Shown here piece after piece: positions 1 through 64,000 of a DNA stretch of 64,000 nucleotides; the stretch's first letter is position 1; the number at the start of each line of letters is the position of its first letter. The notes under the pieces were generated by a model. That model saw nothing but the letters and a program-made list of their open reading frames with translations. It searched no databases and was not told the DNA's origin. A program made the position numbers and the translations under genes. Source of the DNA: Mesorhizobium comanense (GTDB lineage: Bacteria > Pseudomonadota > Alphaproteobacteria > Rhizobiales > Rhizobiaceae); the NCBI RefSeq assembly GCF_005503535.1, contig NZ_SCNN01000001.1, positions 372,001 through 436,000 of the forward strand, in the 5' to 3' direction.

Positions 1-524
1 ACTTGCGCAATCCGGGCCTCAGCCGCAGCCTGGGGATGGAAGCAGAACAGGGACTGATGGAGGCGGTGGTCAACGGCCAGACCTGGCAGTCCGTGGGGAA
101 GATCGACAGGCAGACCAAGCTGGCGATCATCCCGGCCGTGCTGCGCGGCAACTTCTCGCACACCAGCGAGCTACTCTCCTCGGCCGGCATGCGGCGCTTC
201 ATCGAGAACGCCAAGGAAACGTTCGAGTACATCGTCGTCGACCTGCCGCCGCTCGGCCCGGTCGTGGACGCAAAGGCCTTCGCGCCGCTCGTCGACGGCT
301 TCGTGCTGGTCACCGAATGGGGCCGCACCCCGCGCGCCATGGTGCGCTCGATGCTGGAATCCGAACCCTATGTCGCCAACAAGATCGTCGGCGCGGTGTT
401 GAACAAGGTCGATCTGAAGAAGCTGGCCAAATACGGGTCGCTCGGCGCGTCGGAAAAATTCTTCGACAAGTACTCGACCTACTATCTCGACAAGTCGGAA
501 GTGCGGGCAAAGGCGACGGTCTGA
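1..524 (+). CDS. Polysaccharide-type tyrosine autokinase (BY-kinase), C-terminal fragment
   Basis: The 5' end is cut off by the window edge. The frame is open from base 3, whose TTG is an internal Leu codon, not a start. The fragment opens inside a Walker A'-like motif (LRNPGLSR) and has a Walker B-like strand (YIVVDLPP, about residues 77-84), the MinD-like fold of bacterial tyrosine kinases such as ExoP/Wzc. The tail is Tyr-rich (Y157, Y160, Y161 of the fragment), as expected for the autophosphorylated cluster that controls polysaccharide chain length and export. It converges with an acyltransferase-3 gene, which suggests the end of an exopolysaccharide locus lying to the left. The transmembrane Wzz domain and Walker A, if present, are outside the window. 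Confidence 0.85.
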   Translation, partial: LRNPGLSRSLGMEAEQGLMEAVVNGQTWQSVGKIDRQTKLAIIPAVLRGNFSHTSELLSSAGMRRFIENAKETFEYIVVDLPPLGPVVDAKAFAPLVDGFVLVTEWGRTPRAMVRSMLESEPYVANKIVGAVLNKVDLKKLAKYGSLGASEKFFDKYSTYYLDKSEVRAKATV

Positions 525-581
525 TTGATCCGTCGTTCTTGCCGGGCCGGCCGCGTTGATCGCGGCTGGCGATGAAGCTGC

Positions 582-1664
582 TTACGCCGCCTTCAGCCGG
601 TATCGGAAGACCGTGTGGTCGAGCAGCTGGCGGATGCGCGGTTCGGCTTGCGACGCCACCAGCCAGCTTGCGGCGATCATGGCAGCGCCGGCGATTGCCA
701 TCGACAGGAGATAAGGCAGTCCGGCACGCACCATGGCGCCCAGCATCGCTGCGCCGACGACGTCGTGGATCAGGTAAAGCGGATAGGTCATCAGGCCGAT
801 CCGGCGCCAGCCGCCCCAGCTGAGATCGAGACGCAGCGACCATGCCATCAGCGCGATTGCCACGAGGAAAATCAGGATCGGCGGCGCATAAGGCATGACC
901 GCCCCGACCTTGATGCTGTGGACGTCGACGGAACTCGCGATCTGCAGCACGCCGCCACCGAGGAACAGCAGACAGAAGCCGAGGCGGGCCGCCGTCGCCG
1001 CCTTGAGGCGCATCAGCCACATCAGCACGCCGACGGCGAAGAAGCAGCCGTGATGCACCAGAGTGAGCTGCAGCATGCGTGTCTCGGCCAAGTCCGACCA
1101 GCCGAGCGGATAATAGAGGCACCAGAAAAGCGTGCTGACCATGCCAATGACGATGGCCACCGTTTCCATCAGGTCGAAGCGGCCGAGCCGCAGCAGCGCC
1201 CAGACGATTGCGTAGAACGCGATCTCGATGCCGAGCGTCCAGTAGACGCTGTCCACCCATGGCCCATAGGGCGCAAACAGGCCGGTCCGGACCAGCCTGA
1301 CCAGCGCATCGGTCGGCCAGCTCAGGTCGATGGCGAGCAACAAGGCCGCGGTGACCGGCGCGCAGATCCAGACCGCCGGTGCCAGTCTCTTGATCCTGGC
1401 TTCGAAGAAGCGCAGCGGCGTCGATTTCTCGGCGCTGAAGGCAATGACGAAGCCGCTGATGACGAAGAAAATCTCGACGCCGACCCAACCGGATCCGACC
1501 CAGGCGCCAATGTCGGGCCGCGCCGGGATGCCGCCCGTCGCTTGGGCGGAAATACCATTGGGGTAGGCCCACACCCAGAAGCCGTAGTGGTAGACCATGA
1601 CCAGAACGGCAGCGGCAAACCGCAGGAGATCGACGCCGCCAAATGTGATTTTCTGCTGAGCCAT
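582..1664 (-). CDS. Acyltransferase-3 family membrane protein (ExoZ-like)
   Basis: This 360-residue polytopic inner-membrane protein belongs to the acyltransferase-3 family, which transfers acetyl or other acyl groups to surface sugars. Family hallmarks are the N-terminal LRFAAAVLVMVYHYGFW segment with its His and the FFVISGFVIAF segment near residue 70, followed by many hydrophobic stretches. It converges with the BY-kinase gene 58 bp away, so a role in O-acylating exopolysaccharide, as ExoZ does with succinoglycan, is a reasonable inference. The acyl group and acceptor sugar cannot be read from the sequence. Confidence 0.85.
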   Translation of the reverse strand: MAQQKITFGGVDLLRFAAAVLVMVYHYGFWVWAYPNGISAQATGGIPARPDIGAWVGSGWVGVEIFFVISGFVIAFSAEKSTPLRFFEARIKRLAPAVWICAPVTAALLLAIDLSWPTDALVRLVRTGLFAPYGPWVDSVYWTLGIEIAFYAIVWALLRLGRFDLMETVAIVIGMVSTLFWCLYYPLGWSDLAETRMLQLTLVHHGCFFAVGVLMWLMRLKAATAARLGFCLLFLGGGVLQIASSVDVHSIKVGAVMPYAPPILIFLVAIALMAWSLRLDLSWGGWRRIGLMTYPLYLIHDVVGAAMLGAMVRAGLPYLLSMAIAGAAMIAASWLVASQAEPRIRQLLDHTVFRYRLKAA

Positions 1665-1795
1665 ACCGCACCGCCGGATGGCCCCCCAGGGAAAGTCTAG
1701 GGTGGAATGCTGCGACGCACAATCAACGATTGCGCCTTGCGGCGATCACAAAAGTCGCCGCCCCGCAACATCCGGGAAATGGCGATGGCTGGCCG

Positions 1796-3703
1796 TCAAA
1801 CCCCGATCCCGCGCGCCTTCATGGCGGCGGTGATTTCATCGAGTATGGCGGGATCGTCGATGGTGGCCGGCATCGTCCATTCCTCCTTGTCGGCGATCTT
1901 CTGCATGGTGCCGCGCAGGATCTTTCCCGACCGCGTCTTGGGCAGGCGCTTGATCGTCACCACCGTCTTGAAGGCGGCGACCGGGCCGATGCGCTCGCGC
2001 ACCAGCGCGACGACCTCCTGCTCGATCGCGCCGCCGTCACGCGCGATGCCGGCATTGAGCACCACGAAGCCGAGGGGAATCTGGCCCTTCATCGCATCGG
2101 CGATGCCTACCACCGCGCATTCGGCGACATCGGGATGGGCGGCCAGCACCTCTTCCATGGCGCCCGTCGACAGCCGGTGTCCGGCGACATTGATGATGTC
2201 GTCGGTGCGGGCCATCACATAGAGATAGCCGTCCTCGTCGACCATGCCGGCATCCGCGGTCTTGTAGAAGCCGGGAAACTCCTCGAGATAAGCCTGCCGG
2301 AAGCGGGCGTCGGCGTTCCACAGCGTCGGCAGGCAGCCGGCCGGCAGCGGCAGCTTGACCACGACATTGCCGAGCGTGCCGCGCGCCACTTCATGGCCAG
2401 CATCGTCGAGCACGCGGATGTCGTATCCGGGCATCGGCACGCCTGGAGAGCCATATTTCACGGGCAGCAGGCCGAGCCCGGCCGGGTTGATCGTCATCGG
2501 CGAACCGGTTTCCGTCTGCCACCAATGGTCGACCACCGGGACGCTGAGTTTCTGCTCGGCCCATTTGATGGTCTCCGGGTCGGCGCGTTCGCCCGCCAGG
2601 AACAATGTGCGAAATGTCGACAGATCGTATTTGGGAACGAACTCGCCCTTGGGATCCTGCCCCTTGATGGCGCGGAACGCCGTCGGTGCGGTAAACAGCG
2701 CGACCACGCCATGCTCCGAAATCACCCGCCAGTAGGTGCCGGCGTCCGGGGTGCCGATCGGCTTGCCTTCGAACAGGATGCTGGTGCAGCCATGCAGCAG
2801 CGGCCCGTAGACGATGTAGGAATGGCCGACCACCCAGCCGACGTCGGAAGCAGCCCAGAACACTTCGCCCGGCTTGACGCCGAACTCGTTGTCCATCGTC
2901 CATTTCAGCGCGACCATGTGGCCGCCATTGTCGCGCACGATGCCCTTGGGCTGGCCAGTCGTGCCCGAGGTGTAGATGATGTAGAGCGGGTCGGTGGCCA
3001 GCACCGGCACGCAGTCGACATTGGCGCCCGCCGCCCGCTCGCGCGCCACCGCGTCGGCATAGTCGATGTCGTAGTGATCCTTCATCTCGCAGCGCAACTG
3101 GTCGCGCTGCAGGATCAGGCATCCGTCCGGTCTGTGCCGGGACATTTCGATCGCCTTGTCGAGCAGCGGCTTGTAGGCGACGACCCGCCCCGGCTCCAGG
3201 CCGCAGGAGGCCGAGATGATGAGCTTCGGTTTGGCGTCATCGATGCGGGTGGCCAGTTCATGCGAGGCAAAGCCGCCGAACACCACCGAATGGACGGCGC
3301 CGATCCGGGCGCAGGCGAGCATGGCGATCGCCGCTTCCGCCACCATGGGCATGTAGATGATGACGCGGTCGCCCTTGCCGATACCCCGGTTTTTCAGCAC
3401 CGAGGTCAGCGCCACCACTTCGCGCTTGAGCTCGGCATAGGTGAATTTCTTCACCGTGCCGGTGATGGCGCTGTCGTGGATCAGCGCGATCTGGTCGGCC
3501 CGTCCGCCGGCGACATGTCGGTCGAGTGCATTGTAGCAGGTGTTGCAGGTCGCGCCGGTGAACCAGCGGCCATAGACGCCGGCAGTGGGGTCGAACACCT
3601 TGTCCCAGGGCGAATACCAGTCGATGGCCTCGGCCGCGTCGGCCCAGAATTTTTCCGGGTCGCGTTTCCAGCCGTCATAGACCTCGCGATAGCGTGAAGC
3701 CAT
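1796..3703 (-). CDS. prpE: Propionate--CoA ligase (acetyl-CoA synthetase family)
   Basis: This 635-residue adenylate-forming enzyme makes acyl-CoA from a short-chain acid, ATP and CoA, most likely propionate. It shows the P-loop-like YTSGTTGQPKG motif (about residues 270-280), the WWQTETG A5 motif, the hinge region RTDDIINVAGHRLS, and the KTRSGKILRG motif near the C-terminus with the catalytic, acetylatable Lys. Length and the conserved N-terminal YREVYDGWKRDPEKFW match PrpE/ACSS3-type enzymes. Acetate activity cannot be excluded. It stands alone, 131 bp from the acyltransferase gene. Confidence 0.92.
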   Translation of the reverse strand: MASRYREVYDGWKRDPEKFWADAAEAIDWYSPWDKVFDPTAGVYGRWFTGATCNTCYNALDRHVAGGRADQIALIHDSAITGTVKKFTYAELKREVVALTSVLKNRGIGKGDRVIIYMPMVAEAAIAMLACARIGAVHSVVFGGFASHELATRIDDAKPKLIISASCGLEPGRVVAYKPLLDKAIEMSRHRPDGCLILQRDQLRCEMKDHYDIDYADAVARERAAGANVDCVPVLATDPLYIIYTSGTTGQPKGIVRDNGGHMVALKWTMDNEFGVKPGEVFWAASDVGWVVGHSYIVYGPLLHGCTSILFEGKPIGTPDAGTYWRVISEHGVVALFTAPTAFRAIKGQDPKGEFVPKYDLSTFRTLFLAGERADPETIKWAEQKLSVPVVDHWWQTETGSPMTINPAGLGLLPVKYGSPGVPMPGYDIRVLDDAGHEVARGTLGNVVVKLPLPAGCLPTLWNADARFRQAYLEEFPGFYKTADAGMVDEDGYLYVMARTDDIINVAGHRLSTGAMEEVLAAHPDVAECAVVGIADAMKGQIPLGFVVLNAGIARDGGAIEQEVVALVRERIGPVAAFKTVVTIKRLPKTRSGKILRGTMQKIADKEEWTMPATIDDPAILDEITAAMKARGIGV

Positions 3704-3880
3704 CCATATCCTCCCCAGGAGCGATTTGCCGTCTTTGCAAACAGCCTATGCTGTTTCTTCCGGCGCTGTCTTCCCTGATTTTCGTCTATGCCGGCCTCGC
3801 TAGACCTGACATGCGTGGTGTCGTGCAGTGCGGTGCATAAGGAAGGGGAGGGCCTGCGCAATCAGGAGGCGGTCACGGCA

Positions 3881-4192
3881 ATGCCGGCGCTGGCGCTGGC
3901 AACTGGAGTGGCGCTGGCTGTATCGACCGCAGCCGCTTGCGCCGGCGATGCCGCCGCGCGCCGCATTGTCGGTGTTTTGCCCGATGGTGCCTATTTCGCC
4001 TTCGAACAATATGGCGAACTCGACGCCGGCGCCTCGGTGCCCGGCTATTCGCAGAGCGACATCATCGACACGCGCGCGGATGAGTTTGTCGGCGGCAAAC
4101 CGATCCTGATCGTCCAACCGGCCGTCATTGTCATACTGGCGCAGCGTTTCAGCCAAGGCTTCGAAGCCTCGACAGTCGCTTCATCGCCGTGA
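3881..4192 (+). pseudogene. Truncated DUF2259-like secreted protein
   Basis: The ATG follows an AGGAGG at 3864-3869, and the first 25 codons give a signal-peptide-like stretch ending AAACAGDA. The next 50 residues (GVLPDGAYFAFEQYGELDAG...DIIDTRADEFVGGKPI) resemble the N-terminus of predicted secreted proteins of the DUF2259 family (VLGFSxDGxxFAFEEYG...IDTxxDxFxxGTPI). Those proteins run to about 240 residues. Here the match stops after GGKPI and a further 25 unrelated residues lead to a stop, so most of the domain is missing. I read it as a decayed gene. The family assignment is from memory of the motif pattern. Confidence 0.5.
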
Positions 4193-4262
4193 CCGCGCAG
4201 GCGCGCTGAAATTCGGATTAGAGATGGCTAATATACGGAATTCGTTGGATAAATTCGAATTT

Positions 4263-4379
4263 CTAGATAGGCAGAGCCACAAGCATGAGGCCGACACCAC
4301 CGAAGATCAAAATGGCCGCCGCAAGTGCTTTTCGATGACGCTCGAAAGTCGTCGGCGCCCGCTCCCAGTTGTAACGCAT
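4263..4379 (-). CDS. 38-residue predicted membrane miniprotein
   Basis: On the minus strand an ATG at 4379 opens a 38-codon frame ending in TAG at 4265-4263, preceded by a strong Shine-Dalgarno sequence (GGGGAG, 7 bases before the ATG). The peptide has a basic, aromatic N-terminus (MRYNWERAPTTFERHRK) followed by one hydrophobic helix (about residues 18-38: ALAAAILIFGGVGLMLVALPI), the layout of a small single-span inner-membrane protein with the N-terminus inside. No family is recognised. It lies between the DUF2259 relic and the PqqD cluster, on the opposite strand from both. Confidence 0.6.
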   Translation of the reverse strand: MRYNWERAPTTFERHRKALAAAILIFGGVGLMLVALPI

Positions 4380-4653
4380 ATGTTATCTCCCCAAAGCCCC
4401 GTGGAGTCCTTACCTTACCATGGGGAAGAAAAGCAACTGATATGCCGGTCGACTTGCCCGCCGATCGCGCGTAGTCGACGACTATTTCTGGGACGATTTG
4501 GCGGCCGTTATTGCTGATCCTGTTCTGGCGGTCCGACGGTGATTTGGCGGAGATACGACACTTCGCGGAGCGTCTCCCGGCCGGCAGATAGACAGTGCCC
4601 CCTCATCGCGCTATCTCGTTTCGGGGTTCTTGCATGGCTTGTTGGGGTTTGTG

Positions 4654-4938
4654 ATGGAAATTGCCTCCGGGACTGTTTTGCGGCTGGCCGACGACGCCTC
4701 GGTCCAGCATGTCGGCGATGGCGCGGTCGTGCTTCTGGCGCGCAGCGGCCAGCTTTACACATGCAACGGCACGACCGAAGCCTTTCTGGACAAGGTGGAT
4801 GGCGAACGCAGTCTCGACCAGATCGTCGGCCTGCTTTGCGCCGAGTTCGAGGTCGACAAGGACACGCTCGACGAGGACATGGCGGCGCTGGCCGCCGACC
4901 TCGTTTCGGAAGGCATCCTCGCCGCTCCGGGGGCCTGA
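4654..4938 (+). CDS. PqqD-like peptide chaperone / RiPP recognition element
   Basis: This 94-residue protein has the PqqD winged-helix pattern: a strand-rich first half (VLRLADDASVQHVGDGAVVLL..GQLYTCNGTTEAFLDKVDG) and a helical second half (SLDQIVGLLCAEFEVDKDTLDEDMAALAADLVSEGIL). PqqD-type domains hold leader peptides for RiPP enzymes. The ATG at 4654 is preferred over GTG 4651 and TTG 4630 because GGGG sits 7 bases ahead of it. It is the first gene of a tightly packed run with the B2 protease gene (12-bp gap), the HprK-like gene and a nucleotidyltransferase, a set known from lasso-peptide-like and HPr-kinase-related clusters. No leader-bearing precursor was recognised nearby. Confidence 0.82.
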   Translation: MEIASGTVLRLADDASVQHVGDGAVVLLARSGQLYTCNGTTEAFLDKVDGERSLDQIVGLLCAEFEVDKDTLDEDMAALAADLVSEGILAAPGA

Positions 4939-4950
4939 GGTGGGCGCCTG

Positions 4951-5385
4951 ATGGCCGATAGCCCGTTCCTGCGCGCCTTGTTTCGCTGCCATCTCTGGGC
5001 AAGCGCGCGGCTGCTGCCGATTCTTGTTGCGAACCGCAGCTTCGAGGATGTCCTGAAATGGGCGCCGCTTGCGTCGTCCACGCCTTATCGCGGCCTGCCC
5101 GCCGCCTACATCGTCGCGCGCGTCAACCGTGCCGTGCGCCGCCCCTGGCTGATGCGCGACCGCAGATGCCTGCGCGAAGGCCTGCTCGGCCACCGTTTCC
5201 TGCGCTTTGCCGGGTTCGATCCGGAACTGCGCTTCGGCGTCGATCCGAAGTCGCTGCAGTCGCCGCGCCTGTCGGCGCATTGCTGGGTCTGCCTCGATGG
5301 CAAGCCCGTGGTCAGCGACAGCCTTCCCGGCATGGTCGAGATCTATCGCCACTCCGCGAGCTCCACAAAGGTGCGCCCCGCTTGA
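4951..5385 (+). CDS. Lasso-peptide B2-type transglutaminase-like protease
   Basis: This 144-residue protein matches the B2/transglutaminase-core family that removes leader peptides from lasso precursors. The catalytic triad can be placed: Cys73 in RRCLREGLLGHRFL, His110 in LSAHCWVCLDG and Asp116 in the same segment. The ATG at 4951 follows GAGGTGGG. Its stop codon overlaps the TTG start of the next gene (TTGA), so the two are probably translationally coupled. With PqqD (B1-like) upstream this forms a B1-B2 pair, but the asparagine-synthetase-like cyclase of true lasso clusters is absent from the window. Confidence 0.83.
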   Translation: MADSPFLRALFRCHLWASARLLPILVANRSFEDVLKWAPLASSTPYRGLPAAYIVARVNRAVRRPWLMRDRRCLREGLLGHRFLRFAGFDPELRFGVDPKSLQSPRLSAHCWVCLDGKPVVSDSLPGMVEIYRHSASSTKVRPA

Positions 5386-6380
5386 CCAGACCTTCCGCGT
5401 GCTATGACCTCAACGGCCAGCTCTTCGGCATTTCGGCGGAACGCCCGGATCTGTGGCAGGATTTGGACAGGATGCTTGCCAGCTTGCGCATCGACGGTTC
5501 GGCCGCGCCGGATTTTCATCTCGAAATAGACGAGGTGGAGATCTTGGACGAGTCGCCGCAGGGATCGCTGATCTTCGATGGTGAGATCCCGGAGGACGGC
5601 TACTGCCGGATGATCGCGGACGGCCCCAGCGTGCACCTCGTCTTTCCGGGGCGCCAGACGGTGGAGATCAACGGGACGGGTTGGGCCAGGCTCCGGATCG
5701 TGCCGGACAGCGAGGCTGCCTGGACGCCGTCCATGCTGGTGCTGGACGCAGCGCTCGACGCCGGCGGCCAGCATATGCTGCACACGGCAGGCCTGACGCC
5801 GCCGGGCCACGATGAGGTCGTGCTCATCCACGCGCCGAGCGGCACCGGCAAGACCACCACGTCGCTGGCCCTGGCAACGCAAGGTTTCGGCCTGTGCTCC
5901 GACGATGCGATGATCCTGGACGTCACGTCTGTCCCGCCTGTTGCCTGGGGCCTGCCACGCCACGTCAAGATCCACCAGAAGACCGCCGGGATGATCCCCG
6001 AGGTGGCGCCGTGCCTTGGCCCTTCCTGGGACCGCAATGGCGAACAGGCCGTCTCGTTGGAAAAGCTGGGTGGCATCGTCCGGATCGAAACCCCGACGGC
6101 CCGCCCGGTGGCGGCACTCCTGCACCTTGCACGTTCCGCCGATGCTGGGACCCGGCTCCTGCCCATGGCGCGCACCGATGCAATGGTGGCGCTGGCGATG
6201 GACAATGTCCGCACCGGCGCGACCGGGCTGCTGCCCCTGCAGAAGCGCCGGCTGGCAACGATCGGGAAGCTGGTCTCAGCCGTGCCGACCTTCACACTGG
6301 AAGTAGGGGCGCGGCCGGCCGATGCCGCCGAACTGATCCGGGCCGCCCTGGCAGCGAGAGGCTCCGCTCAGGCGACGTAA
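5382..6380 (+). CDS. HPr kinase-like P-loop protein of a RiPP-type cluster
   Basis: From the TTG that overlaps the B2 stop codon the protein is 332 residues. About 145 N-terminal residues are unassigned. They are followed by an HprK-like C-terminal kinase fold: Walker A at residues 151-161 (APSGTGKTTTS) and an acidic pair in LCSDDAMIL (D174, D175). Proteins of this type occur with PqqD and B2 proteins, and some phosphorylate the lasso peptide C-terminus (paeninodin-type kinases). HPr as substrate is unlikely on context alone, although an HPr gene does lie 4 kb away in the dihydroxyacetone operon. The non-ATG start is the main uncertainty, since no in-frame ATG or GTG was found near the B2 stop. 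The gene converges with, and overlaps by 13 bp, the nucleotidyltransferase. Confidence 0.75.
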   Translation: MTRPSACYDLNGQLFGISAERPDLWQDLDRMLASLRIDGSAAPDFHLEIDEVEILDESPQGSLIFDGEIPEDGYCRMIADGPSVHLVFPGRQTVEINGTGWARLRIVPDSEAAWTPSMLVLDAALDAGGQHMLHTAGLTPPGHDEVVLIHAPSGTGKTTTSLALATQGFGLCSDDAMILDVTSVPPVAWGLPRHVKIHQKTAGMIPEVAPCLGPSWDRNGEQAVSLEKLGGIVRIETPTARPVAALLHLARSADAGTRLLPMARTDAMVALAMDNVRTGATGLLPLQKRRLATIGKLVSAVPTFTLEVGARPADAAELIRAALAARGSAQAT

Positions 6381-7390
6381 GGCCTCGCCTTTGCCAGCCG
6401 CTGGATCCAGCGGAACGCGTCGCGGCGCAGGCGCGAGCCGATCTTCTCCCTCGAATTGACCCTGAGCAGCGTATTCGTCGTGATCAGCTGCCTGGCCAGC
6501 CGTATCGACAAATCGGGCTTGATGCGCCCGGCGAGTTCGAGCGCGTGCGGCTCATCGAACAACCGGCCGGTGACGTTGAGCACGATCGCCAGTTCCAGTT
6601 CGATGCCGGTCATGCGCGCGGCGTCGAGCAGGCGCGTTTCGGATTCCGGCGAATGCAACGCCCGCACGCCTTGCAGCACGTCCACGCACAGCTGCAGCCG
6701 GTGGAACTTGTGTCCGCCGGCGGCATGCACGATGGCGATCGTCAACAGGGCGGCCGGCGTGTCCGCCGCATCGCCGTCGATGATGGCGAGTTCGCGGAAG
6801 CCCAGCGACAGGCGCCGCCGCATGCCGGTGTCATGCACTAGGTCTCCATGCAGTTCGACCAGCAGGCTGGAATTTTCCTTCTCCAGCCATTTGAATTCCT
6901 GCAACTGGTAGGATTCGGCTTCATTGCTGCCCAGCTCGAAGCCGTTTGCCGCGATCACCTTGTTTGCCCGTGCGAGGTCCGCGGGATCGACGAGGATGTC
7001 GATGTCGGTGAACGGCCTGTCGGAGACATTGCGATAGAGCTTTCGCGCGAAGACCGGTCCCTTGACGATTCGGGCCGGAATGTTCTGCGCCGCCATCCCC
7101 TTCATGATGCGGTCGCCGTGGTATTGCAGCAGCATCGACTGGCCGGTGGCGATCGTGGCCTTCTGGCGCAGATCCTCCAGCCTGGCCTCAAGGCCGGCAT
7201 CCCTGGGCAGATGCGCATCGCCGCGCTCCCGGAGCTTGCGCAGCATGATCGGCAGGATGCCGTGGAACTCGGCATTGTCGAGCAGCGCCGACAGTGACTT
7301 TGCCGACGAGATGTCCTCGACCGCGCGAGCCCCGGGGTCGGCGTAGCGCAGCAGCAGTTTTTCTTCGGCGGTGGTGAGAGACGGCAGCAT
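6368..7390 (-). CDS. Nucleotidyltransferase family protein of the PqqD/B2/HprK cluster
   Basis: This 340-residue protein carries the signature of the uncharacterised nucleotidyltransferase family often found in lasso-like clusters: IVKGPVFARKLYRN (residues 108-121) followed by RPFTDIDILVDP, with the metal-binding pair D129/D131. The second half is helical with conserved His residues (HAAGGHKFHRL). Its target is unknown; it may add a nucleotide to a peptide or protein. The last codons overlap the HprK-like gene on the other strand, so the two converge rather than form one transcript. Upstream on its own strand, 69 bp away, is the end of dhaK, which could feed read-through into it. Confidence 0.8.
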   Translation of the reverse strand: MLPSLTTAEEKLLLRYADPGARAVEDISSAKSLSALLDNAEFHGILPIMLRKLRERGDAHLPRDAGLEARLEDLRQKATIATGQSMLLQYHGDRIMKGMAAQNIPARIVKGPVFARKLYRNVSDRPFTDIDILVDPADLARANKVIAANGFELGSNEAESYQLQEFKWLEKENSSLLVELHGDLVHDTGMRRRLSLGFRELAIIDGDAADTPAALLTIAIVHAAGGHKFHRLQLCVDVLQGVRALHSPESETRLLDAARMTGIELELAIVLNVTGRLFDEPHALELAGRIKPDLSIRLARQLITTNTLLRVNSREKIGSRLRRDAFRWIQRLAKARPYVA

Positions 7391-7459
7391 CGACCAGGCA
7401 GCGTTACGAAAATGGCGTTGGCCCGGGATGGTTGCAGAAAAGCCCTGTGGAAGCCAGCG

Positions 7460-8446
7460 CTACATGCCCCAGCGCAATGAGGACGTGTGGACAGGCGCAT
7501 CCCACCAGCCCCTCATCTCGTCGTCGAGCATGGTCAGCGTGATCGAACAGCCGGCCATGTCGAGCGAGGTGACATAGGTGCCGACCAGGGAGCGGCTTAT
7601 GGTGACACCGTGCTGTTCGCAGATACGGCGCGCGCTGTTGTACATCAGGTAGAGCTCCATCAGCGGCGTGCCGCCGAAGCCGTTGACGAACAGCAGGGCT
7701 GGACCTCGCGCCCTGTCGCCGAGATCGCCCAGGATCGCCGTGCAGATTTCCTCGGCGATCGCATCGGCGCCCTTCAACCTGTCGCGCCGGCGGCCGGGCT
7801 CGCCATGGATGCCGACGCCGAACTCCATCTCGCCGTCGCCGATGTCGAAGGTCGGCCGGCCGGCCGCGGGCACGGTGCCGCTGGTCAGCGCCACGCCCAT
7901 CGAGCGTGTCGCGGCGTTGACGCGCTCGCCGAGCGCCTTCAGCGGCCTCAGCGCCATGCCATGCTCGGCCGCCGCCCCGACGATCTTCTCCACCACCAGC
8001 GTGCCGGCGACGCCGCGCCGGCCGGTCGTATAGGAAGAGTTTTCGACGGCGACATCGTCATTGGTCACCACTTGAAGGACGCCGTCGGACATTTCGGCCG
8101 CCATGTCGAAGTTCATGACGTCGCCCTCATAGTTCTTGACGATGAACAGGCAGCCCGCCCCCGTGTCGACGGCTTGCGCCGCCGCCAGCATCTGGTCCGG
8201 CGTCGGCGAGGTGAACACCTGGCCCGGGCATGCGGCATCCAGCATGCCGTGCCCGACAAAGCCGCCATGCAGCGGTTCGTGGCCGGAGCCGCCGCCCGAG
8301 ATAAGCGCCACCTTGCCCGGCCGCAGGGTCTTGCGGCGGATGAACTTGCGGTTCTCGCCAAGCATCAGGATGTCGGCATGGGCGGCAGCGAAACCATCGA
8401 GGCTTTCGGTCAGCACCGTGTCCACCGAATTCATGAATTTCTTCAC
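7460..8446 (-). CDS. dhaK: Dihydroxyacetone kinase, PTS-type substrate-binding subunit DhaK
   Basis: This 328-residue DAK1-domain protein binds dihydroxyacetone covalently for phosphorylation by DhaL~ADP/ATP. Key positions align with E. coli DhaK: SGGGSGHEP with His56, KNYEGD with Asp109, and GIHGEPG with His214 as the hemiaminal-forming His (218 in E. coli). It is the last gene of the operon, 40 bp after the 140-residue unknown protein and separated from dhaL by five genes. A second DAK1 domain exists in the fused kinase upstream, so this copy is presumably dedicated to the PEP-dependent route. Confidence 0.93.
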   Translation of the reverse strand: MKKFMNSVDTVLTESLDGFAAAHADILMLGENRKFIRRKTLRPGKVALISGGGSGHEPLHGGFVGHGMLDAACPGQVFTSPTPDQMLAAAQAVDTGAGCLFIVKNYEGDVMNFDMAAEMSDGVLQVVTNDDVAVENSSYTTGRRGVAGTLVVEKIVGAAAEHGMALRPLKALGERVNAATRSMGVALTSGTVPAAGRPTFDIGDGEMEFGVGIHGEPGRRRDRLKGADAIAEEICTAILGDLGDRARGPALLFVNGFGGTPLMELYLMYNSARRICEQHGVTISRSLVGTYVTSLDMAGCSITLTMLDDEMRGWWDAPVHTSSLRWGM

Positions 8447-8486
8447 GGCCGTCTCCTCCCGAAATAGCCTGGCATCAAGGGATCAA

Positions 8487-8909
8487 TCAGCCACTCTTGC
8501 CGGTGATGCTGGTGACCTTCTGGATGAATTCGTTGATCGCGCGGTCGAACGCCGCATTCTGCTTGTCGTCGCCGAAATCAGGCACGACAAGTGATACATG
8601 CCTTGTCTTGCGCATGCCTGCCGCGAGCGAGATCTTGCCCGGATGCGCCTGATGGTAGGCGGCAAGGAACTGGTCGCGCTCCGCCTGGCTGAAATGGCAG
8701 ACGGAAAAGATAGCCGGCAAATGCTTTGACGGGATGGGGATCGAATAGGCCGGGCTCGATATCTGCGTGACGAAGCTGCGATGCTTTCCGAGCGCGTCGG
8801 CAAGACGCTGGCGCATGCCGGACGGCCGCTGGTCGATGACCTGCGACAGGATCGTCTTGTAAGCGCGGATCGCCTCCTCGGAACCGGGTTCGGGTGTGCT
8901 GTCGACCAT
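8487..8909 (-). CDS. Conserved hypothetical protein in the dihydroxyacetone operon
   Basis: This 140-residue soluble protein lies 9 bp after the enzyme I gene and 40 bp before dhaK, so it is surely in the same transcript. Residues 28-60 (SGMRQRLADALGKHRSFVTQISSPAYSIPIPSKHL) have the spacing of a Cro/C1-like helix-turn-helix (LADALGKHRSFVTQI), and the rest is mixed helical with no known domain. I recall similar proteins in other rhizobia, but no function. A DNA-binding regulator of the operon is possible and unproven. Regulation through the nearby PTS proteins would fit its position equally well. Confidence 0.72.
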   Translation of the reverse strand: MVDSTPEPGSEEAIRAYKTILSQVIDQRPSGMRQRLADALGKHRSFVTQISSPAYSIPIPSKHLPAIFSVCHFSQAERDQFLAAYHQAHPGKISLAAGMRKTRHVSLVVPDFGDDKQNAAFDRAINEFIQKVTSITGKSG

Positions 8910-8918
8910 GTAAGCCGC

Positions 8919-10505
8919 CTAGACCGGGACTTCTGATATGGCCGCCTTGGCCATTGCGAGCTGGGCTGGCGCGACGGACAGATCGCGCAGGCCGGCTTCG
9001 ATCAGCGCCGGTATGGAGGCAGGGTCGCCGCCGGCATCGCCGCAGAGGCTGACCGCAATCCCATGCTCGCGGCCAAAGACTGCCACCGAACCGATCAGCC
9101 GCAGGACGGCGGGATGAAGGACACTGTTGAGATGCGTCACGGCCGCATTGTCCCGTGCCGCGGCCATCACATACTGCGTGAGGTCGTTGGAGCCGATCGA
9201 CAGGAAGGCGACGCCGGCGAACGCCTCAGGCGCGATCGCCACCGATGGCACCTCGACCATGATGCCGAGCGGCGGCATCAGTTGCGCGACGCCGCGCGCG
9301 ACAAGGCCGGCCTGCTCTTCCGCGAACAAGGCGGCCGCGCGCGCATATTCCTCGGCCATGGCGATCATCGGAAACATCACTTTCAGATTGCCGTGTACGG
9401 CCGCGCGCAGCAATGCCCTTATCTGGACGCGGAATATGTCGAGCCGCGTCAGCGACAACCTGATGCCGCGCAGGCCGAGGAACGGATTGCCCTCTTCGAC
9501 CGTGAAGCCCGGCACCGGCTTGTCGCCGCCGGCATCGACGGTGCGGATCGTCACTGGTTTCGCGCCCGCCCACTCCAGGACCTTGCGATAGGCGCGATAC
9601 TGCGTCTCCTCATCCGGCAGCGTCTTGCCGAACAGGAATTCCGTGCGCATCAGGCCGACGCCATCGCAGGTCGCGATATCGATGCCGTCGACATCGTCGG
9701 GGTAGGCGATGTTGACCTGGACACGCACGGCGGTACCAGCCCTGGTCTTCGCCGGCTGGGCCAGGAAGGTCCGTGCGTTGACCTGACGCCCGGCAAAGGC
9801 CGACAGCGCTTCCCGGAACGAACCGGTCTCCGTGGCTGAGGGGGCAAGGACGATACTGCCGTGTTCGGCGTCGAGCAGCGCGATGCCGGCGGGTGCTGCG
9901 GGCGGATCGACGAGCCCCACGACCATGGGAACACCGCGCGAGCGCGCCAGCATGGCGACATGGCTCGCCGCGCTGCCTGCCTTCAGTGCGATGCCGCCGC
10001 CGGCACTCCAGTCGGTCTCGAGGAACCGGGTCGGGGCGATGTCCTCGCCATACAGGATGGCGCCGATCGGCGCCGCGCCGCCACCGTCATCCGTCAGCGC
10101 GCGCAGCACCTGGTCCCTGATATCGAGCAGATCCGTGGCGCGCGCGCGAAAATAGTCCTGCTCCGAGGCCGTGTAGCCGGCGATCTCGGCATCGAGTGCC
10201 TGCCGCCAGGCGAGGTCGGCCGGCAGGCCCGAGTTGATCGCGGCGAAGGCCGGTCCGCTCAGCGCGTCGTCTTCCAGCATGGCGATGTGGAATTCCAGGA
10301 TGCCGGCGGCGTCGCTGTCGGAGGCTTCAACCATGGCGACCAGCCGGCTCACCGCCTTGCCGATCGCGGCTTGCAGCGATGTCCGCTCCTCCTCGGAACT
10401 GGCCTTGCCGGCGTAGGCGGCCGGCGGCCGGTCGATGTCGAACAGCGGCCCCTCGGCGTAGCCGGCCGAGGCAGGAATGCCCTGAAGCCTAAGCGGAGCG
10501 GGCAT
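8919..10505 (-). CDS. PTS enzyme I-like phosphoenolpyruvate-protein phosphotransferase (DhaM-associated)
   Basis: This 528-residue enzyme I takes phosphate from PEP and passes it to HPr. The phosphohistidine is His182 in AGSAASHVAMLAR, and the C-terminal PEP-binding barrel has SIGSNDLTQYVMAAARDN and LCGDAGGDP with the acid/base Cys. The start at ATG 10505 (MPAPLRLQGIPAS) gives the usual enzyme I N-terminus; longer forms add a non-homologous stretch. The start lies within the HPr gene (17-bp overlap), which suggests coupled translation. In E. coli these functions are fused into DhaM, whereas here they are separate proteins serving DhaM, DhaL and DhaK. Confidence 0.9.
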   Translation of the reverse strand: MPAPLRLQGIPASAGYAEGPLFDIDRPPAAYAGKASSEEERTSLQAAIGKAVSRLVAMVEASDSDAAGILEFHIAMLEDDALSGPAFAAINSGLPADLAWRQALDAEIAGYTASEQDYFRARATDLLDIRDQVLRALTDDGGGAAPIGAILYGEDIAPTRFLETDWSAGGGIALKAGSAASHVAMLARSRGVPMVVGLVDPPAAPAGIALLDAEHGSIVLAPSATETGSFREALSAFAGRQVNARTFLAQPAKTRAGTAVRVQVNIAYPDDVDGIDIATCDGVGLMRTEFLFGKTLPDEETQYRAYRKVLEWAGAKPVTIRTVDAGGDKPVPGFTVEEGNPFLGLRGIRLSLTRLDIFRVQIRALLRAAVHGNLKVMFPMIAMAEEYARAAALFAEEQAGLVARGVAQLMPPLGIMVEVPSVAIAPEAFAGVAFLSIGSNDLTQYVMAAARDNAAVTHLNSVLHPAVLRLIGSVAVFGREHGIAVSLCGDAGGDPASIPALIEAGLRDLSVAPAQLAMAKAAISEVPV

Positions 10506-10791
10506 GGTCCGCGCCTTCGTCGAAGTCGCGCCGCACCAGATCGACCAGCGCCTCGACGGCATCCCCGGCGTCGTCTCCGCTGGCCCTGATATGCAGCAGC
10601 GTGCCTTTCGGCGCTTTGGCCGCCATCACCTTGACGATGCTCTTGGCATCGAACCACGGCCCGTTGGCGGCCAGCGCAATTTCGATATCGGCGGCAAAGC
10701 TCTTGGCAAGCTTGGTGAATTTCACCGAGGGGCGCGCATGCAGACCCACCGCATGGGTGATCAGGATGGTCGCTTCGGCGCTTGCGGACAT
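10489..10791 (-). CDS. HPr family phosphocarrier protein (DhaM-associated)
   Basis: This 100-residue HPr-like protein has the phosphorylatable His18 in GLHARPS and a Ser in AKSIVKVM at the place of the regulatory Ser46 of other HPr proteins. The ATG at 10791 (MSASAEA) is preferred over an upstream in-frame start that would add seven residues. It carries phosphate from the enzyme I encoded just downstream to the EIIA-type DhaM encoded just upstream, the three activities that are one polypeptide in enterobacterial DhaM. Whether it also serves a wider PTS cannot be told here. Confidence 0.9.
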   Translation of the reverse strand: MSASAEATILITHAVGLHARPSVKFTKLAKSFAADIEIALAANGPWFDAKSIVKVMAAKAPKGTLLHIRASGDDAGDAVEALVDLVRRDFDEGADHARSA

Positions 10792-10812
10792 AGATCTAAT
10801 GTTCCCGTTCAC

Positions 10813-11202
10813 TCACGACGGCGACAATTCATGCGCCGTCGCCACAACTTCCCTGAGCGAGGCGCCGCCGGACGCCTCCGTCGCGGCCATGACGGCGCCC
10901 TCGACGATCGGCGCGTTGCAGACGATGATCTTCTGGGCACGTGGCTCGCCGATCATCTCCACCGCCATTTCCGAATTGGTCTCCGCGCCGCCGAGATCGA
11001 CCAGTATGGCGACACCGGCTTCCGACCAGGCCTTGTCGATGGCGGCCATGATCGCCTCGACACTGGTGCCGAGTCCGCCATGGCCGTTTCCGCCGCACCA
11101 TGCAAGCGGCACTTCGTCGCCGACCATCTGGCGTACCATGTCGGCGGTGCCCTCCGCGACCAGGGGCGAGTGAGACACGATCACGATCCCGACATTGCTC
11201 AT
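10813..11202 (-). CDS. dhaM: Dihydroxyacetone kinase phosphotransfer subunit DhaM (EIIA-Man domain only)
   Basis: This 129-residue EIIA-mannose-type domain has the active His11 in IVIVSHSPLVAEG and the downstream LVDLGGAETNSEMA loop. It rephosphorylates the ADP bound to DhaL. Unlike E. coli DhaM it lacks the HPr and enzyme I domains, which follow as separate genes. The start overlaps the end of dhaL by 4 bp, the usual coupling arrangement. Confidence 0.93.
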   Translation of the reverse strand: MSNVGIVIVSHSPLVAEGTADMVRQMVGDEVPLAWCGGNGHGGLGTSVEAIMAAIDKAWSEAGVAILVDLGGAETNSEMAVEMIGEPRAQKIIVCNAPIVEGAVMAATEASGGASLREVVATAHELSPS

Positions 11203-11870
11203 GCGTCTGCCTCGATGGCTTCGCCGACGCTGCGCACCAAGAGCGCGGTCGAGCGCGCGCCGGCATCCATGTGGCCGATCGAACGCTCGCCCAGGAACGA
11301 GGCGCGGCCGCGCAGCGCCTTCATCGGCACGGTCGCTTCGGCGGCCGCATCGGCTATTTCTGCGGTTTCGGCCGCCGTCTTCCCGCCGGCCAGGGCGTCA
11401 TGCACCGGCTGCAGCACATCGAGCATGGTCTTCTGGCCGACCTGCGACTTGCCGCGCGCCGCCACCGCTTCGATCGCCTTGCCGAAAGCCGCCGTCAAGC
11501 TGGCGCGATCGGGTTCAGCTGAAATCTCCTTGCCCAGCGCCAGGAACAATGTGCCGAACAGTGGGCCGGAGGCGCCGCCCACGGTCATGACCAGCTTGGT
11601 GCCGATCGCTTTCAGGGCCTCGGGCAACGGTTTTGCGCTGAAGGCGCCAGCCTCGGCTCGCACAGCCTCGAAGCCGCGCTTCATGTTCAGCCCATGGTCG
11701 CCGTCCCCGATCGCCTGGTCCAGCGCCGTCAATTCCTCGGCATGCACGGCGATGGTGTCCGCCGCAGCGTTGATCAGCCTGGCGAGATCCAATGCCGCCA
11801 TGTCTCCCGAATTCCCGGTTTCAGCCTTGAGGGCAGTAACGAAAGAACGCTCATTCGACAACTCAAGCAT
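11199..11870 (-). CDS. dhaL: Dihydroxyacetone kinase ADP-binding subunit DhaL
   Basis: This 223-residue DAK2-domain protein holds a permanently bound adenine nucleotide as phosphoryl carrier. The Mg-binding Asp triad is D51, D56 and D58 in ALDQAIGDGDHGLNM. A later GGASGPLFGT loop and GQKTMLDVLQP helix match the family. The first ~23 residues before MAALDLARLIN are not conserved in the family, so translation might start at the internal ATG. The gene begins 3 bp after the fused kinase stop and overlaps dhaM by 4 bp. Confidence 0.92.
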   Translation of the reverse strand: MLELSNERSFVTALKAETGNSGDMAALDLARLINAAADTIAVHAEELTALDQAIGDGDHGLNMKRGFEAVRAEAGAFSAKPLPEALKAIGTKLVMTVGGASGPLFGTLFLALGKEISAEPDRASLTAAFGKAIEAVAARGKSQVGQKTMLDVLQPVHDALAGGKTAAETAEIADAAAEATVPMKALRGRASFLGERSIGHMDAGARSTALLVRSVGEAIEADA

Positions 11871-11873
11871 GCG

Positions 11874-13517
11874 TCAGGCCGAAACAGGCTGCGCGGCTGC
11901 GGCCGCGAACACTTCGGCCACGGCGTGCGCGCCGGGGTCGACCACGCCTTGCAACTTGGTGCCGACATAGGCGGACCGTCCGGCCTTTGCCTTCTCCATC
12001 GCCGCCGTTGCCTCGGCGCCGCGCCGGGCTGACGCGGCGGCTTCCTGCAGTCCCTCGGCATCGAGCGCCTTGAGTGCCGGCTCCAACGCGTCGACCATGG
12101 TGCGATCGCCTGGTTTGGCGCCGCCGTAAAAGGTCATCCGCTCAAGCCCGGCAAGTAGCGCCTTGGCCATGCCCGCGCCACCGTCCCGTGCCTGCCCGGC
12201 GGCAGTGAAGAAGATCGACAGCAGCACGCCGCTGGAGCCGCCCATCGAAGCGCTCAATATGTCGCCTATCGCGCCAAGGGTCGCGGCGGGGTTGGCCAAG
12301 GGCAATGTATCGAGCCTCTCCAGAACGCTGCGCGCGCCCGCCGCCACCGTCGAGCCGGTATCGCCGTCGCCCGCCTTGGCGTCCAGCCCGTTCAATGCGT
12401 TTTCGAGTGAAATCAGCTTTTCGCAGACCGTGACGATCAGGTGCCTGGCTCCGGCATCCTGGCTCGGCTTGCGGGCAGCGCCTTGTCCGGCGGCCTTCGC
12501 CATGGCTACGAGCGTCGGCGCTGCAACGGGTTTTGCCGGCATCCAGGCATGCGGGCCGACCGGCGCCAGCAAGGCAGCCTCGCGCGCAGCGTCGAGCTTG
12601 ATCAGCGACAGCGAGAAGCCGTTCATGTTGAGCGCCGTCATCAGCGGGCCGGGACCTATCGTCAGCTTGACGGCACCGGCCAGCGGCGAGGCGAGCACCG
12701 CGTTGGCTATGAGCGACATCTCGAGCGGCGGCACCGAGCCGAGATTGTTGATCAGCAGGGCATGGGCGGCGTTTGGGTCGAGCCGCGCCGCCAGCCGCTC
12801 CGCCATGATCGCCACCAGTCGGTCGGCACTTTGCACCGCGATGCGCTCGACGCCTGGCTCGCCATGGATGCCAAGGCCGAGCTCGCCATCATTTTCGCCG
12901 AACCGGTCTTCGTGTGGCTGGCCGGGGATGGAGCAGGACGACAGCGACATGCCGAGCGAGACGATATCTTTCGCCGCCGACCGCGCCGCCGCGGCGATCT
13001 CGGTCAGGTCACGACCTGCTTCCGACAGATGGCCGGCGATCTTGTGCACGAACAGCGTGCCGGCGACGCCGCGCGGCTGGGCAATGTCCGGCAGCGCGAT
13101 ATCGTCGGCGACGATCACCATTTCGACACGGAAACCTTCGGCGCGCGCTTTTTCTGCGGCGAGGCCGAAATTCAGCCGGTCGCCGGTGTAATTCTTGACG
13201 ATCAGCAGGCAGCCGGCCGGACCGGTGACCGCGCGGATCGCGGCCAGCACGGCCTCGACGCTCGGCGAGGCGAAAATCTCGCCCGAGACCGCCGCCGTCA
13301 GCATGCCCTTGCCGACAAAGCCGGCATGGGAGGGTTCATGCCCGGCGCCGCCGCCGGAGACGACGCTGACCTTCGTCTTTTCCCAGCCGGCGCGCAGCAC
13401 GACCTTGATCTCGGGATAGCCGTCAAGGCGCGCAAGCTCGCCTGAGCCGATCGTGCGCAACAGGCCGTCCAGCGCCTCGGTGACGATCGTTTCCCTGCGG
13501 TTGAAAAAGTGCTTCAT
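11874..13517 (-). CDS. ATP-type dihydroxyacetone kinase family protein (DAK1-DAK2 fusion)
   Basis: This 547-residue protein has both kinase halves. The N-terminal DAK1 domain shows SGGGAGHEPSHAGF (His60), KNYTGD and GIHGEPG. The C-terminal DAK2 domain shows DAKAGDGDTGSTVAAG and GGSSGVLLSIFF. Fusions of this kind use ATP directly, as in Citrobacter and eukaryotic DHA kinases. The substrate may be dihydroxyacetone or a related triose or tetrose ketose. It follows the second ABC ATPase gene by 70 bp and precedes dhaL by 3 bp, so a free-standing ATP kinase and a PEP-dependent kinase are co-expressed. Confidence 0.9.
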   Translation of the reverse strand: MKHFFNRRETIVTEALDGLLRTIGSGELARLDGYPEIKVVLRAGWEKTKVSVVSGGGAGHEPSHAGFVGKGMLTAAVSGEIFASPSVEAVLAAIRAVTGPAGCLLIVKNYTGDRLNFGLAAEKARAEGFRVEMVIVADDIALPDIAQPRGVAGTLFVHKIAGHLSEAGRDLTEIAAAARSAAKDIVSLGMSLSSCSIPGQPHEDRFGENDGELGLGIHGEPGVERIAVQSADRLVAIMAERLAARLDPNAAHALLINNLGSVPPLEMSLIANAVLASPLAGAVKLTIGPGPLMTALNMNGFSLSLIKLDAAREAALLAPVGPHAWMPAKPVAAPTLVAMAKAAGQGAARKPSQDAGARHLIVTVCEKLISLENALNGLDAKAGDGDTGSTVAAGARSVLERLDTLPLANPAATLGAIGDILSASMGGSSGVLLSIFFTAAGQARDGGAGMAKALLAGLERMTFYGGAKPGDRTMVDALEPALKALDAEGLQEAAASARRGAEATAAMEKAKAGRSAYVGTKLQGVVDPGAHAVAEVFAAAAAQPVSA

Positions 13518-13587
13518 CGAATTCGTCCCGTATCCACAATCGTCATCGAACCGGCGTCCTCAGTTGGTGGGAACCGCAGGCAACCAG

Positions 13588-14601
13588 TCACATCAATCTC
13601 TGCCCATCGGCGCCGAAATAGAGCGGCGAACGGTAACGGATCATCACTCTGTCGCCTTGCGCCAGATCGGTATCGGGATCGGTCAGGGTTACCAGCTTCT
13701 TCGGCCCCACCGTTACATGCAGATGGTTCTGGTCGCCGAGATGCTCGACCCAGTCGACGACGCCGTCGGCATGGCCGTTGACAGCCTTCTCGATCGCCAG
13801 ATGTTCGGTGCGCGCACCGATCGTCCTGGTTCCGGCCGGCGCATCGGCGTCGGGCAACAGGCCGGCGGGGAGGAGATTGATTGCAGGCTGGCCGAGCCGG
13901 GCCGCGACGTGCAGGTTCGCCGGTTCGGAATAGATCGCCCTCGGCGTGCCGATCTGCACCAGCACGCCGTCGGCGAGGATGCCGATACGGTCGGCCATGG
14001 TCATCGCCTCGATCTGGTCGTGCGTGACATAGAGCATTGTCGCGCCGAGCTCGGCCTGGATGCGTTTCAACTCGAGCCGCAGATCGGCGCGCAGCTTGGC
14101 GTCGAGCGAAGACAACGGCTCGTCCATCAGATAGATCGCCGGTTTGCGCACCAGCGCGCGGCCGATGGCGACGCGCTGCATCTCGCCACCCGAAAGTTTG
14201 GTGGAGCGGTTGGCGAGTTTGTGGTCGATGCGCACCATCCTGGCCACTTCTTCGACCCGGCGGCGGATCTGGTCTTCTCCGGTTTTCCGCGCCGGCGAGC
14301 GCAGCGGGAAGGCGAGATTGTCGAAAACCGACAGATGCGGATAGAGCGAATATTGCTGGAATACGAAGGCCGTATCACGCTCGGCCGGCGACAGCGCGGT
14401 TGCGTCATGGCCGCCGATCTCGATGGTGCCGGCGTCCGGCCGCTCCAGCCCGGCGATCAGCCGCAGCGTCGTCGTCTTGCCGGCTCCGGTCGGCCCTAGC
14501 AGTACGACGAATTCGCCGTCCGCTATGTGCAGATCGAGACCGTCGACGGCGACAGTGTCGCCATAGCTCTTGGTCACGTTCTTGATGTGGACGTCAGCCA
14601 T
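13588..14601 (-). CDS. ABC transporter ATP-binding protein (MalK/UgpC type), copy 2
   Basis: This 337-residue carbohydrate-importer ATPase has Walker A LLGPTGAGKTTT, the signature LSGGEMQRVAIGRAL, Walker B AIYLMDEPLSSLD, the H-loop VTHDQ, and a C-terminal MOP/TOBE-like domain from about residue 235. It overlaps the end of the first ATPase gene by 8 bp. Two different ATPases with two permeases suggest a heterodimeric motor, as in the rhizobial glycerol importer GlpST, though the binding protein here is not of the GlpV kind. Confidence 0.92.
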   Translation of the reverse strand: MADVHIKNVTKSYGDTVAVDGLDLHIADGEFVVLLGPTGAGKTTTLRLIAGLERPDAGTIEIGGHDATALSPAERDTAFVFQQYSLYPHLSVFDNLAFPLRSPARKTGEDQIRRRVEEVARMVRIDHKLANRSTKLSGGEMQRVAIGRALVRKPAIYLMDEPLSSLDAKLRADLRLELKRIQAELGATMLYVTHDQIEAMTMADRIGILADGVLVQIGTPRAIYSEPANLHVAARLGQPAINLLPAGLLPDADAPAGTRTIGARTEHLAIEKAVNGHADGVVDWVEHLGDQNHLHVTVGPKKLVTLTDPDTDLAQGDRVMIRYRSPLYFGADGQRLM

Positions 14602-15706
14602 GCCGAACTCTCCGCTCCGAGGCCGTATCGTGGATCGAGGTCCTCACCGCGCGGCCGGAGCCCCTTTCGAACAGGGACAGCCGCGCGCTGTTCAGCGTCA
14701 GCCCGACATGGTCACCGGCATTGAGCCGTATCTCGGCCGGCACCCGCGCCTTGATGATGCCGTCCGCCGTCTCCACGGCAACGATCTGCGTCGTGCCGAG
14801 ATATTCGGTGCCATAGATGGCGCCGCGCAGCTTCGAGGCATCGTCGAAGCGGATGTGTTCCGGGCGGATGCCGAGCGCCATGTCGGCCGGCGCGATGTCC
14901 TCGCGCACTTCCGGCACGGCGACCTTTGCGCCCTGGACGACGATCTCCCTGGCGCCCTTTGCCAGCCCGCCACCGAATTTGAGGAAATTCATCGGCGGCG
15001 AGCCGATGAAGTCGGCGACGAACATGGTGGCGGGGCGGTCATAGATCTCGCGCGGCGTGCCGAACTGTTCGATGACGCCGTGTTTCATGACCGCGATCTT
15101 GTCGGCCATCGACATCGCTTCCATCTGGTCGTGCGTGACATAGACCGTGGTGGCATGGATGCGGTTATGCAGCTCGCGCAGCTCATGCACCATGAGGTCG
15201 CGGAATTCGGTGTCGAGCGTGCCGAGCGGTTCGTCCATCAGGAAGCATTTTGGCCGCCGCACGATGGCGCGGCCGAGCGCCACGCGCTGGCGATCGCCGC
15301 CGGCAAGGCCGGACACCGATCTGTCGAGCAGATGGTCGATGCGCAGAAGCTTCGCCGTTTCCTCGACGCGGGCGCGGATCTCGGCCGACGGCATGCCTTG
15401 TGCGAGCAGCGGGAAGCCGATGTTCTTGCGCACATTCATGTGCGGATAGAGCGCGAACAGCTGGAAGACGAAGGCGATGTCGCGCTCGCGCGCCCTGAGC
15501 ATGGTCACGTCCTCGCCGCCGAGCAGGATCTGGCCGCCGGTCGGCAATTCCAAACCTGCGATCATGCGCAGGGTCGTGGTCTTGCCGCAGCCCGAGGGTC
15601 CCAGCATGACGAAGAACTCGCCATCCTCGACGACGAAGTTGGAATCCTGCACGGCGACGAAATCGCCGAAGGCCTTCCTCAGATTCTGAACACGGATCTC
15701 GGCCAT
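14594..15706 (-). CDS. ABC transporter ATP-binding protein (MalK/UgpC type), copy 1
   Basis: Starting at ATG 15706 (MAEIRVQNLRKAFGDF) this is a 370-residue importer ATPase. It has Walker A MLGPSGCGKTTT, signature VSGLAGGDRQRVALG, Walker B CFLMDEPLGTLD, H-loop VTHDQMEAMSMAD and a C-terminal TOBE domain. The ABC signature here reads GLAGGDRQR instead of the canonical LSGGQ(Q)QR, a mild divergence compatible with an asymmetric ATPase pair. It starts 2 bp after the small membrane protein gene and overlaps the second ATPase by 8 bp. Confidence 0.92.
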   Translation of the reverse strand: MAEIRVQNLRKAFGDFVAVQDSNFVVEDGEFFVMLGPSGCGKTTTLRMIAGLELPTGGQILLGGEDVTMLRARERDIAFVFQLFALYPHMNVRKNIGFPLLAQGMPSAEIRARVEETAKLLRIDHLLDRSVSGLAGGDRQRVALGRAIVRRPKCFLMDEPLGTLDTEFRDLMVHELRELHNRIHATTVYVTHDQMEAMSMADKIAVMKHGVIEQFGTPREIYDRPATMFVADFIGSPPMNFLKFGGGLAKGAREIVVQGAKVAVPEVREDIAPADMALGIRPEHIRFDDASKLRGAIYGTEYLGTTQIVAVETADGIIKARVPAEIRLNAGDHVGLTLNSARLSLFERGSGRAVRTSIHDTASERRVRHG

Positions 15707-15708
15707 GG

Positions 15709-15915
15709 CTATTCCGGGAATTTCGAGACGATGATGAACATCACCGTGCCGGCAAGCATGGTGATGAAGGAATAGGTGTAGAGCGACAGCGCGAAAGGCT
15801 GGAACAGCATCAGGAAGCCGATGGCGATCAGCGCCGTGGCGATGTTTTCCATCAGGCCACGCCTTGCCCAGCGCGGCCAGCGCGACTTGCGTTTGATCGT
15901 TTTGGTCATGCTCAT
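15709..15915 (-). CDS. 68-residue two-span membrane protein of the ABC operon
   Basis: A start codon overlapping the permease stop (ATGA at 15915-15912) opens a 68-residue protein: a basic head (MSMTKTIKRKSRWPRWARR), then two hydrophobic spans (about residues 26-41 and 46-63). Its position between permease and ATPase genes, with 4-bp and 2-bp junctions, shows it belongs to the operon. Rhizobial glycerol-transport operons carry a small DUF2160 membrane protein in an equivalent place, but the sequence does not look like DUF2160. An accessory or assembly role is inferred from position only. Confidence 0.8.
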   Translation of the reverse strand: MSMTKTIKRKSRWPRWARRGLMENIATALIAIGFLMLFQPFALSLYTYSFITMLAGTVMFIIVSKFPE

Positions 15916-16862
15916 TTGCGCACCGCGCCGAAGGTGATGCCACGCAGCAATTGCTTGCGCAGCAGGATGGTGAAGACGAGGATCGGCACCAGGAAGATGG
16001 TGGTGCCGGCGGCCACCGCCGGCCAATCCTGTCCGCCTTCGCCGATTATGGTCGGAATGAAGGGCGGTGCGGTCTGCGCCGTACCGGAGGTGAGGAGCGC
16101 GGCGAAGGCATACTCGTTCCAGGCGAAGATCAGGCAGAAGATGGCGGTCGCGGCGATGCCGGTCGTGGCCTGCGGCAGCACGGTTCGCCAGAAGGCCTGC
16201 AGCCTGGTATAGCCGTCGATCATGGCGGCTTCCTCATACTCGCGCGGAATCTCGTCGATGAAACCCTTCAGCAGCCACACCGCCAGCGAGACATTGACCG
16301 CGGTGTAGAGCAGGATCATGCCGAGCGCAGTGTCGGACAGGCCGAGTTCCCGGTACATCAGGTAGATCGGAATGGCGACCGCGATCGGCGGCATGAAGCG
16401 TGTCGACAGGATGAAGAACAGGAGGTCGTCGGCCAGCGGCACCTTGAAGCGGGAGAAGCCGTAGGCCGAGAGCGTGCCGAGAAACACCGCGCAGAAGGTC
16501 GAGCCGAAGGCGATGATCAGCGAGTTGACGAAGCGCGGCAGGAAATTGGACGGCCCGGCGATCACCATGTTGCGCTTGCGCACCGTCTCGTCGCAGAAGC
16601 CGGTCGCCGGTCCGAGCGAGTTGATGTATTCCGACGTCTGCCTTGTGCGCGTCGTGAACAGGTTGCAGTAGCCCTCGATGCTCGGCTGGAAGACGATCTT
16701 GGGCGGATAGGCGATCGAATCGGGTGGCGTCTTGAAGCTGGTGGCGAAGATCCACAACAGCGGCACGATCGAGATCAGCGCATAGGCGATGATGATCGCG
16801 CCGGCGAAGCGCTTCGAATTCGCCGACGGGGCGACGACGGAATGGGCAGTGGTCAGGCTCAT
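15912..16862 (-). CDS. ABC sugar/polyol transporter permease (MalG type)
   Basis: This 316-residue inner-membrane permease has about six spans. The EAA loop, which docks the ATPase, is EEAAMIDGYTRLQAFWRTVLPQ near residue 215. The long periplasmic insertion after the first span (about residues 50-100) is larger than usual. It overlaps the other permease gene by 4 bp at its start and the small membrane protein gene at its end. Confidence 0.93.
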   Translation of the reverse strand: MSLTTAHSVVAPSANSKRFAGAIIIAYALISIVPLLWIFATSFKTPPDSIAYPPKIVFQPSIEGYCNLFTTRTRQTSEYINSLGPATGFCDETVRKRNMVIAGPSNFLPRFVNSLIIAFGSTFCAVFLGTLSAYGFSRFKVPLADDLLFFILSTRFMPPIAVAIPIYLMYRELGLSDTALGMILLYTAVNVSLAVWLLKGFIDEIPREYEEAAMIDGYTRLQAFWRTVLPQATTGIAATAIFCLIFAWNEYAFAALLTSGTAQTAPPFIPTIIGEGGQDWPAVAAGTTIFLVPILVFTILLRKQLLRGITFGAVRK

Positions 16863-17845
16863 CTCTGCTTCACCTTGTTGAGCGCCTTGACGTAGATGTT
16901 GGCGAGACCGAACACCGCGACGAACAGGATGATGGCGAAGGCCGAGGAATAGCCGGTGCGCCAGCTTTCGAACGCCTGCCGCTTCAGCGTGATCGAGGCG
17001 ACCTCGGTGGTCGAGCCCGGCCCGCCGCCGGTCAAGAGATTGACCATGTCGAACATCTTGAAGTTCTCGATGCCCCTGAACAGCACCGCCAGCATGATGA
17101 AGGGCAGCGCCATGGGCAGGGTGATCGACCAGAACTGCCGCCAGTTGGAAGCACGGTCCACCTCGGCCGCCTCATAGATGTATTCGGGGATCGAACGCAG
17201 GCCCGCGAGGCAGATCAGCATCACGTAGGGCGTCCACATCCAGGTATCGACGATGATGATCGACCACGGCGCCAGGGAGACGTTGGAGAGCATCTGGATG
17301 TCCGTCGGCGGAATGCCTGACACGAACGAGATGACATAGGAGAACAGGCCGATCTGCGGCTCGTAGAGGAAGCGCCAGAAATTGCCGACCACCGCCGGCG
17401 ACAGCATCATCGGCACCAGGATGAGCGTCGTCCAGAAGGCGTGGCCGCGGAATTTGCGGTCGATCAGCCAGGCCAGCGTGAAGCCGATCAGCGTCTGCAG
17501 CAAGATGGTCCAGAACACGAAATGCGCCGTCGTCTGCATGGCGATCCAGACATCCTTGTCGCCGAGGATACGCTGGTAGTTGGCAAGGCCAAGGTTCTTC
17601 ACCACCTCGTTCGGCCGGTTGGCGCGGTAATTTGTGAAGGAGAGATAGATCGCCCAGAATAGCGGGAAGATGTTGATGGCGAGCAGCAACAGGATCGTCG
17701 GCGAGATGAACAGCCAGGCGAGGCCCTTGTCGCTGATGCCGCGAACCTTGCGGGCCAACGGTTCCGGTGTCGCCCGGGCAACGTTCTCCGCGGTCCGATT
17801 GAGCATGGTCATTCCTGCTTCGGTCACTTGAGGCGTCTCTGTCAT
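16859..17845 (-). CDS. ABC sugar/polyol transporter permease (MalF type)
   Basis: From ATG 17845 (MTETPQVTEAG) the protein is 328 residues with six predicted spans and the EAA loop YEAAEVDRASNWRQFWSITLP. An upstream in-frame start at 17884 and an internal ATG at 17812 are alternatives; ribosome-binding sequence is weak for all of them. A strong hairpin lies between the binding-protein gene and this one, so expression is probably lower than that of the binding protein. Confidence 0.9.
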   Translation of the reverse strand: MTETPQVTEAGMTMLNRTAENVARATPEPLARKVRGISDKGLAWLFISPTILLLLAINIFPLFWAIYLSFTNYRANRPNEVVKNLGLANYQRILGDKDVWIAMQTTAHFVFWTILLQTLIGFTLAWLIDRKFRGHAFWTTLILVPMMLSPAVVGNFWRFLYEPQIGLFSYVISFVSGIPPTDIQMLSNVSLAPWSIIIVDTWMWTPYVMLICLAGLRSIPEYIYEAAEVDRASNWRQFWSITLPMALPFIMLAVLFRGIENFKMFDMVNLLTGGGPGSTTEVASITLKRQAFESWRTGYSSAFAIILFVAVFGLANIYVKALNKVKQR

Positions 17846-17907
17846 GGAATTTATCGGAACCGCGTCCCATGCCAAGTCAGGCACGGGACGGCTGTTTCTT
17901 CGATTTT

Positions 17908-17952
17908 CGAGGCGGGGATTTCAGGTTGGATCGACCTGAAATCCCCGCCTCG
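17908..17952. promoter_or_regulatory. Intercistronic 19-bp hairpin after the binding-protein gene
   Basis: Positions 17908-17926 and 17934-17952 are perfect inverted repeats of 19 bp (starting CGAGGCGGGG) with a 7-base loop. There is no run of T after it on the minus strand, so it is more likely an mRNA 3'-end stabiliser or partial terminator than a full terminator. This lets a binding protein be made in excess over its permeases. Its inner part (TCGACCTGAAATC) is shared with the dispersed repeat near 58.9 kb. Confidence 0.8.
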
Positions 17953-17972
17953 GGACCGCTCGGGAGGAGCGT

Positions 17973-19304
17973 TCAGATCTTGCCGTCGTCCTGGAAGATC
18001 TGCGTCCAGTCCTTGACCAGGCCGTCGAGCGCTTCCTTGGCCGTGCCCTGGCCGGCCACGACATAGTCATGGAAGCGCTTCTGCGAGGCCTGCAGCAGCG
18101 GCGCGTAGCTCGGCTCGGCCCAGAAGTCCTTCACGATGGCCATCGAGTCGAGGAAGGCCTGGGCGTAGGGCTGGCTGGCGGGGAAGTTCGGATCCTTCAC
18201 CACGGCGTTCAGGCAGGAATAGCCTCCGAGCGACCACCATTTGGCCTGCACGTCCTTGTTGGCGAACCACTTGATGTATTTCAGCGCCGCTTCCTGCTTG
18301 TCCGAATAGGACACCACCGAGATGCCCTGGCCGCCGAGCTGGGCGAACTGGTCGCCGTCCGGACCCTTCGGATTGACGAAGTAGCCGATCTTGTCGCCGC
18401 CGACATTTTCGTCCTTCTGCAGGCCGGGCCAGGTGAAGGTGAAGTTCATGTGCATGGCCACCTGGCCGGATTTGAAGGCGTCTACGCCTTCGCCCATGTA
18501 GCTGTTGGAGGCGCCGGGCGGCGTGCAGCAGTCGTAAAGCGCCTTGTAGAACTCCAGCCCCTTCACCGCCTTGTCGGAATTGACGAAGCCTTCCATCTCG
18601 TAGGGCTTCTTCGGGTTCTCATACTGGAAGCCGTAGCTGTAGAGCACGTCCATGGCGCCCATGGTGATGCCTTCCGAGCCGCGCTCGGTATAGATCGAGG
18701 CACCGTAGACGGTCTTGCCGTCGATCTGCCGCTTCTGGAAGAACTCGGCGATCTGTTTCAGTTGGTCGAACGTGGTCGGCGGGCCGAGATCCCAGCCATA
18801 CTTTTCCTTGAATTCCTTCTGCAACTCCGGCTTGGAGAACCAGTCCTTGCGGTAGGTCCAGCCGACGACGTCGCCCATTGCTGGCAGCGCCCAGTAATTC
18901 GGCGTGTTCTTCGGCCATTCCGAATAGCCGACGACGGTGGCGGGCACGAAATCGTCCATGCTGATCTTCTCCTTGTCGAAGAAGTCGTTCAGCTTGACAT
19001 AGTGGCCATTCTCGGCGGCGCCGCCGATCCACTGGCTGTCGCCGATGATCAGGTCGCACAGCTTGCCGTGCGAGTTGAGCTCGTTGAGGAAGCGGTCGGC
19101 GTAATTGGTCCACGGCACGAACTCGAATTTCATGCCGATGCCGGTTTGCTTGGTGAAGTCCTTGGACAGTTCGACGAGAGCGTTCGCCGGGTCCCAGGCG
19201 GCCCAGCACAGCGTCAGGTCTTCAGCGTGCGCGACGTTCGAGACGGCTGCCGACGCCGATATCGCCGAAGCCAGTCCCAACGCCAGTTTCAAGCTCGATT
19301 TCAT
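17973..19304 (-). CDS. ABC transporter periplasmic solute-binding protein
   Basis: This 443-residue extracellular solute-binding protein (family 1) starts at ATG 19304 after GGGAGGAAGGC. It has a clear signal peptide (MKSSLKLALGLASAISASAAVSNVAHAED) and repeated aromatic and Asn-rich ligand-site stretches. It is the first gene of the 13-gene operon. The ligand cannot be read from sequence. With two dihydroxyacetone kinases downstream, a triose, polyol or their glycoside is the best inference. It does not resemble the rhizobial glycerol-binding protein GlpV as I remember it. Confidence 0.92.
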   Translation of the reverse strand: MKSSLKLALGLASAISASAAVSNVAHAEDLTLCWAAWDPANALVELSKDFTKQTGIGMKFEFVPWTNYADRFLNELNSHGKLCDLIIGDSQWIGGAAENGHYVKLNDFFDKEKISMDDFVPATVVGYSEWPKNTPNYWALPAMGDVVGWTYRKDWFSKPELQKEFKEKYGWDLGPPTTFDQLKQIAEFFQKRQIDGKTVYGASIYTERGSEGITMGAMDVLYSYGFQYENPKKPYEMEGFVNSDKAVKGLEFYKALYDCCTPPGASNSYMGEGVDAFKSGQVAMHMNFTFTWPGLQKDENVGGDKIGYFVNPKGPDGDQFAQLGGQGISVVSYSDKQEAALKYIKWFANKDVQAKWWSLGGYSCLNAVVKDPNFPASQPYAQAFLDSMAIVKDFWAEPSYAPLLQASQKRFHDYVVAGQGTAKEALDGLVKDWTQIFQDDGKI

Positions 19305-19405
19305 GCCTTCCTCCCATTTGCGAAACACGCCCGGATGACGGGTTTCAAATGCCGACAACCCCTCTCCTCAGGGGCCCAAACATGGCGGCGCGTTGCGCCG
19401 CAGAT

Positions 19406-19443
19406 GTTTAGTAATTTGTTTAGTGATGCAATTTTTACTAAAC
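19406..19443. promoter_or_regulatory. Putative operator of the transporter/dihydroxyacetone kinase operon
   Basis: The AT-rich stretch upstream of the binding-protein gene has GTTTAGTAA (19406-19414) and GTTTAGTGA (19418-19426) spaced 12 bp apart, and the exact inverse TTACTAAAC at 19435-19443. Repeats on the same helical face with a distal inverted copy are typical of a repressor operator. It lies about 100 bp before the start codon in an otherwise GC-rich sequence. No regulator gene of a matching type is adjacent. Confidence 0.5.
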
Positions 19444-19535
19444 AAGGCAAGCGAATTCGTCGCTGCGCCGCAACATGACGAAACGGGTCATTGAAATCGT
19501 TGGGAAATGAATGCCGGAAGATCCGCCGGCGTCGC

Positions 19536-20234
19536 TCAGCGGGCTGGACCGGCATCGGCCGTGTTCGGTGTCACCGGCCGCACGGGCGGGGCGGGCGGCA
19601 ACAGGGCGCGTATGTCGGCGAACGGAAATGTCGGCTCGAAGCGGAACGCTTCGGCGAGCGAGCCGGGCAGGGCGTTGCACTGGCCGGCGCGGAATTCATT
19701 CTGGATACGCGCCCGCTCGACATATTGCTCCGGCATCTGCGAGCGATGCGCGCGGATCGCCTGCGTCTTGACATCCCGATACGCGGAGATGTCGACATAA
19801 TGCGTCGGCGAAAAGCCGGTGCCGCCCATCGTGTCGGCGTGCAGGACCGGGACGGCGAACGAGGCCGCGATGCGCACGCCGTCCGACAGCACCCGATGGT
19901 CCGCGTGATAGTCGTTCGGGGCGTGCGTGATCACCAGATGCGGTTCGACCTGGCGGATCAGCGTTTTCAACATGTCGATCAGTGCGCCATCGGCCAGGAG
20001 CCCTCCGTCGGGAAAATTGAGGAAGCGCGGCGTCGCGCCAAGCAGCGCGGCCGCCGCCGTCGCTTCCTCGCGGCGTGTGGCGGCCAGCACGGCCGGATCG
20101 GCCTTGCCGCCCCTGGCACCATCGGTGGCCACGGCAAAAATGAGTTCTGCGCCTTGCGCCGCGTACGCGGCCATCGTACCGAACATGAAGATCTCGATGT
20201 CGTCGGGATGCGCACCGAGCGCCAGTATTTTCAA
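19536..20234 (-). CDS. PIG-L family deacetylase
   Basis: This 232-residue Zn-dependent deacetylase has the family motif GAHPDDIEIFMFG at the N-terminus (His, Asp, Asp) and HADHRVLSDGV later for the third metal ligand. Such enzymes remove acetyl groups from GlcNAc-type compounds. The TTG at 20234 is chosen because GGGAGAG precedes it by 5 bases and the motif begins right after; an upstream start would add 22 unlike residues. It is divergent from the DMT exporter gene with only 26 bp between the starts. Confidence 0.87.
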   Translation of the reverse strand: MKILALGAHPDDIEIFMFGTMAAYAAQGAELIFAVATDGARGGKADPAVLAATRREEATAAAALLGATPRFLNFPDGGLLADGALIDMLKTLIRQVEPHLVITHAPNDYHADHRVLSDGVRIAASFAVPVLHADTMGGTGFSPTHYVDISAYRDVKTQAIRAHRSQMPEQYVERARIQNEFRAGQCNALPGSLAEAFRFEPTFPFADIRALLPPAPPVRPVTPNTADAGPAR

Positions 20235-20260
20235 CGCTTCTCTCCCGGAAATGCAAAAAC

Positions 20261-21151
20261 GTGCCGAACGGAATCCTGCTCGCCCTGATCGCCTATGCAA
20301 GCTATTCGGGCAGCGATGCCGTTATCAAGAGCCTGGGTGGACAGTTCACCGTCTTCGAGATCGGCTTCTTCTCGACCCTGTTCGCCGGCTGTTTCCTGTT
20401 CTTCACCCGGCCCGCCGATGAACGCTGGCGCGACTTCTGGCGCATGAAGCGGCCATGGGCCGTGCAGGCCCGCGCCTTTGCCGGCATCGCGTCGGGCGTT
20501 CTCAGCGTTTACGCCTTCACCCATATTCCGCTGGCCGAGGTCTACGCGCTCATCTTCCTGGCGCCCTTGCTGGTGACAATCCTGTCGACCGTCATCCTGA
20601 AGGAGAAGGTCGGCCCGTGGCGCTGGCTTGCCGTGGTCGCCGGCTTCGCCGGCGTGATGCTGGTGGTGCGGCCGGGTTTTCGCGAGCTCAATCTCGGCCA
20701 TCTCGCCGCCTTCGTGAATGCCTTTCTGGCCGCGACCAGCGTCATTCTGCTGCGGTCGCTCGCCCAGCAGGAAAAGCGCACGTCGATGCTCGGCGTGCTG
20801 GTGGGTTACGGCCTGCTGTTCAACGGCGTCGGCGCCGCCTCGACTGCGTTCACCTTGCCGAGCGCCATGCAGTTCGTCTGGCTCGCGATGGCCGGCGCCT
20901 TTACGGCCGGCGGCCAATTCATGCAATTGCTCGCCGCCAAATACGCGCCGGCCAACCGGATCGCGCCGACGCACTATTCGCAGATCGTCTGGGCGGTCAT
21001 CCTTGGAGCGCTGTTCTTCCAGGAATATCCGGACTGGCTGTCGCTGGTCGGCCTCGCGGTGGTCGGCGGCTCCGGCCTGTTGACCATGGTGCGCGAGGAA
21101 GTCAGGCTCGGCACCGTGCGCTGGAACCCGTTTTCGCGCACCAGGCTTTGA
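20261..21151 (+). CDS. EamA/DMT-family transporter
   Basis: This 296-residue protein with about ten hydrophobic helices in two EamA repeats belongs to the drug/metabolite transporter superfamily; repeat 1 ends near ILKEKVGPWRW. GTG at 20261 is the apparent start; the ATG 10 bases upstream is in another frame. Exported substrate is unknown. It is 26 bp from the divergent PIG-L gene and 56 bp before hrpB. Confidence 0.88.
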   Translation: MPNGILLALIAYASYSGSDAVIKSLGGQFTVFEIGFFSTLFAGCFLFFTRPADERWRDFWRMKRPWAVQARAFAGIASGVLSVYAFTHIPLAEVYALIFLAPLLVTILSTVILKEKVGPWRWLAVVAGFAGVMLVVRPGFRELNLGHLAAFVNAFLAATSVILLRSLAQQEKRTSMLGVLVGYGLLFNGVGAASTAFTLPSAMQFVWLAMAGAFTAGGQFMQLLAAKYAPANRIAPTHYSQIVWAVILGALFFQEYPDWLSLVGLAVVGGSGLLTMVREEVRLGTVRWNPFSRTRL

Positions 21152-21207
21152 ACAGGCGGCCGTCGCGCGCATTGCATGGCCACCGTGACCGCTGATATGC
21201 GGACGCC

Positions 21208-23790
21208 ATGACGACGAAATCCTTGCCGGAGCTTCCGGTCACAGCCGTGCTGCCCGCGCTTTGCGACGCGCTTGGCGACCGCAGCAGCGCCGTGCTGGTG
21301 GCGCCGCCTGGCGCTGGCAAGACCACACTGGTGCCGCTGGCGCTGCTTGACGCACCCTGGCTGGGCACCGGCAAGATCGCGTTGCTCGAACCGCGCCGGC
21401 TCGCCGCCCGCGCCGCGGCCCGCCGCATGGCGGAACTGATCGGCGAGGAGCCCGGCGGCACCGTCGGCTACGCCATGCGCATGGAGAACCGCACCTCGGC
21501 CCGTACGAGGATCCTGGTCGTGACCGAAGGCGTGCTGTCGCGCATGATCCTCGATGACCCGGAACTGCCCGGAATCTCTGCGGTGATCTTCGACGAATTC
21601 CACGAGCGCTCGCTCGACGGCGATTTCGGTCTTGCCCTGGCGCTCGACGTGCAAGGCGCGCTGCGACCGGATTTGCGCCTTCTCGTGATGTCGGCGACGC
21701 TCGACGGCGCGCGGGTCGCGAAACTTTTGTCGGGCGCGCCGGTGATCGAAAGCGAAGGCCGCGCCTTTCCGGTCGACATACGCTACGACGAACGGCCCGC
21801 CGGCGTGCCGGTCGAAGACGCCATGGCCAGGGCGATCCGCTCCGCCCTCGTCGATGAGAGCGGCAGCGTCCTGGCTTTCCTGCCAGGACAGCGCGAGATC
21901 GAGCGCACCGCCGAGCGGCTGCAGGGCAGGTTCGGCCCCGACACCGACATCGTGCCGCTCTATGGCCAGCTCGACGGCAAGGCACAGGACGCGGCGATCA
22001 GGCCATCCCCGGCCGGGCGCCGCAAGGTCGTGCTGGCGACCTCGATTGCCGAGACTTCGATTACCATCGACGGCGTGCGGGTCGTCATCGATTCCGGCCT
22101 GTCGCGGCTGCCGCGCTACGAACCGGCCAGCGGCCTGACCCGGTTGCAAACCGTGCGCGTCAGCAAGGCTTCCGCCGACCAGCGCGCCGGCCGCGCCGGC
22201 CGCACGCAGGCCGGCGTCGCCATCCGGCTTTGGCGTACCGAACAGACGGCGGCGCTGCCGGCCTTCACGCCACCGGAAATCCTCGAGGCCGACCTTTCCG
22301 GCCTGCTGCTTGATTGCGCCGCCTTCGGCGTCGCCGATCCCGCGACGCTTGCCTTCCTCGACCCGCCGCCGGCGCCGGCGCTCAAGGAGGCAAGGGTGCT
22401 GTTGCGCTCGCTCCATGCCATCGACGAGGCCGGGCGTCTCACGCAAGCAGGCGCTTCCATGCGCAAGCTCGCTTTGCCCGTGCGGCTGGCGCATATGGTC
22501 GCCGAGGCGGCTGGCAACGGTTTTGCCGGCGAAGCGGCGATGCTCGCGGTGCTGCTGACCGAACGCGGATTGGGCGGCGACGGGGCCGACCTCGAACGGC
22601 GGCTGATGCGCTTTCGCGGTGAAAGATCACCCCGCGCCAACGCCGCGCGGCAACTGGCCGAGAGGCTGGCCAGGCAGATGGGTGGCTCCTCACCCTCCCC
22701 CTTGTGGGGAGGGTCGATCCGCGAAGCGGAGCGGGGTGGGGGCAGGCCGGGCGCCACACCCCCACCCCGTCTCCCGCGCCTTGCTGCGCAAGGCGCACTC
22801 GCCGACCCTCCCCACAAGGGGGAGGGTGGAGCTGGTCCTTTGCTCATCCATGCCTGGCCGGATCGTGTCGCCAAGGCACGCGGCGAGCGTGGCCGTTTTG
22901 TCCTGGCCAACGGCTCCGGCGCCATGCTCGATGCCGCCGACCCCCTGGCCGGCGAGCCGTATCTGGTCGTCGCCGACCTGCAGGGCAAGGCACAGAACGC
23001 GCGCATCGCCGCAGCCGCCGCGATCGGTGAGGATGATGTCCGCATCGCGCTAGGCGACCGGATTGAAACGCGCCGCCAGACCAGCTTCGACCGTGAACGC
23101 CGCGCCGTGCGCGTGCGCGAGACCGTCCGGCTTGGCGCCATCACGCTCGCCGAGCGCATGTTGCCGCCGCCGTCCGGGGCCGATGCCGATCAGGCGATCC
23201 TCGACGCGGTCCGCGAACACGGCCTGTCGCTGCTGACCTGGAGCAAGGACGCCGAAACGCTGCGCCAGCGTCTGTCCTGGCTGCATCGCGGCCTCGGCGC
23301 ACCGTGGCCCGAAATGTCCGACGAAGCGCTCATCGAGCGCCTCGACGACTGGCTGCTGCCGTTCCTGTCGGGGGCGGCGTCCTTTGGCGCCATCGATCCC
23401 GGTGCCGTCACGGCCGGCCTGATGTCGCTCGTGCCGCACGACCTGCAGCGCCGCATCGAGACGCTGGCGCCGACGCATTTCGATGCGCCGTCGGGTAGCC
23501 ATCTGCCGATACGCTATGACGGCGAATGGCCGGTGTTGGCGGTCCGGGTCCAGGAACTGTTCGGGCTCGATCGCCATCCATCGGTCGCTAATGGCACGGT
23601 GCCGCTGACGCTCGAACTCCTGTCGCCCGCGCACCGGCCGATCCAGACGACTCGCGACCTGCCGGGCTTCTGGCGCGGCTCCTGGGCCGACGTGCGCACC
23701 GACATGCGCGGCCGCTACCCCCGTCATGTCTGGCCGGAAAACCCTCTGCTTGCCGCCGCCACCAACCGCGCAAAACCGCGCGGGACCTAG
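21208..23790 (+). CDS. hrpB: ATP-dependent RNA helicase HrpB carrying a palindromic-element insertion
   Basis: This DEAH-box helicase of 860 residues has Walker A APPGAGKTT (about residue 33), DEFH at about 130, SATLDG, TSIAETSITIDGV and QRAGRAGR, followed by HA2 and the HrpB C-terminal domain (PxxFWRGSWADVRxDMRGRYPRHVWP). Family members are close to 810-830 residues. The excess is a 46-codon in-frame insertion at about residues 495-541 (SPSPLWGGSIREAE...PPHKGEGG) that is clearly a repeat element at DNA level. The reading frame remains open, so the protein is probably functional. Confidence 0.93.
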   Translation: MTTKSLPELPVTAVLPALCDALGDRSSAVLVAPPGAGKTTLVPLALLDAPWLGTGKIALLEPRRLAARAAARRMAELIGEEPGGTVGYAMRMENRTSARTRILVVTEGVLSRMILDDPELPGISAVIFDEFHERSLDGDFGLALALDVQGALRPDLRLLVMSATLDGARVAKLLSGAPVIESEGRAFPVDIRYDERPAGVPVEDAMARAIRSALVDESGSVLAFLPGQREIERTAERLQGRFGPDTDIVPLYGQLDGKAQDAAIRPSPAGRRKVVLATSIAETSITIDGVRVVIDSGLSRLPRYEPASGLTRLQTVRVSKASADQRAGRAGRTQAGVAIRLWRTEQTAALPAFTPPEILEADLSGLLLDCAAFGVADPATLAFLDPPPAPALKEARVLLRSLHAIDEAGRLTQAGASMRKLALPVRLAHMVAEAAGNGFAGEAAMLAVLLTERGLGGDGADLERRLMRFRGERSPRANAARQLAERLARQMGGSSPSPLWGGSIREAERGGGRPGATPPPRLPRLAAQGALADPPHKGEGGAGPLLIHAWPDRVAKARGERGRFVLANGSGAMLDAADPLAGEPYLVVADLQGKAQNARIAAAAAIGEDDVRIALGDRIETRRQTSFDRERRAVRVRETVRLGAITLAERMLPPPSGADADQAILDAVREHGLSLLTWSKDAETLRQRLSWLHRGLGAPWPEMSDEALIERLDDWLLPFLSGAASFGAIDPGAVTAGLMSLVPHDLQRRIETLAPTHFDAPSGSHLPIRYDGEWPVLAVRVQELFGLDRHPSVANGTVPLTLELLSPAHRPIQTTRDLPGFWRGSWADVRTDMRGRYPRHVWPENPLLAAATNRAKPRGT
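22691..22828. repeat. Palindromic repeat inserted in frame within hrpB
   Basis: The 138-bp element is bounded by perfect 25-bp inverted arms (22691-22715 and 22804-22828; arm begins CACCCTCCCCC). It contains a second nested pair (CGGGGTGGGGGC against the ACCCCCACCCCG stretch) and a small central hairpin (GCGCCTTGCTGCGCAAGGCGC). Its length is exactly 46 codons, so hrpB stays in frame. The SPSPLWGG/PPHKGEGG coding signature recalls palindromic elements scattered through rhizobial genomes and parallels the coding insertions of Rickettsia palindromic elements. Confidence 0.9.
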
Positions 23791-23823
23791 CGTTCATGCT
23801 CCCGCGGTTGTAATCCATTCGTC

Positions 23824-25149
23824 ATGATCAACGTCTTGCGTTCCCCCGATTTCCAGCAGAGCCAGCGGCTGCGTCTCAACACGCTGATCCGGCTGCGCTG
23901 GCTTGCCATCGTCGGGCAGAGCGTGACGGTGCTCGTCGTGGCCTATGGCCTGAAATTCCCCCTGCCGGTCAGCCTGTGTTTCGCGCTGATCGCTTGTTCG
24001 GCCTGGATGAACCTCTTCCTTGCCTTCCGGTTTCCGGCCGCGCACCGGCTCACGCCCTTCGCCGCTTTCGGCATCCTGATCTTCGACAGCCTGCAACTCG
24101 CCGGGCTGCTCTACATGACCGGCGGCCTGACCAACCCGTTCTCGCTGTTGATGACGGTGCCCGTCGTCATTTCCGCGACGTCGCTGCCCTTGCGCCTGAC
24201 CGCCATACTGGGCGGGCTGGTGATGATAGCGGCGACCTTTCTCGTGTTCATCCACCTGCCCCTGCCATGGAACGAAGGCGCGCCGCTGGTGATGCCCTTC
24301 ATCTATGTCGCCGGCATGTGGATGGCTGTGCTGTCCTCGATCGCCTTCACGGCGATGTACGCCTTCCGCGTGGCCGCCGAGGCCCGGCTTCTGGCCAATG
24401 CGCTCGCCGCCACCGAACTGGTGCTGCAGCGCGAGCAGCATTTGTCCGCGCTCGATGGGCTGGCAGCGGCCGCCGCGCATGAACTCGGCACGCCGCTTGC
24501 CACCATCACCCTGGTCGCCAAGGAGATGGAAAAGGCGCTCGGCAAGGATCCGAAATACGGCGACGATGTCACGCTGCTGCGTTCGCAGAGCGAGCGTTGC
24601 CGCGAAATCCTCAAGCGCCTGACCAGCCTGTCGTCCGAAGGCGAGGCGCATCTTTCCCGCCTGCCGCTCACCTCCCTGGTCGAGGAGATTACCGCGCCGC
24701 ATCGCGACTTCGGCATCTCGATCAAGCTCCGCCCGGACGACCGCGCCGGCCCGGAGCCGGTCGGTCGCCGCAACCCGGGCGTCATCTACGGCCTCGGCAA
24801 CCTGGTCGAGAACGCCGTCGATTTCGCCCGCAAGAGCGTCACCGTGCGCTGGAGCTGGGACGAGGCCACTGTCTCTTTCTCGATCATCGATGACGGGCCG
24901 GGTTTTCCACCCGAGATCATCGACCGCATCGGCGAACCCTACATGTCGACGCGGCAGGGCACGGAGGCCGGCGGCGGCCTCGGGCTTGGCCTGTTCATCG
25001 CCAAGACACTGCTCGAGCGTTCGGGCGCAACGCTGGATTTTCGCAATTCAAGTGGCCTGGGCGAGGGGGCGGTGGTGCAGATTTCGTGGCCGAGAAGCGT
25101 CTTCCTGAACCCGGAATCGGCTCCGGCCACCATGTTTGACACTGCGTAA
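23824..25149 (+). CDS. actS: Redox sensor histidine kinase ActS/RegB
   Basis: This 441-residue membrane kinase has six N-terminal spans (to about residue 182), the GGLTNPF motif (100-106) that binds quinone in RegB, the phosphorylated His219 in AAAAHELGTPLATIT, the redox-active Cys259 in SERCREIL, and C-terminal N, G1 and G2 boxes. RegB/ActS-type kinases sense respiratory redox state and control carbon and nitrogen fixation, respiration and acid tolerance genes. It is followed after 63 bp by its response regulator. Confidence 0.94.
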   Translation: MINVLRSPDFQQSQRLRLNTLIRLRWLAIVGQSVTVLVVAYGLKFPLPVSLCFALIACSAWMNLFLAFRFPAAHRLTPFAAFGILIFDSLQLAGLLYMTGGLTNPFSLLMTVPVVISATSLPLRLTAILGGLVMIAATFLVFIHLPLPWNEGAPLVMPFIYVAGMWMAVLSSIAFTAMYAFRVAAEARLLANALAATELVLQREQHLSALDGLAAAAAHELGTPLATITLVAKEMEKALGKDPKYGDDVTLLRSQSERCREILKRLTSLSSEGEAHLSRLPLTSLVEEITAPHRDFGISIKLRPDDRAGPEPVGRRNPGVIYGLGNLVENAVDFARKSVTVRWSWDEATVSFSIIDDGPGFPPEIIDRIGEPYMSTRQGTEAGGGLGLGLFIAKTLLERSGATLDFRNSSGLGEGAVVQISWPRSVFLNPESAPATMFDTA

Positions 25150-25212
25150 ATTGGACAATAGCGGCGCAAAACTATATCTGCGTAAAATTAAGGCAGCAGG
25201 AATTTCCAGACG

Positions 25213-25776
25213 ATGACAGGTGATGAAAATATTGGCGCAATGGTCGAGGGCGAGGACACCTCGCTTCTGATCGTCGATGACGACAAACCATTCCTCACCC
25301 GTCTCGCCCGCGCCATGGAAACCAGGGGCTTCGTGGTCGAGACCGCCGAGAGCGTCGAGGAGGCGGTGGGCAAGGCGCGCGCCAACCCGCCGGCCTACGC
25401 CGTGGTGGACATGCGGCTCGGCGACGGCAACGGCCTCGACGTCGTCGCCGCCATCCGCGAAAAGCGCCAGGATTCCCGCACCATCATCCTGACCGGCTAC
25501 GGCAACATCGCCACCGCGGTCACGGCGGTGAAGCTCGGCGCTGTCGACTACCTGTCGAAGCCGGCCGATGCCGACGATGTCTTCGCCGCGCTCACCCGCA
25601 CGACAGGCGAGCGCGCGGCGCCGCCGGAAAACCCGATGTCGGCCGACCGCGTGCGCTGGGAGCATATCCAGCGCGTTTACGAAATGTGCGAACGCAACGT
25701 GTCCGAGACCGCGCGCCGGCTCAACATGCATCGCCGTACGCTTCAGCGGATTCTGGCCAAGCGCGCGCCGCGCTGA
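25213..25776 (+). CDS. actR: Response regulator ActR/RegA
   Basis: This 187-residue regulator has a receiver domain with phosphoacceptor Asp66 in YAVVDMRLGDGNG, a conserved Lys in DYLSKPAD, and a short Fis-type helix-turn-helix at the C-terminus (VSETARRLNMHRRTLQRIL). That DNA-binding region is almost invariant in the RegA/ActR/PrrA family. It is the partner of the upstream kinase. Confidence 0.95.
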   Translation: MTGDENIGAMVEGEDTSLLIVDDDKPFLTRLARAMETRGFVVETAESVEEAVGKARANPPAYAVVDMRLGDGNGLDVVAAIREKRQDSRTIILTGYGNIATAVTAVKLGAVDYLSKPADADDVFAALTRTTGERAAPPENPMSADRVRWEHIQRVYEMCERNVSETARRLNMHRRTLQRILAKRAPR

Positions 25777-25851
25777 GAGCCATCGCTCTAGAGCCTTGAG
25801 GGGCCGGCAGCGAGTGACGCTGCCGACGCCCGGCAAAAATCAGGAGGCGAC

Positions 25852-27048
25852 ATGCAGGATCAGAAGCAGCGGCCGGTATCCGTCTTCCGCGAATTCCTCG
25901 ACAGCGAGGCGGCCGGCGGCATCATCCTGATGGTGGCGGCTGCATTGGCGCTCATCGTTGCGAACTCGCCGCTTGCCGAAACCTATTTCTCGGCCCTGCA
26001 CGCCTATCTCGGCCCGCTCAGCGTCTCGCACTGGGTCAATGACGGGCTGATGGCGGTGTTCTTCCTGCTCGTCGGGCTGGAGATCAAGCGCGAGATGCTG
26101 GACGGGCAGCTTTCGACCTGGCCACGCCGGGTGCTGCCGGGCATCGCGGCGGCCGGCGGCATGGTGGTGCCGGCCCTGGTCTACGTCGCCATCAATCGAA
26201 ACAACGGTCCCGCACTCTCCGGCTGGGCGATCCCGACCGCCACCGACATCGCCTTCGCGCTCGGCGTGCTGTCGCTGCTCGGCAGCCGCGTTCCGGCCTC
26301 GCTGAAGGTATTCCTCACCGCGCTTGCCATCATCGACGATCTAGGCGCGGTCATCATCATTGCCATCTTCTACACCAGCGGCCTGTCGCTGGCCTATCTC
26401 GCGGCGGCCTTTGCCGTCATTGCCGTGCTCATCGTGCTCAACCGCATGCGGGTCATGAGCCTCGTGCCCTATCTGGTGCTCGGCGCCATCCTGTGGGTTC
26501 TGGTGCTGAAATCGGGCGTCCATGCCACGCTCGCCGGCGTGGCGCTGGCGCTCACCATTCCGCTCGAACGCTCACCGGGCCTCGGCCATGATCTCGACCA
26601 TTCGCCGCTGCACCGGCTCGAACATGGCCTGCACAGGATCGTGCCTTTCTTCATCATCCCGATCTTCGGCTTCGCCAATGCCGGCGTCTCGCTCGCCGGC
26701 CTCAGCTTCGGCGCGCTGATCGAACCCCTGACGCTGGGCGTCGCCGCGGGCCTGGTCATCGGCAAGCTGGTCGGTGTCTTCGGTTCCTCCGCGCTTGCCA
26801 TCCGCTTCGGCCTTGCCGACCTGCCGGCCAACGCCGGCTGGTCACACATGCTCGGCGTCTCGCTGCTCTGCGGCATCGGCTTCACCATGAGCCTGTTCAT
26901 CGGCCTGCTCGCCTTCGCCAGCGATGTGGCGCTGCAGGATGCGGTCAAGGTCGGCATCCTCGCCGGCTCGCTTGTCGCCGCCATTCTTGGCGCCGCCGTA
27001 TTGCTTATGGCGCCGGCTGCCGGTGGGGTGGACGAGGGCGAGGAGTAG
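25852..27048 (+). CDS. nhaA: Na+/H+ antiporter NhaA
   Basis: This 398-residue inner-membrane antiporter has the ion-binding Asp pair in [17 protein letters not shown] and the discontinuous-helix motif [13 protein letters not shown]. The ATG follows AGGAGGCGAC. It exchanges Na+ or Li+ for protons for pH and salt balance. It lies 75 bp after actR and is followed by a large inverted repeat shared with the convergent mmcB gene. Confidence 0.95.
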
Positions 27049-27067
27049 AGTCCGTCAACAAGCCTGG

Positions 27068-27285
27068 TTCCTCGCCCCCGCAAGGCGGGGGAGAGGTGGC
27101 CCGGCGAAGCCGGGACGGAGAGGGGGACGACCTCCGCGAAGCCAGGGCGGTGAGGAATAGAGTGCCAGACTGGCCATGTTACGACGTCTGTCTGGCCTTT
27201 GACGCAACAATACTCGGACGCAGCGCTGCCCCTCTCCGTCCCGGCTTCGCCGGGCCACCTCTCCCCACTTCGTGGGGCGAGGAAC
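27068..27285. repeat. Composite inverted repeat between nhaA and mmcB
   Basis: Two long arms of about 55-60 bp (27068-27126 and 27229-27285) are near-perfect inverses. Each contains its own hairpins (GCCCCCGCAAGGCGGGGG; GGCCCGGCGAAGCCGGG). The centre of about 100 bp is not repeated. It looks like two copies of a rhizobial palindromic element inserted head to head. In its place between convergent genes it could act as a bidirectional transcript end, though without T-runs. Confidence 0.8.
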
Positions 27286-27299
27286 CCAAGATCTGCGAA

Positions 27300-27800
27300 C
27301 TACTCGCTCTCCCCCTCCAGCGCCGGCACCGAGACGCCGGCCAGTTCCGCCGCCAGCAGGCGCGCGGCGCCCGCGCGCGCTATCCGCAGCATCAGCGCCT
27401 TGCGTGTCGCAGCCGCCATGCGGTGCTCCGGCGCATCGCGCAGGATTTCCGCGCCATAGCCGTCGGAGAGGATGAAGCCGCATTCCTCCGGGAAGATCTC
27501 TGCCGGGACACCCGGATGGGTGGCGAAGAAGAAGCGGTCGGAGTGCAGCCGGTAATCGGGCCATTTGCGGTCGACCCGGAAATCCTCGATCGAGGATTTG
27601 ATCTCAATGATCCAGATGTCGCCCTGCCGCGTCAGCGCCACGAGGTCGGCGCGCCGCCCGGTCGCCAGCGACAGTTCAGGCAGGACATGCGCGCCCATCT
27701 GCATCAGCAGCCGCTGCACGCCGCGCCGCACCAGCATGGCGCGCTCCGACTGACGGCCGTCGATGAGCGGGTTGAGGGGAATCGGGGAAATGATCGGCAT
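27300..27800 (-). CDS. mmcB: MmcB family DNA repair protein
   Basis: This 166-residue PD-(D/E)XK-like protein carries LATGRRADLVALTRQGDIWIIEIKSSIEDFRVDRKW, giving the Asp and E-x-K nuclease signature, and later HSDRFFFATHPGVPAEIFPEECG. MmcB proteins are alphaproteobacterial SOS/mitomycin-related repair factors. ATG 27800 (MPIISPIPL) is chosen; an upstream in-frame start adds nine residues. Confidence 0.85.
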   Translation of the reverse strand: MPIISPIPLNPLIDGRQSERAMLVRRGVQRLLMQMGAHVLPELSLATGRRADLVALTRQGDIWIIEIKSSIEDFRVDRKWPDYRLHSDRFFFATHPGVPAEIFPEECGFILSDGYGAEILRDAPEHRMAAATRKALMLRIARAGAARLLAAELAGVSVPALEGESE

Positions 27801-27891
27801 GGTGGCACCATGCCAGATTTTGTTCACGGTTTGAACCCGGTTCGTGAGGGGCGATTATACATTTGACGGACCCACGCCTTACGGTTGTCGG

Positions 27892-28239
27892 CTACCTCTC
27901 CGCAACGGAGCCGTTTGAACCAGTTGCGTTATCGACGCTGACAGTTATTTCCTCACCTCTCTTCGCGCGGAAAAATTTGCGCTGTGCCCGTGACATTCTG
28001 TTGTTGAAGCTTCCTAAAAGATAACCCCCCGGCAATACGCACATTATCCCGGTTACGACGTTATTCAGAAGAACGAACTTCAAGAGCGCCATACCGACAC
28101 AAGTTACAATAAATATCCACAATACCGTTCCCAGTGCGTCTTGCCACATGCGATTTGCAGGAAGGAATTGCTCCATCCATGGCATTACCAACGGGTTCTT
28201 ATCCCAACACTGGTCAATTCGAATTGGGTCTTGTGGCAT
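27892..28239 (-). CDS. Hypothetical membrane protein
   Basis: The frame of 115 residues from ATG 28239 (or 123 from GTG 28263) has two hydrophobic spans (TVLWIFIVTCVGMALLKFVLL and VVTGIMCVLPGGYLLGSF) and a basic C-terminal tail. No family is recognised. It belongs to a short orphan stretch between mmcB and the MerR gene whose base composition looks less GC-rich than its surroundings, beside a tRNA gene. Confidence 0.5.
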   Translation of the reverse strand: MPQDPIRIDQCWDKNPLVMPWMEQFLPANRMWQDALGTVLWIFIVTCVGMALLKFVLLNNVVTGIMCVLPGGYLLGSFNNRMSRAQRKFFRAKRGEEITVSVDNATGSNGSVAER

Positions 28240-28362
28240 GGCTCCAGACGCTCCGCAGGCCACGGATTGGCCGACGTCACCATGCGCCCCGATGATAAGA
28301 TGAAACCAATCACAAGCACGGCACTATCGTGACCCGGTCCCAAACCAGCGGATGAACGCGGC

Positions 28363-28554
28363 TCATTGTGGATTGTGGTTAAAAAGCACCAAGATAAGCC
28401 ACAGGTAAAGCGCGAAGCTAGCGGGAACGCTCAAAGCCACTGCCAGGATGAATACGAAAAGTCGCTGATGTATCTCAAGGTTGCGAGACAGGAACACAAC
28501 CAGCCCCAACACCGGCAGTATGATCATGGTGATTACGGCGACAATGGCGGTCAC
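28363..28554 (-). CDS. Small hypothetical two-span membrane protein
   Basis: A GTG start gives 63 residues that are nearly all hydrophobic: one span at about residues 2-23, the linker SRNLEIHQR, and a second span at about 32-59. The frame is open 16 codons further upstream with no start, so the true N-terminus may differ or the gene may be a fragment. It has no known family and sits between the other orphan membrane protein and the tRNA. Confidence 0.42.
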   Translation of the reverse strand: MTAIVAVITMIILPVLGLVVFLSRNLEIHQRLFVFILAVALSVPASFALYLWLILVLFNHNPQ

Positions 28555-28653
28555 CTTGATGGCCTTCGCCTTACGATATTCGGCCGCTACGCCTTGGCCA
28601 GATTCGATTTAAAGCAGCGAATTTTGGACAGCAAAGCAAATTGACGCGGTTGC

Positions 28654-28727
28654 TGGAGGTCTGAATGGGAATTGAACCCATTACGTCGGTTTTGCAGACC
28701 GATGCGTCACCGTCCCGCCCTCAGACC
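28654..28727 (-). tRNA. tRNA-Cys (GCA), unusual D-arm
   Basis: On the minus strand a 74-base cloverleaf folds: acceptor GGTCTGA/TCAGACC with discriminator T and encoded CCA, anticodon stem TCGGT/ACCGA with loop CTGCAAA (anticodon GCA), and T-arm ATGGG-TTCAATT-CCCAT. The D-arm is odd: position 8 is G instead of the near-universal T, A14 is absent, and the stem has only three clear pairs (GCG/CGC). It may be a functional but divergent second tRNA-Cys or a decaying copy. Confidence 0.72.
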
Positions 28728-28798
28728 TTGTCCGCACCTATGCGCAATCCGCGAGCATGTCGTCAAGCCATTCGGCGAGCAGCGCAGAACGCACGCCT

Positions 28799-29203
28799 TC
28801 AGGCGGATGCAGAAACGGCGCCCCCCGCCATGTCATCCAAGATCGGACAATCCGGCCGCTCGTCGCCATGGCAGGCGTGGACCAGCTTCTGCAGGGTCGC
28901 GCGCATCGACTGCAACTCGCGCACCTTCTCCTCGATTGCCGTGACATGCGCCGCCGCGATGGCGCGCACGTCGTGGCTGGCGCGCCCGCGATCCCTGTAG
29001 AGCGCCATCAACTGGCGACAATCCTCGATGGAAAAGCCGAGGTTGCGCGCCCGGCGCAGGAAGGCCAGCCGGTGGATGTCGTCGCCGGAATAGTCGCGAT
29101 AGCCATTGGCGGCGCGCGCCGGCGCGATCAGGCCGATCTCCTCATAGTAGCGGATGGTCTTGGCCGGCAGGCCGGACCGGTTGGCTGCATCACCCACATT
29201 CAT
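28799..29203 (-). CDS. hmrR: MerR family Cu(I)-responsive regulator (CueR/HmrR type)
   Basis: This 134-residue regulator has the MerR N-terminal helix-turn-helix (NVGDAANRSGLPAKTIRYYEEIGL), a long dimerisation helix, and the metal loop LVHACHGDERPDCPIL with Cys111 and Cys119. These match the two Cu(I)/Ag(I)/Au(I)-ligand Cys of CueR (112 and 120). Such proteins twist 19-bp-spacer promoters of copper exporters. The only such promoter I found in the window is 10.7 kb away in front of the copper ATPase gene. Confidence 0.9.
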   Translation of the reverse strand: MNVGDAANRSGLPAKTIRYYEEIGLIAPARAANGYRDYSGDDIHRLAFLRRARNLGFSIEDCRQLMALYRDRGRASHDVRAIAAAHVTAIEEKVRELQSMRATLQKLVHACHGDERPDCPILDDMAGGAVSASA

Positions 29204-29429
29204 GGCCGATCCTCGATTCCAGGTAACCGTTTGATGTCGCCCTCATTGAATTTCCTTCACAATCCGGTGAGGGCTGTTGCCGAAATGCCATAGTGATACG
29301 CATACCAGCTCGTAAGTCTGCGCATATAGGCATCGTGTGCTTGGCAAGCAAAGCAAATGCCAGCATGAATGAAGGCGACAAAGCGGCCGACTCGTGCCGC
29401 ACTGGTTTTGGCGGGGCACGGATCACCTC

Positions 29430-30047
29430 ATGCGCATGAAGTCGCTAGCAGTCATTGCCGCACTGGCGCTCTCCACTGCACTCGCCGGTTGCAGCACCAT
29501 CGGCGGGCAGATCTTCTCCAACGACTACGGCGCGGTGACCGATGCCGGATACCAGCTGCCGCGCATCCCGATCGAAAAGGTGCCGAGGCAGTATCACCGG
29601 CAAGAGGTGAACTACGACACCAAGGAAAAGCCGGGCACCATCATCGTCGATACGCAGAACAAGTTCCTCTACTTCGTCGAAGGCGACGGCCGCGCCATCC
29701 GCTATGGCATCGGCGTCGGCCGCGAGGGCTTCGAGTGGCACGGCACCGCCCATATCGCGCTGAAGCGCGAGTGGCCGACCTGGACGCCGCCCCGCGAGAT
29801 GATCAAGCGCCAGCCGGAACTCGCCAAGTTCGCCAACGGCATGGATCCCGGCCTGAAGAACCCGCTCGGCGCGCGCGCCATGTACCTGTTCAACAAGGGC
29901 GGCGACATGGGCTACCGCCTGCACGGCAGCCCGGAATGGAATTCGATCGGCAAGGCGATGTCGTCGGGCTGCATCCGGCTGATGAATCAGGACATTATCG
30001 ACCTCTACGACCGCGCCTCGGTCGGCGCCAAGGTCATCGTGATGTAA
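29430..30047 (+). CDS. L,D-transpeptidase lipoprotein (YkuD domain)
   Basis: From ATG 29430 (MRMKSLAVIAALALSTALAGC) the 205-residue protein has a lipobox LAGC, so it is likely anchored to a membrane in the periplasm. The YkuD catalytic motif is HGSPEWNSIGKAMSSGCIRLMNQD, with the His and nucleophilic Cys. Enzymes of this kind make 3-3 peptidoglycan cross-links or attach proteins to the wall. An upstream in-frame start at 29394 is less likely. A strong terminator follows. Confidence 0.93.
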   Translation: MRMKSLAVIAALALSTALAGCSTIGGQIFSNDYGAVTDAGYQLPRIPIEKVPRQYHRQEVNYDTKEKPGTIIVDTQNKFLYFVEGDGRAIRYGIGVGREGFEWHGTAHIALKREWPTWTPPREMIKRQPELAKFANGMDPGLKNPLGARAMYLFNKGGDMGYRLHGSPEWNSIGKAMSSGCIRLMNQDIIDLYDRASVGAKVIVM

Positions 30048-30123
30048 GGATCTTGCCCGTCAGGGCATGGCGAGAAAGACAAAGTTTCGTACGCGGACCG
30101 TCTAGGCAACAACGGACGTCCCA

Positions 30124-30159
30124 AACAAAAAACCGGGCAATTCGGCCCGGTTTTTTGTT
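30124..30159. terminator. Bidirectional intrinsic terminator
   Basis: A perfect 15-bp stem (30124-30138 with 30145-30159) and 6-base loop has a GC core CCGGGC/GCCCGG flanked by six A on one side and six T on the other. Transcripts from either direction would therefore end in a hairpin plus U-run. It lies between the convergent L,D-transpeptidase and nfuA genes, 76 and 28 bp from their stops. Confidence 0.93.
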
Positions 30160-30187
30160 GTCTCGAGACGGTGAATTTCGAGGAAGT

Positions 30188-30757
30188 CTACGAAACCTGT
30201 TCGACCTGCTGCACTTCGGGAACGAAGTGGCGAAGCAGGTTCTGGATGCCATGCTTCAGTGTCGCCGTCGACGACGGGCAGCCGGCGCAGGCGCCCTTCA
30301 TGTGCAGGAAAACGGTGCCGTTCTCGAAGCCGCGGAAGGTGATGTCGCCGCCGTCCTGGGCGACGGCCGGGCGCACGCGCGTGTCGAGGAGTTCCTTGAT
30401 GGTGACGACGAGCTCTTCATCGGCCTTGTCGTAGAATTCGCCGGTCTCGCTGGTTTCGGCGGCCGGTCCGGTCCTTGCCATGACAGGCGCGCCGGACATG
30501 AAATGCTCCATGATGGCGCCCAAGATCGCCGGCTTCAGGTGCTGCCAGTCGGGACCATCCTTGGTCACGGTGATGAAGTCATAGCCGAAGAAGACGCCGG
30601 TCACGCCCGGTATCTCGAACAGCCGGCCAGCCAGCGGCGAGGCGGCCGCGGCGCTGTCGGCATCACGGAAATCGGCGGTGCCTTCCAGCAGCACTTCCTT
30701 GCCGGGCAGGAATTTCAGCGTCGCCGGATTGGGCGTCGATTCGGTCTGGATGAACAT
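30188..30757 (-). CDS. nfuA: Fe-S cluster scaffold/carrier NfuA-type protein
   Basis: This 189-residue protein starts at ATG 30757 (MFIQTESTPNPATLKFLPG). The Nfu N-terminal domain is followed by the NifU C-terminal domain with the cluster-binding CxxC in KGACAGCPSS near residue 160. It delivers iron-sulfur clusters to apoproteins. It is the last of a minus-strand series with usp, trpS, murJ and glnD. Confidence 0.95.
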   Translation of the reverse strand: MFIQTESTPNPATLKFLPGKEVLLEGTADFRDADSAAAASPLAGRLFEIPGVTGVFFGYDFITVTKDGPDWQHLKPAILGAIMEHFMSGAPVMARTGPAAETSETGEFYDKADEELVVTIKELLDTRVRPAVAQDGGDITFRGFENGTVFLHMKGACAGCPSSTATLKHGIQNLLRHFVPEVQQVEQVS

Positions 30758-30947
30758 GGCCGTCTCCATGCCCTGTTCGGGCAGCTAGTTTGGAATAGTT
30801 CTAAATAGGCTCTATCGGCTGGACATTCAAGCGAAACGCGTCGCCCGAACAGCTGGCTGGCGGAATGTTTTTGCTGGCTGGGGACCAAAATCCCGGGCAG
30901 GCTTCACGCGAGGCCGTCGGCCGGCCTCGGCTGAATATCAACACTTC

Positions 30948-31439
30948 TCAGGCGAGGCTGTCGATCTCCTCGTCCGAAAGGTTTTGTGGCACCACGGTCA
31001 CCGGAATGGGGAAGGCCGCACCCTTGCCGGCCACCGCACCGACCAGCGGTCCGGGGCCTTCCTTGCCGGCGCCGGCCGCCAGAACCAGGATGGCGATGTC
31101 CTGGTCTTCCTCGATCAGCTTGTGGATCTCTTCGGTCGGCTTGCCCTCGCGAACCACCATTTCCGGTTCGATGCCAAGCTTCTGGCGCACCTTGTTGGCG
31201 TAGCTGTCCAGCGCCGCGCGTGCCGTTGCGGTCGCCTCCTCGCGCATGATCTTCTCGACACCCAGCCAATGCTGGAAATCGTCCGGCACGATGACATAGA
31301 GCAGCACCAGCGTGCCGCTGGTGCTCTGCGCCCGCTTCGAGGCATAGGCGACGGCGCGCTCGCATTCCGGCGTGTCGTCGATGATCGTCAGGAATTTCCG
31401 GCGATGACCGGCTTCGCGGCTGAGGCGTTTGGAGACCAT
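30948..31439 (-). CDS. Universal stress protein family protein
   Basis: This 163-residue single UspA domain has the N-terminal strand KFLTIIDDTPECERAVAYA with the Asp pair, and LVLAAGAGKEGPGPLVGAVAGKGAAFPIPVTVVP toward the end. The usual G2xG9GS ATP motif is degenerate, so nucleotide binding is doubtful. The order trpS-usp-nfuA is familiar from other rhizobia, but the role is unknown. Confidence 0.9.
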   Translation of the reverse strand: MVSKRLSREAGHRRKFLTIIDDTPECERAVAYASKRAQSTSGTLVLLYVIVPDDFQHWLGVEKIMREEATATARAALDSYANKVRQKLGIEPEMVVREGKPTEEIHKLIEEDQDIAILVLAAGAGKEGPGPLVGAVAGKGAAFPIPVTVVPQNLSDEEIDSLA

Positions 31440-31550
31440 GTCTATCTACTCGGTGTCATTTCGGCCGCAATCTGCCACCGCGGCGGACCGGCGGCAAGCC
31501 GCCGGTCTTGGGCCAGTATAGGCCTGCCATCGTCTCGTGGTGCGGACGGC

Positions 31551-32618
31551 TCAGTCCTGCAGCAGCCCGATAATGTCGCGCACGGTCTTCATCGTCGACT
31601 CGGCGAGCGTGCCGGCGCGTTCGCCGCCATCCCTGAGCACCGCGTCGACATAGGCGCTGTCGCCCTGGATGCGGCGCATCTCGCCGGCGATCGGCGCCAG
31701 TCTCTCCACCGCAAGGTCGGCCAGCGCCGGCTTGAACACGGAAAACTGCTGGCCGCCGAATTCCTTCAGCACGTCGGCCTTCGACATCTCGGCCAGACCC
31801 GCGTAGATGCCAACCAGGTTTTCCGCTTCCGGCCGGCCTTCCAGCCCGTCGACCTCGCCCGGCAAGGCTTCCGGGTCGGTCTTGGCCTTGCGGATCTTCT
31901 TCGAGATCGTGTCGGCGTCGTCCGTCAGGTTGATGCGCGACAGGTCCGACGGGTCGGATTTCGACATCTTCTTGGAACCGTCGCGCAGGCTCATGATGCG
32001 CGCCGCCGGTCCGCCGATGACCGGTTCGGTGATCGGGAAGAAGCCGTTCACCGTCTCTTCGCCAACCTGCATCTCGACGCCGACGCCCAGGGCCGCGATG
32101 CGGTCGGAGAAGTCGTTGTTGAACTTCTGCGCGATGTCGCGGGTCAGCTCCAGATGCTGCTTCTGGTCCTCGCCAACCGGCACGTGGGTGGCGCGGTAGA
32201 GCAGGATGTCGGCGGCCATCAGCGAGGGATAGGCGAGCAGGCCCAGCGAGGCATTCTCGCGGTCCTTGCCGGCCTTGTCCTTGAACTGCGTCATCTTGTT
32301 CATCCAGCCGATGCGCGCGACGCAATTGAAGATCCAGGCGAGTTCGGCGTGCTGCATAACCCGCGACTGGTTGAAGACGATATGCTTCTTCGGATCGATG
32401 CCGGAGGCCAGGAACGCCGCGGTGATCGAGCGTGTCTGGTCGGCAAGGTCCTGATGGACGAGCTGGGCGGTCAGCGAGTGCAGGTCGACGACGCAGTAGA
32501 TGCAATCGGACGTGTCCTGCAGCGCGACGAATTTCTTGATGGCGCCGAGATAGTTGCCGAGATGCAGATTGCCGGTCGGCTGAACGCCGGAAAAGACGAG
32601 TGGCTTGAAGGCGGACAT
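31551..32618 (-). CDS. trpS: Tryptophanyl-tRNA synthetase
   Basis: This 355-residue class I synthetase has the HIGH-like motif [13 protein letters not shown] close to the N-terminus and KMSKS within [15 protein letters not shown] 32618 ([16 protein letters not shown]) is selected because the homologous region begins there; the longer frame adds 31 unlike residues. Charges tRNA-Trp. Confidence 0.96.
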
Positions 32619-32825
32619 GGAGGTTTCCTCAGGGCTTGTGGAGGGCCGTTTCGCGCGCGGCGAAAGTCTTTTGGACGGCGCGCTTATGGACGAAGGGTGC
32701 GGCGGGATCAAGAGGTGTTGGCAATCGCGTCAGCCTAGTAAATAGGTACACGAACCGCTGATACGCACAGTCCGTGACGAATTGTCTGGCGAAGACTGAT
32801 GCCTGTCGACGGCCGAAGTCAGGCT

Positions 32826-34424
32826 TCAAGGATCTGGAGACTGTTCTTTAGGTGCCGGTGGCCCCCTGCGTCCGACATTGCGCCGGATCATGCCGAAATC
32901 GGCGCCGCCGATGGCGAAGGCGGTGACGAAATAGAGTAGCGCCCCGCCACCAACCAGAGCCAGCAGCGTCGTCGCCTTGACGAACAGTGGTGAGCCGGGG
33001 CCGAGCCTGACGGCCAGCCAGTGCTCGGCGAAATACAGCGCCACGCCCATCACCACCGCCGACAGGATGAGGCGCGGAATGCGCTTCAGCAAAGGCACGT
33101 CGCGGCCCCAATGGCCGCGCCGGATCAGCACGGCAAGCAGCATCAGCGCGTTGACCCAGCCGGCCACCGCCGAGGCCACCGCGATGCCAGGTGCTCCCAT
33201 GGAGGGAAACAGCGTCAGCGCGGTGATCACGTTCACCCCCACCGAAATGGCGGCGAAGATCATCGGCGTGCGCGTATCCTCGCGCGCGAAATAGCCCGGC
33301 GTGAAGGCCTTGATCAGCACGAAGGCGGGCAGGCCTAGGCCGAAGATGGCCAGGATCGCCGCCACTGTCGGTGTCGAATGGTTGGCGGCGAACGCGCCGC
33401 GCTCATAGACCAGCCGCACGATCGGCTCCGACATCACCCACAGCGCCACCGCGGCCGGCAGGGTCATGAACAGCGTGAACTCGACAGAACGGTTCTGCAG
33501 ATTGGCCGCCTCGATCAGGTTGCCGGACTTCAGCGCCCGCGACAGTTCCGGCAACAGCACGATCGCCACCGCGACGCCGACCACGCCCAGCGGCAGCTGG
33601 TAGACGCGGTCGGCATAGGCGAGCGAGGAGACCGCGCTGTTTTGCGCCGAGGCGATCGCCGTGCCGATCAGCTGGTTGATCTGGGTGATGCCGCCGGTGA
33701 TCGCCGCCGGCAGCGCCAGGATCAGCAGGCGTTTGACGTTCGGCGTCATGTGCGGACGGCGAAAACCGATCGAGATGCCGGCGTTGCGCACCGCCACCCA
33801 GACGATCGCGAGCTGCACGATGCCCGCGGCCAGCACGCCCCAGGACAGGGCAAAGCCGACATCATGAGCATCCAGGCCATGATACCAGGCATAGCCAAGC
33901 ACGCTGATCAGGATGATGTTGAGGAAGGCGGGCGCGATGGCGGCGGCGAAATAGCGGCGCAGCGAATTCAGCATGCCGGCCATCATGGCGGCGAGCGACA
34001 TGCAGATGAGATAGGGGAACATGATCGTCGCGAGCTGGACGGTGGTCTCGAACTTGCCGGGCGTTTCGGCAAAGCCCGGCGCCACGAGGTAGCGCACGAT
34101 CAGCGGCATCGCCAGTTCCATGGCGATCGTCAGCACCAGCAGCGCGGAGAACAGCACACCGAACACTTCCTCGGAAAAGCGCTTGGCCCCGTCGGTGCCA
34201 TGCGTCTCTATCTCCTTGGCGAACAGCGGCACGAAAGCGGCGTTGAAGGCGCCTTCGGCAAACAGCCGGCGGAAGGTGTTGGGAAACTGGAAAGCGGCGT
34301 TGAAAGCGTCGGCGACCGGCCCGGTGCCGAGCGCGGCCGCCATCAGCATCTCGCGGCCGAAGCCGAGCGCGCGGCTCATCAACGTGCCGGAAGCGACGGT
34401 AGCGAATTTCTTGACGAGGCTCAT
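32826..34424 (-). CDS. murJ: Lipid II flippase MurJ
   Basis: This 532-residue MATE/MOP-type membrane protein has about 14 spans. The N-terminus MSLVKKFATVASGTLMSRALGFGREMLMA and the ALGTGPVADAFNAAFQFPNTFRRLFAEGAFNAAFVPLF region are the MurJ/MviN signature with conserved Arg residues of the central cavity. It exports lipid II for peptidoglycan synthesis. It is 46 bp after glnD. Confidence 0.96.
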   Translation of the reverse strand: MSLVKKFATVASGTLMSRALGFGREMLMAAALGTGPVADAFNAAFQFPNTFRRLFAEGAFNAAFVPLFAKEIETHGTDGAKRFSEEVFGVLFSALLVLTIAMELAMPLIVRYLVAPGFAETPGKFETTVQLATIMFPYLICMSLAAMMAGMLNSLRRYFAAAIAPAFLNIILISVLGYAWYHGLDAHDVGFALSWGVLAAGIVQLAIVWVAVRNAGISIGFRRPHMTPNVKRLLILALPAAITGGITQINQLIGTAIASAQNSAVSSLAYADRVYQLPLGVVGVAVAIVLLPELSRALKSGNLIEAANLQNRSVEFTLFMTLPAAVALWVMSEPIVRLVYERGAFAANHSTPTVAAILAIFGLGLPAFVLIKAFTPGYFAREDTRTPMIFAAISVGVNVITALTLFPSMGAPGIAVASAVAGWVNALMLLAVLIRRGHWGRDVPLLKRIPRLILSAVVMGVALYFAEHWLAVRLGPGSPLFVKATTLLALVGGGALLYFVTAFAIGGADFGMIRRNVGRRGPPAPKEQSPDP

Positions 34425-34470
34425 GCGTTCGGAAACTGCCTGTGGGATTGGGACGAAGTGATGGTCACGC

Positions 34471-37272
34471 TCACTCGGCGGCCGCCCTGGCCTTGCCGCC
34501 GCGCTCGGCCGCGATGCCTTCGAGCGTCGCCATCAGCCGGTTGCGGATGGTAGTGATACGGGCCGGGTTGTCGATCTTCTGGCCGGTCAGATCGGTGACG
34601 TAGAAGGTGTCGATGACCTTCTCACCGAAGGTGGTGATGTGCGCCGAGGCGATGTCGAGCGACAGGTCGGACAGCGTGCCGGTGATCTCCGACAACAGGC
34701 CTGGCCGGTCGAGCCCTTCGACCTCGATAACTGAAAACCGGTTCGACAGCGTGTTGCGGATTTCGGCACGTGGCGGAATCTTGAAAACCTTGGCGCCGCG
34801 CCTGGGCTTGGTCCGCTTCTCGATCATCTCCGGTAGCCAGCTCTTGCCCGACAGCACGTCCTCGATCAGCCGGCCGACCCGCTCGGCGCGCCGCCGCTCG
34901 TCCTCGTCGCGGTCGAATTCCCTGGAAATCAGGATCGTGTCGAGCGCGCGGCCGTCGGAGGTGGTGAAGATCTGGGCGTCGACGATGTTGCCGCCCGCGG
35001 CCGCGCAGGCACCGGCGATCACTGACAGCAGCCTGGGATGGTCCTGCGCCAGCACGGTGATTTCGGTCACCGCCTCGAACTGGTGCGTCTTGACCATGGT
35101 GGCGAGCTTCTTGCCGGCCGCGTCCGCCTCATGGACGAAGCCTGCGTGGCGAAGCTGATCCGGCAGGTCGACGGTCAGCAGATAGTTCTCATAGTGAAGT
35201 CCGACATAGCGTCCGCGCTGCTTTTCGGGCCAATCGGCGAGCGCCGCGGCCAGCTGCTCGCGCGCCGCCGCCGTGCGTTCGGCGCGCGACACTTCCGAGA
35301 AACCGCCGGTCAACAACAATTCGGTTTCATAGTAGAGCGTGCGCAGCAGCTGGCCCTTCCAGCCGTTCCAGACACCCGGTCCGACGCCCCTGATGTCGCA
35401 GACGGTGAGGATCAGCAGCAGCTTCAGCCGCTCGACGGACTGCACGATCGAGGCGAAATCCTCGATGGTCTTGCGGTCGTTGAGGTCGCGGGTCTGTGCG
35501 GTCATCGACATGACGAGATGGTTCTCGACCAGCCAGGCGACCGTTTCGGTGTCGGCGGCGGACAGTCCCATATGCGGGCAGATGCGCCGCGCGATGCGGG
35601 CGCCAGCCTCGGAGTGATCTTCCGGCCTGCCTTTGGCGATGTCGTGCAAAAGCACGGCGACGTAGAGCGCCTCGCGGCTCTTCTTGAGCCCCGGCATCAG
35701 CGAGTGCGACAAAGGATGGATCTTTTCACCGTCGCCGCGCTCGATCTCGGCCAGCACGCCAATGCAGCGGATCAGGTGCTCGTCGACCGTGTAGTGGTGG
35801 TACATCGAGAACTGCATCATGGCGACGATCTTGCCGAAATCGGGGATCAGCCTGCCCAGCAGCCCCGCCTCGTTCATGCGCCGCAAATTGAGTTCGGCGT
35901 TGCGGTCCGAGGTCAATATGTCGAGGAACAGCCGGTTGGCCTCCTCGTCGCGCCGCAGCGACTTGTTGACCAGGCCGAGCGAGCGGGTCAAAAGCTTCAG
36001 CGCGTCGGGATGAAATTCCAGCCCGTGCTTGTCGGCGAACCAGAACAGTCTCAGCAGATTGACCGGATCGCGCTCGAATACACTGTCATCGGCGACATTG
36101 ATGCGGTGATTGTCGACGATGAAATCGGACGTGCCGGCGAGCTTGCGCTTGCGCCTCTGAAAGGTGAGGAAGATGCGGTTGAAGCCTGGCACGTGCTTGG
36201 CCTGCTCTTCCTCGAGCGCCGCGCAGAAGATGCGTGTCAGGTCGCCGACATCCTTGGCGACCAGGAAGTAGTGCTTCATGAAGCGCTCGACCGCCGACAG
36301 GCCGGGATGGCTGGTATAGCCGAGCCTTTCGGCGATCTCGCGCTGGATATCGAAATGCAGCCGCTCCTCGGCCTTGCCGGTGAGAAAATGCATGTGGCAG
36401 CGCACCGCCCACAGGAAATCCTCGGCCTTCTGGAATTCCCGGTACTCGGCCTCGGTGAAGACGCCTTTCTCGACCAGTTCCTGGCCGGTGCGCACGCGGT
36501 AGAAATATTTGCCGATCCAGAACAGCGTCTGCAGGTCGCGCAGCCCACCCTTGCCGTCCTTGACGTTCGGTTCGACAAGGTAGCGGCTCTCGCCTGCCTT
36601 GGCGTGGCGCTCGTCGCGTTCGGCGAGCTTGGCCTGGACATATTCCGGGCCGGTCGTGCGCACCACCTCGTGGTCGAAGCGCAGCATCAGCTCGTCATAG
36701 AGCTTGCTCTCGCCCCACAGGAACCGCGCTTCCAGAATCGATGTGCGGATGGTGATGTCGGTGCGCGACAGCCTGAGGCATTCGTCGATGTTGCGGGTGG
36801 CGTGACCGACCTTAAGCCCCATGTCCCACAGCATGTAGAGCATGTATTCGACGATCTGTTCGCCCCAGGGCGTCTGCTTGTAGGGCAGCAGGAACAACAG
36901 GTCGATATCGGATCCGGGCGCCAGCGTGCCGCGGCCATAGCCGCCGACGGCAACGACCGCCATGCGTTCGGCAGCCGAGGGGTTCTTCACCCTGTAGACA
37001 TGGGTCGCGGCGAAATCGTAGAGCGCCCGGATCAGCTCGTCCATGAGATGCGAGAGCCGTTCGGCGCAGGCATTGCCGCCGCCATCCTCTTTCAGCATGG
37101 CCTCTGCTGTCCGGCGCCCCTCGGCCAGCCGGCTCTTGAGAAGCTGCAGCACGCCGCCGCGGGCGGCGGGTCCCGAGCCGTCTCCCGCCGTTGCCGCCGT
37201 CAGCGCGGTCATTTCGTGGCGCAAGGCTTCGCCGTCGATCAGTTCATCGAGCTTCAGGGTGATTTTCGCCAT
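34471..37272 (-). CDS. glnD: Bifunctional uridylyltransferase/uridylyl-removing enzyme GlnD
   Basis: This 933-residue nitrogen sensor modifies PII proteins. The nucleotidyltransferase domain has [22 protein letters not shown] (about residues 112-134), the HD domain has [21 protein letters not shown] near 510, and two ACT domains lie in the last 200 residues ([40 protein letters not shown]) for glutamine sensing. It heads the glnD-murJ pair. In other rhizobia mutS directly precedes it, whereas here about 7.3 kb of other genes intervene. Confidence 0.97.
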
Positions 37273-37368
37273 AGGTACCGGTTGGCCTTGCCTTTTGGGC
37301 GGCGTCTATAGCGCGTTTTCGCGACGCTGGGTATGGGGCCTGCCGACACCCCGGCAACCAGCCCGGAG

Positions 37369-37491
37369 GCCGGATGATTTCAGGGTAGATTCGGACTGAG
37401 ACATGAATCCGGCGCTAAATCAGAAGGATGTCTGGACGAACGGAGACGTTCGTCCGGGAAAACCGCTTCGCACTTTTCGGCGTCATGCGCT
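37369..37491. repeat. Dispersed rhizobial palindromic repeat, copy A
   Basis: The stretch starting CCGGATGATTTCAGGG and ending TTTTCGGCGTCATGCGCT is homologous over its length to a second copy at 58911-59022 (shared blocks CCGGATGATTTCA, GAATCCGGC, CTAAATCA, AAAACCGC, CACTTTTCGGC, TCATGC). Internal hairpin: GGACGAACG...CGTTCGTCC. It lies downstream of the first GT25 gene and its last bases overlap that gene's TAG stop. Confidence 0.8.
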
Positions 37492-38293
37492 AGTCGCCGG
37501 CCTCGACAGGTCCGAGGGGAACGACAATCTGCCGCCGCAGCCTGCAGAAATCGGCAGCCCACCGCGCCATCCGCCAGGCTTCCCTCCTGATCCGCGCCAT
37601 CACCGGTTTTTTGCGCTCAGCCGCAAGTCCGCTGGCGGCCCATGCGGCGTCCCTGTCCTCGGCAAGCAGGCTGGGTAGCTTGGCGCCAACGAACCGTTCT
37701 TGGGCGCAAAGGGCGGGGACAAGCTGGTAGATCGTCTTGCCGGTCGATATTGCGAATGCCGGATCAAAAATGAGATTGTCCACCGCCACGTTGATGTCGG
37801 CGGTCACCAGGAGAAGGTCGCGGGCCGCCTTCCTTGAGATCAGGTAGCCTCCGGCCCCGATATGGTTCTTGCGAAGCCGGAACATGGAAAAGCCGTGACC
37901 GACGGGAAATCGCTCTCTCTGGATCACCGTGGTGTGGAAGTACGTTTCAAGCTTGACCACATCGGCATCTGCTGGAATCCAGCTCGCGTCGGCAAGCAGT
38001 GCGCCGGCATTGGCCGAAAACACCATGTCGTCCTCGAAGACGGCGCCATAGGATGCTTCGCCTTGTGCAATGATGGTCCAGCAGGCGCGATGACTGTGCA
38101 GGCACGCAACCTCACCGGCGGACAGCCTTTGCGCGGCGTGCTTTGGGTGCTGGGATTGCAGTGCCAGTTCCGGGTGTTGCCGCGCGTCGATCGCCGCGAC
38201 ACGCTCAAACCCGATGCCGAGGCGGGCAAACTGCGCCGCCATGTGGGCAAGCCGGTTGGGTGAGCGATCCAGATTTATGACGAGGCACTTCAT
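37490..38293 (-). CDS. Glycosyltransferase family 25 protein (LOS/LPS type), copy 1
   Basis: This 267-residue GT25 enzyme opens with KCLVINLDRSPNRLAHM and has the metal-binding EDDMVF motif near residue 97. GT25 members add galactose or similar sugars to lipooligosaccharide cores. It shares its layout with the next gene upstream, so the pair arose by tandem duplication. The stop codon falls in a dispersed repeat. Acceptor unknown. Confidence 0.87.
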   Translation of the reverse strand: MKCLVINLDRSPNRLAHMAAQFARLGIGFERVAAIDARQHPELALQSQHPKHAAQRLSAGEVACLHSHRACWTIIAQGEASYGAVFEDDMVFSANAGALLADASWIPADADVVKLETYFHTTVIQRERFPVGHGFSMFRLRKNHIGAGGYLISRKAARDLLLVTADINVAVDNLIFDPAFAISTGKTIYQLVPALCAQERFVGAKLPSLLAEDRDAAWAASGLAAERKKPVMARIRREAWRMARWAADFCRLRRQIVVPLGPVEAGD

Positions 38294-38576
38294 TTCCGCA
38301 CGAAATCTTTACTATCAGGCGAGCTGCGGGCATCCGTCTAGCACGGGTAATATCACGGTTTGATGATTTTTTCTGGGTAGATTCTTTCGCGGCGATTAAA
38401 GGAAACGCCCAGGCGCAAGCGTAGACGCCAGACATTACTTCAAGGTTACATTCTCCGTGGGCACTCGATCTTCATGATGGATTCCATGACGACAGACCGC
38501 GTGTCAAGCAGGTCTGTCAGTCTGACCAGGAGGGCAGCGAGCGCGACAAATGTGTAGTGCCGCAGGCAGCGGCGGG

Positions 38577-39389
38577 CTAATCCCTTGGCGTCGGCGAATC
38601 GAGAGGAATGATCGTCCGTCGCCGAAATTTGCAGAAGTCGACGACCCGTCCAATGATCCGTCCGGCCTCGGTCCGGAGCTTTTCAGCCGCTGGCCGCCGG
38701 CGCTTTGTCGACAGCCCGCTGGTAACCCATTTGGTGTCCCGCTCTTGGTCGAGCAGGCTTGGCAACACCGCCGCCATGGGGCCGAGGAACTGGCCCTGCG
38801 CGCACAGCGCAGGGACAAGCTGGTAAATCGTTTTGCTGGGCAGGTTCGAGAACGCCGGGTTGAAGACTAGGTCGTCGGCGGTCAGATTGACCCTCTCTGT
38901 CGCTTCGAGAAGATCGCGCGCGGCTTGTCTGGAGATGATGTAGCCCCCGGTTCCCGGGTGGAACCTGCAGAGCCGGAACACGGAGAAACCGTGACCGGCG
39001 AAAATCCTGGTTCGGTGGATCATGGTCTTGCTGAAGAAGGTCTCCAGCTTGACGATGTCAGCGTCGGGAGGAATCCAGCCGCTGCCGGCAAGTACCCGGC
39101 CTGCATTCGCCGAGAAAACCACATCGTCCTCGAAGACGGCGCCGTATGGTGCATCGTCTTGCACGATGATCGACCAGCAGGCGCGATGGCTGTGCAGGCA
39201 AGCGATCTCGCTGCTCGACAACTGCCGGGCCCCGTACATCGGATGCTGGGGCTGTTGTTCGAGCTCCGGCCGGTTGGAACCGTCGACTGCCACGACGCGC
39301 TCGAAGGCGATGCCGATCCGGGCAAACTCGGCCGTCATATGGGCTAGCCGATCCGGTGATCGATCCAGATTTATGACCAGGAGCTTCAT
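38577..39389 (-). CDS. Glycosyltransferase family 25 protein, copy 2
   Basis: This 270-residue paralogue of the downstream gene has KLLVINLDRSPDRLAHM at the start, EDDVVF near residue 98 and the shared LPSKTIYQLVPALCAQ stretch near residue 190. The two are separated by 283 bp of unlike, less GC-rich sequence, so they may have separate promoters. Probably a surface-sugar transferase; sugar and acceptor are not readable. Confidence 0.87.
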   Translation of the reverse strand: MKLLVINLDRSPDRLAHMTAEFARIGIAFERVVAVDGSNRPELEQQPQHPMYGARQLSSSEIACLHSHRACWSIIVQDDAPYGAVFEDDVVFSANAGRVLAGSGWIPPDADIVKLETFFSKTMIHRTRIFAGHGFSVFRLCRFHPGTGGYIISRQAARDLLEATERVNLTADDLVFNPAFSNLPSKTIYQLVPALCAQGQFLGPMAAVLPSLLDQERDTKWVTSGLSTKRRRPAAEKLRTEAGRIIGRVVDFCKFRRRTIIPLDSPTPRD

Positions 39390-39521
39390 TGTCGACCGCG
39401 ATCTGACGGGATGAACCTGAAACGCAGAGCAATATTGGAAATCTAAGCTTTAGCACCGGATATACGCTTGTGGGTGTTCGGTCAATTTCGCGGTGCTGTA
39501 GCAAGAAAAGCAAAACGGCCC

Positions 39522-39550
39522 TTGACCTTCCAGTTACTGGAAGCACTACC
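39522..39550 (+). promoter_or_regulatory. CueR/HmrR-type copper promoter-operator
   Basis: TTGACC (39522-39527) is followed by a 19-base spacer centred on the perfect dyad CTTCCAG-TTA-CTGGAAG (39527-39543), then TACCTC as a weak -10. A dyad inside an overlong 19-bp spacer is the hallmark of MerR-family Cu(I) promoters. It lies about 36 bp before the copper ATPase start codon. The Cu-type MerR gene at 28.8-29.2 kb is the natural candidate regulator. Confidence 0.8.
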
Positions 39551-39585
39551 TCGGACCCGAAGCAGTCACATTAAGGCATTTTGAA

Positions 39586-42096
39586 ATGACGCATTCGCAC
39601 CACGACAACCACTCCCATGGGGCACATGGTGGCTGCTGTGCGCCGAAAGGCGCGGCCGTGGCGGCGGCGGTCCTGCGCGATCCGGTTTGCGGCATGACCG
39701 TGGATCCGGCGGCCGGCAAGCCGACATCGCAGCATGGCGGAACGCTCTATCACTTTTGCAGCGAGGGATGCCGTAAGAAGTTCCAGGCCAACCCGGACAG
39801 CTATCTGACGGCCACCGATCCGGTCTGCGGCATGAGCGTCGACCGCGCCACGGCCAAGCACTTTGTCCGCCACGAGGGGCAAGGCTTCTATTTCTGCTCC
39901 GCCGGCTGCAAAGCCAAGTTCGAGGCAGCGCCGCAAAACTATCTTGGCGACAGGCCGGCACCGGCACCGATGCCGAAGGGCACGCAATACACCTGTCCGA
40001 TGCACCCCGAGGTCATCAGGGACAAGCCCGGCTCGTGCCCGATCTGCGGCATGGCGCTGGAGCCGATGGGCGTGCCGTCGGGCGATGAAGGACCAAATCC
40101 CGAGCTGGTCGATTTTACAAGGCGGTTCTGGGTGAGTGCTGTCCTGTCTGTTCCGCTGCTGATCATCGCCATGGCGCCGATGGTTGGGCTGAGCCTCGAA
40201 ACCCTGATCAGCGACCGGGCGAAAACCTGGCTGGAGCTCGCTTTGGCGAGCCCGGTGGTGTTGTGGGCCGCCTTGCCATTCTTCCATCGCGGCTGGAGTT
40301 CGATCCTCAACCGCAGTCCCAACATGTGGACGCTGATTTCGCTGGGTGTCGGCGCGGCCTATCTCTACAGCATCGTCGCGACGCTGTTTCCCGACATCTT
40401 CCCGCATCAGTTCCGCGTCCATGGTGGCGGGGTACCGGTCTATTTCGAAGCCGCGGCCGTCATTGTCGCCCTGGTCTTCCTCGGCCAGGTGCTGGAACTG
40501 CGCGCCCGCGAAAAGACCGGTTCGGCAATCCGTGCCTTGCTTGATCTCGCGCCCAAGACCGCGCGCCGCATCGCCCAGGACGGCAGCGAGGGCGACGTGC
40601 CGCTCGACAGCGTCAACACCGGCGATCGCTTGCGTGTCCGGCCAGGCGAAGCGGTGCCGGTGGACGGCGTCGTGCTCGAAGGCCGCTCTTCCGTCGATGA
40701 ATCGATGATCACGGGTGAGCCCTTGCCGGTCGAGAAGGCGCAAGGCGATGCCCTCACCGGCGGCACGCTCAACAAGAACGGCTCGCTGGTCATGCGCGCC
40801 GAGCGTGTCGGCGCGGAGACCACCCTTTCGCGCATCGTTGAACTGGTCGCCAAGGCACAGCGCTCGCGTGCGCCCATTCAAGGCCTGGCGGACCGGGTTT
40901 CCTTCTATTTTGTCCCGGCCGTCGTCCTTGTCGCCATCGTGGCCTTCTTTGCCTGGGCGGTCTTCGGTCCCGAACCCAGCCTCATCTTCGCCATCGTCTC
41001 GGCTGTATCGGTGCTGATCATCGCCTGCCCCTGTGCGCTGGGCCTCGCCACGCCGATGTCGATCATGACCGCCACAGGGCGCGGCGCGCATGCCGGCGTT
41101 CTGATCAAGGAGGCCGCCGCGCTCGAACGCTTTGCTTCCGTCGACACGCTGATCATCGACAAGACAGGCACATTGACCGAGGGCCGGCCGAAATTGACCG
41201 ATGTCGTCGCCGCCGCCGGCGTTTCAGAGGACGAATTGCTGGCATTGGCCGCGAGCCTGGAGAAAGGCTCGGAGCATCCGCTGGCCGAGGCCATCGTCGA
41301 AGGCGCGGCCCAGCGCGGCATAGCCGTCGCCGATGCCGTCGATTTCGAAGCCGTCACCGGGAAAGGCGTTTCCGGCACGGTATCGGGCAGGGCTGCCGCG
41401 CTCGGCAATGCCGCCATGATGCACGACCTCGGTGTCGATGTTTCCCCGATCCTGGCCAGCGCGCAAGCGCTGCAGGGCGATGGCAAGACGGCGATGTTCG
41501 TCGCTGTCGGCGGCAGGCTGGCCGGCATCCTGGCGGTCGCCGACCCGGTCAAGGCGACCACGGCTGAGGCGATCAAGGCCCTGCATGAAGGCGGCTTGCG
41601 GATCATCATGGCGACCGGCGACAATGAGCGCACCGCCAGGGCGATTGCCGGAAAGCTCGGCATCGATGAGGTTCGCGCCGGCTTGCTGCCGGAACAGAAG
41701 GCGGCGCTCGTCGACGAACTGCGCGGCAAGGGCGCCGGCGTCGCCATGGCCGGCGACGGCGTCAATGACGCACCGGCTTTGGCCGGCGCCGATGTCGGCA
41801 TCGCCATGGGCACGGGCGCCGATGTCGCCGTTGAAAGCGCCGGCATCACGCTGGTCAAGGGCGATCTCAACGGCATCGTGCGGGCACGCACGCTGGCCCG
41901 CGCGACCATCCGCAACATCAGGCAGAACCTGTTCTTTGCCTTCCTCTACAACGTGCTCGGCGTGCCGGTCGCGGCCGGAGTCCTCTATCCGCTTACCGGC
42001 ACGCTTCTGTCGCCGATGCTGGCGGCTGCGGCGATGAGCCTGTCCTCGGTCTCGGTCATAGCAAACGCATTGCGGCTGCGGACGTTGAAACTCTGA
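39586..42096 (+). CDS. Copper-translocating P1B-type ATPase with two YHS domains
   Basis: This 836-residue Cu-exporting ATPase has an unusual N-terminus: a His-rich head ([18 protein letters not shown]), two YHS/TRASH-like metal domains (residues 32-74 and 78-120, each DPVCGM..FC..GC), and a heavy-metal-binding domain [15 protein letters not shown] (135-160). No classical GMTCxxC domain is present. The core has TGE in MITGEP, the CPC channel motif in IACPCALG (about 481), DKTGTLT with phosphorylated Asp (about 524), the SEHP loop and [11 protein letters not shown] CueR-type operator precedes it. Confidence 0.95.
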
Positions 42097-42139
42097 TCCA
42101 AACCCCCAAATACGAACCCCAGACAACAGGAGATCATGA

Positions 42140-42529
42140 ATGACCTTGGCTAAGAAACTCGTGCTTTTGCTGATGGCGGCTGGAATGCTGCTCGCCGTCT
42201 TCCTCGAAAGCGTTCCGGCGCAAAGCGAGGAGATGAAACACGACATGGCCGGCATGGCGACGGATGCCACCACCCCTTCGACCGAAGGCTACAAGGCGGC
42301 GATGGACAAGATGCACGGCGACATGATGATCGACTATACCGGCAATGCCGATGTCGATTTCGTCCGTGGCATGATCCCGCATCACCAGGGCGCCATCGAC
42401 ATGGCCAAGGTCGAACTCGCCAATGGCAAGGATCCGGAAATCCGCAAGCTGGCCGAAGGCGTCATTGCCGCGCAAGAAGCCGAGATCAAGCAGATGCAGG
42501 ACTGGCTCGCCGCTCATCCGGTCAAGTAG
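42140..42529 (+). CDS. DUF305 family protein
   Basis: This 129-residue secreted or membrane-anchored protein has an N-terminal hydrophobic signal ([16 protein letters not shown]) and the DUF305 core [36 protein letters not shown] with a conserved His pair and many Met. DUF305 genes commonly accompany copper-resistance genes. It starts 43 bp after the copper ATPase with AGGAG ahead, so it is likely co-transcribed from the copper promoter and may bind metal in the periplasm. Confidence 0.9.
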
Positions 42530-42617
42530 GCCCTTTCGCCACGGAAGGATTTGGGTGAGAACGCCTCTGGATTCTCACCCGCCTTGCAAGACGATCCGGC
42601 CTCGAATGGAGCCTGCC

Positions 42618-43463
42618 ATGCCATCGACCATCAGAACCACCGCGCTGCCTTCTGGCGAAGCCGTTCAAGTGCTCGGTCAGGGCACGTGGAAGATGGGCGA
42701 GGATTCGCGCCGGCGCGTTCAGGAAGTGAACGCGCTCAAGCTTGGTCTCGATCTCGGCATGACACTGATCGACACCGCCGAAATGTACGCCGGCGGCGGT
42801 GCCGAGGAAGTCGTGGCCGAAGCGATTGCCGGGCGCCGCGACGAGGTTTTCCTGGTCTCCAAGGTCCTGCCGTCCAATGCTTCGCGCGCCGGCGTGCGGC
42901 GTGCCTGCGAAAGCAGTCTCGAGCGCCTCGCAACCGACCGCATCGACCTCTATCTCCTGCATTGGCCCGGCAGCGTGCCCTTGGGCGAGACAGTCGAGGC
43001 CTTCGAGGCCTTGAAGAAAGCCGGCAAGATTCGCCATTGGGGCGTCAGCAATTTCGACACCGAGGATATGGAGGATCTGGTCGGCCTGCGTGAAGGTGCC
43101 AATGTCCAGACCAACCAGGTGCTCTACAATCTGGTCAGGCGCGGGCTCGAATTCGATCTCGCACCCTGGAGCCGGCAGCGCGGTATCCCGCTGATGGCCT
43201 ATTCGCCGGTGGAGCAGGGCGCGCTGGCGCACAATGCCAGGCTGGAGACCATTGCCACCCGCCACAACGTCACGGCGGCCCAGATCGCCCTGGCCTGGGT
43301 GATCGCGCGGGACGGCGTCATCGCCATCCCGAAGGCCAGCAGCCAGGAACATGTGAGGCAGAATTTTGCCGCTCTCGACATCAGGCTGACGGAGGAGGAT
43401 TTCGCCGATCTCGACCGTGCCTTCCCGCCGCCGACCCGCAAGCGCGGTCTGGAGATGATATAG
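42618..43463 (+). CDS. Aldo/keto reductase
   Basis: This 281-residue (beta/alpha)8 NADPH-dependent reductase from ATG 42618 ([24 protein letters not shown]) has the catalytic tetrad region DTAEMYAGG (Asp, Tyr), LVSKVLP (Lys) and LLHWPG (His), and the cofactor-binding [16 protein letters not shown] near the C-terminus. Substrate unknown. It follows the DUF305 gene by 88 bp and could be part of the metal-stress transcript. Confidence 0.92.
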
Positions 43464-43478
43464 CAAGCCTCTGACCCG

Positions 43479-44078
43479 TCAGAAGCGGATCAGGGCGAGC
43501 ACGATGTTCTTCAAGGTTGGATAGATCACCGTGAGCGCGCCGATGGCCAGCAGCAACGCCACGGCCATGCGGTGGATCGGGCGCCGGTACTGCCGCAGAT
43601 TGAGGTCGGCATGATAGAGGCTCTTGGCGCTGTCTTCCCATGAACCGCCGGACGTCAATTTCCTCGCAATGTCGATCTGCTGGCGCAGGAACATCATCGC
43701 TCCGTCCGGCGGATTGAAATAGATGCTGCCCTGCGCCGACTGAAGGAGGTTGGTTGCGAGCAGCAGCCGGGACTGGAAGAAATTCCAGTCGGCAAGGCCG
43801 CCCATGCGGCCGACGATCTCGTCGATTTCGCCGGCGCGCCGGAACTCGATCGGCGCCAGCACGGCGAAAGACAGATATCCGGCCAGGAAGACGAACCCGC
43901 CCCAGAAGACGAAGCGGGCCGAATCCATGTCCATGCCGGCCTCCTCGAGTTTCGGGGCGGCATTGGCCAGCACGAAGGCGGCAAGCGACAGGGCCGTCAA
44001 CGCCTTCGACAGGAACGAATTGCGTATCCGTCCAAGTGAGGTCCAGGATATCCAGCCATTGATCGTCTGCCAGTCCAT
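43479..44078 (-). CDS. Hypothetical membrane protein paired with a Cys-rich protein
   Basis: This 199-residue protein from ATG 44078 (MDWQTINGWISW) has hydrophobic spans at about residues 24-42, 52-72 and 170-195, with a mostly soluble middle (AGEIDEIVGRMGGLADWNFFQSRLLLATNLLQSAQG). No family is recognised. Its start lies 13 bp after the Cys-rich gene on the same strand, so they probably form a two-gene operon. Confidence 0.7.
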   Translation of the reverse strand: MDWQTINGWISWTSLGRIRNSFLSKALTALSLAAFVLANAAPKLEEAGMDMDSARFVFWGGFVFLAGYLSFAVLAPIEFRRAGEIDEIVGRMGGLADWNFFQSRLLLATNLLQSAQGSIYFNPPDGAMMFLRQQIDIARKLTSGGSWEDSAKSLYHADLNLRQYRRPIHRMAVALLLAIGALTVIYPTLKNIVLALIRF

Positions 44079-44091
44079 GACGACAGGCTCG

Positions 44092-44487
44092 CTAAGCTGC
44101 TCTTGGGATCTGCCGGCCTGTCGCCGCGGCCAGCGTCTCGATGACTTCGGACAGGCTCTGTTGCCGCCATTCGGCGCTAAAACGCTCATCTCCCCGTTCG
44201 ATCACCAGCCGTTCGAGCCAGCTCCGGTCGTCGGCGGTTTCATCCGGCGCGAAGCCGCGAATGGCAAGCGCCATCCGCGCGAGCACCGCACCCCTCACCC
44301 CCACCACGCGGCCCGACAGGCTCGAAACCCGGTCCTTATTGCGAAACAGATTGGTCATGGCCGTAGAGAACTCGTCCTGGTCACAGCCCGCCATGCAGGG
44401 TCCGTAGGGGTCGACGAAAACCGCGTATCCCGATCCCGGGCAGTCGATGCTGCAATCGGGATGCCCCGGACTTGAAATGGTTGCCAT
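44092..44487 (-). CDS. Hypothetical Cys-rich protein
   Basis: This 131-residue protein has two C-x3-C pairs in the first 35 residues (C12/C16 in DCSIDC and C31/C35 in GPCMAGCD). The rest is helical and without cysteine. Four closely placed Cys suggest a metal or Fe-S site, or disulfides. No signal peptide. The family is not known to me. It directly precedes the hypothetical membrane protein. Confidence 0.68.
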   Translation of the reverse strand: MATISSPGHPDCSIDCPGSGYAVFVDPYGPCMAGCDQDEFSTAMTNLFRNKDRVSSLSGRVVGVRGAVLARMALAIRGFAPDETADDRSWLERLVIERGDERFSAEWRQQSLSEVIETLAAATGRQIPRAA

Positions 44488-44598
44488 GACAATCCCCCGC
44501 AGGACGTTGCACCGCAGGGCCGGAGCTTAGACCAGATGCGCCTCCAGGCAAAGCCGGCAGTAACGGCCGCCACGAGTTGTTCGGCAGCCCGGCGCGGC

Positions 44599-47331
44599 CT
44601 AGCTTCTGCCGGCGATCCCCTTCAGCCGGTAAAGCGCCTCCAGCGCTTCTCTCGGCGTCATTTCGTCGGGATTGATCTCGTCGAGCGCCACGCCCAGCGC
44701 GTCGCTCTTCACCGGCTTTGGCGCTTCGCGCTTCACGGCGACCGAAAACAGCGGCAGGTCGTCGACCAGCCGGTTGGTCTTGCCCGAAACCTCGCCTTCC
44801 TCAAGCTGGTGCAGCACCGCCTTGGCGCGGTCGACGACCACTTCAGGCAGGCCGGCGAGCCGCGCCACCTGCACGCCGTAGGAACGGTCGGCGGCACCCT
44901 TGCCGACCTCGTGCAGGAAGACGACGTCGCCCTCCCACTCCTTGACCCGCATGGTGACGTTGGAGAGCCGCGCCAGCTTGCCGGCGAGCGAGGTCATCTC
45001 ATGGAAATGCGTGGCGAAGATCGCCCGGCAGCGGTTCTTCTCGTGCAGATACTCCACCGCCGCCCAGGCGATCGACAGGCCGTCGAACGTCGCGGTGCCG
45101 CGGCCGATCTCGTCGAGGATGACGAGTGCCCGTTCGCCGGCCTGGTTGAGGATGGCCGCAGTCTCAACCATCTCGACCATGAAGGTCGAGCGGCCGCGCG
45201 CGAGGTCGTCCGAGGCGCCGACGCGCGAGAACAGCCGGTCGACGACGCCGATATGCGCGGACGCCGCCGGCACGAACGACCCGGTCTGAGCCAGGATGGC
45301 GATCAGCGCGTTCTGCCGCAGGAATGTCGACTTACCGCCCATGTTCGGGCCGGTGAGCAGCCAGATGGCGCCGTTCCTGGCGCTGCCCTCGGGCGAGAGG
45401 TCGCAATCATTGGCGACGAACGGCCCTTCGCCCGAGCGGCGCAGCGCCTGCTCCACGACCGGGTGCCGGCCGCCCGAAATATCGAAGGCAAGACTGGCAT
45501 CCACGACAGGCCGGCACCAGGCTTCGCTCTCCGAAAGCAGGGCAAGTGCGGCCGAGACGTCGAGCACGGCCAGCGCATCGGCGCCGGCGCGGATCGCCTC
45601 GGCCTCGCTGACGGCTTCAGCCGTCAGCGCGTCGAAGGCCGCCAGCTCGATGCTCAATGCCCGGTCCGCGGCATTGGCGATCTTGGTCTCCAGCCCGGCA
45701 AGTTCCGTCGTGGTGAAACGCATGGCGTTGGCCATGGTCTGGCGATGGATGAAGCGCGCCTTGGCGTCGTCGCTGCCGGTCATCACGGCATGGTGGTTGG
45801 CCGTCACCTCGATGTAATAGCCAAGCACGTTGTTGTGCCGGATTTTCAGCGACCGGATGCCGGTCTCCTCGATCAGCGAGCGCTCCATGCCGGCGATCAC
45901 CTTGCGGGATTCATCGCGCAGCGCCCGCATCTCGTCGAGCTCCGGGTGGTAGGCGCCCCGCACGAAGCCGCCATCGCGCTTCAGCAGCGGCAGTTCCTCG
46001 CCCAGCGCCTGCGCCAGGTGCCCGGCGAGCCCTCGCGGCAGGGCCTTAATGGCGCCGAGCGCGGCGGCAAGCTCGTGGGGCAGGGCGGTCGCGGCAAAGA
46101 TTTCGGCGATGGCGCCGGCCGCCTCGAAACCGGCGCGCAGCGCGCCGAGGTCGCGCGGGCCGCCGCGATTGAGCGCCAGCCGCGACAGCGCGCGCGGCAT
46201 GTCGGCGACGCTCTTCAGGCTTGTCCGCACCGCCTGGCAAAGCCGCGTCTCCGAGCGGAAGAACGATACCGAATCCAGCCTGGCGCCGATCGCGGCGGGA
46301 TCGGTCAGCGGCGCCATCAGGCGGTCGGCCAGCAGCCTTGCGCCGCCGCCGGTCACCGTGCGGTCGATCGCCTTGAACAGCGAGCCTTCGCGGCTGCCGG
46401 ACAGTGTGCGCAAAAGTTCGAGATTGCCGCGCGTCGCCGGGTCGATGAACAGGGTCGAGCCCTGCGCCTCGCGCTCCGGCCGCGACAGCGGCGGCCGCTC
46501 GGCCTTCTGCGTCTTCTCGATATAGGCTATGGCGCCGGAGATCGCCGACAGTTCCGCACGCGAGAAGGTGCCGAAACTGTCGGGGGTTGCCACATCGAAG
46601 AAGCGCGCGATGCGCCCGGTGGCCGAGGCCGAATCGAACAGCGACGGCGGCTGCGGGCTGGCGACGCGGCCGAGCACGTCGAAGATGGGCTTCAGCTCGG
46701 GATCGTAAAACACCGGCTCGGCCAGGATCAATTCGCGCGGGTCGACGCGGAAGATGTCGGCGAGCAGCCGGTCGGCGGTGGTCTCGGCGACGCGGAAGGC
46801 GCCCGTCGAGATGTCGATCCAGGCTATTGCGAAGGAATGGTCCGCCCCGCCCTTCACCCGCCCCAGCGCCATCAGGAAGCTTGATTCGGCCGGCGCCAGC
46901 AATTTGTCCTCGGTGATCGTGCCTGGTGTAACCAGCCGCACCACGTCGCGGCGCACCACGGATTTCGAGCCGCGCTTCTTGGCCTCGGCCGGATCCTCGA
47001 TCTGTTCGCAGACGGCGACGCGGAATCCCTGGCCGATCAGTTTCTGCAGATAGTCGTCGGCCGCATGCACCGGCACGCCGCACATCGGAATGTCGTGACC
47101 CTGGTGCTTGCCGCGCTTGGTCAGCACGATGCCCAGCGCCCGGCTCGCCTTCTCGGCGTCGTCGAAGAACAGCTCGTAGAAATCGCCCATGCGGTAGAAC
47201 AGCAGCGAATCCGGGTTCGCCGCCTTGATCTCGATGAACTGCTCCATCATCGGCGTCACCCCGGCCGTGCCGGGCTGCGGTGGCGTGATCACCTCGGGGG
47301 CGTCGGGTTCGCTGGGGCTGTGCATGTTCAT
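44599..47331 (-). CDS. mutS: DNA mismatch repair protein MutS
   Basis: This 910-residue mismatch sensor has the N-terminal mismatch-binding stretch [17 protein letters not shown] with the Phe-x-Glu contact, Walker [17 protein letters not shown], Walker [13 protein letters not shown] and the C-terminal FATHFHEMT. The length is normal for alphaproteobacteria. It is divergent from tme, with about 250 bp between the starts. Confidence 0.97.
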
Positions 47332-47585
47332 GGCGCGGCACGCTAGCAGATGTGGCGGCGCGATTTAATGCCGGAGCCTCGAAAAACAGGGGACGACGGC
47401 CCGCCGCCGACGCTGAGAACTCCGGCGCTCACACCGGCCCGCAAGGACCTTCGACCGGCCTCGTTCGCATTGAAGCAGCTTTGCCGAGCTTGGCGGTTTA
47501 CAGCGCGCCGCGCGTAGTCTTAATTCGAACCCTGCAAGGCGCCCGCTTCAAGGAGGCGCTGCAATGGCGAGGACATCAAGACATC

Positions 47586-49865
47586 ATGGCAAGGAAAACC
47601 GAAAACAGCGGTCCGTCGGTCAGCGCGCAGGAAGCGCTCGAATTCCACGCCATGGGCCGGCCGGGCAAGCTGGAGATCGTCGCCACCAAGCCGATGACGA
47701 CGCAGCGTGACCTGAGCCTCGCCTATTCGCCCGGTGTCGCCGTGCCGGTGCGCGCCATCGCTGAGGACCCCAGCCGTGCCTTCGACTACACGACGCGCGG
47801 CAACATGGTCGCCGTCATCTCCAACGGCACCGCCATCCTCGGCCTCGGCAATCTCGGTGCGCTGGCCTCGAAGCCGGTGATGGAAGGCAAGGCGGTGCTG
47901 TTCAAGCGCTTCGCCGACGTCGATTCCATCGATCTCGAGGTCGACACCGAGGACGCCGACGAATTCATCAACTGCGTGCGCTTCCTCGGCCCCTCCTTCG
48001 GCGGCATCAACCTGGAAGACATCAAGGCGCCGGAATGCTTCATCATCGAGCAGCGCCTGCGCGAACTGATGGACATCCCCGTCTTCCATGACGACCAGCA
48101 TGGCACGGCCATCATCTCGGCCGCCGGTCTGATCAACGCGCTGGAAATCACCGGCCGCGACATGAAGACCACCAAGCTGGTCTGCAACGGCGCCGGCGCG
48201 GCCGGCATCGCCTGCATCGAATTGATGAAGGCGATGGGCTTCGCGCCGGAAAACATCATCCTGTGCGACACCAAGGGCGTGGTCTTCCAGGGCCGCACCG
48301 AAGGCATGAACCAGTGGAAGTCGGCGCATGCCGTGAAGACGGAAGCGCGCAGCCTCGCCGAGGCGCTCGACGGCGCCGACGTCTTCCTCGGCCTCTCGGC
48401 CAAGGGCGCGCTGACCACCGCCATGGTGCAGTCGATGGCCAAGAACCCGGTCATCTTCGCCATGGCCAATCCGGATCCCGAGATCACGCCGGAGGAAGTT
48501 GCCGAGATCCGCACCGACGCCATCATGGCGACCGGCCGGTCGGACTATCCGAACCAGGTCAACAACGTGCTCGGCTTCCCCTACATCTTCCGAGGCGCGC
48601 TCGATGTGCGCGCCACCACCATCAATGACGACATGAAGATCGCCGCCGCCCGTGCCTTGGCCGAACTGGCGCGCCAGGACGTGCCTGACGACGTTGCCGC
48701 TGCCTATCAGGGCAACCGGCCGAAATTCGGCCCCAACTACATCATCCCGGTGCCGTTCGACCCGCGCCTGATCTCGGCCATTCCTCTGGCCGTGGCCAGG
48801 GCGGCCATGGAATCCGGCGTCGCCCGCAAACCGATCCTCGACCTCGACCGCTACGCGCAGGAACTGTCGGCCCGCCGCGACCCGATCGCCTCGACGCTGC
48901 AGCGCATCTATGACCGCGTACGCCGCCAGCCCAAGCGCATCGTCTTCGCCGAGGGCGAGGAGGAGCAGGTCATGCGCGCCGCCGTCTCCTATGTGAACCA
49001 GAAGCTCGGCACCGCCATCCTGCTCGGCCGCGACGACGTCATCAAGGAAAACGCCAAGCACGCCGGCATCGACCTCAACAAGCAGGGCATCGAGATCATC
49101 AACGCCCGCCTGTCGCGCCGCAACGGCATCTACACCGACTATCTCTACGAGCGCATGCAGCGCAAAGGCTTCCTGTTCCGCGACTGCCAGCGCCTGATCA
49201 ACAACGACCGCAACCACTTCGCCGCCTGCATGGTGGCGCTGGGTGATGCCGACGGCATCGTCACCGGCGTCACCCGCAACTATTCCACCGCGCTCGACGA
49301 CATCAGGCGCGTCATCGACGCCAAGCCCGGCCACCGCGTCATCGGCGTGTCGATCGTGCTGGCGCGCGGCAAGACGGTGCTCGTCGCCGACACCGCCGTG
49401 CACGACATGCCGAACGCCGAGCAGATCGCCGACATCGCCGAGGAGGCGGCCGGCTTTGCCCGCCGCATGGGCTATGAGCCGAGGCTCGCCATGCTCGCCT
49501 ATTCCACCTTCGGCCACCCGCAGGGCGAGCGTTCGGAGCGCGTCCAGGAAGCCGTGCGCATCCTCGACAAGCGTCGCGTCGATTTCGAATATGACGGCGA
49601 AATGGCCGCCGACGTGGCGTTGAATGCCCGCGCCATGGCGCAGTATCCGTTCATAAGGCTGACCGGCCCGGCCAATGTGTTGATCATGCCGGCGTTCCAC
49701 TCGGCCTCGATCTCGACCAAGATGCTGCAGGAACTCGGCGGCTCGACGGTCATCGGCCCGCTGTTGGTCGGCCTGAACAAACCGGTGCAGATCGTCTCGC
49801 TGAACGCCAAGGATAGCGACATCGTCAACATGGCGGCGATCGCGGCCTATTCGGCGGGGACTTGA
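47586..49865 (+). CDS. tme: NADP-type malic enzyme with C-terminal phosphotransacetylase-like domain
   Basis: This 759-residue chimeric enzyme has a malic enzyme N-terminal half (residues ~1-430; SLAYSPGVAVPVRAI, FHDDQHGTAIISAAGL and nucleotide site CNGAGAAGIACIEL) and a phosphotransacetylase-like C-terminal half (from about 445; KRIVFAEGEEEQVMRAA). Oxidative decarboxylation of malate to pyruvate. ATG 47586 (MARKTENSG) has only a weak ribosome site. The strong AGGAGG at 47551-47556 instead serves an out-of-frame ATG at 47564 that opens 48 codons ending within tme. Confidence 0.94.
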   Translation: MARKTENSGPSVSAQEALEFHAMGRPGKLEIVATKPMTTQRDLSLAYSPGVAVPVRAIAEDPSRAFDYTTRGNMVAVISNGTAILGLGNLGALASKPVMEGKAVLFKRFADVDSIDLEVDTEDADEFINCVRFLGPSFGGINLEDIKAPECFIIEQRLRELMDIPVFHDDQHGTAIISAAGLINALEITGRDMKTTKLVCNGAGAAGIACIELMKAMGFAPENIILCDTKGVVFQGRTEGMNQWKSAHAVKTEARSLAEALDGADVFLGLSAKGALTTAMVQSMAKNPVIFAMANPDPEITPEEVAEIRTDAIMATGRSDYPNQVNNVLGFPYIFRGALDVRATTINDDMKIAAARALAELARQDVPDDVAAAYQGNRPKFGPNYIIPVPFDPRLISAIPLAVARAAMESGVARKPILDLDRYAQELSARRDPIASTLQRIYDRVRRQPKRIVFAEGEEEQVMRAAVSYVNQKLGTAILLGRDDVIKENAKHAGIDLNKQGIEIINARLSRRNGIYTDYLYERMQRKGFLFRDCQRLINNDRNHFAACMVALGDADGIVTGVTRNYSTALDDIRRVIDAKPGHRVIGVSIVLARGKTVLVADTAVHDMPNAEQIADIAEEAAGFARRMGYEPRLAMLAYSTFGHPQGERSERVQEAVRILDKRRVDFEYDGEMAADVALNARAMAQYPFIRLTGPANVLIMPAFHSASISTKMLQELGGSTVIGPLLVGLNKPVQIVSLNAKDSDIVNMAAIAAYSAGT

Positions 49866-49911
49866 CGGGGCAGGGCACTGCCGGCGAAAGCCGACAGCCA
49901 CAGCGTCTGGA

Positions 49912-50622
49912 CTAGCCCGCGGCAAATACCCTTGCCGCCTCGACAACTTCCTCGACCTGGTCGGCGCGCATCAGGTCGATCGGAATGCGGCCGTCAAGCT
50001 GCGCCGCCGGGCGTGTCAGCCACAGCCAGGCCAGCCTTGGATTGCCGATCAGTGCCTGGACTTCGCTTATGCCAGCCACCGGCCTGCCGTCGACGAACTG
50101 CGCCAGCGGGAAGACGTGCCTGCGGCCGCCTTTGCGCAAGGCAACGACGTCGTTGCGTCTTTGCCAGCGGTGGAGCGTCGAGCGCGCAATGTGGAGGTTT
50201 TCCTCCAGATAGGTCGAGCCGGCGACGCGGCCGGCCCAGTCCTCGATCAGCATCGATTCCAGGTCGTCCGACTGCGGCAGCGGGGAAGGGGTTTCGGCGT
50301 TGGCCGGCGACGCCGAAGGCAGATTGTCGGCGCCCGTGGTGCCGGCTTCGCTGCGGCGCGCGGCTTCCGCTGCCAGCGCGCGCACGAATTTCGAGGCCAG
50401 CCCGGGGAGGTCGGCATGGATGGTGTCGATGGCGCGCTGGTGCTTGGGCGACAGCAAGGTGACGGCCGATGCTATGGATCCGGCGATCTTGCCGACCGAG
50501 ACCATTGTGGGCTTGTTGATGGCCTCGTCATAGTGGGCAAGCGCGCGTTCAACCTTTTCCGCCACCATGTCGGCGAAATCGTCCTGCGTGATGCCGGTCG
50601 TCTCAATCTGAAATTTGGTCAT
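49912..50622 (-). CDS. Hypothetical protein with Xre/MbcA/ParS-like C-terminus
   Basis: This 236-residue protein has a helical N-terminal part, a Pro/Ser linker (about residues 98-118), then AGSTYLEENLHIARSTLHRWQRRNDVVALRKGGRRHVFPLAQF, a winged-helix-like segment. It ends GNPRLAWLWLTRPAAQLDGRIPIDLMRADQVEEVVEAARVF, which has the pattern of the antitoxin MbcA/ParS toxin-binding domain. A partner RES-type toxin gene is not adjacent. Could be an orphan regulator or antitoxin relative; the assignment is tentative. Confidence 0.7.
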   Translation of the reverse strand: MTKFQIETTGITQDDFADMVAEKVERALAHYDEAINKPTMVSVGKIAGSIASAVTLLSPKHQRAIDTIHADLPGLASKFVRALAAEAARRSEAGTTGADNLPSASPANAETPSPLPQSDDLESMLIEDWAGRVAGSTYLEENLHIARSTLHRWQRRNDVVALRKGGRRHVFPLAQFVDGRPVAGISEVQALIGNPRLAWLWLTRPAAQLDGRIPIDLMRADQVEEVVEAARVFAAG

Positions 50623-51034
50623 GCATCTGTCTCTGAACCGCGCGCTCTCCTCCCTCAGCGGCGGCCGTTTGTTGAACGGCTACGGCTGAAAGCGGAAAGC
50701 GCAACGGCGACAGAAGCAGCGACCCGACAGGTAGCTGTCCTGCATTCTTCCACACCCCGATAAGCGTTCCGAAATGTCAGTCACGGAGCGCTCTCATTTT
50801 CGTGTAGAAGCGATATGTGACAACCGCGCGACGGTAAAGCGGTCGATTTCCGTCTCGTGGGGATATGCCCAACAGCGCTGAAGGGGAGGCGCGAAGGATC
50901 GCCACGCGGCGACGTTTGTGCACCCCGCCGTTCGGCCTTGGATGGGCAGCAATACTTGGAACTGGAGAGCCGGCGGGACGGCATTCCCTCCGGTCCGCCG
51001 GCATCTCCCGGGGGAGACGGTCGCCTGACGCGTC
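50623..51034. other. Gene-free stretch with a GC-rich hairpin
   Basis: No convincing gene is seen in these 412 bases. At 50969-51002 there is an inverted repeat (arms 50969-50981 and 50990-51002, starting GCCGGCGG, one mismatch, 8-base loop), placed 33 bp downstream of the PfkB kinase stop. It lacks a T-run, so it is an mRNA-end hairpin or a repeat rather than a classical terminator. Possible frames across the region have shadow-like composition. Confidence 0.55.
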
Positions 51035-52027
51035 CTAGAGCAGGCCGGCCAGTTCCGCCTCTTTGCGCAAGTTCTGCCTTGGCCTGGGGCCGATCTGCTG
51101 GATCACAAGTCCGGCCGCCAGTGAGCCAAGGTCGCCGCAAGTCTGCAGGTCGCGGCCCTGCGTATAACCGTGCAGGAAGCCGGCGGCGTAGAGATCGCCG
51201 GCGCCGGTCGTGTCGACCAGTTCCTTGATCGCGGTCGCCTTGATGACCACGGTCTCATCGCCGCGCACGATGACGGAGCCTTTTTCCGACCGCGTCACGG
51301 CGGCTATCTTGCAGTCCTTGCGGATCTGCGCCAGCGCCTCTTCGAACGAGGACGTCTGGTAGAGCGACTTGATCTCGTGGCTGTTGGCAAAGACGATGTC
51401 GACCGTGCCCGAGCGCATCAGGTCGAGGAATTCGTCGCGATAGCGGTCGACGCAGAACGAATCCGACAGCGTCATCGACACTTCGCGGCCGGCCGCGTGC
51501 GCCAGCCTCGCCGTCTGCCGGATAGCCTCCTTGGCGCGCGGCGGATCCCACAAATAGCCCTCGAAATAGGTGACCTTGGCGCCCGACGCCTTGTCGGCTT
51601 CGACATCTTCCGGGCCAAGCTCGACGCAGGCGCCGAGATAGGTGTTCATCGAGCGTTCGCCGTCGGGGGTGACGAAGATCATCGAGCGCGCCGTCGGCGG
51701 TTCGCCCTGGAGCGGCCTGGTGTCGAAGGCGACGCCTTGGGCATGGATGTCGTGCGCGTAGATTTCGCCCAGCGCATCGTTGGAAACCTTGCCGAAGAAA
51801 GCAGCGCGTCCGCCGAAGGAGGCAACGCCCGCCGCCGTGTTGCCGGCACTGCCGCCAGAGGCTTCGATCGCCGGCCCCATGCGGCTGTAGAGCAGTTCGG
51901 CGCGCTGGGTGTCGATGAGGTTCATCGCGCCCTTGATGATGCCGTTGGTTTCGAGGAAGTCCTCCTCGCACTGGGCGATGATATCGACAATGGCATTGCC
52001 GATGCAAAGCACGTCATAGTCCGGCAT
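51035..52027 (-). CDS. PfkB family carbohydrate/nucleoside kinase (adenosine kinase-like)
   Basis: From ATG 52027 (MPDYDVLCIGNAIVDI) this 330-residue kinase has the PfkB signature 1 region GGSAGNTAAGVASFGG and signature 2 DTTGAGDLYAAGFLHGY with the catalytic Asp. The overall layout resembles rhizobial adenosine kinase-like proteins. Substrate (adenosine, other nucleoside or sugar) is inferred. It is transcribed alone. Confidence 0.9.
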   Translation of the reverse strand: MPDYDVLCIGNAIVDIIAQCEEDFLETNGIIKGAMNLIDTQRAELLYSRMGPAIEASGGSAGNTAAGVASFGGRAAFFGKVSNDALGEIYAHDIHAQGVAFDTRPLQGEPPTARSMIFVTPDGERSMNTYLGACVELGPEDVEADKASGAKVTYFEGYLWDPPRAKEAIRQTARLAHAAGREVSMTLSDSFCVDRYRDEFLDLMRSGTVDIVFANSHEIKSLYQTSSFEEALAQIRKDCKIAAVTRSEKGSVIVRGDETVVIKATAIKELVDTTGAGDLYAAGFLHGYTQGRDLQTCGDLGSLAAGLVIQQIGPRPRQNLRKEAELAGLL

Positions 52028-52047
52028 CAATGTCTCCACCAAAAACC

Positions 52048-52100
52048 TAGAGCAATTCCAGGAAAAGTGCGTAGCGGTTTTCCCACAGGAATTGCGTACA
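52048..52100. repeat. Dispersed rhizobial palindrome upstream of the PfkB kinase
   Basis: GCAATTCC (52052-52059) and GGAATTGC (52088-52095) flank GGAAAA and TTTTCC, giving a nested palindrome around GTGCGTAGC. Sequences of this type are very common between genes in Rhizobiales. It lies 25-70 bp upstream of the kinase start and might carry promoter or mRNA 5'-end signals, but is more likely a simple repeat. Confidence 0.65.
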
Positions 52101-52308
52101 AAGAGAGAGCCGGCTTCTTGCCATGTCGGCCGGGCGCGGGTCTAGCGATTCGCGACGGCTTTGCCTAGAGCGCGGCAGCAGTTTGGCCGGCGGCCTCGAA
52201 GTCCGGCGCCCAAGACCAGGCGCTACGACAATTCGACCGTGGCCGAAACATTTCATCGCCAGCTTGCCTAGAACAGGCCGTTCAACCCGGCCCGAAGGCA
52301 ACCAGTCG

Positions 52309-53211
52309 ATGACGGCAAGAAGCGACACCACCACTGACCTTGCCCTGCTCGGCGTGCTGGCGGTGCTGTGGGGTGCATCCTACACTTTCATCAAGATCGG
52401 CGTCGAAACCATCCCGCCGGTTACCTTCATTGCCGCGCGCACCCTGATCGCCGGCGCTCTTCTTCTCGCCGTCATCCGCTGGCGCGGCCTCGCCGTGCCG
52501 GCAGATGCGGCAAGCTGGCGCCGCTTCGCCTTCCAGGCCTGCCTCAACAGCGTCGTGCCGTTCACGTTGATCGCGGCTGCTGAACGGTCGGTCGACGCCG
52601 GCCTCGCCACCATTCTCAACTCGACCTCGCCGATCTTCACCTTCTTGCTCACCGCGCTCATCACCCGCCATGAGCCGGTGACGACGCGCAAGCTCGTCGG
52701 CGTCGGCGCGGGCATTATCGGCATCTGCCTCATCATCGGCACCGAGGCGCTGGGCGGCCTCGGCCATGAGATGTGGGCTCAGCTCGCCATCGTCGTCGCA
52801 ACGATTTCCTATGCCGGCGCCGCGATCTTCGGTCGTGGCTTCAAGGGCCTCGATCCGATGCTGCCAGCGGCCGGGTCGATGCTGTGCGGTGCCGTCATCC
52901 TGGTGCCCCTGAGCCTGGTGGTCGACCACCCCTGGACGCTCGCGCCATCGATGGCGTCGATCCTCGCCTTGCTCGGCCTGTCGGTGTTTTCGACCGCACT
53001 AGCCTTTGTCATTTATTTCCGCCTCATCCACACGCTGGGTTCGGTCGGCACCACATCGCAGGCCTATCTGCGCGTGCCGATCGGCGTCGGCATCGGCGCG
53101 GTGTTCCTCGGCGAAAGCCTCGGCCCCGCGGCATGGCTGGGTATGGCCTTTGTCGTCGCCGGCGTCGCGGCCATGACCATTCCGGTCCGCAAGCCTGTCC
53201 TGGCGCGTTAG
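52309..53211 (+). CDS. EamA/DMT-family transporter
   Basis: This 300-residue protein has ten predicted spans in two EamA repeats, starting at ATG 52309 (MTARSDTTTDLALLGVLAVLWGASYTFIKIG). The WGASYTFIKIG and STSPIFTFLLTALITRHEPVT stretches are typical of RhaT/YdcZ-like exporters. Substrate unknown. Not closely similar to the other DMT protein at 20.3 kb. Confidence 0.9.
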   Translation: MTARSDTTTDLALLGVLAVLWGASYTFIKIGVETIPPVTFIAARTLIAGALLLAVIRWRGLAVPADAASWRRFAFQACLNSVVPFTLIAAAERSVDAGLATILNSTSPIFTFLLTALITRHEPVTTRKLVGVGAGIIGICLIIGTEALGGLGHEMWAQLAIVVATISYAGAAIFGRGFKGLDPMLPAAGSMLCGAVILVPLSLVVDHPWTLAPSMASILALLGLSVFSTALAFVIYFRLIHTLGSVGTTSQAYLRVPIGVGIGAVFLGESLGPAAWLGMAFVVAGVAAMTIPVRKPVLAR

Positions 53212-53332
53212 GTCACCATCCCTGTGGGGCGTGAACTGTTCTACAGGACCGCGGCGCTTGTGCTTGCGGCCGGCGCTGCCTATTTCAGCCTCGCCCGCCA
53301 AATTCGGCTGACATGAACCGGGGTGACGCAAA

Positions 53333-54037
53333 GTGATCTTCGACGCCGCTCGCACTGCGGCCCTTGAACTGCTTACACCGCCCTTCCGCGCCGTGTTCAT
53401 CAAGACGCTTGGCCTGACGCTCCTGGCGTTGGTCGCCCTGTGGCTCGGCCTGACCAGTCTCGTCGAATGGCTGGCACTGCCGTGGCTGCAGGCATTGTTA
53501 CCGGGCATGCCGATATGGGCCGGGTGGCTCGGCGGCATCGTGGCGGCAATCGCGCTCGCCTTCGGCATGGCCTTGCTCGTCGCGCCGGTCACCGCCGTGA
53601 TCGCCGGCCTGTTCCTCGACGACGTCGCCGAGGTCGTCGAGCGAACCGATTATCCCCGCGACCCGGCCGGGCGCGCCATGCCGGCGTTGCGCTCTCTGGT
53701 GCTGGCGGTGAAATTCTTCGGCGTCGTCATCCTGGGCAACATCGTGGCGCTGATGCTTCTGCTGGTTCCCGGCATCAACATCGCCGCCTTCTTCGTCGTC
53801 AACGGCTACCTGCTCGGCCGCGAGTTCTTCGAATTCGCCGCCATGCGCTTTCGTTCGGAGGAGGAGGCTAAGGCCTTGCGCCGGCAATATGCGGGAACGG
53901 TGTTCCTCGCCGGGCTGGTCATCGCCGCCTTTCTGGCCGTGCCGCTGCTCAACCTTCTGACGCCGCTTTTCGCCGCCGCCATGATGGTGCATCTGCACAA
54001 GGCGGTTTCGGCACGCGCGGTTGTCCGGTCAGCGTAG
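53333..54037 (+). CDS. CysZ/EI24-family membrane protein
   Basis: This 234-residue protein starts at a GTG and has about six hydrophobic segments. FLDDVAEVVERTDYPRDPAGR between spans and the LVPGINIAAFFVVNGYLLGREFFEFAAMR stretch are characteristic of the CysZ-like EI24 group, annotated as sulfate transporters. The last bases overlap the end of the convergent dehydratase gene by 9 bp. Sulfate transport is family knowledge and not shown here. Confidence 0.85.
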   Translation: MIFDAARTAALELLTPPFRAVFIKTLGLTLLALVALWLGLTSLVEWLALPWLQALLPGMPIWAGWLGGIVAAIALAFGMALLVAPVTAVIAGLFLDDVAEVVERTDYPRDPAGRAMPALRSLVLAVKFFGVVILGNIVALMLLLVPGINIAAFFVVNGYLLGREFFEFAAMRFRSEEEAKALRRQYAGTVFLAGLVIAAFLAVPLLNLLTPLFAAAMMVHLHKAVSARAVVRSA

Positions 54038-55027
54038 AAGAAATCCGCGTCCAAGCTCGTCATCGGCCTCGATGATGAATTCCGCGCGACCGGAGTAATA
54101 GGCGCGGCCGCCGACGCGCGCGATGACAGCCTCGTGCGGGCCGGCCTTCGCCGTCCGCGCCACCGCGCCGGAAAAGCGCGATCCGGCGATGCTCTCGAAA
54201 GTTCGCGTCTGGCCGATCGCGATCTGGCCCTTGGTAAACATCGCCGCCAGCCGCGCGGTGACGCCGGAGCCGGTCGGCGAACGGTCGACCTCCGCCTCGG
54301 CGAAAACGCAGACATTCCTGGTCACGTCTCCCGAGAACGCGTCGCGGCCATCGGTCAGGATCGTGCCGTAGAGGAAGGCGAGATCATCGTGATCGGGATG
54401 CGATAGCGGGAATTCGGTCTTCAGCCGGTTCGTCAGCGCGGTTGCGGCATCGACGAAATCGCGCACGCGGTCGCGGCCGAATTCCAGCCCAAACTGATGG
54501 CAGTCGGCCAGCGCGTAGAAGGCGCCGCCATAGGCGATGTCGAAACCGATGGCGCCGTAGCCCGAAAGGTCGATCTTCTGGTCAGCGGAATAAAGGAAGG
54601 CCGGCACGCTTTCGAACGACACCGCGCCTGCCTTGCCGTCCCTGACCTCGACCGACGCGACGACAAGCCCGCACGGCGCCTCGATGCTGACGGTGGTGAC
54701 CGGCTCCTGCTTGGCCACCAGCCCTTCATCGACCGCGTAGCGGCCGAGCGCGATGATGGCGTGGCCGCACATGGTGGAATAGCCTTCATTGTGCATGAAC
54801 AGCACCGCAAGGTCGGCGCCGGGCAGGTCCGGCTCGACCAGAAGGGCGCCGTACATGTCGTAATGGCCGCGCGGCTCGAAGATCAGCAGCTTGCGCAGAT
54901 GGTCGAGATGGTCGCGCACATAGGCGCGCTTTTCCAGGATGGTGCCCTTCGGGATGGCCGGATAGCCTGATGTGACGATCCTGAGCGGTTCGCCGCCCGT
55001 GTGCATGTCGACGACGGTCAGTGTCAT
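54029..55027 (-). CDS. Trans-3-hydroxy-L-proline dehydratase (proline racemase family)
   Basis: This 332-residue member of the proline racemase family, from ATG 55027 (MTLTVVDMHTGGEPLRIV), keeps the first catalytic Cys87 (YSTMCGHA) but has Thr252 in place of the second Cys (RSPTGSGVTARL). In characterised enzymes Cys/Thr pairs dehydrate trans-3-hydroxy-L-proline, whereas Cys/Cys pairs racemise proline or epimerise 4-hydroxyproline. The start overlaps the PEP-mutase-like gene stop by 4 bp, so the two are an operon. Confidence 0.88.
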   Translation of the reverse strand: MTLTVVDMHTGGEPLRIVTSGYPAIPKGTILEKRAYVRDHLDHLRKLLIFEPRGHYDMYGALLVEPDLPGADLAVLFMHNEGYSTMCGHAIIALGRYAVDEGLVAKQEPVTTVSIEAPCGLVVASVEVRDGKAGAVSFESVPAFLYSADQKIDLSGYGAIGFDIAYGGAFYALADCHQFGLEFGRDRVRDFVDAATALTNRLKTEFPLSHPDHDDLAFLYGTILTDGRDAFSGDVTRNVCVFAEAEVDRSPTGSGVTARLAAMFTKGQIAIGQTRTFESIAGSRFSGAVARTAKAGPHEAVIARVGGRAYYSGRAEFIIEADDELGRGFLLR

Positions 55028-55818
55028 TTGCCGTAAAGCGCCTGCAATTTGCCGAACGGCATCGCCGCGCGGGTGAAGCCGAACGTGCCATCCTGCTGTA
55101 TCTCGCGCGCCGCCGTCTCCAGCATGCCATAGGCGAAATTGGTCAGCCATGGTCCGAGCGAAATGCGCTTTACTCCGGCCATGGAGAGGTCGGCTATGGT
55201 GAAACCGGGTTTCGCCATGACATTGACCGGCTTGCCCACCGCAGAGCAGAGCGTGCGCACCATCTCGACGTCGCCGATGCCCGGCGCATAGAGCACGTCG
55301 GCGCCAGCCTTCTCGAAGGCCTGAAGCCGTTTGATGGTGTCGTCAAGGTCGGATTTGCCCCACAGGAAATTCTCGGCCCGGGCCGTGAAGACGAAATCGC
55401 GCTTCAGCGCCCGCGCCGCTTCGGCGGCCGCCGCCACGCGTTCGACGGCGTGCGAGAAATCATAGATCGGCTTGTCCGCGTCGCCGGTGTGGTCCTCGAT
55501 GGAGCAGCCGGCAAGCCCGGCCGCTTCGGCCGCGAAGATGGTTTCGGCGGCCTGCTCGGCGCTGTCGCCCTTGCCCTTTTCGAGATCGGCCGAGACCGGC
55601 AGTTCGGTTGCCGCCGTCACATCGCGGCAGTGATGGATCATCTGTTCGAAGCTCACCGCGCCATCCGGCAGGCCGCGCGAAAACGCAAAGCCGGCGCTGG
55701 TCGTCGCCAGCGCCTTGAAACCGAAGGAGGCGAGCAGCTTCGTCGTGCCCGGATCCCACGGATTAGGCATGACGAATGTCGAGGCATGCAGGTCGCGAAA
55801 GATCTTGCCCTTGTCCAT
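55024..55818 (-). CDS. Isocitrate lyase/PEP mutase family protein
   Basis: This 264-residue (beta/alpha)8 protein of the PEP mutase/2-methylisocitrate lyase group has VSADLEKGKGD, CSIEDHTGD and TARAENFLWG. The normal lyase Cys motif (KKCGH) is missing, so it is closer to oxaloacetate hydrolase- or phosphonate-type members; the reaction is not known. Co-transcribed with the dehydratase, which hints at an oxo-acid from hydroxyproline or a related path. Confidence 0.85.
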   Translation of the reverse strand: MDKGKIFRDLHASTFVMPNPWDPGTTKLLASFGFKALATTSAGFAFSRGLPDGAVSFEQMIHHCRDVTAATELPVSADLEKGKGDSAEQAAETIFAAEAAGLAGCSIEDHTGDADKPIYDFSHAVERVAAAAEAARALKRDFVFTARAENFLWGKSDLDDTIKRLQAFEKAGADVLYAPGIGDVEMVRTLCSAVGKPVNVMAKPGFTIADLSMAGVKRISLGPWLTNFAYGMLETAAREIQQDGTFGFTRAAMPFGKLQALYGK

Positions 55819-55892
55819 GAATGCTCCCCATCATGAATTTTGGAGCGGATGCTACCGCGCTGTTCGCGGTCGGGCAAACGAATGCGGTTGGC

Positions 55893-56762
55893 TCAGAACC
55901 GTTTGGCGTTTTCTGCTGACAAACGCTCGAATGCCTTGGAGTCCTTGACGTAGCGCGACCGCTTCCTGTTCCAGTGGTAGGTGACGGAAATCCGATGCGA
56001 GGCTGCTTTCGGAGGCGCCTCGCCGCAGCTGTCACCGGTAGGTCCGGTGGTGTCCGTCACGGTCGCCTTGATCGCGGCATGGGGCCGGCCCTCCGCAATG
56101 GCTTCGAAGGTGACGTCCTGCGTCCGGCTGTACTCACAGACGTGCTCGTCGAGCATATAGATCATGTCGATCAGCTCGAACTTGTCGCTGGCGATCATGA
56201 TCATCGATGCGATCATATAGTTCTGGTTCGAATTGGAATGCGAGCTTTCGATTGTAAGGATGTCGTCATTGGCGCCGATGGCGAGTTTGCCCGGTTTCTG
56301 GAAATAGGTGTTGCGGTCGACCGCGACGTTGGCCTTGTCGAGCAGCTTCGGCTTGGCGGTGATGTCGTAAAGCGCCAGCACCGCGTAGCCCTCGGCACTG
56401 TCGGGAGAATCGCCGAGGTCCAACAGCATCGCCAGCCGGTCCCTGCCGCCAACCCTGATGGGAAGCACCTCGGCATTCGCGAAGCTCGATGTTTCAGGTG
56501 GCGATCCGCCGCTGTCGGGGCCGCCGACATGACGCATTTCGATCGGCAGCCCGCCCTTGAACGTGCCGCCCGTGTCGGCCGCGAGATCGGGAATGACCAT
56601 CCTGGCAAGATCGAGATAGGTGACATCGCTGCGCCCGGGCAGCGCGCTCTCGAGTGTCGGAAAGCTCACGGCCTTTGCCCCGGCGGCTTCCGCTCCGGCC
56701 GCGGCCGAAAGGAACGGCAGCAGGATCATGACGAGTACGAAGCGAAGCAGGATGGGTTTCAT
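55893..56762 (-). CDS. Hypothetical secreted protein
   Basis: This 289-residue protein has a signal peptide (MKPILLRFVLVMILLPFLSAAAGAEA). The mature part has no domain I recognise. Recurrent features are SDVTYLDLARMVIPDL, LPIRVGGRDRLAMLLDLG and the AVLALYDI strand. A single Cys pair (CEYSRTQD; GDSCGEAPP) may form a periplasmic disulfide. It has no obvious operon partner: 66 bp separate it from the HAD gene upstream. Confidence 0.75.
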   Translation of the reverse strand: MKPILLRFVLVMILLPFLSAAAGAEAAGAKAVSFPTLESALPGRSDVTYLDLARMVIPDLAADTGGTFKGGLPIEMRHVGGPDSGGSPPETSSFANAEVLPIRVGGRDRLAMLLDLGDSPDSAEGYAVLALYDITAKPKLLDKANVAVDRNTYFQKPGKLAIGANDDILTIESSHSNSNQNYMIASMIMIASDKFELIDMIYMLDEHVCEYSRTQDVTFEAIAEGRPHAAIKATVTDTTGPTGDSCGEAPPKAASHRISVTYHWNRKRSRYVKDSKAFERLSAENAKRF

Positions 56763-56827
56763 GCGCGGCCCGGGTTGGCGAGCGGCACGCTAACACAGCC
56801 GGTCGCGGCGTGGGGCCGAAAATCAGT

Positions 56828-57490
56828 TCAGTGAATCGGCACCAGCCCGGCAAGCTGGCGCATATCATCGAACAGGATGCCTCCAGCCTCAACCAGGCCA
56901 TCGCGGTCCGAATAGGGGTCGCCATGGTAGGAGAACACCCGCATGCCGGCGGCAATGCCCGCCTGCGTGCCGGCGACGCTGTCCTCTATGACGACGCAGT
57001 CGGCGGGGGCAAAACCCATCGTTTTGGCCGCGTGCAGGAACAGGTCCGGGAACGGCTTGCCGCGCGACACCATCGTGGCGCTGAACATCGCATGGTCGAA
57101 CAGCGGCAAGAGGCCGGTCTGGCCGAGCGTGATGTGCATCTTCGACACCCTCGCCGAGGTGGCGACGCAATAGGCGATGCCGGCCGCGCGAACCGCCTCG
57201 ATGAACTCCCTGACATAGGGGATCGCCTCGACGCCATGCGAGAACAGGTCCGGCAGGCCGGCATTCCAGCGATCGACGAAATCGGCGCCCAGCCTGACCT
57301 CGGTCTGCCCCTCGATCTCCTTCTGCACCGAGACCATGCTGCGGCCGGAGAAATGCTTGCGGCAATATTCGAAGGTCGTGGGATAGCCGTCGGCGCTCAG
57401 CCATTCGGCGAGTCGCCGATTGGCGAGATTTTCGGTGTCGACGAGAATCCCGTCGCAGTCGAAGATGACAAGCTTTGGTATCTTGTTCAC
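56828..57490 (-). CDS. HAD-superfamily hydrolase (phosphatase)
   Basis: This 220-residue protein has motif [12 protein letters not shown] (nucleophile Asp), a cap, motif II VATSA, and motif [17 protein letters not shown]...[10 protein letters not shown]. Of the beta-phosphoglucomutase/phosphoglycolate phosphatase subgroup. Its start overlaps the dut stop by 4 bp. Substrate is not predictable. Confidence 0.92.
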
Positions 57491-57972
57491 GCTGTGCCGG
57501 TCGATCCGAATCCGCCGGCGCCACGCACCGTGCCGCCGGCCAGCGAACGCTCTTCCACCGCTGCTTGCGTCACGGAAGCGAAAACGATCTGGGCAATGCG
57601 CATGCCGCGCGTCACGGCGAAATCCTCGTCGCCGAGATTCACCAGCAGCACCTTCACCTCGCCGCGATAGTCGCTGTCGACCGTGCCTGGTGAATTGAGC
57701 ACGGTCAGGCCATGCTTGAAGGCGAGGCCGGAGCGTGGCCGCACCTGGCCTTCCATGCCTTCGGGAATCTCCAGGATCAGCCCTGTCGGCACCAGAGCGC
57801 GTTTCCCAGGCAGGATCAGCAGCGGACGGTCGTCGGGCACCGCCGCACGCAAATCCATGCCGGCGGCGCCGGCGCTTTCATAGGCGGGGAGCGGAAGGCC
57901 CTCAGCATGCGGCAACCTGACGAAGCCGACAGTCGGACCGATGACGGAGGGAGTTTGGAGAGCTGCGCGCAT
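57487..57972 (-). CDS. dut: dUTP diphosphatase
   Basis: This 161-residue trimeric dUTPase shows its five motifs: [40 protein letters not shown] and the C-terminal [14 protein letters not shown]. It hydrolyses dUTP to dUMP and keeps uracil out of DNA. Coupled to the HAD gene by a 4-bp overlap. Confidence 0.97.
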
Positions 57973-58077
57973 AAAAGTGATCCTATCGGCGCGATTGCCG
58001 ATTCGGTCAATTCGCCTGCGGGCGTATCAACGGCTTTCTTTCGGGCATCACTATGGCCAGCCTGCCGGATCGGGCGG

Positions 58078-58548
58078 TTAACGCACTTCCATAGGAACCA
58101 CCGTCGTCTCCTTGATCTCCTCCATGACGAAGGAGGCCGAGACGTCCGACAGCGCCACCTTGGCGATCAGCCGCTGGTAGAGCCGGTCATAGGCCTTCAC
58201 GTCGGCGACGCGGGCGCGCAGGACATAGTCGAGATCGCCCGACATGCGGTAGACGCCGGTGATTTCGGGAAAGCCGGTCACCGCGGCGCGGAATTTCCGC
58301 AGCCAGTCGGGATCGTGATTCGATGTGCGGATCAGGATGAACACCGACAGGCCAAGTCCAAGCTTGTCGGCATCGACCAGCGCCACGCGGCCGGTGATGA
58401 CGCCTTCCTCCTCCAGCCTCTTCACGCGGCGCCAGCAGGCATTGCGCGACAAAGCCACGCGCTCCGAAAGCTGGTCGACCGACAAGGTGCCGTCGCGTTG
58501 CAATTCGCCCAGCAACTTCCGGTCCATTTCGTCGATGTCGAAAGCCAT
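58078..58548 (-). CDS. Lrp/AsnC family transcriptional regulator
   Basis: This 156-residue protein from ATG 58548 (MAFDIDEMDRKLLGELQRDG) has an N-terminal helix-turn-helix (SVDQLSERVALSRNACWRRVKRLEEEGVI) and an RAM effector domain (GVYRMSGDLDYVLRARVADVKAYD). The longer frame starting at 58584 adds a non-homologous head. Divergent from the DUF6356 gene; probably senses an amino acid. Confidence 0.93.
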   Translation of the reverse strand: MAFDIDEMDRKLLGELQRDGTLSVDQLSERVALSRNACWRRVKRLEEEGVITGRVALVDADKLGLGLSVFILIRTSNHDPDWLRKFRAAVTGFPEITGVYRMSGDLDYVLRARVADVKAYDRLYQRLIAKVALSDVSASFVMEEIKETTVVPMEVR

Positions 58549-58661
58549 ATTGGGATATTTGTCCCAATGATGCGCCAGATACAAGGATATTTTGAGACCA
58601 ATGAACCGACGAGCCGTGTCACGATACTCATATTCGAACTCGAGCGCCGAAGGGGACCCAA

Positions 58662-58910
58662 ATGTCGGTCGCAGGCATCTTCACATCGCATCCGGCCAAG
58701 GTCGGCGAGACCTATTTCGGCCATATGGCCTTCGCGGCCTGGTTCTCCTCCCGCCTGCTGATGGCCGCGGGGGCAGCGCTCGTTCACGCTTTCTTGCCAT
58801 TTCTCTTCGAGACTACCGCCAGCCGAATCGTTCGCGAGCTTTACGAGCGGACGCACAACAGAGGCAAGCACGCGATCAAGGAGCCTGCGGCTCTTATGGA
58901 TCGCGCCTAG
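58662..58910 (+). CDS. DUF6356 family protein
   Basis: This 82-residue protein has one amphipathic or transmembrane segment (AFAAWFSSRLLMAAGAALVHAFLPFLF) and an Arg/Lys-rich tail (FETTASRIVRELYERTHNRGK), the pattern of DUF6356 proteins that are widespread in alphaproteobacteria with no known function. A dispersed repeat begins directly after the stop. Confidence 0.75.
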   Translation: MSVAGIFTSHPAKVGETYFGHMAFAAWFSSRLLMAAGAALVHAFLPFLFETTASRIVRELYERTHNRGKHAIKEPAALMDRA

Positions 58911-59022
58911 AGCCGGATGATTTCATGTCGAGTCGACCTGAAATCTGAATCCGGCTCTAAATCAAAGAGATAGAGCATGATGTCGTCCGAAAACCGCGTC
59001 ACACTTTTCGGCATCATGCTCT
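58911..59022. repeat. Dispersed rhizobial palindromic repeat, copy B
   Basis: Homologous to the copy at 37369-37491. Two inverted pairs are visible: AGCCGGAT...ATCCGGCT and AGAGCATGATG...CATCATGCTCT, plus TCGACCTGAAATC shared with the hairpin at 17908-17952. It fills most of the gap between the DUF6356 and amidotransferase genes, close before the latter's start. Confidence 0.85.
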
Positions 59023-59039
59023 AGAGGACGACAGAAGCG

Positions 59040-59840
59040 ATGTGCCGTTGGGCGGCCTATCTAGGTGAAGCGGTCTTTCTGGAAGACATCCTCACGGCGC
59101 CCTGTCATTCGCTGATCGCCCAGAGCCACTGCGCCCAGGAAGCGAAGTCGCCTACCAATGGCGATGGCTTCGGGCTTGCCTGGTATGGAGACCGGCCGGA
59201 ACCCGGTCTTTATCGCGATATCCTGCCGGCCTGGTCCGATCCCAATCTGAAGAGCCTGTGCCGGCAGATCAGGTCCGGCCTGTTCCTTGCCCATGTCAGG
59301 GCCTCGACCGGCGGCGCCACCAGCCGCATGAATTGCCACCCGTTCATTTCGGGGCGCTGGTCGTTCATGCACAACGGCCAGATCGGCGGCTTCGAGAAAA
59401 TCCGGCGGGCGCTGGAGAATACCCTGTCCGACGCCGTCTTCGATCAGCGCGAAGGCACCACCGATTCCGAACTCTTTTTCCTCCTTATGATCGACGAGGG
59501 ATTGGCCGTTGATCCGCAAGGCGCCGTATCGCGCGCCACCAGCCGCGTCATCGAAGCCTCGCGCCGCGCCGGCGTCGAACCGGCGCTGAAACTCACCGCC
59601 GCTTTCTCCGACGGCCAGGCGCTGCATGCGGTGCGCTATGCCACCGATGCCCAGGCGCCGACACTTTACACCTCCGTGTTCCGTAAGGGCGGCGGCCGCT
59701 GCATCGTCTCGGAGCCTTTCGATCGCGACGGTGGCGACTGGCAGGCGGTGCCGCCATCGAGCTTCGTCACCATGACCCGGGAGGGGATCACCATTCATCC
59801 CTTTGCACCGGCAACCGCAAAGCTCGCACTGGTCGGATAG
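59040..59840 (+). CDS. Class II glutamine amidotransferase
   Basis: This 266-residue protein has nucleophile Cys2 (MCRWAAYLG), then NGDGFGLAWY, HVRASTGG and FMHNGQIGGF, as in YafJ and EgtC. The N-terminal Met would be removed to expose the Cys. It hydrolyses a gamma-glutamyl amide. Partner enzyme and substrate unknown. Confidence 0.92.
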   Translation: MCRWAAYLGEAVFLEDILTAPCHSLIAQSHCAQEAKSPTNGDGFGLAWYGDRPEPGLYRDILPAWSDPNLKSLCRQIRSGLFLAHVRASTGGATSRMNCHPFISGRWSFMHNGQIGGFEKIRRALENTLSDAVFDQREGTTDSELFFLLMIDEGLAVDPQGAVSRATSRVIEASRRAGVEPALKLTAAFSDGQALHAVRYATDAQAPTLYTSVFRKGGGRCIVSEPFDRDGGDWQAVPPSSFVTMTREGITIHPFAPATAKLALVG

Positions 59841-59992
59841 TTTTTCGCCGGATTGCCAATCGCGGCAACGTCGCCGACCTCAAAGGCGCAATTCCGATCA
59901 AGGGCCGCCGGTCCTCGAATGCTCAATTCCGCTTGAAGTCATGCTGCTGTCGGTCATCCTGATCCGGTCAGCGCGGCCAAGCCGGAGCATCA

Positions 59993-61369
59993 ATGATGGA
60001 CCTCGTATTTTCCTCGGCAACCGATCTCTCCGCCGCGATCCGTGACCGCAAGATTTCCGCCGTCGAGCTCCTCGACGCGCATCTGGCGCAGATCGACCGG
60101 CACAATGAAGGCGTCAACGCCGTCATCTCGCTCGATCGCGAAGGCGCGCGCGAACGCGCCCGAAAGGCTGACGTGGCACAGTCGCGTGGCGAAGCGCTCG
60201 GGCCGTTGCATGGCGTACCCTTCACGCTGAAGGACACGCATGAGGCATCAGGCATGAAGACGACGGTCGGGTTTCCGGCTTTCGCTGACTATGTGGCGAA
60301 TGAAGACAGCCCGGTCGTTGCCAGGCTCAGGGCCGCCGGGGGCGTGCTCATGGCCAGGACCAATGTCGCCACCATGCTGTCGGACTGGCAATCAAACAAT
60401 CCGCTCTTCGGCCGCACCGGCAATCCATGGAATCTCGAACGCACCGCAGGCGGTTCCAGTGGCGGCGCCGCGGCGGCGGTTGCCGCCGGGATGACGCCAT
60501 TCGACATCGGCACCGACATGCAGGATTCGATCAGGTTGCCCGCCGCCTTCTGTGGCGTCTACGGGTTGAAACCGACGGAACACCGCGTCTCGCTGGCCGG
60601 CGCTTTTCCGAACCCGGGCAGCGCTGCGCGCAGCGTGCGGCTCATGTCCTGCCTCGGACCGCTGGCGCGCAGCGTCGACGATCTGGCCTTAATTTACCAG
60701 ATCATCGCCGGGCCTGACGGACGCGACACCGATCTCGCACCGGTGCCGGTCGAGGCTATGCCGAAGCTCGGTCTCAAGGCATTGCGCATCGCCTTCGCGC
60801 CGTCCTCCCCCGGTTTTCCTGTGGCCGGCGAGATCAGCGACGCCGTCGAAAATCTGGCAAGGCAGTTGCAAGGCGCGGGCGTCGTCGTCGAGGAGGCGAA
60901 ACTGCCCAGGCTCGACCTGCACGACGATCTCGCCCAGGGTGGCGCACTGATCGGTATGATGATGGAAGCGGCGCAGCCCGAACCACCACAACAGCCCACA
61001 CCGGTCTCGCGCTGGTTCGAGGCGCTTGCCCGCCGCGACAGATCCATTGTCGCCTGGGAGCAGTTCTTCGAGAACTGGGATGCGCTGCTGTGCCCAGTCA
61101 CCATGACCACGGCTTTCCCGCATTGCGAGGCGGGCACGCAGATCAGCGTCGACGGCAAGGAGCAAAGCTATTGGATGCTGCCGGCCTATGGCGCCATCTT
61201 CAACTACAGCGGCCACCCGGCGCTTTCGATGCCATGCGGGCAGGACAGTGATGGCCTGCCGATCGGCCTGCAACTGGTCGGCAAGCGCTGGTCGGAGTCG
61301 CGGCTGCTCGGCATGGCCAAGGCGATCGAACCACTGACTGGGGGTTTTCGCCGTCCGCCGGGCTATTGA
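59993..61369 (+). CDS. Amidase signature-family hydrolase
   Basis: This 458-residue amidase has catalytic Lys80 (FTLKDTHEASG), Ser155 (AGGSSGGAA) and Ser179 (GTDMQDSIRLPAAF). The nucleophile loop reads MQDSIR in place of the usual GGSIR, so the oxyanion loop may differ. The C-terminal half is typical. Seven bases overlap the convergent FAD oxidase gene. Substrate not readable. Confidence 0.9.
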   Translation: MMDLVFSSATDLSAAIRDRKISAVELLDAHLAQIDRHNEGVNAVISLDREGARERARKADVAQSRGEALGPLHGVPFTLKDTHEASGMKTTVGFPAFADYVANEDSPVVARLRAAGGVLMARTNVATMLSDWQSNNPLFGRTGNPWNLERTAGGSSGGAAAAVAAGMTPFDIGTDMQDSIRLPAAFCGVYGLKPTEHRVSLAGAFPNPGSAARSVRLMSCLGPLARSVDDLALIYQIIAGPDGRDTDLAPVPVEAMPKLGLKALRIAFAPSSPGFPVAGEISDAVENLARQLQGAGVVVEEAKLPRLDLHDDLAQGGALIGMMMEAAQPEPPQQPTPVSRWFEALARRDRSIVAWEQFFENWDALLCPVTMTTAFPHCEAGTQISVDGKEQSYWMLPAYGAIFNYSGHPALSMPCGQDSDGLPIGLQLVGKRWSESRLLGMAKAIEPLTGGFRRPPGY

Positions 61370-62436
61370 GCGAAGCGCGACAGTCCGTATGGCGTCAATA
61401 GCGGGTCGCGCTCGCCATCCAGAATTTCGCGCGTGGCGAACAGGCCGACGGCCGGCGCCAGCGTGACGCCAGAATGCATCACCGCGATATAGAGCCCGTC
61501 CATCCCGTCGGCGCGGCCGATGATCGGAAAGCCGTCGACCGGCGTCGGCCGGAAGCCTACCGTGTGGAAATCGAGTTCCAGCCCATCGCTGTCCCGCAGC
61601 ATGGCTTTCATGGCCGCGAACAGGTCGAGGGCAGTGACGTCGGCATCCATTCCCGGATCGGCGCCACCGAAATCGGAGCCGGCGATGATGCGACCTTCCG
61701 CCGTCTGGCGCATGTGCAACCGTTCGGCCAGCACCAGGCCGTTGAGCAGTTTCTTGTAGGGCCGGGAATGGACGATCAGCCCCGGCGGCGTCTCGATCGG
61801 CAGCTTGATGCCGGCCGTGGCGGCAATATCGGGCGAGCCGACGCCGGCCGCGATCACCACCTCGTCGGCTGCGATCAGCCCATGCGAGGTGTCGACGCCG
61901 GTAATCTTGCCGTCCGTCTGGACCAGTGCCGTGACGGTGCTGGACAAGATGCGGGTGCCATGGCGCCCGGCGTCGGCCAAAAGGGCTTTCGTGGCCGCGA
62001 CCGGTTCCGCCACGCCTTCCTCGGCGACATGCAAGGCAAAGTCCGGAAGGTCCGCGACATTGGGTTCGATGCGCGCGGCTGTGGCACGGTCGACGCGTTC
62101 GATGCCATAACCCCAGGATGAATGCTGCGCGGCATAGCTGTCCATCTCGGCCGCCGGCAAATCCCAGCACAGGCCGCCGCACCAGACGAGCGGCAGGCCG
62201 GGAAGGTCTTTCGCCAGCCGCGTCCATTCGGCCATGGCGCGGGTGCGCAGGCGGAAATAGATCTCGGGGTTACCCCAACTGGCGTTGATCCAGCCAAAGG
62301 AGTTCGGCGTGGCGATGCCGCCGGGGGCGCTGTCGGCAATGACCGTCACGCGTGCTCCGGCCCTCGTCAGGTGCCAGGCGATCGAAGCGCCGATGATGCC
62401 GGCGCCGACGACGATGACTTCTTTCGCAGCGACCAT
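61363..62436 (-). CDS. FAD-dependent oxidoreductase (D-amino acid dehydrogenase/glycine oxidase type)
   Basis: This 357-residue DAO-fold flavoprotein from ATG 62436 has the Rossmann motif EVIVVGAGIIGASIAWHLTRAG at the start, the second FAD region FHTVGFRPTPVDGFPIIGRADG, and GVTLAPAVGLFATREIL at the end. A longer frame to 62595 is not homologous. Oxidises an amine or amino acid; the convergent amidase could supply the substrate. Confidence 0.88.
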   Translation of the reverse strand: MVAAKEVIVVGAGIIGASIAWHLTRAGARVTVIADSAPGGIATPNSFGWINASWGNPEIYFRLRTRAMAEWTRLAKDLPGLPLVWCGGLCWDLPAAEMDSYAAQHSSWGYGIERVDRATAARIEPNVADLPDFALHVAEEGVAEPVAATKALLADAGRHGTRILSSTVTALVQTDGKITGVDTSHGLIAADEVVIAAGVGSPDIAATAGIKLPIETPPGLIVHSRPYKKLLNGLVLAERLHMRQTAEGRIIAGSDFGGADPGMDADVTALDLFAAMKAMLRDSDGLELDFHTVGFRPTPVDGFPIIGRADGMDGLYIAVMHSGVTLAPAVGLFATREILDGERDPLLTPYGLSRFAQ

Positions 62437-62699
62437 CTCTATTCCTTCGCGATCCAATCCCCGGGGATGGTTCATTCCAGTGCCATCAGGTCGGGCGTTT
62501 GCCAACCGCGAAAGTGGCGGAATTATCTGGTTTGACATTGTCGGGCACCGTTCCCGACGCCGCGATCGCGCAAGCCGGTGCTGCGCCTGCCCCAACGGAG
62601 CGGCCTGAGGCCGCTGCGGGTCTCCTGCGCCGCCGGACCGGTCGACAGCCCGGCGCTGCGCTGCTAGAAGCCCGGCCTGTCATACGGATACCCCTAAGA

Positions 62700-64000
62700 A
62701 TGCCCGACACAATACCTGAGGAAGTGGCGCGCCGCCGCACCTTCGCGATCATCGCCCACCCGGACGCCGGCAAGACGACGCTGACCGAAAAGCTGCTGCT
62801 GTTCGGCGGCGCCATTCAGCTTGCCGGTGAGGTCAAGGCGAAGAAGGATCGCATCCAGACACGGTCCGACTGGATGAAGATCGAGCGAGAGCGCGGCATT
62901 TCGGTCGTCACCTCGGTGATGACCTTCGAGTATGAGGACACTGTCTTCAACCTGCTCGACACGCCCGGCCACGAGGATTTCGCCGACGACACCTACCGCA
63001 CGCTGTCGGCGGTCGATAGCGCCGTCATGGTCATCGATGCCGCCAAGGGCATCGAGCCGCGCACGCTGAAGCTGTTCGAGGTCTGCCGCCTGCGCGACAT
63101 CCCGATCATCACCTTCGTCAACAAGATGGACCGCGAGAGCCGTGATCCGTTCGAGATACTCGACGAGATCGAGCAGAAGCTGGCGCTGGACACTGCGCCC
63201 ATCACCTGGCCCATCGGCCGCGGCAAGACGTTTTCAGGCACCTACCACCTGGCGCTGAACGCCGTGCGCAGGGGCGATGACGAAAAGGAACGCACGCCCG
63301 TCAACGGCCCGGATTCCAACCGCGTCGCCGGTCTTTTGCCGGACAATGAGCGCGAGGCCTTCATCGAGGAACTGGAACTCGCGCGGGAGGCGTGCAGGCC
63401 CCTTGATATCGAAGCCTTCCGGGAAGGTCACCTGACGCCTGTCTATTTCGGCTCGGCGCTGCGCAACTACGGCGTTCGCGACCTGATCGAGGCGCTCGGC
63501 GCTTTTGGCCCGCCGCCACGCGCGCAGGAGGCCGACAGCCGCAAGGTCGAGGCCACGGAGGAGAAGATGACCTCCTTCGTCTTCAAGATCCAGGCCAATA
63601 TGGACCCCAACCATCGTGACCGCATCGCCTTCGTGCGCGTCTGTTCGGGCAAGCTCGAGCGCGGCATGAAGGCGAAGCTGGTACGCACCGGCAAGCCGAT
63701 GAGCCTGTCGGCGCCGCAGTTCTTCTTCGCCCGCACCCGCGTCACCGCCGACGAAGCCTTTGCCGGCGATGTCGTCGGCATCCCCAATCACGGCACGCTT
63801 CGCATCGGCGACACGTTGACCGAGGGCGAGGAAATCCTGTTTCGCGGCGTGCCGAACTTCGCTCCCGAAATCCTGCGTCGTGTCCGTCTCGGCGATGCCA
63901 TGAAGGCCAAGAAACTCAAGGAGGCGCTGCACCAGATGGCCGAGGAAGGCGTCGTGCAGCTGTTCTCGCCCGAGGACGGCTCACCCGCCATTGTCGGTGT
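62700..64000 (+). CDS. prfC: Peptide chain release factor 3, 5' part
   Basis: The frame from ATG 62700 runs off the window end with about 433 residues seen of roughly 530. G-domain: GKTTLTEKLL preceded by AHPDAG (G1), GISVVTSVMTFEY (G2), DTPGHEDF (G3) and NKMD (G4); then domain II and the start of domain III. RF3 is the GTPase that recycles RF1/RF2 after termination. No strong ribosome site is visible before the ATG. Confidence 0.96.
   Translation, partial: MPDTIPEEVARRRTFAIIAHPDAGKTTLTEKLLLFGGAIQLAGEVKAKKDRIQTRSDWMKIERERGISVVTSVMTFEYEDTVFNLLDTPGHEDFADDTYRTLSAVDSAVMVIDAAKGIEPRTLKLFEVCRLRDIPIITFVNKMDRESRDPFEILDEIEQKLALDTAPITWPIGRGKTFSGTYHLALNAVRRGDDEKERTPVNGPDSNRVAGLLPDNEREAFIEELELAREACRPLDIEAFREGHLTPVYFGSALRNYGVRDLIEALGAFGPPPRAQEADSRKVEATEEKMTSFVFKIQANMDPNHRDRIAFVRVCSGKLERGMKAKLVRTGKPMSLSAPQFFFARTRVTADEAFAGDVVGIPNHGTLRIGDTLTEGEEILFRGVPNFAPEILRRVRLGDAMKAKKLKEALHQMAEEGVVQLFSPEDGSPAIVG

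What the first reader, a model, noticed from the sequence alone, without database searches (positions are those of the whole stretch)
4654..7390. PqqD-B2-HprK-nucleotidyltransferase cluster without a recognisable precursor or cyclase
The sequence shows a PqqD-like protein, a B2 leader protease with a placeable Cys73-His110-Asp116 triad, an HprK-like kinase with Walker A and a nucleotidyltransferase with a TDID motif, packed in 2.7 kb. These families make a known set in lasso-like clusters, but the asparagine-synthetase-type cyclase is missing and no precursor with a leader was recognised within 0.5 kb. The system may cleave and phosphorylate or nucleotidylate an unknown peptide made elsewhere, perhaps a surface or regulatory peptide since polysaccharide genes are close.
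Basis: partly seen in the sequence, partly recalled or inferred. Interest (0 to 1): 0.78.

Follow-up and report, generated by a model that had tools for sequence, protein, structure and literature searches.

The report
One enzyme set, many scattered peptides
Four linked genes in Mesorhizobium look like a shared processing line for a large family of tiny peptides encoded all over the genome, each with a conserved serine or threonine that is probably phosphorylated and decorated; this appears to be a lasso-like peptide system that never makes a lasso.

Summary
The four genes are real, intact and where stated: PqqD, B2 protease, HprK/PEPCK-fold kinase, PF14907 nucleotidyltransferase. No cyclase or precursor lies in the window. 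A complete lasso cluster with its own set of these enzymes lies about 22 kb away, but five relatives keep the quartet without a second B2.

The missing substrate was found: tiny peptides (26-48 aa) with a lasso-type leader (Y-17, P-14, L-12, A-1) and a core of mostly 5-20 residues, beside the quartet in many relatives and scattered over the genome in others. The window's genome has 15. In 146 genus genomes, 97 of 97 with the quartet's B2 have 3-28 hits; of 49 without it, 45 have none and 4 have 1-2. In 397 genomes of the order, 16 of 17 with the quartet and 0 of 380 without it have hits. All 155 cores found with a leader-only model have Ser or Thr (147 Ser). None of 120 parsed cores could close a lasso ring.

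Best reading: PqqD binds the leaders in trans, the kinase phosphorylates the core Ser/Thr, the nucleotidyltransferase caps the phosphate, B2 frees a short linear peptide. System and substrates are well supported; the chemistry is inferred; the role is unknown.

The parts
4654..4938 (+). PqqD-family leader-binding protein (RiPP recognition element), 94 aa from ATG 4654; a longer start at TTG 4630 is possible
   Evidence: PF05402 6.5e-12; no premature stop in 61 of 61, 45 of 102 positions invariant
4951..5385 (+). B2 leader peptidase, 144 aa, Cys73/His110/Asp116
   Evidence: NF033537 68.1 bits over cut-off 33; PF13471 3e-13; Cys73 61 of 61, His110 61 of 61, Asp116 60 of 61
5382..6380 (+). HprK/PEPCK-fold kinase, 332 aa, Walker A SGTGKTT; TTG start overlaps the B2 stop
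   Evidence: AF2 model pLDDT 93.7; VIA-align Z 15.8, rmsd 5.4, 284 residues to PEPCK 1j3b; Lys157, Asp174, Asp175 invariant in 22 sequences of several families
6368..7390 (-). PF14907 nucleotidyltransferase, 340 aa, convergent with the kinase gene
   Evidence: PF14907 1.1e-27; AF2 pLDDT 91.7; VIA-align Z 12.3 (rmsd 3.2, 172 residues) to MenT1 and 9.9 to ANT(2'')-Ia, though Foldseek alone gave nothing at E <= 0.001; Asp129 and Asp131 invariant in 20 sequences

Best explanation
The four genes are a trans-acting maturation set for a family of very short ribosomal peptides (a cyclase-less relative of phosphorylated lasso systems). Each precursor has a lasso-type leader with Tyr(-17), Pro(-14), a hydrophobic residue at -12 and Ala(-1), and a core of mostly 5-20 residues with a Ser (rarely Thr) usually 3-6 residues in. 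PqqD binds the leader and presents the core; the HprK-like kinase phosphorylates the core Ser/Thr; the nucleotidyltransferase adds a nucleotidyl or sugar group to that phosphate; B2 cuts after the -1 Ala and frees a linear, capped phosphopeptide. In some lineages a formyltransferase, or an AMP-ligase with a GNAT acyltransferase, adds a further acyl group. One enzyme set serves 3-28 precursor genes spread over the genome, many with recognisable start signals of their own. Shown here: gene set, synteny, precursors, co-occurrence, leader register, conserved Ser/Thr, kinase and nucleotidyltransferase folds. Inferred: order of steps, the modified residue, the group added, the accessory steps and the role.
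For: Quartet's B2 in 97 of 146 genus genomes; all four genes syntenic in 60 of 60 of these loci read; a clean 3-kb presence/absence unit. In L048 B2 and kinase are one 471-aa reading frame. All four genes in 11 of 12 loci from other families, no cyclase match in up to 20 kb, with nucleotidyltransferase place and strand varying; in the named-genome scan 53 of 56 loci have all four and 0 of 56 a cyclase match. Precursors: 15 in the own genome. Genus: 97 of 97 B2-bearing genomes have 3-28 hits (877 in all), 4 of 49 others have 1-2; without the 13 genomes that gave peptides to the search profile, 84 of 84. Order: 16 of 17 quartet genomes, 0 of 380 others; 10 of 11 without the 6 donors. Hits track the quartet, not B2 or lasso clusters: 12 of 16 genus genomes and 9 of 9 order genomes (one, G071, in both counts) with a clear B2 but no quartet have none, and 5 of 5 with the quartet but no second B2 have 6-16. 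Leader-only model: Ser or Thr in 155 of 155 cores against a shuffle mean of 138 and maximum of 150. Register: Y-17 in 117, P-14 in 116, A-1 in 117 of 120. TTGACA upstream in 47 of 110 against 6 of 110 on the reverse strand; GGGG first met at -12 to -9 in 52 of 110. Biochemical precedent: BsfK phosphorylates core Ser3 and BsfB1 aids both steps (PMC10368454, passages including abstract).
Against: No product, phosphorylation or cleavage has been seen. The co-occurrence rests on few independent changes: at least 4 on an acs tree of 75 genomes, with only 2 independent pairs on supported branches, so a sign test cannot reach significance. The search profile includes peptides taken from beside quartets, so adjacent positives are partly by construction, and the genome searches score only candidates of a loose first look. 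Four quartet-less genomes keep 1-2 hits, one of them strong (G134, 3.2e-12). One quartet genome of the order (G221) is missed by the profile, though divergent peptides lie beside its quartet. The leader dN/dS comparison is saturated and not informative. No shared neighbour or exporter of the scattered precursors was recognised. In the window and its close relatives no precursor lies beside the quartet. One nucleotidyltransferase fold match rests on VIA-align alone.
Confidence: 0.8

Rival explanations
1. The quartet is a second or spare maturation set for the complete lasso cluster about 22 kb away and acts on that lasso precursor.
For: 92 of 97 quartet-B2 genomes have a second B2; in 20 of 20 sampled genomes this second locus holds all seven lasso-cluster genes with a conserved precursor, 24-33 kb from the quartet's B2 in 19 of 20 and 12 kb in one (coordinates).
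Against: The lasso cluster has its own PqqD, B2, kinase and nucleotidyltransferase, only 24-28% identical to the quartet's. Five genomes have the quartet's B2 without a second B2; for three of them the expected place was read and holds no lasso gene. In other families the quartet occurs without a cyclase match nearby.
Confidence: 0.07
2. The short peptides are leader-bearing relics or decoys of lasso precursors without a product; the quartet modifies another, unknown substrate.
For: Some precursors beside the quartet look degenerate, for example in L071, L073 and L074; four quartet-less genomes keep one or two.
Against: 3-28 hits in every one of 97 quartet-B2 genomes, Ser/Thr in all 155 cores, a fixed leader register, and promoter and ribosome-binding signals. 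Relics should not depend on the quartet nor keep a core residue.
Confidence: 0.08
3. The peptides do not act as free products: the quartet modifies protein tails in place, or B2 is a trimming step for leader-bearing larger proteins.
For: In L154 the same leader is fused to a Peptidase_S74 domain in a 131-aa protein.
Against: That fusion is one case; Peptidase_S74 gave no match in the own genome, and 153 of 155 peptides found with the leader-only model end within 20 residues of the leader, the other two 24 and 38 residues after it.
Confidence: 0.05

Closest known systems
Bsf phosphorylated lasso system of Bradymonas sediminis (PMC10368454; passages read, including from the abstract)
   Same: Split PqqD-type B1 and B2, kinase and predicted nucleotidyltransferase; leader YxxPxL at -17 to -12; Ile/Val at -2 there, often Val or Thr here; phosphorylated Ser near the start of the core.
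   Different: Bsf has a cyclase and an ABC transporter, one clustered precursor and a ring-forming core. Here there is no cyclase, most cores are too short, and precursors are many and scattered.
Paeninodin and pseudomycoidin clusters (PMC8498205; passages read)
   Same: HPr-kinase homologue acting on a Ser of the precursor; a nucleotidyltransferase working after the kinase (reported to put hexoses on the phosphate in pseudomycoidin).
   Different: There the C-terminal Ser of a true lasso precursor is modified and a cyclase is present. Here the Ser/Thr lies inside a short linear core.
Prochlorosins/ProcM (PMC10783134; passages read)
   Same: One enzyme set with many precursor genes scattered over the genome.
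   Different: Lanthipeptide chemistry by a LanM-type enzyme, not a PqqD/B2/kinase/nucleotidyltransferase set.
HPr-rel-A system (TIGR04352; its partner genes are recalled, not looked up)
   Same: HprK-related kinase, with a PqqD-like protein and a nucleotidyltransferase as recalled.
   Different: The kinase scores 27.7 bits against a cut-off of 200.

Membership tests
Lasso peptide biosynthesis | Leader peptidase B2 and PqqD-type leader-binding protein | tested here: met
   NF033537 68.1 bits, cut-off 33; PF05402 46 bits, cut-off 23.4
Lasso peptide biosynthesis | Asparagine-synthetase-like cyclase in the cluster | tested here: not met
   The own genome's lasso cyclase gives no match in the window or 60 genus loci, 12 other-family loci or 56 named loci; the cyclase 22 kb away belongs to a separate complete cluster
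Lasso peptide biosynthesis | Core able to form a 7-9 residue ring with a threaded tail | tested here: not met
   0 of 120 parsed cores (rule: G/A/S/C first, D/E at 7-9, at least 4 residues after it); 100 of 120 are 11 residues or shorter
Lasso peptide biosynthesis | Leader with YxxPxL at -17 to -12 | tested here: met
   Y-17 in 117, P-14 in 116, hydrophobic -12 in 116 of 120; residue identity was partly required by the parser, the exact spacing was not
Phosphorylated lasso systems (Bsf, paeninodin type) | HprK-like kinase of the HprK/PEPCK fold with Walker A | tested here: met
   PEPCK fold Z 15.8 over 284 residues; Walker A Lys157 invariant in 61 genus and in 22 mixed sequences. Kinase activity not tested
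Phosphorylated lasso systems (Bsf, paeninodin type) | Ser in the core as phosphate acceptor | tested here: met
   Ser in 147 and Ser/Thr in 155 of 155 cores found with a leader-only model; presence only, phosphorylation not tested
Phosphorylated lasso systems (Bsf, paeninodin type) | Lasso cyclase and ring-forming core | tested here: not met
   As for lasso biosynthesis above
RiPP (ribosomal, post-translationally modified peptide) | Modified, leaderless product | not testable with these tools
   Needs mass spectrometry
RiPP (ribosomal, post-translationally modified peptide) | Precursor with conserved leader and variable core, linked to modifying enzymes | tested here: met
   linkage by adjacency in many loci and by phyletic co-occurrence
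HPr-rel-A system | Kinase over the TIGR04352 cut-off | tested here: not met
   27.7 bits against 200; L157 and L163 kinases 23.5 and 25.5

The most novel reading that the evidence does not exclude
A separate RiPP class of short linear peptides bearing a capped phosphate (nucleotidyl- or glycosyl-phospho-Ser/Thr): one chromosomal enzyme set matures a genome-wide repertoire of up to 28 tiny peptides, including a subset with the Ser held between two Cys (C-x-P-S-x-C type), acting as a family of phosphate-tagged signals or cargo-bearing peptides, with lineage-specific N-acylation.
Probability: 0.5. Interest if true: 0.92.

Novelty: new variant of a known kind. Interest (0 to 1): 0.82.

Why it matters
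It gives a substrate family to a gene set that looked orphaned and accounts for hundreds of tiny ORFs in Mesorhizobium (877 hits in 97 genomes); of four plasmid records matched by one such peptide, the best place was annotated 'putative RiPP precursor' and the best places of the other three not at all in that gene table. It shows that the lasso leader/PqqD/B2/kinase/nucleotidyltransferase toolkit occurs as a module without the cyclase, with precursors in trans. It makes a testable case for kinases and nucleotidyltransferases as the main tailoring steps of a RiPP, and the short linear substrates should be easy to synthesise and assay. The biological role in root-nodule and other alphaproteobacteria is open.

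Tried and rejected
The 38-aa ORF at 4263-4379 (-), conserved beside the quartet, was tested as precursor and rejected: it is in 121 of 146 genomes, 27 of them among the 49 without the quartet's B2. Peptidase_S74 was sought in the own genome after a leader-S74 fusion was seen in L154: no match. Leader dN/dS was computed on 2613 pairs, but synonymous sites are near saturation. Paired-change tests on an acs tree have too few independent pairs. Neighbours of scattered precursors were read by eye in 18 loci; apart from what look like orthologous neighbourhoods none recurred clearly. NCBIfam and Pfam do not place the peptides tested over any cut-off; the nearest was lasso_leader_L3, 18.9 bits against 19, for one peptide. 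The classical HPr kinase was not among the fold matches listed, which PEPCK fills; this excludes nothing. In one search the cyclase query was read in a wrong frame, so that call did not test the cyclase; one search repeats the test with the right frame for the window and the same 60 loci. The peptide model was built from 41 peptides that include two later judged spurious (L158, L159; dropped before the counts of 120); 8 of 207 model hits were not parsed. In the leader-only set of 155 the two long cores are L073, a degenerate reading, and L266. Paper searches for a description of the quartet or its scattered precursors found lasso reviews and the Bsf paper but no such system in the listings; only open-licence PMC papers are held.
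Full report
OBSERVATION. The kinase is weak by sequence (Hpr_kinase_C 0.0098, TIGR04352 27.7 bits under a cut-off of 200). Its AlphaFold2 model (pLDDT 93.7) matches phosphoenolpyruvate carboxykinases, which share a fold superfamily with HPr kinase (recalled), over its whole length (Z 15.8, rmsd 5.4, 284 residues). The nucleotidyltransferase model (pLDDT 91.7) had no Foldseek match at E <= 0.001; VIA-align placed MenT1 (Z 12.3, rmsd 3.2, 172 residues) and ANT(2'')-Ia (Z 9.9) first, both nucleotidyltransferases.

SURROUNDINGS. The window is G000:C11:372001-436000. A complete lasso cluster lies on the same contig at 347309-354774, with ABC transporter, kinase, cyclase, B2, PqqD, a 50-aa precursor (MEQNVEKHEYETPSLTVHGSIETITQ / GGGGSTAIDASFPAHTPIGDLTFS) and nucleotidyltransferase. 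Between it and the quartet are polysaccharide-type genes (by eye), an acyltransferase and acs. The two enzyme sets are only 24-28% identical over their aligned parts. All seven genes of the lasso cluster were found in 20 of 20 second-B2 loci sampled from quartet genomes, the cyclase broken in L111.

A CONSERVED UNIT. The window B2 has a close homologue in 97 of 146 genus genomes. I read 60 of these 97 loci, chosen for spread and flanking length. In 60 of 60 the order is acs, PqqD, B2, kinase, nucleotidyltransferase, mostly followed by dhaK; no premature stop was seen in 61 sets including the window, and none of the 61 has a cyclase match. In L048 B2 and kinase are one open frame of 471 aa. Fourteen quartet-less loci, picked through the 38-aa ORF, show the same place without the quartet, 13 of them with dhaK directly behind that ORF.

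OTHER FAMILIES. A kinase profile over 397 genomes of the order (141 genera) matched 18, 12 of them outside the genus. Of these 12 loci, 11 have all four genes (in L157 the nucleotidyltransferase is cut by the contig end); none has a cyclase match in the 11-20 kb read. The nucleotidyltransferase varies in place and strand but stays linked, and among ORF groups shared by three or more loci only the four quartet families and one antisense frame are in all 11. In a named-genome scan 53 of 56 loci have all four genes and 0 of 56 a cyclase match; hosts include Ancylobacter, Prosthecomicrobium, Kaistia, Phreatobacter, Chelativorans, Aquibium, Rhodobacteraceae and Rhodospirillaceae MAGs, and single loci labelled Pirellulales and Verrucomicrobia. 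At least one peptide hit (E <= 0.05) lies in 27 of these 56 loci, some of them weak or spurious. Some of these loci are from the same genomes as.

THE PRECURSORS. A leader pattern search found short ORFs beside the quartet in many relatives: in Mesorhizobium between nucleotidyltransferase and dhaK or between the 38-aa ORF and PqqD, and in tandem elsewhere (six in L157, three in L155 and L156, several in L163). None is in the window or in L035-L054, its close relatives. A profile of 23 such peptides (A2) gave 15 hits at E <= 0.01 in the own genome, on contigs C5, C7, C8, C15, C33 and C75, none on the quartet's contig C11. Read in L175-L182 they include MKKRYEKPTLDRRQKLSSVTA/ACTPSTCVNL, MKKTYVRPRLVKRERLSDVAA/VTCTISHPCP, MKKTYIKPSLSKREKLSAVVA/CPPSRCAS and MTRKTYEKPTLLRREKLSAVVA/AVTVSGTSSA (/ marks the proposed cut).

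CO-OCCURRENCE. Genus: 101 of 146 genomes have hits. All 97 with the quartet's B2 have 3-28 (median 8, 877 in all); of the other 49, 45 have none and G018, G019, G118 and G134 have 2, 1, 1 and 1. Leaving out the 13 genomes whose peptides are in the profile gives 84 of 84. Order: hits at E <= 0.001 in 16 of 397 genomes, all among the 17 quartet genomes (five of the six genus members were read for all four genes, G113 only for B2 and kinase); the one missed, G221, has divergent peptides beside its quartet. Leaving out six donor genomes, 10 of 11 quartet genomes have hits against 0 of 380. In other families, too, hits lie far from the quartet or on other contigs (G188, G303, G384, G508, G520, G531). 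Hits follow the quartet rather than lasso genes: 12 of 16 genus genomes with B2 but no quartet have none, as have 9 of 9 order genomes with a clear B2 but no quartet, one of which (G071) is also among the 16; five genomes with the quartet's B2 but no second B2 have 6-16 (in G015, G049 and G126 the lasso site was read and lacks the cluster; G122 is only 79% complete). On an acs tree of 75 genomes (14 quartet-less) the quartet needs at least four changes; one quartet-less clade (G018, G019, G071, G118) is nested among quartet genomes and keeps 2, 1, 0 and 1 hits, as expected of a recent loss, but the independent pairs are too few for a test.

ANATOMY OF THE PEPTIDES. Of 207 model hits in the 223 sources then held, 199 were parsed into 122 distinct peptides, two of which I judge spurious. 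The 120 are 26-48 aa long, median 31. Tyr(-17) is in 117, Pro(-14) in 116, a hydrophobic residue at -12 in 116, Ala(-1) in 117; -2 is Thr in 61, Val in 35, Ala in 22; none could form a lasso ring. To avoid bias from core columns, a model of the 21 leader residues alone was run on 308 sources: 155 distinct peptides, Ser in 147, Ser or Thr in 155; the eight without Ser come from L260, L265 and L269. Dealing out the same core letters at random 2000 times gave means of 119 and 138 and maxima of 134 and 150. Ser/Thr lies at core positions 3-6 in 152 of 155. In 27 of 120 cores the Ser lies between two Cys. In 110 non-redundant upstream stretches TTGACA occurs in 47 (6 on the reverse strand), in 43 of the 47 at 51-75 bases before the start, and the first GGGG of the last 40 bases lies 9-12 bases before it in 52.

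ACCESSORY GENES. A formyltransferase (PF00551, 1.9e-20 in L094) matches in 20 of 142 loci compared: 9 of the 60 genus loci, 0 of the 14 quartet-less and 11 others; an AMP-ligase (44% identical or more) with a GNAT acyltransferase lies in 8 loci (L153, L163, L255, L260, L263, L264, L266, L268; L163 and L268 are the same genome). This points to optional acylation, by inference.

MECHANISM. The Bsf system gives the closest biochemistry: BsfK phosphorylates Ser3 of the core, BsfB1 speeds this and helps BsfB2 to cut, with YxxPxL at -17 to -12 and Ile at -2 (PMC10368454; passages including the abstract). The nucleotidyltransferase of pseudomycoidin is reported to put one or two hexoses on the phosphate (PMC8498205; passages). 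I therefore propose leader binding, phosphorylation of the core Ser/Thr, capping of the phosphate, and cleavage after Ala(-1). Enzyme identity, leader register and the conserved hydroxyl residue are shown; order, acceptor, donor and function are inferred. Many scattered precursors served by one enzyme set resemble prochlorosins (PMC10783134; passages).

NOVELTY. NCBI annotation names one of these peptides 'putative RiPP precursor' (WP_258589678.1, Mesorhizobium sp. AR02), so the peptides are not wholly unnoticed. No NCBIfam or Pfam model places those tested over its cut-off, though one misses lasso_leader_L3 by 0.1 bit. Ten paper searches listed no description of the quartet or its link to scattered precursors in the open-licence library. 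By the membership test it is not a lasso system (no cyclase, no ring-competent core), though it works like one in leader handling. I file it as a new variant of a known kind.

Noticed in passing
L003 5309-12774 (G000:C11:347309-354774), outside the window: Complete lasso cluster with kinase, nucleotidyltransferase and a highly conserved precursor whose core ends in Ser; all seven genes found in 20 of 20 sampled quartet genomes.
   Followed up: partly
window 4263-4379 (-): 38-aa ORF MRYNWERAPTTFERHRKALAAAILIFGGVGLMLVALPI, conserved in 121 of 146 genus genomes with or without the quartet; by its sequence probably a small membrane protein.
   Followed up: yes
L154 6860-7252 (-): The same leader fused to a Peptidase_S74 chaperone domain in a 131-aa protein beside the quartet.
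   Followed up: partly
L048 6411-7826: B2 and kinase form one 471-aa reading frame in this relative, a fusion or a lost stop.
   Followed up: partly
L043, between kinase and nucleotidyltransferase: Two ORFs that look like glycosyltransferases are inserted in the quartet of G035 (by eye, no family search).
   Followed up: no
L111 (G077): The cyclase gene of the lasso cluster gives broken and inverted matches in one genome.
   Followed up: no
window 3788-4192 (+): ORF beside acs matched only in pieces in many relatives and not at all in others; no Pfam match.
   Followed up: partly
G018, G019, G118, G134: Quartet-less genomes that keep one or two precursor hits, perhaps relics of a lost system.
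   Followed up: partly
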